Shown piece by piece: positions 1-33,729 of a DNA stretch of 33,729 nucleotides. A program made the translations under genes and the position numbers. The notes beneath the pieces were generated by a model that was not told the DNA's origin, made no database searches, and saw only the letters and a list, made by a program, of their open reading frames with translations. The stretch covers positions 1 to 33,729 of the forward strand of contig JAMPFU010000033.1 in the NCBI GenBank assembly GCA_023664385.1, given 5' to 3'. Source of the DNA: Clostridium sp. (GTDB lineage: Bacteria; Bacillota; Clostridia; Lachnospirales; Lachnospiraceae). Position 1 is the stretch's first letter. Each line of letters begins with the position of its first letter.

Positions 1-2
1 TT

Positions 3-401
3 ATTTGTGAGAGCGATACGGACAGCATAATTAATCAGTATATTATTTTCTGTAAGGTATATAATGAACAGATGAAGCGATACGGAAGGACAAGAAAAAC
101 CGTTATGGAAACAATCCGCATCTGTAAAGATAAAAATGTGTTAAGGGAATATCTGCTTGACAGGGAAAAGGAGGTTGTGTCAATTATGATGAGTTTATTT
201 GACGAGGAAGAAGTTATAAGGTCTTATATTAAAAGTGAGCGTTATGAAGCGGCGCAGGAAGCGGAACAGAACAAGGCAAAAAAGACAGCTATTCGCATGA
301 TTAAAGCAGGTAAAATGTCATTGGAGGATATAGCTGACTACACAGAGTTATCCCTTGATACAATAAAAGAATTAGCAGATCAATCAATGCAGTTGGCATA
401 A
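3..401 (+). CDS. Rpn family nuclease/putative transposase, C-terminal part (5' end outside window)
   Basis: The reading frame is open from the first bases of the window, so this is the 3' part of a longer gene. An internal ATG at 72 is not the start, because the codons before it already read as protein of the same character (CESDTDSIINQYIIFCKVYN). The segment, with YGRTRKTVMETIRICKDKNV followed by a charged helical tail, resembles the C-terminal half of Rpn-type PD-(D/E)XK nucleases that are abundant in Lachnospiraceae. The catalytic domain would lie upstream and cannot be seen, so activity cannot be judged. Members of this family promote RecA-independent recombination in E. coli and many are orphan genes. 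The identification is from sequence character only; orientation and frame are certain. Confidence 0.72.
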   Translation: MCESDTDSIINQYIIFCKVYNEQMKRYGRTRKTVMETIRICKDKNVLREYLLDREKEVVSIMMSLFDEEEVIRSYIKSERYEAAQEAEQNKAKKTAIRMIKAGKMSLEDIADYTELSLDTIKELADQSMQLA

Positions 402-520
402 TCAATCAAAATCAAATAGATTGGAAAAGTTTAGAAAAAACAAGACGAGGACAGAGCTTCGGAAAAATCTTCCCACTGAACTCGAATACAACAAACAGTA
501 TTAAAAAGGAGACAAGGCTG

Positions 521-1501
521 ATGGAAGGAAACCCATTTAAAACGGAAACATATAAGCTTACTTTTTCAAAATTCATGGCTGACGGGGAAAGCACCTGTGG
601 GGATGAGGTGCTGGCGGATATGGAGGAGCCGCGAGGTGCGAAAATATCTTCGCTGCCTGCAACGCCTGCGCATCGTGTGGCGACATGTAAGGCATTTGCC
701 GCAACGACAACAGCGGGAAGGCTTTTGGTTGCCGTATTTAATTTATATGGGGAATTTTATGAATGTTATCAAATGCAGTTGGGAGAGCTTCAAAATGTAG
801 TTGTAAAGAAAGCTTTTGGAGGAATGAATATTTCTTTTTATGGAAATACGCAGTTTAGTAGGCTGAACATGAAGCTGTACATTCCAAATCATCAATTCGG
901 AACAGATTTAAAGGCACAGAAAAATCATTTGAAATTATTTGCAGAGCATCTTTCGGCTGACGTTGCATCAAAGAAGCCTGAGGAGAAAAAAGCAACTGAT
1001 GAAATACTGCGTGACAAGTCTATTGGAACTAAAATAGAGGGTGGAGAAAAGAAAATAAATCCGATGCAGGAAATGTTTGACGAGCTGCTTAGAATGAGTG
1101 ATATACTTGAGGAAAATGGGATAAATTTTATAAAATGCAAGGCTGGGACAAGTGAGGAACATATAAATGAGATTGAAAATACGCTTCTCGTTCGCTTGCC
1201 TGAGGACTATAAAAATCTATTGCGATTGTCCAATGGACTCAGCTATCAGGGGACAGAAATTTATCCTGTTGAGCAAGTGAGAAAAATAGAGCTGCCTGAG
1301 GACCCTGAATGGAATCAATACTATAGCATCGGCTCTTATATTGGAGACGGCTCGCTTCTCCTTGCAGACAGTAAGGGTGGGGTTTACTATGGCGACCACG
1401 TAACCGGAATAGAAGAAACGACATTTATGGAGTTTTTGAATACATGGCTTCTTGACATTTTGGAAAATGATTTAGCAGAGAATGGTTTGGGAGAAAAATA
1501 A
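521..1501 (+). CDS. SMI1/KNR4 (SUKH) domain protein with an extra N-terminal domain
   Basis: A 326-residue protein. The ATG is preceded by AAAAGGAGAC with normal spacing. Residues about 210-315 look like a SUKH domain: a helix, then LVRLPEDYKNLLRLSNGLS, then a run of beta strands with acidic residues and a GDGSLLLADSKGG strand pair. The first 140 residues form a separate domain rich in short strands that I do not recognise, joined by a Lys/Glu-rich linker at about 145-185. SUKH proteins in bacteria are mostly immunity proteins for contact-dependent or polymorphic toxins. No toxin gene is visible in the window, but the region upstream is cut off. The stop overlaps the next start by one base (TAATG), so the two are probably translated together. 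No signal peptide or membrane segment is seen. Confidence 0.7.
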   Translation: MEGNPFKTETYKLTFSKFMADGESTCGDEVLADMEEPRGAKISSLPATPAHRVATCKAFAATTTAGRLLVAVFNLYGEFYECYQMQLGELQNVVVKKAFGGMNISFYGNTQFSRLNMKLYIPNHQFGTDLKAQKNHLKLFAEHLSADVASKKPEEKKATDEILRDKSIGTKIEGGEKKINPMQEMFDELLRMSDILEENGINFIKCKAGTSEEHINEIENTLLVRLPEDYKNLLRLSNGLSYQGTEIYPVEQVRKIELPEDPEWNQYYSIGSYIGDGSLLLADSKGGVYYGDHVTGIEETTFMEFLNTWLLDILENDLAENGLGEK

Positions 1502-2022
1502 TGCACGAGTTTGATACGATATCGTTGGTAGGCAGAATTGCGTATGGAATAATGTGTGCAGAGGAGTATTTGCTGCACAAATATCCAAATAAAAACTGGG
1601 AAATGGTTTTTGAAGTTTTTTGGGAAATCACGAGCTTAGAGTTGTGGGAGGACTGGATAGACGAGGCGATTGAGATTATTCCGGAATATCTATTTGAGTT
1701 TAAGGATTATGAGTCATCGAAATTTGATTGTCTGACAGAAGAAAAATATGAAGCCCTGAAGAAATTGTATGAGGGCACAAATGATGATGTAAGCAAGATA
1801 TTAAAAATGGTGTATCAATTAGCCAACAGCCATGCTTATAGCTCAATAAGAGGCAATGGCGTGGAAAGTCTACATTGTTTAGATAAAATAATTAATTTTT
1901 TACAGGAGGAAGGCATTGCGCTTCCTGATAAAACGCCTATAGAAGCATGCTTATTTTCCGAACGGGATGGCTGGGGCAATCGATTTGACGGAGCTTGCGT
2001 TTCCAAGATAATCAAAAAGTAA
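1501..2022 (+). CDS. Unknown acidic helical protein, coupled to the SUKH gene (immunity-like by context)
   Basis: A 173-residue, strongly acidic, Trp-rich and mostly helical protein without signal peptide or membrane segments. I do not recognise the family. Its ATG shares one base with the upstream stop codon and there is no separate ribosome binding site, which points to translational coupling with the SUKH gene. Small acidic helical proteins coded next to SUKH proteins are often members of immunity arrays, so an immunity role is a reasonable guess but rests on context alone. A conserved-looking C-terminal stretch (LFSERDGWGNRFDGACVSKI) may help place it in a search. No terminator is evident in the 190 bp that follow. 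Confidence 0.6.
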   Translation: MHEFDTISLVGRIAYGIMCAEEYLLHKYPNKNWEMVFEVFWEITSLELWEDWIDEAIEIIPEYLFEFKDYESSKFDCLTEEKYEALKKLYEGTNDDVSKILKMVYQLANSHAYSSIRGNGVESLHCLDKIINFLQEEGIALPDKTPIEACLFSERDGWGNRFDGACVSKIIKK

Positions 2023-2094
2023 TTTCAGCATTGCTCCTGCATGGAGAGGCAGGTACAATTCAAATTAATATATTTTCTATTTATCTGTTAATTA

Positions 2095-2122
2095 TTTACA
2101 TGTGTAAACCGATATATAAAAT
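2095..2122 (+). promoter_or_regulatory. Promoter and BlaI-type operator in front of the blaI-like gene
   Basis: TTTACATGTGTAAA at 2095-2108 is a perfect 6+2+6 inverted repeat matching the TACA-NN-TGTA core known for BlaI/MecI operators. TTTACA also serves as a -35 element, and TAAAAT at 2117-2122 lies 16 bp downstream as -10, so repressor and polymerase would compete. The same palindrome recurs at 3961-3978. Autoregulation of the blaI-like gene is the natural reading. Confidence 0.7.
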
Positions 2123-2214
2123 GAAAAGCTGAAATCTGCTTGCCTCTATATTAAAATTGAAGCAGGCGGTTTTGCCGCTGACATAAAAAAACAGACTTGT
2201 AATTGGAGGAAATC

Positions 2215-2613
2215 ATGGGAGAGAATACACCAAGTGAAAATGAATGGATGATTATGGAAATCGTTTGGAAACGCTCGGATTCCATAACGGCGGCAGAGAT
2301 AATAAAGGAGCTTGAGGGTGTCCTTGACATAAGCGGAAAGACAATCAGGGTTATGATTAACCGTCTTGTTGCAAAAGGTATTTTGAATTATACCGTTGAC
2401 CCACACGATGCACGTATTTATCATTATCGGGCGGCACGCACCAAGGAGGAATGTCTTGATTTAAAAAGTGAGCGCTTTGTAAAGAATTATTTTGGAGGAA
2501 ATGCCTCCCTTGCAGTTGCAAGCTTTCTTTCCAGTGCAGATATTACTGAGGAGCAGCTTGAGGAATTAAATGTAATACTTAACAGAATGAGGGATAGAAA
2601 AAAGCATGATTGA
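2215..2613 (+). CDS. BlaI/MecI/CopY family transcriptional repressor
   Basis: A 132-residue repressor of the penicillinase-repressor family. The N-terminal two thirds form a winged helix (SENEWMIMEIVWKRSDSITA, then KTIRVMINRLVAKGILNY) and the C-terminal 45 residues form the dimerisation helices (ITEEQLEELNVILNRMRDRK). I chose the ATG at 2215 over an in-frame TTG at 2203 because the TTG sits inside the ribosome binding site TTGGAGGA. The 3' end overlaps the M56 peptidase gene by eight bases, the usual blaI-blaR arrangement. In known systems the ligand-activated membrane peptidase triggers repressor cleavage or loss. Palindromes with the family's operator core lie in front of this gene and of the gene at 4068, so it probably controls both. 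No beta-lactamase gene is near, so the regulated function is not obviously resistance. Confidence 0.9.
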   Translation: MGENTPSENEWMIMEIVWKRSDSITAAEIIKELEGVLDISGKTIRVMINRLVAKGILNYTVDPHDARIYHYRAARTKEECLDLKSERFVKNYFGGNASLAVASFLSSADITEEQLEELNVILNRMRDRKKHD

Positions 2614-3916
2614 TAAACTGGAATTTATCTGCAATTTCATAATATTTAGCTGTAAGTATGGCATAATGAAGTGCATGACAACCATGCTGTTCGGAATTAT
2701 GATACTGCCTGTAATTTGGCTGATAAGGGTATGCAATCATGGCAGAAGCGCAAATGTAAATTTTTACAGTATGCTGCTTGTACTTCCAATGGCGTTTACG
2801 GGCATGAGCAAGCTGTTCTACCAAAGGTATATGTGGAGAATAACAATCTTATTGTTTTGGCTTGCAAAATCAGATATAGGGTGTATCTATTTTGCAGTTG
2901 CACTTCTCATTTTAACGCATTTTATTTATAAAAATATAAAGCTGAAACGGTGGATTGCAGGACTTGAGCTATTTTCCGACACTGCCCTTATGCAGCGTGC
3001 CATGAAAAAGGTGCTGGGAGACGCTAATTCATTTTTTAGGAAAAAATATGTGGAGCGTGTCAGGGTATATGTTACCACACAGGAGATAAGCCCGTTTTCA
3101 GGCGGGATATTCCGTCCGTATATTGTCATACCATCGGCACTGTTTCAGGAAAGCGCAGACGATGAACGGCTGATGATGCTGACCCACGAATATATGCATA
3201 TAAAATCAGGACACATTATATGGCTGACACTGTTCAGGCTTCTTTGGATTTATTGGTGGATTAATCCAATTATGTTCCTTTTAAACAGGCGTCTTTATGA
3301 GGCGATGGAAATGGCATGTGATGAAAAATGTATATGGTATACCAATGCAGAGCCTTACGCTTATGGCTCGGTGCTTCTTACCGTTGCAAAAAATATACAG
3401 CCAAAGACTTTAAGAGGGGTAGCTTCCCTTGTGTCAGGAAATGATTACAGAAGGATAAAAAAGAGAATTTTCTACATAGAAAAGACGGTTGATAAAAAGA
3501 GCTTTTTTAGAAAGCAGAAGCATCAAACGATTGCATTTACGCTTTTGTTTGCAGCTATCATTTTAGGAATACACCTTAGCTCGTACCCTAAATTTACCAT
3601 TATGAAGGAAACTTATATATATGATGAAGATTTAAAGCTTAGGGTAAAGGATTATGGTGAGCTTAAAAAAGCAATTACAGTAAAAAATGGGGAGCTTATC
3701 ATCAACCATGAGGAGTTTGCAAGGCTTTTAGAAGAATATGATATAGCAGGAGATTATGTATACGTTTCTTTTGATTCGGTTATGAAAATGCCGGGCTACG
3801 GAGGCGGTGGAAATGTAGGTATGGTTTCCACAAGCGATTATGACGATATTTTTTACCTTTCGGCAGATACGCTGGAAAATAAGCTTATGGTATTTGTTTT
3901 GAAGTATATTTTGTGA
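2606..3916 (+). CDS. BlaR1-like M56 family membrane metallopeptidase
   Basis: A 436-residue integral membrane protein starting within the end of the repressor gene. About three hydrophobic segments precede residue 115, followed by a cytoplasmic zinc-protease domain with the HEXXH motif (HEYMH, residues 194-198) and the downstream glutamate in EAMEMACDE, and a last membrane segment near 313-330. Only about 105 residues follow it, far fewer than the roughly 250-residue penicillin-binding sensor of staphylococcal BlaR1/MecR1, and no SxxK/KTG penicillin-binding motifs are apparent. The signal it senses is therefore unlikely to be a beta-lactam bound in the classical way. Its presumed target is the adjacent BlaI-like repressor. 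The catalytic motif is intact, so the protein should be active. Confidence 0.85.
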   Translation: MIDKLEFICNFIIFSCKYGIMKCMTTMLFGIMILPVIWLIRVCNHGRSANVNFYSMLLVLPMAFTGMSKLFYQRYMWRITILLFWLAKSDIGCIYFAVALLILTHFIYKNIKLKRWIAGLELFSDTALMQRAMKKVLGDANSFFRKKYVERVRVYVTTQEISPFSGGIFRPYIVIPSALFQESADDERLMMLTHEYMHIKSGHIIWLTLFRLLWIYWWINPIMFLLNRRLYEAMEMACDEKCIWYTNAEPYAYGSVLLTVAKNIQPKTLRGVASLVSGNDYRRIKKRIFYIEKTVDKKSFFRKQKHQTIAFTLLFAAIILGIHLSSYPKFTIMKETYIYDEDLKLRVKDYGELKKAITVKNGELIINHEEFARLLEEYDIAGDYVYVSFDSVMKMPGYGGGGNVGMVSTSDYDDIFYLSADTLENKLMVFVLKYIL

Positions 3917-3960
3917 AAAATATGCTTGGATACGCAGAAGATAACTTACTTTACGACAAT

Positions 3961-3991
3961 CATTTACATATGTAAATGATTTATATATAAT
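3961..3991 (+). promoter_or_regulatory. Promoter with 18-bp BlaI-type palindrome
   Basis: CATTTACATATGTAAATG at 3961-3978 is a perfect 18-bp palindrome with the same TTTACA-NN-TGTAAA core as the site in front of blaI. TTTACA (3963-3968) is the -35 element and TATAAT (3986-3991) the -10, with a 17-bp spacer. Binding of the repressor would block this promoter, which drives the gene cluster beginning at 4068. Confidence 0.8.
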
Positions 3992-4067
3992 AAGGCTATG
4001 ATATATGATTATCGTGCATTGCCTAAACGAAAAGGATTTCAAAAAAATTTCAAGGAGGAAGATTAAG

Positions 4068-4793
4068 ATGTCAATGGAGATTACAGGCAATTATGGCAGC
4101 TATACAACCGTTTATGCCGACAGCACAAAAAAGGCGGCGGATAGTGTAGGGAAAAGTCAGGCAGAAGCGGAAAAAAGTAAAAATGAGCAGAACAAGGAGT
4201 ACATGAGCTCCTTGGAAAAGCTTGCGCCAAGCGTAAAATTTGGGCTTGGTTACGGACTTTCCTCTGCCAAATATGGAAAGACCCTGCAAATAAACCCGAA
4301 GCTGCTGGAGAAAATGCAAAATGACCCTGAGCAGGAAAAGGAAATGAAGGAGCTTATTGCAGGTGTTGAAAAAGCGATGAAGATTGCCGCATCAATGAAT
4401 AAAGCAGGCGGCTGGGAAACGAAGTATAGTCATTGGTACATAGATGAAAACGGAAAATGCTGGCATAGTGCATGTACCATAAAGGATGATGCCATGAATA
4501 AAAAGCTTCGTGAGCAAAGCCGTAAAAATTCCGAAAAGCTGATGGAAAAGACAAGGGAAAATGCAAAGAAAAAGAAGAAGGAATTGCAGGAGCTGCTGGA
4601 AAAAAAGAAAACGGAACAATCGGAAGCAAAGCAAATATTACAGGAAAAAATGGAAGCTGCAAAGGACGGAATTATCTATATGGATGATGCAGACACAAAA
4701 AAGCTTATGGAAGCAATCAATGATGCTGACAAGGACATAAGCAACAGGGATAAATCCTTTGTGGCAGGGGCAGCTATCGATATGTATTTATAA
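4068..4793 (+). CDS. DUF6033-like small polar protein, first gene of the BlaI-controlled cluster
   Basis: A 241-residue protein with no signal peptide and no membrane segment. The ATG at 4068 is preceded by CAAGGAGGA with ideal spacing. Its N-terminus (MSMEITGNYGSYTTVYADST) is Gly/Ser/Tyr/Thr-rich. A core follows around residues 50-135, with INPKLLEKMQNDPEQEKEMK and a WYIDENGKCWH strand, and then a Lys/Glu-rich coiled coil at about 145-205. The core resembles proteins labelled DUF6033 in Lachnospiraceae, a family without known function. The next gene carries a related core (IAPNILRKMENDPEARLEYE). It is transcribed from the promoter at 3961-3991, so its expression should follow the BlaI/M56 pair. 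The lack of a Sec signal together with the flagellin-like composition suggests export by another route, but that is a guess. Confidence 0.65.
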   Translation: MSMEITGNYGSYTTVYADSTKKAADSVGKSQAEAEKSKNEQNKEYMSSLEKLAPSVKFGLGYGLSSAKYGKTLQINPKLLEKMQNDPEQEKEMKELIAGVEKAMKIAASMNKAGGWETKYSHWYIDENGKCWHSACTIKDDAMNKKLREQSRKNSEKLMEKTRENAKKKKKELQELLEKKKTEQSEAKQILQEKMEAAKDGIIYMDDADTKKLMEAINDADKDISNRDKSFVAGAAIDMYL

Positions 4794-4819
4794 TAGTTTT
4801 AGTTAAGGAGGACGAAGCT

Positions 4820-5452
4820 ATGGCAGTTAAAATCGGCAACAGCTATGTATCACAGCAGGCATATGATTATGCAAAAGCCAAGATAAATAGCGAACAATCA
4901 CAGGGAAGTGAAACAAGCAGTGTTCTACAAGATTTATCCAAGCAATATCCTGAAACAACCTTTGCCGTCGGCACACAGCCGTTTAGTGGAAAAGGAACAA
5001 ACAATATCAGTATTGCACCGAATATTTTAAGGAAAATGGAGAATGACCCTGAAGCGAGGCTGGAGTATGAGGCGCTGATATATGATTGCGCCAATTTCCT
5101 GAAAGATGCACCTACAAGACATGGCAATTCAACAGAAATAGCGAGGGGCTACATAATAGGTGAAGACGGCGGTCTCCGTATGTGGGGCATTAGCAGGTCC
5201 GATGGAGGCGAAAAGGCAAAAACATATAAAAAAGTTGAAAAAGACGAGCTAAAAGAACAACTAAAAAAAATTAGGGAAAAGAAAGCAATTGAAAAGAAAG
5301 CTGCTAAAAAGGCAGCGGAAAAGAAAGCGGCAGAAAAGAGAATAGAAGAAAAGACGGCAGAAAAAATAACGGCTGAAAAGAAATCGGAACAAAAGACAGC
5401 AGAGAATGAGGTTGCAAAATTAGAAGGACAGACAGTTGACATAAGGGTATAA
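4820..5452 (+). CDS. DUF6033-like mosaic protein; reading frame probably broken near its 3' end
   Basis: A 210-residue protein starting at an ATG with a good GGAGG site, 26 bp after the previous gene. The first 45 residues (MAVKIGNSYVSQQAYDYAKA onward) match the N-terminus of the protein at 5724. Residues about 60-100 match the core of the protein at 4068. The last 70 residues are a Lys/Ala/Glu repeat of AEKK/AAEKKAAEK units, probably a coiled coil. The stop at 5450 is followed, in the -1 frame, by 46 codons that read as a plausible continuation (EEIAKKLWENQ to IPFDVTG) up to a stop at 5590. The simplest view is a single-base indel near 5450 in a gene originally about 257 codons long. Function is unknown. 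It shares the operon with the 4068 gene. Confidence 0.6.
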   Translation: MAVKIGNSYVSQQAYDYAKAKINSEQSQGSETSSVLQDLSKQYPETTFAVGTQPFSGKGTNNISIAPNILRKMENDPEARLEYEALIYDCANFLKDAPTRHGNSTEIARGYIIGEDGGLRMWGISRSDGGEKAKTYKKVEKDELKEQLKKIREKKAIEKKAAKKAAEKKAAEKRIEEKTAEKITAEKKSEQKTAENEVAKLEGQTVDIRV

Positions 5453-5592
5453 AAAGGGAAAAGGAGGAGATTGCAAAGAAGCTGTGGGAAAATCAGCAAA
5501 AAGAGCTGATAACGGCAAATAAAAATGAAGATTTGGCAGGAAATGCCGATATAATAAATAAGAAGCGTATTCCATTTGACGTAACTGGATAA
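5453..5592 (+). pseudogene. Probable detached 3' end of the 4820 gene in the -1 frame
   Basis: From 5452 the -1 frame is open for 46 codons and ends in TAA at 5590-5592. The translation has charged, helical coding character (EEIAKKLWENQQKEL) and a neat C-terminus (KKRIPFDVTG). It has no start codon at its beginning, and in this frame a TGA precedes it at 5437. It continues the composition of the gene that stops at 5452, next to an A5/G3 run where indels are common. A natural frameshift or a sequencing error at the run are both possible. Confidence 0.45.
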
Positions 5593-5657
5593 TAAAAATG
5601 TAAAAAATTGTTTATTTACTATTGGTATTAGCGCATAAATGTGTTAATATATATGTG

Positions 5658-5686
5658 TATAATTGTCATGCTGGGTCAGCTATGAC
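5658..5686 (+). promoter_or_regulatory. -10 element and leader hairpin upstream of the 5724 gene
   Basis: TATAAT at 5658-5663 is a good -10 element without a convincing -35. Directly after it GTCATGCTG (5665-5673) and CAGC-T-ATGAC (5677-5686) form a tight hairpin with a three-base loop at or next to the presumed transcript start. A second AU-rich inverted repeat (GATT at 5687 and AATC at 5704) lies next to the AAGGAGG site. No TTTACA-NN-TGTAAA operator is found here, so this promoter may be independent of the BlaI-type repressor. Confidence 0.4.
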
Positions 5687-5723
5687 GATTATAAAAAAAT
5701 TTTAATCAAGGAGGATGAGAAAT

Positions 5724-6380
5724 ATGGCAATTCAAGTAGGCGACAGCCAGGTAACACAGGCAGCATATAGTTATGCTACAGCCGAGCCGTATAGCGCAAA
5801 TTCACAGGGAAGTGGAAGCAGCAGTGTAGAGGATTTATCCAATCCGGAAAATAAAAGTAATGATGTAGCTGCTACATATGACAAATCAGATGACAGCACA
5901 AAGAAAGCCACTTACTCCGTAAATAAAATGAGCGCTGAGGACAGAGCGAATTTAGTAAGTCAGCTCAAGGCTGACCAGGAGGCAAGACAGCAGAGTCTTA
6001 TAAGCCTCGTACAAAACACTATTGGTAAGCAGGCACAGGCATACGGCATCGCAAATGGCGGTGACGGTATGTGGAGGTTTATCGCAAGTGGAAACTACAC
6101 GGTAGACGCTGCAACGAAGGCACAGGCACAGAAGGACATTTCTGAGGATGGATATTGGGGCGTTAAGCAGACCTCTCAGAGATTGTTTGATTTTGCAAGT
6201 GCTCTTGCAGGTGATGATGTAGAGAAGATGCAGGAGATGCAGAAGGCTATGCAAAAGGGCTTTAAGCTTGCTACTAAGTCATGGGGCAGGGAGCTTCCAA
6301 GCATAAGCAGCTCTACGTTAGATGCAGCAAATAAGCTTTTCGATGATTATTACGCATCTAAAAAACAGAAGGTTGAGTAA
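5724..6380 (+). CDS. Unknown protein sharing its N-terminal module with the 4820 protein; DUF5610-like C-terminus
   Basis: A 218-residue protein. The ATG at 5724 lies nine bases after AAGGAGG; an earlier in-frame ATG at 5715 overlaps that site and is rejected. Residues 1-45 (MAIQVGDSQVTQAAYSYATA, later SQGSGSSSVEDLS) align with the start of the 4820 protein, including the spacing of the Gly/Ser-rich stretch. The rest differs entirely. The C-terminal 100 residues, with YWGVKQTSQRLFDFASALAG and QKAMQKGFKLATKSWG, resemble the DUF5610 type found near flagellar genes in other bacteria. I cannot confirm that without a search. No signal peptide or membrane segment. The gene probably has its own promoter and is followed after 58 bp by the FliD-like gene. 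Confidence 0.55.
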   Translation: MAIQVGDSQVTQAAYSYATAEPYSANSQGSGSSSVEDLSNPENKSNDVAATYDKSDDSTKKATYSVNKMSAEDRANLVSQLKADQEARQQSLISLVQNTIGKQAQAYGIANGGDGMWRFIASGNYTVDAATKAQAQKDISEDGYWGVKQTSQRLFDFASALAGDDVEKMQEMQKAMQKGFKLATKSWGRELPSISSSTLDAANKLFDDYYASKKQKVE

Positions 6381-6438
6381 AGCTGACATTCACTTTCGGT
6401 AATTTTTGTAAATCAGAGAATAAAAAGGAGGAATAAAA

Positions 6439-7515
6439 ATGTCGGGAATAGATTTTAACAGCTTTTTGGGAAGCAGCAATACTACTACATCAACAATGAA
6501 TTTTGGCATTGATTTAGGAGATTACGCTGCAATCCAAAATGGCACATATTATAAGCTTGCCAAGGCAAATTATGCAAAGCAGGCTGCTGACGAAAAAAGT
6601 GAGAAGGCGATTGATTCAAAGCTTTCCCTTACTTCCATGAAGTCAAGCGGTGATGCGCTCAAGGCAGCAGCAGATAAGCTTTCTGACAGAAGCCTGTGGC
6701 AGAAGAAGACGATAAAGTCTAAGGATGAGACTACAGGCGAGGTTGTTGAGAAGGAAGATTATGACAGGGCTGCAATCAACAGCGCAATCAAGGAATATGT
6801 GGAAGCATATAACGATATGATTGAAAATGCAGGAAATGCTGAGACAAAATCAGTGCTTAGAACTGCAACAACCATGATCGGTGATACGGCATCTGTATCA
6901 AAGCTGCTTGACAGGGTAGGTATCAAAATCGGCTCAGACAATAAGCTTACGATAGATGAAGATAAGCTGAAAGATGCATCAATTGGAGAGCTTAAAACAT
7001 TATTTGAGGGTTCAGGCTCCTACGCTGACAAGATTGCAGGCAGGGCAAGTTCAATTTCAAGAAGTGCAAAGGAAGCAACAGACAACTATACAGGCGAAGG
7101 AACATATGCAAAGAAAGCATCTGGAAGCTCCTCTACCAGCAACACTACAAGTAGCAAGGCAACCTATCAGCTTACTGCTGATATGCAGAAGGCAATATTG
7201 GAGCAGGTGCAGCTTGACTTCTATATGTATGGCGGCAACAACAAGACTGATTCATCTTCATTCACAAAGAAAATGAATAAGTTTCTTGAGTCTGTAGACA
7301 GTGACAAGAAGGATGATGCTAAGGCTTCCATAAAGAAATTCAGAGATGAGTTATCTGATTTGGTTGTTAAGGCAATCAAGGCTGAGGACAGCAGCTTTAA
7401 GCTTGGAAACACTGTTGACTCCAGCATCCTTAACAAGATATTTGCAAATGATGATGAGCTGCTTCAGAAGGCTGCAACTCAGACATATGGCAACAGCTTT
7501 AATTATTCGGTATAA
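6439..7515 (+). CDS. FliD-like (flagellar cap C-terminal type) protein of unknown role
   Basis: A 358-residue Ser/Thr/Lys/Asp-rich protein with AAAAAGGAGGA in front of the ATG and no signal peptide or membrane segment. The central part (about residues 105-225) has the layout seen in the FliD C-terminal region: a helix INSAIKEYVEAYNDMIENAG, a stretch of VLRTATTMIGDTASVSKLLD, a GIKIGSDNKLTIDEDKLKDA strand-helix unit, and LKTLFEGSGSYADKI. True FliD proteins have coiled ends and are longer, so this is a relative or a shortened derivative rather than the cap itself. A Ser/Thr-rich linker at about 225-240 separates a second, helical domain. FliD-type proteins leave the cell through the flagellar type III apparatus, which may hint at how the cluster's products are exported. 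A strong terminator follows. Confidence 0.55.
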   Translation: MSGIDFNSFLGSSNTTTSTMNFGIDLGDYAAIQNGTYYKLAKANYAKQAADEKSEKAIDSKLSLTSMKSSGDALKAAADKLSDRSLWQKKTIKSKDETTGEVVEKEDYDRAAINSAIKEYVEAYNDMIENAGNAETKSVLRTATTMIGDTASVSKLLDRVGIKIGSDNKLTIDEDKLKDASIGELKTLFEGSGSYADKIAGRASSISRSAKEATDNYTGEGTYAKKASGSSSTSNTTSSKATYQLTADMQKAILEQVQLDFYMYGGNNKTDSSSFTKKMNKFLESVDSDKKDDAKASIKKFRDELSDLVVKAIKAEDSSFKLGNTVDSSILNKIFANDDELLQKAATQTYGNSFNYSV

Positions 7516-7541
7516 ATAAGGTTGTACTAATGTAATATATA

Positions 7542-7580
7542 CCCTGTGGCTGTGGTTATTAAGCAGTCACAGGGATTTTT
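7542..7580 (+). terminator. Rho-independent terminator after the FliD-like gene
   Basis: CCCTGTGGCTG (7542-7552) pairs with CAGTCACAGGG (7564-7574), 11 pairs including one G-U, followed by ATTTTTATT. It ends the transcription unit of the genes from 4068 or 5724. Confidence 0.85.
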
Positions 7581-7699
7581 ATTACGTTATAAGAAAATAT
7601 GCCATGAAAGCTGTGGCAGCAGAAGGAGTGCCGAAGGCACTTTGTTTTATGAAATATAAAAAGGATTTTATATACAATATTTTCAAGGAGGAAAATGAC

Positions 7700-8548
7700 A
7701 TGAAGATTTCGAGATTGGGTTATCAATCTATTAAGCTCTCTGACGCAGGCGTTGAAAATATGAAAAAGCAGGTGCGTGCTTTTGAGAAATATAATGCAGG
7801 CGAAGCGCTTACTGTTGAGGAACAAGAAATCGTAGACAGAGCAAATAGCTCAAGGCTGGACAATAAGGCAGCAAAAAGCCTTACAGATGAAGCCGTAAGC
7901 ATGAAGCTGTCGAAGCTTGGTATTGAAAAAGCGTCCGATATACCTGATGAATGGAACATGGACGGTAAGCTTATACAGGTTGATAATATGATGGTTGCGG
8001 CATTTCAAAACGAGAAGCCGAAAATGACCGGCTATGCAAAGGAATTTGATGATGTGTCAAAGGAATATGCAGATTTTGTTTTAAGCAATAAATTTGATGA
8101 GGCTTCAAAAACAGATGTGCTTGCTAGGCTGAATGATAAATATAATTCACTGCTCAAGGAGATAGAAAAAAATTATACAGGTGAGGAAAAGGAAGAAAAG
8201 CTTAAATCGCTTAACGATGATTTTCAGACCGTATTGGAAAATAATATCAAAAAGCCGATGGATTTGATGCTACGAAAAGAGCTGATTATTGTTGACATGA
8301 CAAGGCAGCTTAACGATGCACATAAAAAAGCGGCAAAGGCAAGATACCTTGACGAAAGCATATATGACGAAATAGCAAAGGGTCTTGACAAAAATGAACA
8401 GAAGATAAAAGATACACAGGATATGGTAAACCAATTGACAGCACTGTTTAAAGACTTTGGGAACAAGGGTACACAGATTGGCAGCTTGTTTAAAACCATT
8501 AACGACAATATCGAGGCAATGTACAATTCACGTATTCGGTTTGAATAG
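7700..8548 (+). CDS. Unknown helical protein
   Basis: A 282-residue, highly charged, almost entirely helical protein; the ATG at 7700 follows TTTCAAGGAGGAAAATGAC. There is no signal peptide or membrane segment. I do not recognise a family. The C-terminal third, from MTRQLNDAHKKAAKARYLDE to MVNQLTALFKDFG, looks like long helices able to form a coiled coil. A middle stretch at about 85-115 contains WNMDGKLIQVDNMMV. The gene stands alone between the terminator at 7542 and the bidirectional terminator at 8603. A short inverted repeat (AGTGCC-GAA-GGCACT, 7627-7641) lies in its leader. Composition and position suggest it belongs with the preceding cluster, but there is no shared N-terminal module and no BlaI-type palindrome in front of it. 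Confidence 0.6.
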   Translation: MKISRLGYQSIKLSDAGVENMKKQVRAFEKYNAGEALTVEEQEIVDRANSSRLDNKAAKSLTDEAVSMKLSKLGIEKASDIPDEWNMDGKLIQVDNMMVAAFQNEKPKMTGYAKEFDDVSKEYADFVLSNKFDEASKTDVLARLNDKYNSLLKEIEKNYTGEEKEEKLKSLNDDFQTVLENNIKKPMDLMLRKELIIVDMTRQLNDAHKKAAKARYLDESIYDEIAKGLDKNEQKIKDTQDMVNQLTALFKDFGNKGTQIGSLFKTINDNIEAMYNSRIRFE

Positions 8549-8602
8549 CAGATGAAAACCATAACTGTAATATCCTGTTTTGTTCTGAAAAAATAAAAAA
8601 TT

Positions 8603-8642
8603 AAAATTGCCAGTCTAAGATAATCCTAGACCGGCAATTTTT
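8603..8642. terminator. Bidirectional terminator between the 7700 gene and rpsT
   Basis: AAAATTGCC-a-GTCTA (8603-8617) pairs with TAGAC-c-GGCAATTTT (8627-8641), a 14-pair stem with one mismatch. A-rich DNA on one side and T-rich DNA on the other make it work for both convergent genes. Confidence 0.85.
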
Positions 8643-8689
8643 AATTCAGATGTATTCATAAAATTTTTCAGGCATTCAATGCACCAGCT

Positions 8690-8953
8690 TTACGCCATCT
8701 TATTTACAGCTAATGTAAGATTAGAAATCTTCCTTGATGCATTGTTCTTATGATAGATTCCCTTGGAAGCAGCCTTGCTTATCTCAGAAATAGCTATCTT
8801 AAGCTTTGCCTCAGCTTCTGCCTTGTTGCCTGCTGCTATGGCAGACTCAACATTTTTAGTAACAGTCTTAACCTTAGACTTGATCATCTTGTTTCTTAAA
8901 GTCTTAGTTTCGATTACACGAATTCTTTTCTTTGCAGATTTGATATTTGCCAA
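8690..8953 (-). CDS. rpsT: 30S ribosomal protein S20
   Basis: An 87-residue basic helical protein beginning (M)ANIKSAKKRIRVIETKTLRN and ending NASRKISNLTLAVNKMA, the full S20 pattern; it binds 16S rRNA in the 30S subunit. The start is a TTG at 8953 (reverse complement of CAA at 8951-8953), placed seven bases after GGAGGT. Longer in-frame extensions to 9094 include leader RNA and are not S20-like. The E. coli gene also uses UUG, where the weak start helps autoregulation, so a similar control is possible here. It is transcribed on the minus strand as a single gene ending at the bidirectional terminator. Confidence 0.97.
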   Translation of the reverse strand: MANIKSAKKRIRVIETKTLRNKMIKSKVKTVTKNVESAIAAGNKAEAEAKLKIAISEISKAASKGIYHKNNASRKISNLTLAVNKMA

Positions 8954-9132
8954 ATCAGACACCTCCATTAAATGATAAAAATAAAACAATAAAGTTATTA
9001 TATGGTTATCACCTCGGTCAAGACACGAACAACATACCCACACCACCAGATATGTCGGACCTAAGCGAATTTTGCTTATCGTACTATTATGCACGCAACA
9101 TTTAGAATATCAAATTACTATTTTTATGTCAA
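8954..9132 (-). promoter_or_regulatory. rpsT promoter and long structured leader
   Basis: On the minus strand TTGACA (9132-9127) and TATTCT (9109-9104) are separated by 17 bp, a good sigma-A promoter that starts right after the stop of the upstream gene. The transcript would have a leader of about 145 bases before the TTG. The leader can fold: GGTC...GACC encloses a GACAUA...UAUGU pair series, and an AAGC/GCTT hairpin lies just after the presumed start. A leader this long and structured suits feedback by S20, but no known S20 leader consensus was recognised. Confidence 0.6.
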
Positions 9133-9162
9133 TAGCTTTTGCTGAAATTTTCATTGTATTTT

Positions 9163-12100
9163 TCACTGTAATTTTTCGCTGTAATCTGATAAGAGCTTGT
9201 CGTAATCTGCAATCGGCATAGGCTTTGCAAATAAAAAGCCCTGTCCGATTTCGCAACCGATATCCTCAAGCATTTTAAGCTGCTTATCATCCTCGACGCC
9301 CTCGCTTACTACCTTTATATCAAGGGCATGCGCCATGTCTATAATACCCTTTAATATGTGAATCGCATTTTTGTCATTGGCAACTGACCTTGTAAGAAAA
9401 TCGTGGTCAAGCTTTAAAACGTCAACCGGAAGGTCCTTCAGCAGAGTGAGGGAGGAATAGCCTGTTCCAAAATCGTCCATATTTATTGTAAAATCTTCAT
9501 TTCTAAGCTTCGTGAGAATGTCTATCATCTGCTCATAATTTTTGGATAGGGTACTCTCGGTAACCTCAAACTCAATGTAATGGTGTGGAATACAGTATTT
9601 ATCCACAATGTCGTGAACCCTTGAAAGAAAATCGGCGTGTGAAATTGTTGTACGTGAAAGGTTTACGGAAAATGGAAGCACCTGTATATCCGAATCCAAA
9701 TATTTTCTTAGGGACTTGCACGCTTCCTCCAGCATAAAGCAGTCAATCTGATATATAAAACCATTTTTTTCAAAAGCAGGTATAAAGGAGGCAGGCTCAA
9801 GGAAGCCCTTTGAAGGTGAAATCCACCGTATCAGTAATTCTCCACCCATAAGCTTTTTGGTGGCTATATCATATTTCGGCTGGACATATGCACAAAACTC
9901 CTTATTTTCCATTGCGGACTGCATGCTGTTTTCCATCTGCGCCTCATTCATAATTGTCTTGTGAAGCTCATCGTTATAGAAGGCATAGGAAATTCCGGTA
10001 GATGCGTCTATGGATTTGCCGGTCATCATCGCCCGGTCAATCAGCCTGTTTACGCTGTAGGAGTGCAGAGTCTCATCGACTACAAGTATGCCAGTGGTAA
10101 AATCTACGTTGAATTTGTCCTGAATGGTACGGCAGGCATCACGGACCTCGTCACATATGCTGTTAAAGGTGTGCATGAAACGCTCGTTATTGTCATGGTG
10201 AACAAGCATAATAAACGTGTCGCTTATGATTCTTGAAAATGCTTCGCCCTCACCGAGATGCTTGTGCATAACCTCGGCCACTGTCTTTAGGGTTTGGTCG
10301 CCCACATTATGTCCGTAGGTTTCATTTATAAACTTAAAATTCTTTATGTTGAAATAGAACATTACATAGTCAACACTTGGATTGCTATCGAGTATATCCT
10401 GGCATGTAACCTTGAATTTCTCAAAATTTCCAAAGCCTGTAACGATGTCCTTGTAGGACGCTTCGGTAATCTTCTTTTCAATTGTAATGTTCTGTTCCAA
10501 TTCCTTTTTTAGGCGCTCTGCCTCTGTCTGCTTATGTGCATTGACAATAATTAAAAATGTGTTGGTTCCCGGACTCCAATTTATTTTGGACATAGTTATG
10601 TCTAAAAGCTCATCTGTGTGTTTGTTCCGCTTTGTACACTTGACGGAGGAATCCTTTGTAAGCTTATGGAGGGAGCAGTCACTGCATGGACTGCTTTCCT
10701 GATACATACAGCTATAGCATTTACTGTTTAAGTTAAGACTGGAATAAAATTCCTTTGCAGTCTCATTAAAATACATGACCTCATAGGTATCTCGATTTAT
10801 TATGATAAGTGGATTATCAATGATGTCAAAGGCATTTATGGTGTCCTCCCTTAAAAGAGAAAGATTTTGCTCGCTTCTCTTAGAGCATACTGCCTCGCTG
10901 AGTATTTTAAAGATAAGCTTAAAGTCCTTAAGGGCAGTGGAGGACCAAGGAGTTTCATTTTTTATTGTGTAAAGACCGATATAGCCTATAACTTTTTTGT
11001 TAAGCAGTATCTGGGACTGTATCATTCGGTTTACGCCCTCGGAATACGGATTCATATTTGAGGTGTTAAGCTTTATCAGTGATGTGTCAGGGCTATATAT
11101 GATTCCGTCCGTGCCGAGGGAGTTAAGCTCCTCGAAAACAGCGATAGGTGTATGCTGCCTTGTGTGAATATCATTTTTAATTCCTGAAGCACACCATTGA
11201 TGGGTGCAATCAACAAAATTATCATTGCCTGTTTTTTCCCAAATGCATATTTTATCAATGTCATAGGTATTTCCTATGATGTTCAGGGATTTTTCAATGG
11301 CAAGGTGTGTGTTGCTGTTGTCAAAAAGCATGGAGAGCAGCTCATTTATTATTTTATCGTTGCCTGCCGGCTTGAGTTCAGTGCGGGCATTTTCATAGCT
11401 TGCACGTTCCATGTCCTCATGGTAACAGTAGTAACAGTCCTTGCCGTTTAATTTTGCCTGATAAAGTGCAGTATCGGCATTTTCAAGCAGCGTATTGTAG
11501 GTTATCTGTTCATTTGTTGCAGCTATGCCTATGCTTAATGTAACCTTAAAGGTTTCCACACCCGTGTAAATTGTTTTCAGCTTTTGGGCAATCATGGCAG
11601 CCTTCTCGCAGGCAACCTGAACGTCAAGCAGGTTGCTGAAATAGACGCAAAATTCATCGCCGCCAAGCCTGCCTGCAAGGTCGTATTCACCAGTGTATTC
11701 CTTTAAAATCCCTGCGATGTCAGTTATGACCTCATCGCCCTTTAAGTGACCGTATGTATCGTTTATTTTCTTAAAGTCGTCTATGTCCACAAGCATAAGG
11801 ACATTATATATATTTCCGTCCAAATTGCGCAGATGGGTTTTTATTCTGTGCTCGGTTGTCGCCTTGTTTAAAAGTCCCGTCATAAGGTCCGTTTCAGCCT
11901 TTTGAAGTAACTTTTGCTGTTCGATTTTCTGCGTGTGTATATTACGGAGAAGCCCTACAGCCCTGACTGGTTTTTTATCCTCGTCAAATATGGTTGAAAA
12001 AATGGAAAAGTACCATTGAAAGCCGTTCGCTCTTGTATTTAACTTAAATTCTGTGGTGTGGTATTCCGTTCCTCTTTTTGCAAGTGCGAAAAGCTCCTCA

Positions 12101-13062
12101 AGGGCGTCTGCCGTGTCAGGGGAAACAAGCCCTGTTTCTGCCATTGCCTTTGCAGGGCTTTGTATCACTGCTTCACCGTCAAATATATTGTTGAATTTTT
12201 CGGCAAATGTAATAACATCCTCCGATATGTCATATTCATATGGAAGCTCCTCGGAAATGTCCGAGATAATCAGGTACTTCTGCTCCTCAAGCGTTGCCTT
12301 CATCTCGGCAATTTTTAAGCTTGTTATGTCGGACATTACAAGATTAACGACAGGAAAGCCCTCTGACATTTCGCCTGAACGGGCAAATATCGCATTTACC
12401 CATCTGATGCTCTCGTTTGCGCCCTTGATACGGAAATTGACAATTTTGGAATTTAAGTCCTCAGTCAAATCAGCAAGGGCATCTATGACAATTGATAAAT
12501 CCTCGCTATAGACGATGGAAAGTGTATTTTTGCCGTAAACCTCATCGAAATCATGCGGGGAAAGACCACACATGTCGTAAAAAAAATTATTTGCCCATGT
12601 AAGCGTCATGTTATTGTCAAGCAGGTGCTTACTGACGCCGCTTGGCACTGTGTTGGCAAACATTTCCAAATCGGTTTTCGCCTGTGCCGTCTCGCTTGCC
12701 GCATTTTCAAGATTTGTGATGTCTGTGAAAACACACTGCAAAACGTCCCTGCCGTCATTTAGGGAAAACGCCTGCCCGTTGCACAAAACGGTAAGCACAG
12801 TTCCATTTTTTGTAACAATTCTGTTTTGAACGCTTACGAGATTGGAAATGCTGAGCTGATAATTTATGGAGGCAATTACCTCCGCAAAGTCGTCAACGTA
12901 TAAAAGATTATCCAGTGTACAGATTTTGTTTGACAATTCACGGGGAGAATATCCTGTCATGGTGCAAAGTCCTTGGTCGAAATCCAAAATATTGTATGGT
13001 GCGTCTGTCTCTAGGACAAAGGTTGCTACATCATTGCTTCCTGCGTAGTTGGATGAAGTCAT
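9163..13062 (-). CDS. PAS-GGDEF-GAF-PAS-GGDEF(degenerate)-EAL cyclic-di-GMP signalling protein
   Basis: A 1299-residue protein on the minus strand. The ATG at 13062 follows GGGAGGT by six bases; an upstream in-frame TTG at 13077 overlaps that site and is rejected. Domains in order: PAS units at about 10-120, 135-255 and 265-385; a GGDEF domain at about 395-555 with intact GGDEF at 467-471, so diguanylate cyclase activity is expected; a GAF-like region at about 575-735; a PAS-like unit with a cysteine cluster near 780-797 (CYSCMYQESSPCSDC); a second GGDEF-like domain whose signature is replaced by IISDT near 943; and an EAL phosphodiesterase domain from about 1050 with E1075 (GGELLIRW), FEVTES, DDFGTGYSS at 1196-1204 and SEGVED. 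There are no membrane segments, so sensing is cytoplasmic. One polypeptide can thus make and break c-di-GMP. The promoter lies at 13099-13127. Confidence 0.93.
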   Translation of the reverse strand: MTSSNYAGSNDVATFVLETDAPYNILDFDQGLCTMTGYSPRELSNKICTLDNLLYVDDFAEVIASINYQLSISNLVSVQNRIVTKNGTVLTVLCNGQAFSLNDGRDVLQCVFTDITNLENAASETAQAKTDLEMFANTVPSGVSKHLLDNNMTLTWANNFFYDMCGLSPHDFDEVYGKNTLSIVYSEDLSIVIDALADLTEDLNSKIVNFRIKGANESIRWVNAIFARSGEMSEGFPVVNLVMSDITSLKIAEMKATLEEQKYLIISDISEELPYEYDISEDVITFAEKFNNIFDGEAVIQSPAKAMAETGLVSPDTADALEELFALAKRGTEYHTTEFKLNTRANGFQWYFSIFSTIFDEDKKPVRAVGLLRNIHTQKIEQQKLLQKAETDLMTGLLNKATTEHRIKTHLRNLDGNIYNVLMLVDIDDFKKINDTYGHLKGDEVITDIAGILKEYTGEYDLAGRLGGDEFCVYFSNLLDVQVACEKAAMIAQKLKTIYTGVETFKVTLSIGIAATNEQITYNTLLENADTALYQAKLNGKDCYYCYHEDMERASYENARTELKPAGNDKIINELLSMLFDNSNTHLAIEKSLNIIGNTYDIDKICIWEKTGNDNFVDCTHQWCASGIKNDIHTRQHTPIAVFEELNSLGTDGIIYSPDTSLIKLNTSNMNPYSEGVNRMIQSQILLNKKVIGYIGLYTIKNETPWSSTALKDFKLIFKILSEAVCSKRSEQNLSLLREDTINAFDIIDNPLIIINRDTYEVMYFNETAKEFYSSLNLNSKCYSCMYQESSPCSDCSLHKLTKDSSVKCTKRNKHTDELLDITMSKINWSPGTNTFLIIVNAHKQTEAERLKKELEQNITIEKKITEASYKDIVTGFGNFEKFKVTCQDILDSNPSVDYVMFYFNIKNFKFINETYGHNVGDQTLKTVAEVMHKHLGEGEAFSRIISDTFIMLVHHDNNERFMHTFNSICDEVRDACRTIQDKFNVDFTTGILVVDETLHSYSVNRLIDRAMMTGKSIDASTGISYAFYNDELHKTIMNEAQMENSMQSAMENKEFCAYVQPKYDIATKKLMGGELLIRWISPSKGFLEPASFIPAFEKNGFIYQIDCFMLEEACKSLRKYLDSDIQVLPFSVNLSRTTISHADFLSRVHDIVDKYCIPHHYIEFEVTESTLSKNYEQMIDILTKLRNEDFTINMDDFGTGYSSLTLLKDLPVDVLKLDHDFLTRSVANDKNAIHILKGIIDMAHALDIKVVSEGVEDDKQLKMLEDIGCEIGQGFLFAKPMPIADYDKLLSDYSEKLQ

Positions 13063-13098
13063 AGTTTTACCTCCCAAATGTATTAAAAGCCTGATATA

Positions 13099-13127
13099 AT
13101 TATAGTCTATGGGAATATTTATATCAA
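13099..13127 (-). promoter_or_regulatory. Promoter of the GGDEF/EAL gene
   Basis: Read on the minus strand, TTGATA (13127-13122) and a perfect TATAAT (13104-13099) are separated by 17 bp. The start point would fall near 13092, giving a short leader to the ATG at 13062. Confidence 0.75.
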
Positions 13128-13153
13128 GAAAAAAACAAGGAAAAAAAGCTTTC

Positions 13154-13182
13154 TTTACATACGGATTTATAAATGATACAAT
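13154..13182 (+). promoter_or_regulatory. Divergent promoter for the 13279-16232 genes
   Basis: TTTACA (13154-13159) and TACAAT (13177-13182) with a 17-bp spacer. It is back to back with the GGDEF/EAL promoter, about 30 bp apart, and would give a leader of roughly 90 bases before the gene at 13279. Confidence 0.6.
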
Positions 13183-13278
13183 AGATAATAATAATTGACT
13201 AAAGACAATTATGTGATGAGATAATGAATATACAAAAATGCTTATCAGGGGTTTCTGATATGGAAAAGATGTGTAACG

Positions 13279-13953
13279 ATGGATAAATATAGAAAGTACG
13301 AGATAGCGGCTACCATATGTGTCGCGATTTTCATAGTGTGCTTTTCGCTGTGCCTGCTTGTGTCAAACAGAAGCGTGTATAGCATATGTTATGATAAATA
13401 CTATGAAGATTTAACGGAGATTTATGGGGATAATATTGAGGATAAGGCACTTGCTCCTTTGGAGGCAAAGCAAAATTATGAGCAGATAGCAGACGGATTT
13501 TCCTCCTTTTTTAAAAGTGATTATTCAGGGGTAAGCTACAAGCTGTCAGAAAGAAATGTAAAGCTTTTAAACAGACTGAAGGGATATTACCGTTTTGCAT
13601 GGATTGCATCTATCATAAGCCTTGCAGGAACCGTATACAGCTTCATAAATCTGGCAAAAAGAAGAAATTACATGCCCCTGCTTACTGGAGGGTTTGCAGC
13701 AGCATGTTTAACCGTATTTCATGCATTTGTAATCGGCGTGTCAAAGGGCTCCACATTATCGGGCATTAAAAATATGATAATGTACGGTGATTATTCTTAT
13801 TTTCCCGATGCAGATGTTCTCGTGTGGTGTATGCCGCCGAAATTTGGAATGAGCCTTGCACTTTTGTATTTGGGTATTGTATTTGGAATGATTTTACTTG
13901 CGGCACTCATTAGGCGTATTATTGCATTTTGGGGTCGCCCGCATAAGTTTTAA
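13279..13953 (+). CDS. Four-TM membrane protein, possibly DUF1461 (TIGR01906) type
   Basis: A 224-residue protein with a membrane segment at about 10-30, a polar loop of about 75 residues with tyrosines and acids (YDKYYEDLTEIYGDN), and three more segments near 107-125, 135-155 and 190-215. One N-terminal segment, a large outside loop and a C-terminal bundle of three is the layout of DUF1461 integral membrane proteins, but the match is by topology only. The ATG at 13279 has only a weak upstream site. The gene ends 14 bp before glgB and probably shares its transcript from the promoter at 13154. Function is unknown. Confidence 0.6.
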   Translation: MDKYRKYEIAATICVAIFIVCFSLCLLVSNRSVYSICYDKYYEDLTEIYGDNIEDKALAPLEAKQNYEQIADGFSSFFKSDYSGVSYKLSERNVKLLNRLKGYYRFAWIASIISLAGTVYSFINLAKRRNYMPLLTGGFAAACLTVFHAFVIGVSKGSTLSGIKNMIMYGDYSYFPDADVLVWCMPPKFGMSLALLYLGIVFGMILLAALIRRIIAFWGRPHKF

Positions 13954-13967
13954 AATGGAGGTATTAT

Positions 13968-16232
13968 ATGAACAAGAGATTGGAAAATTGGGTCAACTGG
14001 GTTTTGTATGATGAGCTTATGAATGGACAGCTTAATGCACCGAAGCATCTGCTGGGTATTCATGACTATGGTGAGGGACAGGTTATAACTGTTTACAGAC
14101 CCCATTCAGAGTCTGTTTCAGTGACTTCCGTAACCGGAAAAAATCCTGTGCCTATGGAGGAGCTTGCAGAAGGCTTTTATGGAGTGTATTTTCCCAAGAA
14201 GAAATACAAAGGAAACAAGTACAAAATTGAAACAAAATACTATGATGGTACAACTGTGCTTACAGCGGACTGCTATGCATTTGATTCTCTTATAACCGAC
14301 TATGACACTTATCTTTTTGCAGAGGGTAAAAATTACGACATATATGATAAGCTGGGGGCGCACCCGATGACGATAGATGGCGTTAAGGGAACCTATTTTT
14401 CAGTATGGGCGCCAAATGCGAGACGTGTAAGTATTGTCGGCGATTTTAATATGTGGGACGGAGCGCTTAACCCAATGCAGATTCATTCTGCATCAGGCAT
14501 ATATGAAATTTTCATGCCGGATGTGCATGAGGGGGCAGTATATAAGTTTCAAATTCAGACTAGAACAGGGGATATATTATACAAGGCAGACCCATACGGA
14601 AACCAGACGCAGGTCAGACCTGAAAATGCAAATGTTGTCGCCGATTTAAGGAACTTCAAATGGACTGACGTGGAATGGATGGAAAACAGACAGAAACAGA
14701 CAAGAGTTTCAAGGCTCAAGGCTCCTATGTCTATCTATGAAGTACATCTTGGCTCATGGAAAAAGAAGGATGAGGATTCAGATTTTGGATTTTACACATA
14801 TAGGGAAATGGCAAAGATGCTTGGCGATTATGTGAAGGATATGGGCTACACGCACATTGAGCTTATGGGAATTGCTGAATATCCGTTTGACGGCTCATGG
14901 GGGTATCAGGTAACGAATTATTATGCACCTACAAGCAGATATGGTACACCGCAGGATTTCATGTACTTTGTCAATTATATGCATTCCATCGGTATCTCGG
15001 TTATTCTTGACTGGGTGCCTGCACATTTTCCAAGGGATGCACACGGACTTGGACGGTTTGACGGAATGCCTCTTTATGAGCATCCTGATTCAAGAAGGGG
15101 AGAGCATCCTGACTGGGGAACCTATATATTTGATTATGGCAGAAACGAGGTGAGCAATTTCCTTACCTCAAATGCGCTTTTCTGGGTTGAGAAGTTCCAT
15201 GTTGACGGACTTCGTGTTGATGCCGTTGCATCTATGCTTTATCTTGATTACGGCAAGCAAAACGGACAGTGGCTGCCGAACAAGGACGGTGGAAATGAAA
15301 ATTACGATGCAATAGAGCTTTTGCAGAAGATAAATACCGTTATGGAGGAAAGAAACCCAGGTGCATACCTTATCGCTGAGGAATCAACTGCGTGGGCGGG
15401 CGTAACTGCACCAGCAGCACTGAAAGGTCTTGGCTTCCTGTTTAAATGGAATATGGGCTGGATGAATGATTTTCTTGAGTATATGAAGCTTGACCCATAT
15501 TTCAGGTCCTTTAACCACAACAGGCTTACCTTCAGCTTGAGCTACACCTACTCAGAAAATTATGTGCTTGTAATATCACATGATGAGGTTGTGCATCTCA
15601 AGTGTTCCATGATTAATAAAATGCCGGGCTTTGAGGTTGATAAATTTGCAAACCTTCGTACAGCCTATGGTTTCATGCTTGGACATCCCGGCAAGAAGCT
15701 TCTCTTTATGGGACAGGAATTTGCACAGCTTCGGGAGTGGAGCGAGGCGAGAAGCCTCGATTGGTTCTTACTTGATAAGCCGATGCACAGGAAGATGCAG
15801 GCGTTTGTAAAACGGCTGAATCATATTTACACAGAGTATGATGCATTATATTACAATGACAATGAGCCTATCGGCTTTGAGTGGACAAAGGTTGACAGTG
15901 CAGAGGAGGGGATTGTTTCCTTTGTAAGACGTGGAAAGACTGCTAAAAATCAACTCCTGTTTGTATGTAACTTCGTTCCTGTTGAAAGGACAACCCACCT
16001 TGTTGGCGTGCCGTGTCTTGGCAAGTATACGGAGATTTTAAATTCCGATGCGGCAGAGTTTGGAGGAATGAACAGACTGAATGTGGAGGTTATGGCAACG
16101 GAACAGCCAAGCGATAGGATGGATTACTCTGTAAGCCTTACAATACCACCGCTTTCCATGATGATATTTAAGTACGATTACAAGGAATCGCCAAAGCCTG
16201 TTAATGCGATTGAAAAGACTTCAAAGCAGTAA
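13968..16232 (+). CDS. glgB: 1,4-alpha-glucan branching enzyme (GH13)
   Basis: A 754-residue glycogen branching enzyme that cuts alpha-1,4 links and rejoins chains as alpha-1,6 branches. The order is an N-terminal extension, a CBM48 domain at about 115-230 (GTYFSVWAPNARRVSIVGDF), the GH13 barrel, and a C-terminal beta domain. The sites EVHLGSW, DWVPAHFPRD and DGLRVDAV are clear. The predicted nucleophile is D418, the acid/base E471 (IAEEST) and the third carboxylate D539 (SHDEVVH). TGGAGGT lies seven bases before the ATG. It acts in the cytoplasm and fits with the intracellular alpha-amylase at 31699 as part of glycogen turnover, although no other glg genes are nearby. Confidence 0.97.
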   Translation: MNKRLENWVNWVLYDELMNGQLNAPKHLLGIHDYGEGQVITVYRPHSESVSVTSVTGKNPVPMEELAEGFYGVYFPKKKYKGNKYKIETKYYDGTTVLTADCYAFDSLITDYDTYLFAEGKNYDIYDKLGAHPMTIDGVKGTYFSVWAPNARRVSIVGDFNMWDGALNPMQIHSASGIYEIFMPDVHEGAVYKFQIQTRTGDILYKADPYGNQTQVRPENANVVADLRNFKWTDVEWMENRQKQTRVSRLKAPMSIYEVHLGSWKKKDEDSDFGFYTYREMAKMLGDYVKDMGYTHIELMGIAEYPFDGSWGYQVTNYYAPTSRYGTPQDFMYFVNYMHSIGISVILDWVPAHFPRDAHGLGRFDGMPLYEHPDSRRGEHPDWGTYIFDYGRNEVSNFLTSNALFWVEKFHVDGLRVDAVASMLYLDYGKQNGQWLPNKDGGNENYDAIELLQKINTVMEERNPGAYLIAEESTAWAGVTAPAALKGLGFLFKWNMGWMNDFLEYMKLDPYFRSFNHNRLTFSLSYTYSENYVLVISHDEVVHLKCSMINKMPGFEVDKFANLRTAYGFMLGHPGKKLLFMGQEFAQLREWSEARSLDWFLLDKPMHRKMQAFVKRLNHIYTEYDALYYNDNEPIGFEWTKVDSAEEGIVSFVRRGKTAKNQLLFVCNFVPVERTTHLVGVPCLGKYTEILNSDAAEFGGMNRLNVEVMATEQPSDRMDYSVSLTIPPLSMMIFKYDYKESPKPVNAIEKTSKQ

Positions 16233-16257
16233 AAATTTAATATATTGATAAAGTGAC

Positions 16258-16322
16258 GGGTGGCATGGGCTGTCGCACGAAGCGTGTTTATATTCTTGAT
16301 GCGGCACCCTCTATTGCCACCC
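16258..16322 (+). other. Large nested hairpin after glgB
   Basis: GGGTGGCA (16258-16265) pairs with TGCCACCC (16315-16322). Inside it GGG-c-TGTCGCA pairs with TGCGGCA-CCC (one G-U), and inside that CACG-AAG-CGTG forms a small hairpin. No T tract follows, so it is not a standard terminator. It may be a processing or mRNA-end structure, a palindromic repeat unit, or a small RNA. Confidence 0.6.
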
Positions 16323-16389
16323 TATGTAATCGTATAATGAGGGTTAATGTAAAGAGGATAAATCGGCAATTTGTTTGGAGAAAGCAGTA

Positions 16390-16797
16390 ATGAAAAGGTT
16401 AATCATACATAGAAAGAAAAAGTTTGCCTCAGCATTCATGCCTTATTGGATTATAATAGGGATAGATAAAAGAACCTTCATGGAACAATATAATTTGGTT
16501 GGTGATTTATGCGAAACTTCATCAGGACAGCCGATTTCACGAATCTCCCATGATATTCTAAAAAAATACCATTCAATAGAAAACGGAGAATGTGTACAAA
16601 TAGAATTGAACGATGACAGTAATACAGCTTTTGCAATCACCTTTGATGGAAATTTATCAAATGAAGTCATATTGAATAATGGTGTTGAAGCAGATGGCGT
16701 TACAGTTTATAGTTATGATTTAACGACAAAAGGTGGATTTTTGAAAACGAGTTATCCATGGTTTATTGAAACTCCAAATTGCAGGAATAATATGTGA
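16390..16797 (+). CDS. Unknown small protein with an all-beta look
   Basis: A 135-residue protein. The ATG at 16390 is preceded by TTTGGAGAAAGCAGTA; an in-frame TTG at 16375 overlaps that site and is not used. The N-terminus (MKRLIIHRKKKFASAFMPYW) and the rest alternate short strands, with TTKGGFLKTSYPWFIETPNC at the end. Proteins of this kind, starting with a basic strand followed by a weakly hydrophobic segment IIIGIDK, occur in clostridia without assigned function. No signal peptide is convincing. It stands alone: the large hairpin precedes it and the decayed gene at 16857 follows. No terminator is evident behind it. Confidence 0.55.
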   Translation: MKRLIIHRKKKFASAFMPYWIIIGIDKRTFMEQYNLVGDLCETSSGQPISRISHDILKKYHSIENGECVQIELNDDSNTAFAITFDGNLSNEVILNNGVEADGVTVYSYDLTTKGGFLKTSYPWFIETPNCRNNM

Positions 16798-16856
16798 ATG
16801 TATGATAGAATACAATTGTGTATAGATGTGTAATCAGAATAAAAAGAGGGTCAAAT

Positions 16857-17214
16857 ATGGATGAGAAATTTTACAAGGAATGGTTCATAGGATTTGCCGA
16901 AGGACTGGATCACATGAATCAAGAGAGTAGAAGTTGTATGCTTCGTTGCTGTGCTAGAAGATGTGCAGATACCGGTGTACTTGATATTTATAGGAGACAT
17001 TATAGTCTTTCCTGAATGTTGCTGTGATTTACATACCACTGGTGGAGTTCATACACCAAGCTTATGCGAGTGTTCCAGACAAAGTATATTATATGTGGGC
17101 GAAGAAGTGTGGGGAAAAAATGTATCTTTCTCTGTGTACCAAGAAGGTACGATATTAACCGGTGAAAAGGAATGTACATTTAGAATTGTGTTTAAGGACA
17201 ATAAGCCCATATAA
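16857..17214 (+). pseudogene. Pseudogene: ATC-hydrolase-like/DUF-type cysteine-rich protein with internal deletion
   Basis: Frame one starts at the ATG 16857 with MDEKFYKEWFIGFAEGLDHM and CARRCADTGVLDIYRRHY, then stops at 17013. A second frame open across the same bases continues with FPECCCDLHTTGGVHTPSLC, ECSRQSILYVGEEVWG and a final strand ending KECTFRIVFKDNKPI at 17214. Together these look like the N- and C-terminal parts of one family I recall in Clostridia (helical start, then a CxCDL...SPxLCxCS core as in L-2-amino-thiazoline-4-carboxylate hydrolase-like proteins). The middle, perhaps 40-50 codons, is missing and the frames are shifted at about 16990-17005. A deletion with frameshift explains both; a working product is unlikely. 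Confidence 0.65.
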
Positions 17215-17281
17215 GAAAATGTTTATCTTGCAGAAGGCTTTTAGAAAAATGGAAATTTAAAATAAAGATTATAGGTTTAAT

Positions 17282-17965
17282 ATGAAGAAAGTAAAGAAAG
17301 TTATTAAATATGTTTTTATAGTTATAGTGATTGTTATTGTAGTGGTCGGTATTGGCGTTTTAGGAACAAATCTTTACGTCAGGGGCAGTGTCAAGGATAG
17401 GATTTTAAAGCCTGAGCAGGCTGAAGAACTTGAGGATGTTGACTGTATCTTAGTGCTTGGAGCTTCGGTTCAAAATAATGAGAAGCCGAGCCTGATGCTT
17501 CAGGACAGGCTTGACAGAGGAATTGAGCTTTACTTTGCAGGGTGTTCCCCAAAGCTTCTTATGAGTGGTGACCATGGCAGCATGTACTATAATGAGGTCG
17601 CCGTTATGAAAAACTATGCCATAAAGGCAGGGGTTCCATCTGAGGATATCTTTATGGACCATGCAGGTTTTTCTACATATGAGAGCATGTACAGGGCAAA
17701 GAATATTTTTAAGGCTAAAAAAGTGATTATTGTGACGCAGGAGTATCATTTGTATCGTTCACTTTATATTGCGAAAAAGCTTGGGCTTGATGTATACGGC
17801 GTGGCGGCTGAGGATATCACGTATTCGGGGCAGGCATACAGGGAGCTGCGTGAGGTGCTTGCCATTTCCAAAGATTTCTGCAAGGTGATTTTAAAGCCGA
17901 AGGCAACCCTTATGGGTGAGGAAATTCCACTTATAGGTGACGGGAATGTAACAAATGATAATTGA
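17282..17965 (+). CDS. SanA/YdcF-type DUF218 membrane-anchored protein
   Basis: A 227-residue protein with a basic N-terminus and a membrane segment at about 9-30, followed by an outer DUF218 domain: DVDCILVLGASVQNNEKPS, LMSGDHG, NEVAVMKNYAIKAGVPSEDI, FSTYESMYRAKNIF, VIIVTQEYHLYRSLYIAKKL. This is the SanA/ElyC family; SanA in Enterobacteria affects cell-envelope permeability at high temperature. The precise activity is unknown. The last nine codons, GDGNVTNDN plus stop, are the first copy of the tandem repeat that runs on into the intergenic DNA. The extreme C-terminus may therefore have been changed by repeat expansion. The ATG at 17282 has no strong Shine-Dalgarno sequence. Confidence 0.85.
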   Translation: MKKVKKVIKYVFIVIVIVIVVVGIGVLGTNLYVRGSVKDRILKPEQAEELEDVDCILVLGASVQNNEKPSLMLQDRLDRGIELYFAGCSPKLLMSGDHGSMYYNEVAVMKNYAIKAGVPSEDIFMDHAGFSTYESMYRAKNIFKAKKVIIVTQEYHLYRSLYIAKKLGLDVYGVAAEDITYSGQAYRELREVLAISKDFCKVILKPKATLMGEEIPLIGDGNVTNDN

Positions 17966-18409
17966 GAGTGACGTATGTAATGCTTCGTGCTGTGTTGCTA
18001 TTGTGACAGGAACGTAATAAATGACAATTGAGTGCGTTGGCGATAATGTTCCGTGTTGTATGGATGTGGGGATAAGACTGTAATAAATGACAATTGAGTG
18101 TGTCAGATGAGTTGTTCTATATTGCGTGGCTGTTATGATAAGAATGTAATAAGTGATAGTTGTGAGTGGCTGTGCTGTTAGTAATGTATGGGTGGTTGTG
18201 ATAAGAATGTAATAAGTGACAATTAATTAAGCGTGTCAGATGAGATGTTCTATACTGCATGGCTGTTATGATAAAAATGTGATAAGTGATAGTTGTGAGT
18301 GGCTGTGCTGTTAGATGATGTATGGGTGGTTGTGATAAGAATGTGATAAGTGACATTTGACAATTAAGTGTGTCAGATGACGTACGGTTAGTTGTGACAG
18401 GAAATGTTA
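17937..18409 (+). repeat. Imperfect tandem repeat, about 66-bp period, eight units
   Basis: A core of about 29 bases (GTGACGGGAATGTAACAAAT and the following TGATAATTGA or variants) begins at 17937, 18003, 18068, 18135, 18198, 18268, 18332 and 18393 (the last partial). Spacings are 61-70 bp. A higher-order unit is visible: TGTCAGATGA begins at 18101, 18234 and 18371, so pairs of units were duplicated as blocks of about 133-137 bp. The first copy lies within the 3' end of the SanA-like gene and contains its stop codon. The array fills the space up to greA. It is not CRISPR: there are no unique spacers of fixed length. Confidence 0.85.
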
Positions 18410-18532
18410 TGTCGAGGATGTTAATATAAGTAGGTTTGACATGAAAGATTTGGTAATGTATAATACGTTAGATTAGTGTTTCATTATTGAAATGCAGGTT
18501 TCCAAACAATTTTAAAAAGGAAGGGCAATATT

Positions 18533-19012
18533 ATGGCAGAAAAGAAAAATATGTTAAGCTATCAGGGCTTAAAGGAATTAGAGGATGAGTTACAGGATTT
18601 AAAGGTAAATAAACGTCAGGAAGTGGCACAGAAAATAAAAGAGGCAAGAGAGCAGGGTGACTTATCCGAGAATGCAGAGTATGATGCAGCTAAGGATGAG
18701 CAGAGAGACATAGAGGCACGAATTGAAGAAATAGAGAAAATACTTAAAAATGCCGAGGTGTTTGATGAGGACGAATTTGACCATGAGACGGTAAACTTTG
18801 GCTCTGAGGTTGTTCTTCACGATATGGACATGGACGAGGTTGTTGACTACAAAATTGTAGGCTCCACAGAGGCAGACATTATGAAAGGAAAAATCTCAAA
18901 TGAATCCCCGCTTGGAATGGCGCTTATGAGAAAAAAAGTTGGTGATACCATTACCGTTGAGGCACCGGCAGGAGATTTGCAATATAAAATACTTGATATA
19001 AAGAAAAAATAA
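18533..19012 (+). CDS. greA: Transcription elongation factor GreA
   Basis: A 159-residue protein of normal GreA length. The N-terminal coiled coil (SYQGLKELEDELQDLKVNKR to IEEIEKILKNAEV) carries the acidic tip seen in EQGDLSENAEYDAAKDEQRD. The C-terminal FKBP-like domain holds SNESPLGMALMRKKVGDTI and ends QYKILDIKKK. It rescues backtracked RNA polymerase by stimulating transcript cleavage. AAAAGGAAGGG lies before the ATG at 18533. The gene sits upstream of lysS, a greA-lysS order common in Firmicutes, but here 346 bp of repeat DNA separates them. A second repeat array fills its upstream side. Confidence 0.97.
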   Translation: MAEKKNMLSYQGLKELEDELQDLKVNKRQEVAQKIKEAREQGDLSENAEYDAAKDEQRDIEARIEEIEKILKNAEVFDEDEFDHETVNFGSEVVLHDMDMDEVVDYKIVGSTEADIMKGKISNESPLGMALMRKKVGDTITVEAPAGDLQYKILDIKKK

Positions 19013-19142
19013 AGTTATGCAAAAAAGCATATGAAAAACAGTAATACAAATTATAAACAACAAAATAGAAATATGAAAAAAGTAACATGAAACTATAAAA
19101 AATAGTTACGAAAAAAGACATGGTAATTCACATAGCGAAAAA

Positions 19143-19330
19143 GTGATTAAATATATGTAATAGTGAAACGGAATATATAATGGCTGTAGAACAAAACACA
19201 GAAAATGATTAAACGAAGAAATATGTAAGTGAAACGAAATATATAATAGTCACAAAAAGATGCAAAAATGATTAAGCAACGAAATATATAAGTCAAATGA
19301 TATATATTAGTTACGGAACAAAATAAAAAA
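19143..19330 (+). repeat. Imperfect tandem repeat, about 63-bp period, three units
   Basis: Units begin at about 19143 (GTGATTAAATATATG), 19205 (ATGATTAAACGAAG) and 19269 (ATGATTAAGCAACG). Each carries GTGAAACGGAATATATAATG or a variant and a purine-rich tail with AACAAAA or CACAAAA. Spacings are 62 and 64 bp. The flanks from 19020 to 19142 contain weaker related pieces (ATAGTTACGAAAAA). The sequence differs from the array before greA but the period is similar. Together with its flanks it fills the 346-bp gap between greA and lysS. Confidence 0.65.
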
Positions 19331-19358
19331 GTAGTTACACAGAAAGAGAGATATAAAG

Positions 19359-20975
19359 GTGGCTGAAAATAATAATCAAAATAATCAGGCAAAGCATCAG
19401 GATACAAACCAGCTTTTAAAGGTTCGCCGTGAGAAGCTTAAAAATCTTCAGGAAGCGGGAAAAGACCCTTTTCAGATTACCAAGTATGAGCAGACGCATC
19501 ATACAGATGAGGTAAGATGTCTTTATGAGGAGCATGAGAGAACCCTTTTGGCGGGAAGAGTTACGCCGTCTGTTGATGGACGAGATGAGGCTGAGGCAAA
19601 GGAATTATTAAAGCAGGATTACAACGAAAAAAGGGCAATTATGGACGCGGACCCTATACATGTGTCTGTTGCGGGGCGTATGCTCTTTAAACGAGTTATG
19701 GGTAAGGCGTCATTTTGTAATATTCAGGATTTAAAGGGAAAGATACAGGTTTACGTTGCAAGGGACGCCATCGGCGAGGACGCTTATGCTGAGTTTAAAA
19801 AGTCGGACATCGGTGATATTTATGGCATCAAGGGATATATTTTCAGGACAATGACAGGGGAGATTTCAATTCATGCAGAGGAGATAACACTTCTTTCCAA
19901 GAGCCTGCAAATTCTTCCTGAAAAGTATCATGGGCTTACTGATACGGATATGCGTTATCGTCAGAGATATGTTGACTTGATTATGAATGAAGAATCAAGA
20001 AACACATTTATTATGCGTTCAAAAATTATTAAAGAAATTCGTAATTTCTTAGACGCTAGAAGCTTCATTGAGGTTGAAACCCCTATGCTTGTTTCAAATG
20101 CAGGAGGCGCTGCGGCAAGACCATTTGACACACATTACAATGCCTTGGACGAGGATGTAAAGCTCCGCATATCCTTGGAGCTTTATCTGAAAAGGCTTAT
20201 TGTGGGTGGTCTTGAGCGGGTTTATGAAATTGGACGTGTATTCAGGAATGAGGGTGTTGACACAAGGCACAATCCGGAATTTACGCTTATGGAGCTTTAT
20301 CAGGCGTATACCGATTACGAGGGAATGATGGAGCTTACGGAGTCCATGTTTAAGCACCTTGCCGAAAAGGTATGCGGCAGCTCCGTAATTACCTACAACG
20401 GAATAGAAATTGATTTTGGAAAGCCTTTTGAGAGGCTGACAATGAACGACGCCATAAAGAAATATGCAGATGTGGATTTTGATGCCGTTACGACGGACGA
20501 GGAGGCTAAGAAGCTTGCGGACGAACATCACATTGAATATGAGGCAAGGCATACAAAGGGAGATATTATTAATCTGTTCTTTGAGGAATTTTGTGAGAAA
20601 AATTTAATTCAGCCGACCTTCATTATGGATCATCCGCTTTCCATTTCTCCACTTACAAAAAAGAAGCCGTCTGACCCTGAAAAGGTCGAGCGCTTTGAGT
20701 TGTTTATCAACACATGGGAAATGTGTAATGCGTACTCGGAGCTTAATGACCCGATAGACCAAAGAGAGCGTTTTGCTGCCCAGGATGCCGCCTTTGAAGC
20801 TGGCGATGAGGAGGCAAACCATACGGATGAGGATTTCTTAAATGCACTTGAGGTTGGTATGCCGCCTACCGGAGGTATTGGTTACGGCATTGACAGGCTG
20901 GTAATGCTGCTTACTGATTCGCCAGCCATAAGGGATGTATTGTTGTTCCCGACAATGAAAACGATAGAGAAATAA
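19359..20975 (+). CDS. lysS: Lysyl-tRNA synthetase (class II)
   Basis: A 538-residue class II enzyme that charges tRNA-Lys. The N-terminal OB-fold is at about 85-175 (VAGRMLFKRVMGKASFCNIQ). The catalytic core shows motif 2 (EIGRVFRNEGVDTRHNPEFT), GGAAARPF, ELYQAYTDYEGMM and motif 3 (GIGYGIDRLVMLLTDSPAIR). The start is GTG at 19359 (GTG GCT GAA AAT) behind AAAGAGAG; no ATG fits. It is somewhat longer than the usual 490-500 residues owing to an acidic insertion near the N-terminus. Nothing suggests loss of function. The integrase pseudogene begins 136 bp after its stop. Confidence 0.97.
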   Translation: MAENNNQNNQAKHQDTNQLLKVRREKLKNLQEAGKDPFQITKYEQTHHTDEVRCLYEEHERTLLAGRVTPSVDGRDEAEAKELLKQDYNEKRAIMDADPIHVSVAGRMLFKRVMGKASFCNIQDLKGKIQVYVARDAIGEDAYAEFKKSDIGDIYGIKGYIFRTMTGEISIHAEEITLLSKSLQILPEKYHGLTDTDMRYRQRYVDLIMNEESRNTFIMRSKIIKEIRNFLDARSFIEVETPMLVSNAGGAAARPFDTHYNALDEDVKLRISLELYLKRLIVGGLERVYEIGRVFRNEGVDTRHNPEFTLMELYQAYTDYEGMMELTESMFKHLAEKVCGSSVITYNGIEIDFGKPFERLTMNDAIKKYADVDFDAVTTDEEAKKLADEHHIEYEARHTKGDIINLFFEEFCEKNLIQPTFIMDHPLSISPLTKKKPSDPEKVERFELFINTWEMCNAYSELNDPIDQRERFAAQDAAFEAGDEEANHTDEDFLNALEVGMPPTGGIGYGIDRLVMLLTDSPAIRDVLLFPTMKTIEK

Positions 20976-21008
20976 AACTAGGAAAATCAAGGTTTTATAA
21001 AGACAAAG

Positions 21009-21099
21009 ATACGCCTTTTTCGTATATTTTTAGAAGGTGTTCGTATTTTATTCGTAATCCAAATGGATAAAATTCGTACGCCCAATAAAAATATACGAA
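21009..21099 (+). repeat. Cluster of TTCGTA direct and inverted repeats before the integrase
   Basis: TTCGTA occurs at 21019, 21040, 21051 and 21073, and inverted copies or halves (ATACG, TACGAA) at 21009 and 21094. ATACG-CCTTTTT-CGTAT followed by ATTTTTAG may also end the lysS transcript. Clusters of short repeats upstream of a tyrosine integrase gene usually are arm-type binding sites or the attachment region. The old junction with the host chromosome may therefore lie here, just after lysS. Confidence 0.45.
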
Positions 21100-21111
21100 G
21101 GAGGTTTTTTT

Positions 21112-22256
21112 ATGTCCAAAAAGCAATTGAGAATCACAACAAACCAGCCGGGAGTCTACTTAAATCAGCAAACTGGGAAGTATGACATTAAGTACTGTTA
21201 TACAGAATACAACCCTGCAACGAATGAAAAACATTACAAATCAAAGTGGATTTGTAGTATCAATTCGTATCAAGTAGCTGTAAATACCTTAGCAAAGATG
21301 AAGGCTGGTAAAATAGAATTGGAGAAAGAAGATATTACATTACAGGGAGCATTGGAATTGTGGTTGAATAAAGCCGCCGCCAACCAGTATAGCAATGCAA
21401 GCATCAGAAATACGAGGCAACAGTATAGTATGATTACAAAGTTTTGGATGCCGGAAACCAAACTCCGGTATATTACGGAAGATAGTTATCTGGAATTGAT
21501 TTCAAAATGCAGAGCTTATGGATATGCGGAGGAAACAGTTTACAATATTAATGCTTGTCTGAGGAAATTGGTAAAGTTAGCATATCGCAACCGGCAACTG
21601 AAAGAAAATCCTTTTGATTATTGCGACAACGCAAGAATTCAGCCTAAAACAGTAAAAGAAGTTATTACCTATGAGGAATATTTAAAATTAGATACATATT
21701 TTGCGGAGAATTCATTTTATAGGTTGGGGAAAAATTGTTATCCCAAGTATAGATTGCTTCTTCGAGTTTTGTATTGGACGGGCATACGCATTGGAGAAGC
21801 AATTGCGTTAGTATATAATGATTTTGAAAAATGTTATGGAAAGAAGATGCGTATTCATATTACAAAATCTTATAATTCTGCTTATAAATTATTGAAGGGA
21901 ACAAAGAATAACAAGACAAGGAAAATCCCATTGCCTAAGCCGGTAATGGAACTTTATATGAAATTGCTGCAGGAACATTTGGAAAACGAAGGCTCCATGG
22001 AAGATAGATTGTTTACTTGGGATCACGGTGTATGTACAGTTATGATTAAAAAGGCTTGTCGTGAGGTGGGAATTAGAGAATACAACTGCCATTCGTTTAG
22101 ACATACTTATATTATCTGATTCGTCAATGCGTGCCGATTTCCGTTATTGAACAAGTGAGTGGAGATACTCAGGCAACGATATTGAAACGATATTCCCATA
22201 TGTTTGAGGGAGATGAGGATATGGTATTGAAGGCGATGGGGAGGGTGGAAACTTGA
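21112..22256 (+). pseudogene. Tyrosine recombinase/integrase, frameshifted before the catalytic tyrosine
   Basis: The first frame (21112-22119) has an arm-binding N-terminus (QPGVYLNQQTGKYDIKYCYT), a core-binding domain at about 80-175 and the start of the catalytic domain, with the first arginine in GIRIGEAIAL and the HSFRHTY box, then stops at 22117. In the -1 frame the protein goes on: LIRQCVPISVIEQVSGDTQA, then ILKRYSHMFEGDEDMV with the nucleophile tyrosine, to a TGA at 22254. A one-base loss (or two-base gain) near 22108 explains this. Both halves together give about 380 residues, the length of Tn916/ICE-type integrases. The truncated protein lacks the tyrosine and must be inactive. AAGGAGG lies before the ATG. 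Confidence 0.88.
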
Positions 22257-22321
22257 CTGCTTCAGGTAAATGACAATGAAGCCCGTGCGTGGTATGCAAT
22301 AAAAAATTTACAAAAATTTTG

Positions 22322-22350
22322 TTGCAATGACCGCCATAAGATAATAAAAT
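22322..22350 (+). promoter_or_regulatory. Promoter of the toxin-antitoxin-like pair
   Basis: TTGCAA (22322-22327) and TAAAAT (22345-22350), with a 17-bp spacer, lie 60 bp before the ATG at 22410. Confidence 0.5.
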
Positions 22351-22409
22351 ATAAGTAGGAAAGTATGAAGTGTGACCGAAAAGCCATACTAACAAAGGAG
22401 GTGTTTTTT

Positions 22410-22604
22410 ATGGCAACTTCAAGTATCACGAAAAATTTTGTCATTTCCGGCAAGGAACAGGTGGAGATGTTTGTCAATGCGATTGAAGAATCTGCCAAAA
22501 ACCGTCCTGTTCGTACTCCCGTAGCTGCAAAGTTTATACGAGGGGAAGCGGAAATGCTGAAATTTATGGAACAATGGGAGAAAGCGAATGTCGATAACGG
22601 ATAA
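22410..22604 (+). CDS. Small antitoxin-like protein paired with a GNAT gene
   Basis: A 64-residue protein (MATSSITKNFVISGKEQVEM to FMEQWEKANVDNG). The ATG at 22410 follows AAAGGAGGTG by six bases. The start STITKNF-type strand, the F-AIEE helix and the charged end look like the small antitoxins that precede GNAT-type toxins in Firmicutes; I infer the role from this pattern and from the next gene, which begins inside the last codons of this one (ATG at 22588). Antitoxins of such pairs bind the toxin and repress the operon. It lies between the integrase pseudogene and the damaged GNAT gene and is intact, so it could remain as an orphan antitoxin. Confidence 0.6.
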   Translation: MATSSITKNFVISGKEQVEMFVNAIEESAKNRPVRTPVAAKFIRGEAEMLKFMEQWEKANVDNG

Positions 22605-23181
22605 GTATTAGGTTACTAACATTCGTGAGTATTTGGGAAATGAAAATCCGAGGATTGGAGAGGAGAGGCTTGCTCAAATCCTCTCCAATTTTTCTTGCCC
22701 AAAGAATCTGGATGTTGAACGATTTTTAAAACAAAATTCCATAGAGTTTACAAAAAAAAGTCAATCCGTTACATATCTTGTTTTCTCTACGGCAGATTTT
22801 AAATTACTTGCTTATTTTACAATTGCATTGAAATCTCTGACAGTCAGGAGTGAAACAGTAAGTAATACAACAAAAAAGAAACTTTTGCGTGTTAGTGAGT
22901 TAGATGAGAAGTCAGATACCTATACCATGTCTGCATATTTGATCGCACAGCTTGGCAAGAATTATACGGATGGAATAAATAGTAAAATTACTGGGAAAGA
23001 CCTTGTTGAACTGGCATGGGCAGTAATTGAAGAAATGCAGTACATGGGTGGCGGCATGGTAACATTCTTGGAAGCGGAAAACGAGGAAAAACTCCTATCG
23101 TTCTATCATGACAACCGTTTTTCACAGTTTGACACCAGACAGACCGTATCAGGTGCAGATGAGTCACACGAACTGGTGTAG
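22588..23181 (+). pseudogene. GNAT acetyltransferase (toxin-like) with amber codon 8
   Basis: From the ATG at 22588, overlapping the antitoxin-like gene by 17 bases, the frame reads MSITDKY, then TAG at 22609, then VTNIREYLGNENPRIGEERL and on without interruption to 23181. The long part has the GNAT pattern: TYLVFSTADFKLLAYFTIAL, VSELDEKSDTYTMSAYLIAQ, LGKNYTDG, VIEEMQYMGGGMVTFLEAEN and a final LSFYHDNRFSQF. About 197 codons would be the original length. The TAG probably replaces CAG or a similar codon. A TTG at 22633 without a good binding site could give a shortened protein of 182 residues that lacks the first strand, so activity is doubtful. Toxin role is inferred from the pairing. Confidence 0.65.
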
Positions 23182-23489
23182 CTTTTACGCCTACTTTAGT
23201 GGCTATCGTTTACATTAACAAGACTTCTCTTATAAAACTTATTCAAGTATTTTCTAGACAGTGTTTGGAAAATATTTGCTACAACAGGACTTCTCTTGTG
23301 AGAATAGAAGCAGTTACATCATCTACATCAAATTCCACATCATTTACATCATAACGGGACGGACAAATATGGAAAATTAGATGTAGCGAAATATGAAAAA
23401 AGAGGATATAAGAAAGATTAGGGCATTTTAGCAGATTATATCAATCTGTCCGATTTCGTCCCGACAATGAAATTCTTACCGAACGAGAA

Positions 23490-23837
23490 GTGTTAAAAAA
23501 TCAAGTGTTTATGCGGGCTTGCGGACACGAAAAATTGAGAAGGAGTACAACTTACATTAAACGATGCTTAGATTTATGCAGAGGTGGAAAAATCGGATAC
23601 GAAAACGACAAAATCAGGAAGTGCGTAAGCACGGCAGTTGGATTTTGGAGCATATCAATAATGCAGAAGATAAAGAAGATAAAGAAGATTCCTGATAATG
23701 GCTATATTTTTATGATTCCTTTCAGGAATGGTGAAAAACAATGATATGCATTTATAGAGTTTAACAGGAAAAGAGCGTACCAGTTTGAAAGGGGAGCAAA
23801 GCTGAGAAATGTGGAAAAGATATTTGAGTTTGAATAA
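23490..23837 (+). pseudogene. Coding remnant with an in-frame TGA
   Basis: The frame is open from 23490 to a TGA at 23742, and after it continues to TAA at 23835 with a very protein-like end (YAFIEFNRKRAYQFERGAKL then RNVEKIFEFE). The part before the TGA (IPDNGYIFMIPFRNGEKQ) joins it naturally. Nearer the 5' side the frame looks out of register and other frames fit better. I do not know the family. It is likely a remnant from the decayed element. Confidence 0.35.
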
Positions 23838-23905
23838 GCGTTTTTTGTAATGTCGCTTGAAAAAGGGAAATTTCTTTAGTATAATAAGGCTATAGCAATA
23901 ATAAT

Positions 23906-23951
23906 TTGACAAAAAGTGCCTTTTTTATACAATATGGACTAAAATTAGTCC
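23906..23951 (+). promoter_or_regulatory. Promoter followed by an inverted repeat
   Basis: TTGACA (23906-23911) and TACAAT (23928-23933) with a 16-bp spacer. Immediately after lies GGACTAA-AA-TTAGTCC (23936-23951), an inverted repeat at the expected start point, placed as an operator would be. The next intact gene begins 314 bp downstream at 24265, so either the leader is long or the promoter belonged to a lost gene. Confidence 0.5.
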
Positions 23952-24264
23952 CTTAAAATGACTGATATCCAATCAAATACCTATAAATGGAATAGGTAGG
24001 TAATTTAGTGGAGCAAAAATAAAATGGGACGAAATACAACTTAGAAAAAGTATAGGAAGGCTGAGGCTGGAAAAGAAAATCGGGCAGACTGAGATGATTC
24101 ATTACTCCAAAGGGGAAATGCGTCTATGCCCCGTGAAGCATATGTAAAGATAAAAAGCGGTATACGGCATAGTAGCGCAACTCAAATTTAGAGGTATAAA
24201 AAATGTATTGAAACAACATATGGTGGATTGCTAAAATAATAAAATTTGAGGAAGTGAAGTTAAA

Positions 24265-24981
24265 ATGATTTATGTAGGTATTTGTGATGATTTAATGGAA
24301 CACAGACAAATGTTAAAGAATGTATGTGACAGATATTTCTCTGAACGTAGAATGAAATACGAAATTGTGTTATTTCAATCGGGAGAGGAAATGCTGACAT
24401 ATAAAGGTGAACACCTTATGCTGTTGCTTTTGGATATAGAGATGAAGGGGATTACAGGCATAGATGTAATGCACAAGCTTTTACACAGTGATAAGATTTG
24501 GAGAATACTTTTCGTGTCAAGCCATGATGAGCTCATGATTCAGACATTTGGATTAAAAACATTGGGCTACTGTTCAAAGCCTATAAAGTATGAAGATATA
24601 AGCAGATGGCTTGACATAGCCATTGAGGAAAGTGACTGCAATAAGGTTATTCGTTTTGAGGACCATACGTTAATTAATGTTGATGAAATCATTTATATTG
24701 AATCTGATGGACATTATATTCGTGTTCATACAATCAATGGTAGTCCGCTGTTTGTTATGGATATATTTGAAGCGTCAAAGCTTTTGAATCATACGAGTGT
24801 AGCTAGAATACATAAATCATACATGGTTAATTTTTCATACATCGATCAGCTGACTACAAGATTTGTAAAGCTTCAGGAAAGCTGCAACCAGCTTCCCGTT
24901 GGAAGAAACTATAAGAATGACGTTAAGGAGCGGTATCAGGCATACATATATGAAGTTGCAAAGAGGCGGTCAAGGTTTTAG
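24265..24981 (+). CDS. LytTR family response regulator (first pair)
   Basis: A 238-residue AgrA/LytR-type regulator. The receiver domain (1-120) has the acidic pair D8/D9 in YVGICDDLME, the phosphate-accepting D57 in LLLLDIEM, and K104-region LGYCSKPIKYED. The LytTR DNA-binding domain (about 135-235) starts IRFEDHTLINVDEIIYIESD and shows VARIHKSYMVNFSYID. The start ATG at 24265 follows GAGGAAG. It lies 23 bp before its presumed kinase. LytTR regulators bind paired direct repeats upstream of promoters, and such a pair lies at 26387-26419 behind the kinase gene. The neighbouring peptide gene is its most likely target, but the second regulator at 27215 and the stand-alone LytTR protein are alternatives. 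Confidence 0.92.
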   Translation: MIYVGICDDLMEHRQMLKNVCDRYFSERRMKYEIVLFQSGEEMLTYKGEHLMLLLLDIEMKGITGIDVMHKLLHSDKIWRILFVSSHDELMIQTFGLKTLGYCSKPIKYEDISRWLDIAIEESDCNKVIRFEDHTLINVDEIIYIESDGHYIRVHTINGSPLFVMDIFEASKLLNHTSVARIHKSYMVNFSYIDQLTTRFVKLQESCNQLPVGRNYKNDVKERYQAYIYEVAKRRSRF

Positions 24982-25004
24982 AATGTGCTGATGGGGAATA
25001 TGAC

Positions 25005-26303
25005 ATGCATACGTTTTTTGAAATTGGGTATTGCGTTGTAGACATTGTTAATTTTATTTTGGCATACAGATTTTTCTTTGGGGAGAAATTAAAAAAGAAT
25101 GTTGTTAAATATGGGTTCCTATTGCTTGGTATTATTATTTTACAGTGGATAAATATCAGCTTCATTGGGATAGAAAAGGATTTTTTAGATTTAATTTATG
25201 GCTTTGGCATCGTATTGATGTTAGGAAAAGGCAAAATAATAAGAAGATTAATCATATATTTTGATTCATATATTGTGTCTTCTGTTTTTGTCAGTGTTTT
25301 TAACTATAGTATCTGTTTTTTCTTAAAAAGAGATCAACAGCAGATGATACAAAATCCGGTTTACGGCATGATGATAAACTGTACGTTTCTGTTTTTTCTA
25401 ATAGCATATCTGCTTTATAAGAGAATTGCTCAAAAAGATAATCATTCCCTGATTGATTTTTCAACAGATCAACAAACTATATTATCCGTAGCATTATTTT
25501 GTTGTATGCTTATCATGAGCATATCACAAAATACATTTTATTATTCGGACATGCCATTAAAGGTCAAGAATTTTTTTGGTATGCTAATGTCCCTGCTTTG
25601 CACCTTTTTTATTATTGTGCTTGTGTGGCTTTCACATTCCATAAGGACGAGAGACCGGTATATGCATGAAAGAGAATTAGCAAACCTAAGAATGTATGAG
25701 CAGGAGAAACGGTTTGTCGTAATAGAAAACTCAAATGAGGAGATCAGAAAATTCAAGCATGATGTTAAGGGACATATGATTGTGCTTCACAATTATATAA
25801 CACAAAAGGATTGTGAAGGGGCAGAGGAATACTTAAATAAGATTGGAGTTAAGCTTGAAAATGACGGAAGTGGAAGCTATACGGGGATTGTGGTGCTGGA
25901 TGCAATCATTGATAACTATAGAAAGGAAATGGTTTCAAAGAATATTGAATTTCATTGGGATGGAAAATGCAGTCTTTCAGAGACGGATGTTGATTTGTTT
26001 GATTTGTGTACTGTGTTTGAGAACATTCTTGTAAATGCAATAGAGGCATGTGAAAAAATAGCTTCACACAGGGTTGTACGTATTTCCGTACAAATGATAA
26101 ATAAGAAAATATGTATTATTGAGAAAAATACGATGAGTGGAAATTTGATTTTAGATAAGGCAGGTGAACTGGTTACAACAAAGCCTGATAAGAAAAATCA
26201 TGGCTTAGGAACGAAAAATATAAGGGACGTTGTTCTAAAACATGATGGGATGATAAGATTTGGAAGCGAGGATGGATGGTTTGAGATAGCACTGCAAATA
26301 TAA
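25005..26303 (+). CDS. GHKL sensor histidine kinase, AgrC-like (first pair)
   Basis: A 432-residue kinase. Six or so membrane segments fill residues 1-210 in the manner of AgrC-type peptide receptors, with no large outside domain. A coiled stretch precedes the phosphoacceptor region FKHDVKGHMIVLHNYI with H252. The ATPase domain of GHKL type follows, with LCTVFENILVNAIEACEKIA as N box and KNHGLGTKNIRDVV as G2 box. The ATG at 25005 follows GATGGGGAATATGAC. The topology suggests it senses a membrane-accessible peptide or lipid. No agrB or agrD lies nearby; the 17-residue peptide gene downstream is a candidate source of the signal. The transcript ends at the terminator at 26325. Confidence 0.9.
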   Translation: MHTFFEIGYCVVDIVNFILAYRFFFGEKLKKNVVKYGFLLLGIIILQWINISFIGIEKDFLDLIYGFGIVLMLGKGKIIRRLIIYFDSYIVSSVFVSVFNYSICFFLKRDQQQMIQNPVYGMMINCTFLFFLIAYLLYKRIAQKDNHSLIDFSTDQQTILSVALFCCMLIMSISQNTFYYSDMPLKVKNFFGMLMSLLCTFFIIVLVWLSHSIRTRDRYMHERELANLRMYEQEKRFVVIENSNEEIRKFKHDVKGHMIVLHNYITQKDCEGAEEYLNKIGVKLENDGSGSYTGIVVLDAIIDNYRKEMVSKNIEFHWDGKCSLSETDVDLFDLCTVFENILVNAIEACEKIASHRVVRISVQMINKKICIIEKNTMSGNLILDKAGELVTTKPDKKNHGLGTKNIRDVVLKHDGMIRFGSEDGWFEIALQI

Positions 26304-26324
26304 AAGATTTTGAAAATAAAAATG

Positions 26325-26367
26325 AAAAACAGGGATTAAATGATAGAAATTTAATCTCTGTTTTTTT
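26325..26367 (+). terminator. Terminator after the first kinase gene
   Basis: AAAAACAG-g-GATTAAA (26325-26339) pairs with TTTAATC-t-CTGTTTTT, followed by more T. The A/T-rich ends let it act on both strands. It separates the kinase gene from the peptide unit. Confidence 0.85.
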
Positions 26368-26386
26368 AGTTTATTTTGAAGAAAAA

Positions 26387-26455
26387 TGTCGTTTGTGCAG
26401 AAAAAGTGTCGTTTGTGCACGGACAATTGCAAGGTTCTTTTAATCCTTATACCAT
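26387..26455 (+). promoter_or_regulatory. Two LytTR-box-like direct repeats and promoter for the peptide gene
   Basis: TGTCGTTTGTGCA occurs at 26387-26399 and again, identical, at 26407-26419, 20 bp apart, two helical turns. The repeats include CGTTTGT, close to the GTTNRK heart of LytTR/AgrA boxes, which also act in pairs about 21 bp apart. Eight bases later come TTGCAA (26427-26432) and a weak -10 TACCAT (26450-26455), with a 17-bp spacer. A weak promoter with a regulator pair ending just before the -35 fits activation. Confidence 0.7.
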
Positions 26456-26507
26456 GAGATTACAGGCAGGTTTGAACTGTATTTTCATGGTAAAGGAGGG
26501 AAAGAAA

Positions 26508-26561
26508 ATGGCATTTTTTGGTTTGAATTTAACGTGGTTTACTAGATGGCTTTTTAAGTAA
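26508..26561 (+). CDS. 17-residue aromatic cationic peptide, predicted LytTR-controlled
   Basis: ATG at 26508 follows AAGGAGGG by seven bases, as good a binding site as any in the window. The product MAFFGLNLTWFTRWLFK has six aromatic residues (four Phe, two Trp), two positive and no negative charges. The frame is open further upstream, but those codons lie over the direct repeats and the promoter, before the expected start near 26462, so they are not translated. The gene has its own promoter, paired regulator sites and a strong terminator. That arrangement is hard to explain as chance. A secreted or membrane-active signal or bacteriocin-like peptide, sensed by the AgrC-like kinase or its neighbour, is my inference. 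No export or maturation gene is evident. Confidence 0.65.
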   Translation: MAFFGLNLTWFTRWLFK

Positions 26562-26575
26562 TAAAAGATAAATTT

Positions 26576-26624
26576 AAAGGGCTGCGAAATAAACTGTAAA
26601 ACATGATAGTTTCACAGCCCTTTT
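26576..26624 (+). terminator. Terminator after the peptide gene
   Basis: AAAGGGCTG-c-GAAA (26576-26589) pairs with TTTC-a-CAGCCCTTTT (26611-26624), and an inner ACT/AGT pair extends it. The stem is long, GC-rich and ends in TTTT, so the peptide gene is a closed unit. Confidence 0.9.
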
Positions 26625-26645
26625 GAAAAGGGAAAAGGTAATCGC

Positions 26646-27098
26646 ATGTATGAGGAGAATACAAACATAATTAAACCATATGAAAATAGCGGGCTGGTCA
26701 TTATCGCAGTGTGGCATCATAATTTGGCACGGTTATATACAAAGGATATATTATTTATATCCAGAAATAAGTATAAAAGTAGGGTACATGTTATTGAAGA
26801 AGCCATACATTTTGGATTTGAAAAAAAGGTTTCATGTAAAATGAGACTGGATGAAATGTATGAAATCTTAAAGGATTATGGATTTGAATATGCACATAAC
26901 AGCTATTTGGTAAACCTTAGATATGTTATAAGAAAGACAAACACGGAATTGGAATTAATTGATGGCACACATCTGTCAATCTCCAGGACAAAGGAGAAAA
27001 CCTTTGCAGATGCTTTGGTAAGATCAGATAAAAAATTAAAAAAGCACAGTAATGAAATGAATTATAAGAGAGTATATGAGTCCGAACGGTTTACATAA
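26646..27098 (+). CDS. Stand-alone LytTR DNA-binding protein
   Basis: A 150-residue protein. An N-terminal 20 residues without known domain precede a LytTR domain at about 25-130: DILFISRNKYKSRVHVIEEA, a helix RLDEMYEILKDYGFEYAHNS, YLVNLRYVIR and a final ELELIDGTHLSISRTKEKTF. No receiver domain is present, so phosphorylation cannot control it directly. It may compete with or assist the full regulators on the same boxes. The ATG at 26646 is preceded by only AAAAGG. It follows the peptide gene's terminator and may be reached by read-through from it. No kinase gene is directly attached. Confidence 0.82.
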   Translation: MYEENTNIIKPYENSGLVIIAVWHHNLARLYTKDILFISRNKYKSRVHVIEEAIHFGFEKKVSCKMRLDEMYEILKDYGFEYAHNSYLVNLRYVIRKTNTELELIDGTHLSISRTKEKTFADALVRSDKKLKKHSNEMNYKRVYESERFT

Positions 27099-27100
27099 AA

Positions 27101-27114
27101 TTATCGACCGATAA
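27101..27114 (+). promoter_or_regulatory. Inverted repeat before the second regulator gene
   Basis: TTATCG-AC-CGATAA is a perfect 6+2+6 inverted repeat four bases after the LytTR gene's stop and about 100 bp before the regulator at 27215. No clear promoter accompanies it and no T tract follows, so an operator is more likely than a terminator. Confidence 0.35.
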
Positions 27115-27214
27115 ATATTTATTAAACGGCAAAACACGATATTTTTAATGTTGATTACGAAGAATTTTTTAAAGAATAAATAAAAACTTTTTATTGCGTG
27201 TGGGGGGGATTGTA

Positions 27215-27940
27215 ATGTTTACTGTTGCAATATGTGATGATGAAATAGATGAGCTTGGGAGATTGGCGGAGATTTTAGAAGCAATAGCCACAAAAAATGG
27301 CATTTGTGTTGAAATTGAGGATTTTTTAAGCGGAGAAAAACTGTTGAAACAAATGCGGGACAATAAGGTTCGGTATGATTTGATTTTTTTGGATATAGAA
27401 ATGGAGCATTTGAACGGACTGGATACTGCGAGGCAGATTCGTGAAATGGACGAGCAGGTTTATTTGATATATGTAACTGGCTTTGAAAGCTACGCGTTGG
27501 AAGCCTATGAGGTGCACCCGTATCATTTTATCGTAAAGCCTGCATCCATAGAAACCCTTGAGAAGTGTTTTTTGAAGGTATATAAAAACATTTCGGCTGA
27601 AGCCTGTTATTATGAATTTCGGTATAAAAGGGTCTATTACAAATTACCGGTGCGCAATATTATACTGTTTGAAAGTGACAAAAGACGTATTCATATTTAT
27701 CTCGCCGACGGAACTGTTTGTACATACTATGACAAGCTGGGGCTGATTGAAGAAAAGCTGCAAAATGCCGATTTTTGGAGAATACACCAATCGTATTTGA
27801 TTCATGCAAAATACATTCGGTATAAGGCATTTAATTATGTTGTGCTGACAAATGGCAGGAAGCTTTTTATAAGTGAACACAGAAGAAAAGAGATTAATGA
27901 AAAATATTTAAAAATGATTGAGAGGCAGTTTATTGAGTGA
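27215..27940 (+). CDS. LytTR family response regulator (second pair)
   Basis: A 241-residue regulator of the same build as the one at 24265 but distant from it. The receiver domain has FTVAICDDEIDE, the phosphate-accepting D60 in YDLIFLDIEM and HPYHFIVKPAS. The LytTR domain (about 140-240) shows VRNIILFESDKRRIHIYLAD and FWRIHQSYLIHAKYIR. I chose the ATG at 27215, behind a run of seven G; an in-frame TTG at 27194 has no binding site. The end overlaps the next gene by a few bases, so regulator and kinase are translated together. Confidence 0.9.
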   Translation: MFTVAICDDEIDELGRLAEILEAIATKNGICVEIEDFLSGEKLLKQMRDNKVRYDLIFLDIEMEHLNGLDTARQIREMDEQVYLIYVTGFESYALEAYEVHPYHFIVKPASIETLEKCFLKVYKNISAEACYYEFRYKRVYYKLPVRNIILFESDKRRIHIYLADGTVCTYYDKLGLIEEKLQNADFWRIHQSYLIHAKYIRYKAFNYVVLTNGRKLFISEHRRKEINEKYLKMIERQFIE

Positions 27941-28694
27941 TAATGATATGGTTGGAAGTTTAATCAATATTTTACCAGTGGTGTTTTCCCTTGCTTTACT
28001 ACTGTATATCAAGCTGATTTACAGATACGGGCAGAAACGAAAAAACGATATATTGAAACGGGAATTGGATTTGTATTTGGATAATATAAAAGAAAATACA
28101 ATACTTGAAATTCGGAAAAACAGGCATGACTTGAAGCATAAGCTTGCATATATGCTGGTGCTTTCAAGAAATAAGGAATATGAAAAGCTGGAAGCATACA
28201 TTGAAGAAATGGCAGATTTAAAATCTTTGGACGGTCTATCGGTTGCAAAAACGAATCATACACTTATTGATACTTTGGTTAATTCCAAGTATGTGACGGC
28301 TCAAAGATGTGGCATCCAATTTCGGGCGAAACTGGACATACCCTATAATCTGCCCTTTGACAATGCGGATTTGTGTGTGATTTTGGGAAATGCGCTGGAT
28401 AATGCAATAGAAGCAAATCAGAAACAGAGTCTAGAGGATGCTTATATTGATTTGAAAATGAGATATGACAGGGGAAACCTTGCCATATTTCTGGAAAATA
28501 CCTTTGACGGCATTGTGAAAAAGGACAGTAAGGGAAGGATGGTTACGCGAAAAAAGGATAGGGAAAGCCATGGTATAGGGATATGCTCCATTCAAAATTC
28601 CCTGACAAAATACCACGGCTATATGGGTGTTAATGTTGAGGATAAGATATATAAGCTTATGATTATTATGTACCCACCGCAGACACAACGGTGA
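27933..28694 (+). CDS. Short GHKL histidine kinase with one TM segment (second pair)
   Basis: A protein of about 253 residues. One membrane segment lies at about 10-27 (INILPVVFSLALLLYIKLIY), then a coil and the phosphoacceptor region IRKNRHDLKHKLAYML, the N box ADLCVILGNALDNAIEANQK and the G2 box ESHGIGICSIQNS. The start is uncertain: TTG at 27933, seven bases after GAGAGG and overlapping the regulator stop, or ATG at 27948 without a binding site. Unlike AgrC-type kinases it lacks the polytopic sensor half. It may therefore take its signal from a partner membrane protein or from the cytoplasm. GHKL kinases of this short form occur with LytTR regulators in Lachnospiraceae. Confidence 0.85.
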   Translation: MSDNDMVGSLINILPVVFSLALLLYIKLIYRYGQKRKNDILKRELDLYLDNIKENTILEIRKNRHDLKHKLAYMLVLSRNKEYEKLEAYIEEMADLKSLDGLSVAKTNHTLIDTLVNSKYVTAQRCGIQFRAKLDIPYNLPFDNADLCVILGNALDNAIEANQKQSLEDAYIDLKMRYDRGNLAIFLENTFDGIVKKDSKGRMVTRKKDRESHGIGICSIQNSLTKYHGYMGVNVEDKIYKLMIIMYPPQTQR

Positions 28695-28734
28695 AATAAA
28701 ATATAAGAAAGTTTAAAAACGGATTGAAAAAAGG

Positions 28735-28808
28735 AAAGGCTTGACAGAACAGAACCGAAAATCTGCGTGATTACATCTGATTTTGAAATATGTCCTGCCA
28801 GCCCTTTT
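28735..28808 (+). terminator. Possible terminator or leader structure after the second kinase gene
   Basis: AAAGGCT (28735-28741) can pair with AGCCcTTTT (28800-28808). Inside, AAAATC (about 28760) pairs with GATTTT (about 28781). The loop is large for a terminator. It could be a leader element of the XRE gene instead. Confidence 0.3.
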
Positions 28809-28830
28809 GAATTGATAGGGAGACAAAAAT

Positions 28831-29142
28831 ATGTATGATAAAAATGAGTGCGGGAAACGATTAAGGCAGCTTCGAAAGGCAAAAGGAAAGACACAGCAGG
28901 GTGTTGCAAGAGAGGTCGGATTATCCATAGACACCCTGTGTAAGGTTGAACGGGGGCAAAGAAGTCCGTCTGTCTTTGTGGTGGATTTACTGAGCAGATA
29001 TTATCAGACAACGACCGATTATATTATAAATGGTCGTATCTACAGTGAGCAGGAGACAAAGGAAATGTCAAAATCCATACTGGAACAAAAGTGTGATGTA
29101 GTGGAACAACTGATAGGTGATATCAGGGAGTTAATTACATAA
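28831..29142 (+). CDS. XRE family helix-turn-helix regulator
   Basis: A 103-residue protein. The HTH_3 domain covers about 8-65: GKRLRQLRKAKGKTQQGVAR, EVGLSIDTLCKVERGQRSPS and LLSRYYQTTTDYIINGRI. A helical tail of 35 residues (EQETKEMSKSILEQKCDVVE) probably holds the dimer together. The ATG at 28831 follows ATAGGGAGACAAAAAT. Regulators of this size commonly repress their own operon or a neighbouring gene; the DUF4231-like gene 138 bp downstream is the nearest candidate. No palindromic operator stood out near its start. Confidence 0.88.
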   Translation: MYDKNECGKRLRQLRKAKGKTQQGVAREVGLSIDTLCKVERGQRSPSVFVVDLLSRYYQTTTDYIINGRIYSEQETKEMSKSILEQKCDVVEQLIGDIRELIT

Positions 29143-29280
29143 GCTGTTACAGACAAATTCTAAAATTCCTCTATTCGTATATATGTCCATATAGTAATCA
29201 CAAATGATTTCTCTGTTCACATCACCCGTGCTTAAATCATATCATGATAAAAAGACAACCATTTTTTATACAGGGTGGAC

Positions 29281-29790
29281 ATGGGTAAAAAAATAAGAAT
29301 CAAAAGAAATAATGACGAGTTTGATTTTTGGCTTAATGGCATGACGGATGAGAATATGAAAAACTATATAAAATACCGAATTGTAAAACAGATTGACTGG
29401 TTTGAAGTCAAGGGAAGATTTTGTAAAAATAAGTATCAAAGGTTTATGCTTGCGTCCATCATAATAAGCTCCATAATACCGATATTGTCTATTTTTGCCG
29501 ATGGTTCAGTGTTGATGAAAACGGTTATTGCAATTCTTGGTTCACTTGTATCGGTTATAGGGTCATATATCACGCTTCAAAATTATAAGGAGCTGTGGAT
29601 AAAATATGTAAGCGAGAAAAGTATTTTACAGAATATGCTTTATATGTATTTTAACTGCCGTGGTGAGTTTGACATTGCGGATGAAAAAGAGAGAAATGGA
29701 AAGCTGATTGATACATGTGAAAATTATTTTTTACAAAATGTAAATGCATTAAATAAGTCGGAAATGTCGGATGGTGGTATCACTAATTAA
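29281..29790 (+). CDS. DUF4231/SLATT-like two-TM protein
   Basis: A 169-residue protein with a charged N-terminal 60 residues (NDEFDFWLNGMTDENMKNYI, then YRIVKQIDWFEVKGRFCKNK), two membrane segments at about 60-77 and 85-103 with a short turn (ASIIISSIIPILSIFADG, then VIAILGSLVSVIGSYITLQN), and a helical cytoplasmic tail (YKELWIKYVSEKSILQNMLY). This is the build of DUF4231 and related SLATT proteins. SLATT proteins are predicted membrane effectors in nucleotide-signal-dependent defence, usually beside a nucleotide cyclase; no cyclase is seen here. ATG 29281 is close behind GGGTGG; GTG at 29275 is the alternative. It is a single gene without a clear terminator. Confidence 0.68.
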   Translation: MGKKIRIKRNNDEFDFWLNGMTDENMKNYIKYRIVKQIDWFEVKGRFCKNKYQRFMLASIIISSIIPILSIFADGSVLMKTVIAILGSLVSVIGSYITLQNYKELWIKYVSEKSILQNMLYMYFNCRGEFDIADEKERNGKLIDTCENYFLQNVNALNKSEMSDGGITN

Positions 29791-29893
29791 TTTAGAAAAA
29801 ACAGTTACTTACCTGGGTTTGCAGACATGTTATCATCATGTTGAAGAATTTATTGATGATGAAAATTAAGTGGTGTTATAAAAAATATTACAA

Positions 29894-29956
29894 CTACTTG
29901 ACAATACAAAGTAGCTGTGATATTTTTTATTTAGCTACTAAGCAAAACAAAGTAGC
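29894..29956 (+). promoter_or_regulatory. Promoter with AAGTAG half-sites before the PadR gene
   Basis: TTGACA (29898-29903) and TATTTT (29921-29926) with a 17-bp spacer. Half-sites occur as CTACTT (29894), AAAGTAGCT (29908), AGCTACT (29933) and AAAGTAGC (29949). AGTAGCT at 29910-29916 and AGCTACT at 29933-29939 form an inverted repeat across the -10 element. This is the layout of an autoregulated PadR promoter. Confidence 0.6.
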
Positions 29957-30081
29957 CAATATAGGTGAATTTAGGAATGAGCAAAAGCGCTATTTGAGAA
30001 TGCAGCCACACAATGGACATTTGCAAAAGCAGCGTTTCGCTCATGGCTGGACAAATTGGAAATGGAGTGATTTGGAACAAA

Positions 30082-30414
30082 ATGGAAGATACACAACTTT
30101 TAAAGGGCGTTTTGGAGGGCTGTGTCCTTGGCATTATCAGGAAGGGAGAGACATACGGTTATGAAATCCTTTCTGTGCTGGAGGAGGCGGGCTTTGAAAA
30201 TATGGCAGAGGGAACCTTATATCCCGTGCTTACAAGGCTGGACAAAAAGGGTGCCATTGCTTGCCGCAAGGAAAAGTCGCCCCTTGGCCCCATAAGAAAA
30301 TATTACAGCATCACGGAAGACGGAGAAAAATTATATCAGCAATTTCAAAAAAATTTTAAACAGCTTGTAAAAAATGCAGAAAATATTTTGGATGAAAAAA
30401 CAGCGAAGGAATGA
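30082..30414 (+). CDS. PadR family transcriptional regulator
   Basis: A 110-residue winged-helix protein of usual PadR length: MEDTQLLKGVLEGCVLGIIR, ETYGYEILSVLEEAGFENMA, EGTLYPVLTRLDKKGAIACR, PLGPIRKYYSITEDGEKLYQ, then a C-terminal dimer helix. I start at ATG 30082, the usual N-terminus of the family; longer versions begin with unrelated codons. The stop shares ATGA with an ATG of the next frame, but the next gene's better start is 30 bp further on. PadR proteins of this subgroup are typically coded with a membrane partner and repress their own operon until a ligand binds; the half-site cluster upstream fits. The leader between promoter and ATG is about 150 bases. Confidence 0.92.
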   Translation: MEDTQLLKGVLEGCVLGIIRKGETYGYEILSVLEEAGFENMAEGTLYPVLTRLDKKGAIACRKEKSPLGPIRKYYSITEDGEKLYQQFQKNFKQLVKNAENILDEKTAKE

Positions 30415-30443
30415 GCGAATGTTTCAAAGGGAGGAATAAAATT

Positions 30444-31556
30444 ATGGATTATACAGAACTGTCACAGAAACTAGAGGGCGAGTACCGAAGAATTTTTGAC
30501 GAGGTTGAGGCTTATGCAATCATAAAGAATTATGCAGGTGAGGGAAAAGAGGAGCTTATGATGAACCTGCTGGATATGCTGCTGACGGCGCAGACAGAAG
30601 GCAAAGAAGCAGAGAAAATTGTGGGAAATGACGTCAGAAAATTTTGTGAGGATTATTTCACGGCATACGATAAAAAGAAAGGACGGCTGGAACAGATTGG
30701 CTATATGCTTTCCATGTATGCATGGCTTGGATTATTTAACTGCTGCTTAGATTTCTTTGATGACAATATGAAATTTGTAGGACTTGTGGCAGGGGCAAAG
30801 ACGAATTGGACTGTTATGATATGCTGTCTGGGAGCTGCCATTGTCGTTTCTGAGGTGCTGGATATCGTGCTTAACATTGTTTACAGAAATAAGCCTGCGA
30901 AGTCGGATAAGCTGGTTAGAATTATACTGCTTGTTGCTGTCGTCAGTGGAATAATCGGACTTGTGGTTGCCCATACCTGTAATCTGGAATTGCTGCTGCC
31001 GCTGGTGCCGACCATGATAATCTGCATCACGGTCATAGCTGTGGGATTTATTTACAAACGAATTAAAAATTATAAGCAGTATGGCTCCATTTGGGCACCA
31101 AAGGAAGAAAAAATAAAGAATGTGATTTCTGTTTCGGATGATGACGGGACCTTTTCTGAGTATGAACAGTTGATTATCGGGCATTTTTCCGAGCTGTATG
31201 ATAAGAAAAATGCAAAACGCATAAAGAAAAACAAGCCTGCCATGACCAAGGAGGAATTTATGGATTTTCTGGAAAAGGAAAATGGGAAGCTTAAGAGGGA
31301 CTCCAAACGAATACCAATTCTGTGGGGTATCTTATGTATTATAACAACTGTGACCGTGGGTGTGGCAGGTGGCTTTAAGAGCTTTGCTGATGGCGCAGGC
31401 TTCTTTGGAACCTTGGTAGGCATCATGTTTGTTGTTTACTATTTTATTTTTGCAAAATTCTTTTACGGCAAAATTTTACGTGACCGCATGAAGCTGTTTG
31501 AAAAGTGCCGCAATGACGGGAAAACGGTGCTTGACTATGCAAAGGAGAAAGAGTAA
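30444..31556 (+). CDS. Polytopic membrane protein partner of PadR (DUF1048/DUF1129-like N-terminus)
   Basis: A 370-residue protein. The ATG at 30444 follows GGGAGGAATAAAATT; an earlier ATG at 30411 overlaps the PadR stop but has no binding site. The first 75 residues are helical (YTELSQKLEGEYRRIFDEVE, then LLDMLLTAQTEGKEAEKIVG and NDVRKFCEDY) and resemble DUF1048 or DUF1129-type domains found next to PadR genes. About six membrane segments follow, around 90-110, 120-145, 155-175, 180-205, 290-312 and 320-345, with a charged cytoplasmic loop of about 75 residues (210-285). The function of such partners is unknown; some act in sensing envelope stress. The pair is an operon. Confidence 0.65.
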   Translation: MDYTELSQKLEGEYRRIFDEVEAYAIIKNYAGEGKEELMMNLLDMLLTAQTEGKEAEKIVGNDVRKFCEDYFTAYDKKKGRLEQIGYMLSMYAWLGLFNCCLDFFDDNMKFVGLVAGAKTNWTVMICCLGAAIVVSEVLDIVLNIVYRNKPAKSDKLVRIILLVAVVSGIIGLVVAHTCNLELLLPLVPTMIICITVIAVGFIYKRIKNYKQYGSIWAPKEEKIKNVISVSDDDGTFSEYEQLIIGHFSELYDKKNAKRIKKNKPAMTKEEFMDFLEKENGKLKRDSKRIPILWGILCIITTVTVGVAGGFKSFADGAGFFGTLVGIMFVVYYFIFAKFFYGKILRDRMKLFEKCRNDGKTVLDYAKEKE

Positions 31557-31610
31557 CCAAATCACCCATGTATAAAATCAAATGCCTTTGGGTAAAGTAT
31601 GTATTTACAC

Positions 31611-31657
31611 TTTACTCTGCGAAAATATTTTGATATAATCGCTTTAGATTGCTAAAG
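31611..31657 (+). promoter_or_regulatory. Promoter of the alpha-amylase gene with palindrome at the start point
   Basis: TTTACT (31611-31616) and TATAAT (31634-31639) with a 17-bp spacer. CTTTAG-ATTG-CTAAAG (31642-31657) lies across the expected transcription start. A related AAAGT/ACTTT pair lies just upstream (from about 31594). It is not a CcpA cre site. A dedicated repressor is likely. Confidence 0.65.
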
Positions 31658-31698
31658 TGTATATTTTTTCCAAATTAAATTTGCGGAGGTTAGATAAA

Positions 31699-33153
31699 AT
31701 GGGCATGAATGGTACCATGATGCAATACTTTGAATGGGATTTACCTGCGGATCAGAGCTTGTGGAAAGGGCTGAAGGAGGAGGCGTCAAAGCTAAAAACA
31801 GCCGGAATTACGGCAGTGTGGCTGCCGCCTGCGTATAAGGGAGCCAAGGGTGCTTGTGACGTTGGTTATTCAGTATATGATTTGTATGATTTAGGAGAAT
31901 TTAATCAGAAGGGTTCCATCCCTACCAAATATGGAACGAAGGATGAATATCTTGCTGCAATAAAGGCATTGCATGCAAAAGGAATACAGGTTTACGCTGA
32001 TATCGTGTTAAATCATAAGCTTGGCGCAGATGAGGTTGAGAAGGTCTTAGCAGAGGAGTTTAACGAAAACAGCAGAGGTCAGATGATAGGGGAGAAGAAA
32101 ACGATAGGTGCATGGACAAAGTTTACTTTCCCTGGAAGAAAGGGTAAATATTCTGACTTTACATGGAATTGGAACCATTTTGACGGAATAGACTGGGATC
32201 AGGACAGGGCAAAAAATTCAATTTTCTGTTTTCAGGGCAAGGATTGGGACAAGGATGTAGATGCAGAAAAGGGCAATTATGATTACCTTATGGGTGCCGA
32301 CATAGATTTTCAGAATGAGGAAGTAAGGCAGGAGCTTATAAGCTGGGGAAAATGGTATACTGAGACGGCAGACTTGGACGGCTACAGGCTTGATGCCGTA
32401 AAGCATATCAATAAGTATTTTTACAAGGATTGGATTCGTGCCATGCAGGCTGCTGTGGAAAAAGACCTTTTTGCCGTGGGCGAATATTGGCATTGGGATG
32501 TAAATGTTCTTATGGATTATATTAATGCAAATGAGGGCGAGGTTAGTCTTTTTGACGTACCATTGCATTTTAACTTCCATAACTGTTCTAAGGCAAATGG
32601 AAATTATGACCTTAGAAAAATTCTTGATGGGACATTAGTTAAGACGAATCCGTTGAAGGCTGTTACATTTGTTGATAATCATGACAGCCAGCCGGGACAA
32701 TCCCTTGAGTCATGGGTTGATGACTGGTTTAAGCCTATGGCGTATGCTATCATTTTGCTTAGACAGGAAGGTTATCCTTGCGTATTTTACGGCGATTATA
32801 AGGGCATCCCGTCAGCAAAGATTAAGTCTAAGAAGAAGGAGATAGACAAGCTCTTAAAGCTTAGAAAGCAAAAGGCATATGGTGTTCAGCATGATTACTT
32901 TGACGATCAAAACTGCATAGGCTGGACGAGAGAGGGCGATGAGGAGCATCCTGATTCAGGACTTGCAGTTGTCATTTCAGATGGTACAGGCGGAACGAAG
33001 CGTATGTATATTGGAAAGCAGTTTGCAGGTACACATTTTTCAGATGTCATGGGAAATGCAAAGTATAATATAAAAATTGATGATGAGGGCTGTGGAGAGT
33101 TTTATGTAAACCGAGGAGCAGTAGCCGTATGGGTGCAGAAAGAGAATAAATAG
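31699..33153 (+). CDS. Cytoplasmic alpha-amylase, GH13 (B. licheniformis-type)
   Basis: A 484-residue enzyme that cuts internal alpha-1,4 links of starch or glycogen. The ATG at 31699 follows GCGGAGGT; the first residues MGMNGTMMQYFEWDLPADQS begin the barrel directly, with no signal peptide, so it works inside the cell. Typical sites are AVWLPPAYKG, YADIVLNHK, DGYRLDAVKHI with nucleophile D232, FAVGEYWHWD with acid/base E262, and VDNHDSQPGQ with D329. This numbering nearly equals that of the liquefying amylase of Bacillus licheniformis. With the branching enzyme at 13968 it may degrade stored glycogen or imported maltodextrins. The gene for a YerC-type regulator follows after 11 bp in the same transcript. 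Confidence 0.95.
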   Translation: MGMNGTMMQYFEWDLPADQSLWKGLKEEASKLKTAGITAVWLPPAYKGAKGACDVGYSVYDLYDLGEFNQKGSIPTKYGTKDEYLAAIKALHAKGIQVYADIVLNHKLGADEVEKVLAEEFNENSRGQMIGEKKTIGAWTKFTFPGRKGKYSDFTWNWNHFDGIDWDQDRAKNSIFCFQGKDWDKDVDAEKGNYDYLMGADIDFQNEEVRQELISWGKWYTETADLDGYRLDAVKHINKYFYKDWIRAMQAAVEKDLFAVGEYWHWDVNVLMDYINANEGEVSLFDVPLHFNFHNCSKANGNYDLRKILDGTLVKTNPLKAVTFVDNHDSQPGQSLESWVDDWFKPMAYAIILLRQEGYPCVFYGDYKGIPSAKIKSKKKEIDKLLKLRKQKAYGVQHDYFDDQNCIGWTREGDEEHPDSGLAVVISDGTGGTKRMYIGKQFAGTHFSDVMGNAKYNIKIDDEGCGEFYVNRGAVAVWVQKENK

Positions 33154-33164
33154 CGGGTGATGGC

Positions 33165-33452
33165 ATGGGAAAAACTATTAAAACAGAGGCAGTAAAGGAA
33201 TTATTTGAGGCGATACTGACACTTGAAAATGTAGATGAATGCTTCGATTTTTTTGAAGATGTTTGTACTGTGAATGAGGTTTTGTCCATAGCACAGAGGT
33301 TTTCTGTGGCAAAGATGTTAAGGGATAACAAAACATATTTGGAGGTTGCAAAGGAGACCGGGGCATCTACAGCTACGATAAGCCGTGTCAACCGTTCCCT
33401 GAATTACGGAAATGACGGCTATGAAATGGTGTTTTCTCGCTTAAATAAATAA
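33165..33452 (+). CDS. YerC/YecD family TrpR-like regulator
   Basis: A 95-residue helical protein with the TrpR fold: helices TEAVKELFEAILTLENVDEC and FFEDVCTVNEVLSIAQRFSV, then the helix-turn-helix KTYLEVAKETGASTATISRV and NRSLNYGNDGYEM. This is the YerC/YecD family common in Firmicutes; the ligand is not known, and it is not the classical tryptophan repressor. The ATG at 33165 lies 11 bp after the amylase stop with a weak binding site (CGGGTGATGGC), so it depends on the amylase transcript. Whether it regulates the amylase promoter is open. A terminator follows at 33460. Confidence 0.9.
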   Translation: MGKTIKTEAVKELFEAILTLENVDECFDFFEDVCTVNEVLSIAQRFSVAKMLRDNKTYLEVAKETGASTATISRVNRSLNYGNDGYEMVFSRLNK

Positions 33453-33459
33453 CAATAAG

Positions 33460-33523
33460 GAGACTGTCACAGTGAGGATTTAAGGCACACATAAAATTAC
33501 ACTGACAAGCCTCTTTTATTTTG
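33460..33523 (+). terminator. Terminator after the YerC gene
   Basis: GAG-a-CT-GTC-ac-AGTG (33460-33474) pairs with CACT-GAC-a-AG-c-CTC (33500-33513), followed by TTTTATTTT. The stem is interrupted but the T tract is good. Confidence 0.6.
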
Positions 33524-33729
33524 TATTTTATGGTTACCGGCTATCTTTAGCATATTGATATTTTGTCTTTTCTATTATGTGGGGCACGTACTGTTGTCTG
33601 AGTGCACAGCCTTATGCTGCCAACTGGTATATGTATTTTGAATTGCAACTTTTTAAGACCGCAAGAATACCTAACATTTGAAATTTGCGATGTATGATTA
33701 CATGCTGCTTCAGCACAACTCGCTTCGCT
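33524..33729. other. Right edge without a recognised gene
   Basis: About 200 bp with no open frame of substance on either strand, no clear promoter and no RNA gene I recognise. The last bases (GCTTCAGCACAACTCGCTTC) are cut by the window end. Confidence 0.5.

What the first reader, a model, noticed from the sequence alone, without database searches (positions are those of the whole stretch)
26387..26624. Self-contained unit for a 17-residue aromatic peptide under paired LytTR-like boxes, inside a two-component island
Two identical 13-bp direct repeats exactly 20 bp apart end eight bases before a weak promoter. Then follow a perfect ribosome binding site, the 17-codon gene (MAFFGLNLTWFTRWLFK) and a strong terminator. 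It sits directly behind an AgrC-like kinase/LytTR regulator pair and before a stand-alone LytTR protein and a second pair, yet no agrB/agrD is present. The Trp/Phe-rich cationic peptide could be a leaderless pheromone or membrane-active peptide whose gene is switched on by one of the regulators, a quorum-sensing logic without the known maturation genes. The boxes, promoter, RBS, frame and terminator are seen; LytTR box behaviour is known; signal function is inferred.
Basis: partly seen in the sequence, partly recalled or inferred. Interest (0 to 1): 0.88.

Follow-up and report, generated by a model that had tools for sequence, protein, structure and literature searches.

The report
Tiny tryptophan-peptide signal beside AgrC-like kinase
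A gut bacterium carries a 17-residue peptide gene, switched by paired regulator boxes and sitting next to its likely receptor kinase; similar tiny tryptophan-rich peptides sit beside many related kinases in its family, which suggests an unrecognised kind of bacterial cell-to-cell signal that may switch on weapons used against other bacteria.

Summary
The unit is real. Paired boxes (26387-26419), promoter, ribosome site and 17-codon ORF (26508-26561) recur behind the orthologous kinase in three related species. The ORF keeps M-x-F-F-x3-L-x-W-x3-W-L but is the most variable part of the transcript. In 37 genomes of the genus, kinase ortholog and boxes occur in exactly the same four. Each of these has 6-17 box sites, before a type VII secretion operon, WXG100 genes, RTX proteins with a C39 exporter, ABC operons and an unassigned conserved RNA.

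In one genus near-identical boxes precede a bacteriocin-like gene. Best reading: a leaderless inducing peptide for the neighbouring kinase, with autoinduction and a LytTR-only co-regulator, working like the gallocin four-component system but without a double-glycine leader or AgrB. Secretion and receptor activation are inferred.

The parts
24265..24981 (+). LytTR response regulator, likely binder of the paired boxes
   Evidence: Pfam Response_reg + LytTR; 82-98% identical orthologs next to the kinase in the 3 other box-bearing genomes
25005..26303 (+). AgrC-like membrane histidine kinase, likely peptide receptor
   Evidence: HATPase_c_5, six TM-like hydropathy peaks, best NCBIfam match AgrC at 44.7 bits, far below its cut-off of 500; sensor half 66-85% vs catalytic half 83-95% identical among 4 species
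26324..26366 (+). intrinsic terminator of the regulator-kinase operon
   Evidence: terminator scan; T-run kept in 4 of 4 genomes
26387..26419 (+). paired LytTR-like boxes, 20-bp period
26427..26455 (+). promoter: TTGCAA, 17 nt, TACCAT
   Evidence: sequence; TTG exactly 7 nt after box 2 at 21 of 43 box sites
26493..26500 (+). ribosome-binding site AAGGAGGG
   Evidence: GGAGGG core kept in 4 of 4 orthologous units
26508..26561 (+). 17-codon Trp/Phe-rich peptide gene (MAFFGLNLTWFTRWLFK), proposed inducing peptide
   Evidence: orthologs in 4 of 4 kinase-bearing genomes of the genus; analogous peptides beside related kinases
26577..26623 (+). conserved RNA hairpin between peptide and LytTR-only gene; no conserved U-tract
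26646..27098 (+). LytTR-only DNA-binding protein, possible BlpS-like co-regulator, possibly co-transcribed with the peptide
   Evidence: Pfam LytTR; present in 4 of 4 genomes; only 84 nt separate it from the peptide stop codon
27215..28694 (+). second RR-LytTR and kinase pair, neighbour not needed for the unit
   Evidence: no room for it in G004, where the next listed gene starts 692 nt after the LytTR-only gene

Best explanation
It is a four-component peptide-signalling unit. The kinase (25005-26303) senses a short unmodified peptide encoded right behind it. The phosphorylated LytTR regulator (24265-24981) binds the paired boxes and switches on the peptide gene itself (autoinduction), the LytTR-only co-regulator and a regulon of interbacterial-competition functions (type VII secretion, WXG100 proteins, RTX proteins, exporters, an RNA). 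The peptide is leaderless: no AgrB, no double-glycine leader. It is one member of a set of 11-28-residue Trp-rich peptides that accompany one sector of AgrC-like kinases in this family (Lachnospiraceae by the record titles of close relatives). Shown by computation: the gene unit, boxes, box sites, co-occurrence and the wider kinase-repeat-peptide association. Inferred: box binding by this regulator, export, and receptor activation.
For: Synteny and conservation of peptide, boxes, promoter and RBS in four species. Kinase orthologs (>=77%) in 4 of 37 genus genomes, own included, and boxes in exactly those 4 of the 61 genomes searched, which include all 37 of the genus; 0 of 396 other sampled family genomes carry the boxes at <=1 mismatch. 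43 box sites in four genomes, reversed control 0, in front of a T7SS core operon, WXG100 genes, RTX proteins and exporters. Tiny W-ORFs 3' of related kinases: 34 of 94 on the kinase strand, 0 of 94 on the other; shuffled sequence mean 3.85, maximum 7 over 40 shuffles. In the 60 loci fetched after the pattern was seen: 17 vs 0, mean 2.0, maximum 6 over 200 shuffles. The best repeat upstream has a 20-21 bp period in 19 of the 24 hand-picked peptide genes (of 34) that have a repeat of >=9/11. AgrB, by a home-made profile within the fetched flanks, beside 4 of 94 such kinases. 30 of 31 peptide-linked kinases fall in a tree sector with none of the 17 AgrB-linked ones. In G248 a near-identical box pair precedes a double-glycine bacteriocin-like gene followed by a C39-peptidase ABC exporter.
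Against: No expression, peptidomic or binding data. No leader, signal peptide or dedicated exporter next to the gene was noticed, so export is unexplained. Within this genus substitutions in the ORF are mostly non-synonymous, which also fits weak constraint. 60 of 94 kinases show no such ORF by the automatic rule, and several of the 34 that do are doubtful. Outside the family, 1 of 27 kinase loci has a W-bearing tiny ORF on the kinase strand and 1 of 27 on the other, i.e. no excess. The tree sector has modest support, 0.70. 10 of the 34 hand-picked peptide genes lack a clear upstream repeat. 17 of 43 box sites have no TTG 3-10 nt downstream, and for two sites of this genome no gene was found. 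Which of the LytTR proteins binds the boxes is not tested.
Confidence: 0.6

Rival explanations
1. The peptide is a membrane-active effector, like staphylococcal phenol-soluble modulins or delta-toxin: leaderless, amphipathic, made under a LytTR regulator, acting on membranes rather than as the signal.
Against: The gene sits directly beside the kinase in many genera while downstream genes differ, which fits a kinase partner better than a toxin. Net charge varies from -6 to +3. In G230 and G175 the box pattern (<=2 mismatches) finds only the peptide gene.
Confidence: 0.17
2. The peptide stays in the producing cell as a small membrane partner that inhibits or tunes the neighbouring kinase (negative feedback), not an extracellular signal.
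For: No leader or exporter seen beside the gene; adjacency to the kinase; amphipathic tendency.
Against: In this genus peptide and sensor half vary more than UTR and catalytic half, as expected for signal-receptor pairs but less for an internal partner. The T7SS and bacteriocin-like genes under the boxes fit known inducing-peptide regulons.
Confidence: 0.13
3. The ORF is a leader (attenuator) whose translation controls the downstream LytTR gene through the hairpin.
For: Two Trp and two Phe codons conserved in the four species; conserved hairpin between ORF and the LytTR gene; only 84 nt between them.
Against: Hairpin lacks a conserved U-tract. In other genera the same kind of peptide is followed by different genes or by genes on the other strand, while the kinase is the constant neighbour.
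Confidence: 0.07
4. The ORF is a chance reading frame in a conserved 5' region.
For: Short; in this genus the ORF is less conserved than its flanks and lacks synonymous bias.
Against: RBS, start and frame kept in 4 of 4 species. P 0.03 and 0.016 for keeping both Trp, the frame and the hydrophobic core in the two more distant pairs, 0.30 in the closest. Strand-specific enrichment across genera. 3 synonymous to 1 non-synonymous in L184/L188.
Confidence: 0.03

Closest known systems
Gallocin four-component system of Streptococcus gallolyticus (GSP, BlpH, BlpR, BlpS), PMC8545106 (abstract and passages seen)
   Same: Inducing peptide, membrane kinase, LytTR regulator plus a LytTR-only protein; one operator of about 30 bp (33 bp here) in the regulated promoters; controls a weapon against other bacteria
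   Different: GSP is taken to be cut from a precursor after a double-glycine motif; here the whole ORF is 17 codons, with no leader and no exporter seen beside it; targets are mainly T7SS/RTX/ABC operons
agr system (AgrBDCA)
   Same: Kinase resembles AgrC over most of its length (44.7 bits, below cut-off); LytTR regulator and direct repeats before promoters (AgrA: PMC4227749, passages); an RNA and exported proteins in the regulon; Agr is named in the control of S. aureus T7SSb (PMC10765036, passages seen)
   Different: No AgrB at the locus; no Cys in the four peptides of this genus, so no thiolactone; no acidic C-tail (AgrD features recalled)
Phenol-soluble modulins / delta-toxin (family properties recalled)
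   Same: Leaderless, about 20 residues, amphipathic, LytTR-controlled
   Different: Placed next to its own kinase; Trp-rich; no lytic activity known
RRNPP pheromones such as SHP and ComS (recalled)
   Same: Very short hydrophobic peptides without a dedicated modification gene
   Different: Those act on cytosolic Rgg/Rap-type receptors; here a membrane kinase is the constant partner

Membership tests
agr (AgrBDCA) autoinducer system | AgrB processing protease at the locus | tested here: not met
   AgrB only at C7 and C44 of this genome; by a home-made profile, AgrB beside 4 of 94 related kinases
agr (AgrBDCA) autoinducer system | AgrD precursor with Cys/Ser for a (thio)lactone and C-terminal tail | tested here: not met
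   17-18 residues, no Cys in the four orthologs; 5 of 34 wider hand-picked peptides contain Cys
agr (AgrBDCA) autoinducer system | AgrC-type kinase | tested here: inconclusive
   NCBIfam AgrC 44.7 bits over residues 34-413, cut-off 500
Blp/ComCDE-type three- or four-component system | membrane kinase plus LytTR response regulator | tested here: met
Blp/ComCDE-type three- or four-component system | inducing peptide with double-glycine leader | tested here: not met
   whole ORF is 17 codons; the upstream in-frame ATG is blocked by stops in G020 and G004 (reading of the sequences)
Blp/ComCDE-type three- or four-component system | shared operator before the regulated promoters, including the peptide gene | tested here: met
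   43 sites in four genomes; TTG exactly 7 nt after the boxes in 21 of 43, less regular in the rest; regulation itself not tested
Blp/ComCDE-type three- or four-component system | LytTR-only regulator (BlpS-like) | tested here: met
   26646-27098 LytTR, 4 of 4 genomes
Blp/ComCDE-type three- or four-component system | extracellular peptide activates the kinase | not testable with these tools
   needs an experiment
phenol-soluble modulins | leaderless amphipathic helix | tested here: inconclusive
phenol-soluble modulins | membrane lysis and Pmt-type export | not tested
   no assay; exporter not searched
RRNPP quorum sensing | cytosolic HTH-TPR receptor next to the peptide gene | tested here: not met
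   the HTH protein seen nearby is 103 aa, HTH only (28831-29142); too short for such a receptor (length argument recalled)
attenuator leader peptide | hairpin with U-tract terminator after the ORF | tested here: not met
   T-run absent in G003 and G004; the scan could not judge it because of its loop limit

The most novel reading that the evidence does not exclude
Lachnospiraceae use a distinct class of quorum-sensing signals: unprocessed, leaderless 12-28-residue Trp-rich peptides (typically W-x-[WYL]-[IL]-x-x-[IL]-[FL]-G near the end), each paired with its own AgrC-like kinase and a LytTR operator of two repeats 20-21 bp apart. It would stand beside cyclic AIPs, double-glycine peptides and RRNPP pheromones, and it commands type VII secretion in one clade and a bacteriocin-like locus in another.
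Probability: 0.5. Interest if true: 0.93.

Novelty: new variant of a known kind. Interest (0 to 1): 0.86.

Why it matters
Lachnospiraceae are a major family of gut bacteria (general knowledge), and their genomes hold many AgrC-like kinases whose signals are, as far as I know, mostly unidentified. If right, this names candidate signals for dozens of kinases at once, cheap to synthesise and test. It also gives a testable regulatory handle on type VII secretion in this clade and shows that a kinase-sensed pheromone can exist without AgrB or a double-glycine leader, which raises the question of how such peptides leave the cell. ORFs this short are commonly skipped by annotation (general knowledge).

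Tried and rejected
Attenuator reading: weakened, see rivals. AgrD-like reading: rejected (no Cys, no AgrB at the locus). A longer in-frame ORF starting inside the -10 element (reading of the sequences): rejected, since stops interrupt it in G020 and G004 and the frame shifts in G003. Second kinase/regulator pair as the driver: not needed (G004 has no room for it). Tiny peptides beside the more distant paralogous kinases of the same genus: among 26 loci (L010-L035) the strict-RBS scan gave one hit of this look (L025, on the strand opposite to the kinase). Extension beyond the family: 27 kinase loci of the same profile from other families gave one W-bearing tiny ORF on the kinase strand and one on the other. 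Search for same-genus orthologs of another peptide gave only the pair already held, 2 of 4 genomes. Box search in four other genera found sites in 3 of 4: G230 1, G175 1, G248 4, G299 0. Rfam: no match in the window or at the conserved RNA; the two L10-leader hits lie elsewhere in L079 and L090. RNAalifold of that RNA: 0 of 47 pairs with both sides changed, so its structure is unproven. Hairpin after the peptide: one pair is C-G in G004, U-A in G003 and a C/A mismatch in G000 and G020 (reading), so covariation is thin; the whole leader folds no better than shuffles (z -1.29). Structure prediction and fold search were not used.

Selection notes. The automatic rule was set after the first peptides had been seen; therefore repeats it on 60 loci fetched later (a stricter motif rule there gave 9 of 60 vs 0, shuffles mean 0.42, maximum 3). 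The list of 34 peptides used was picked by eye: 28 loci shared with the 34 automatic hits (L124, L134 and L144 with another start or frame; L134 entered without its first 11 residues), 6 automatic hits dropped (L135, L151, L169, L202, L206, L209), 6 added (L121, L125, L157, L163, L170, L180). Its composition and repeat statistics are descriptive. Four of the 94 loci are the four species of this genus; without them the 20-21 bp count is 16 of 20. Of the 19 repeats with that period, 12 hold CGTT as printed. Identities by region used ORF borders shifted by 2 nt; one search has the right ones. The 17 sites of G003 include two overlapping ones (a triple box).

Literature: eight searches of an open-licence PubMed Central library returned no listing that describes such peptides; subscription papers and preprints are not held, so absence from print is not shown. 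Of the papers, I saw passages of PMC4227749, PMC8545106 (with abstract), PMC10765036, PMC13289728 and PMC9426450; all others only as search listings.

Full report
What is there. The window holds a LytTR response regulator (24265-24981), an AgrC-like kinase (25005-26303), a terminator (26324-26366), paired boxes TGTCGTTTGTGCA-N7-TGTCGTTTGTGCA (26387-26419), a promoter (26427-26455), a ribosome site, a 17-codon ORF (26508-26561), a hairpin (26577-26623) and a LytTR-only gene (26646-27098). The LytTR-only gene may therefore be read from the same promoter.

Conservation in the genus. In 37 genomes of the genus the kinase has orthologs at >=77% identity in three besides this one (G020 90%, G004 81%, G003 77%). 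All four have boxes, promoter, RBS and peptide behind the kinase: MAFFGLNLTWFTRWLFK, MAFFVLDLTWLTRWLLWW, MAFFGFNLGWLTKWLFGR, MSFFDISLRWLFAWLLK. The ORF is the least conserved part of the transcript (61-85% identity, against 76-93% for the 5' region and 81-98% for the hairpin), and most codon changes are non-synonymous. The frame, W10, W14 and seven hydrophobic positions persist; random placement of the same changes keeps them with P 0.30, 0.03 and 0.016 for G020, G004 and G003. The kinase's sensor half is also less conserved (66-85%) than its catalytic half (83-95%).

Regulon. The paired box at <=1 mismatch occurs in exactly those four of 61 genomes (all 37 of the genus plus 24 from other families of the order) and in 0 of 396 other sampled genomes of the family. 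At <=3 mismatches there are 43 sites (13, 17, 7 and 6 in G000, G003, G004 and G020), reversed control 0. TTG starts exactly 7 nt after the boxes in 21 of 43; 19 also have TANNNT 16-18 nt further on; 17 have no TTG at 3-10 nt. Downstream in this genome: a type VII secretion core operon with a 537-aa protein without Pfam match, an FHA protein, a ParA-like ATPase, YukD and a 1515-aa FtsK/SpoIIIE ATPase (C50); two operons opening with a WXG100 protein (C22); RTX-repeat proteins with a C39-peptidase ABC exporter and HlyD (C33) and a 1199-aa RTX protein (C44); two operons with ABC ATPases, each opening with a small, by eye secreted, protein (C12, C5); a lipoprotein by eye (C2); a conserved noncoding RNA (C1); and two sites without an evident gene (C55, C46). 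YukD is found in all four box genomes and in 4 of the 33 others, 3 of these above the cut-off.

The wider family. A profile of the kinase found relatives in 11 other genomes among 397 of the family at E<=1e-30. Beside several lie tiny RBS-preceded ORFs of the same look, such as MIASIDWSWLWKLFG, MPYGLNWDWLIGLITGNGGKEEE and MYYSLDVWEWLAGIFFGDEEE; in two of those genera a TGTCGTT..TG box pair precedes them. A broader profile matched 137 of 397 genomes at E<=1e-45. In 94 kinase loci (selected by kinase score; the four of this genus included), 34 have a W-bearing hydrophobic ORF of 11-28 codons within 450 nt 3' on the kinase strand, 0 on the other strand; shuffled sequence gives a mean of 3.85, maximum 7 over 40 shuffles. 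For the 60 loci fetched after the pattern was seen: 17, 0, mean 2.0, maximum 6 over 200 shuffles. Between kinase and peptide, 24 of 34 hand-picked peptide genes have a repeat of >=9/11; in 19 the best period over 12-35 is 20 or 21, 12 of the 19 with a CGTT core as in LytTR boxes (box consensus recalled). AgrB, by a home-made profile, lies beside 4 of the 94. In a tree of 143 kinases, 30 of 31 peptide-linked ones lie in one sector of 72 tips (support 0.70) without any of the 17 AgrB-linked ones; label changes 19 against a minimum of 23 in 500 shuffles. Outside the family, 27 kinase loci of the same profile gave one W-bearing tiny ORF on the kinase strand and one on the other. No NCBIfam model matched the seven longer peptides given to it, and no Pfam model the ten given to it, at E<=1.

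Function. In G248 near-identical box pairs (2 mismatches to the pattern) stand before its own peptide gene, before a double-glycine bacteriocin-like gene (by eye) followed by a C39-peptidase ABC exporter, and before a secreted-looking 338-aa protein; a fourth site has no clear gene. Genes after the peptides differ from genus to genus, so the kinase is the constant partner. The anatomy matches the gallocin four-component system: inducing peptide GSP, kinase BlpH, LytTR regulator BlpR and LytTR-only BlpS, which represses gallocin genes and shares a 30-bp operator (PMC8545106, abstract and passages). I therefore conclude: works like an inducing-peptide system (0.6), but not a member of Blp/ComCDE (no leader) nor of agr (no AgrB, no AgrD-type peptide). 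Export and the mature form are unknown. Rivals: PSM-like effector, internal kinase partner, leader peptide, chance ORF.

Limits. Literature searches were limited to an open-licence library.

Noticed in passing
L062:534-728 (G000 C1:61594-61788); orthologs L074:684-878, L079:7687-7881 (-), L090:7895-8089 (-): A noncoding stretch right behind a box pair, ending in a terminator-like hairpin with T-run, 92% mean column identity in four species, no Rfam match there; looks like a regulatory RNA under the same control (an RNAIII-like role is a guess; no covariation).
   Followed up: partly
L068:1291-4887 and L064:134-7468: RTX calcium-binding-repeat proteins, one set with a C39-peptidase ABC exporter and HlyD-type protein, behind the LytTR boxes; to my knowledge unusual for a Gram-positive gut bacterium.
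   Followed up: no
G003 contigs C6, C14, C15, C21, C26, C32, C33, C36: Eight contigs of G003 end 105-252 bases after a box pair, as if long repeated sequence that the assembly could not resolve follows many boxes.
   Followed up: no
L118:1038-1100 and 1828-1884: Two tandem copies of kinase end plus peptide gene (MVFYICDLTDWLKWILGIHK and MVFYICDLTDWLKHIFGF) that differ at the peptide's C-terminal end: a possible specificity duplication.
   Followed up: no
L070:743-775 (G000 C55:71042) and L077:647-679 (G020 C16:17646): Box pairs conserved in two species with no evident forward gene downstream; possibly antisense or relic sites.
   Followed up: no
window 21112-22119 and 28831-29142: A phage-integrase-family protein (Pfam PF00589, 39 bits) upstream and a small HTH_3 protein downstream of the regulator island; the island may be or have been mobile.
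   Followed up: partly
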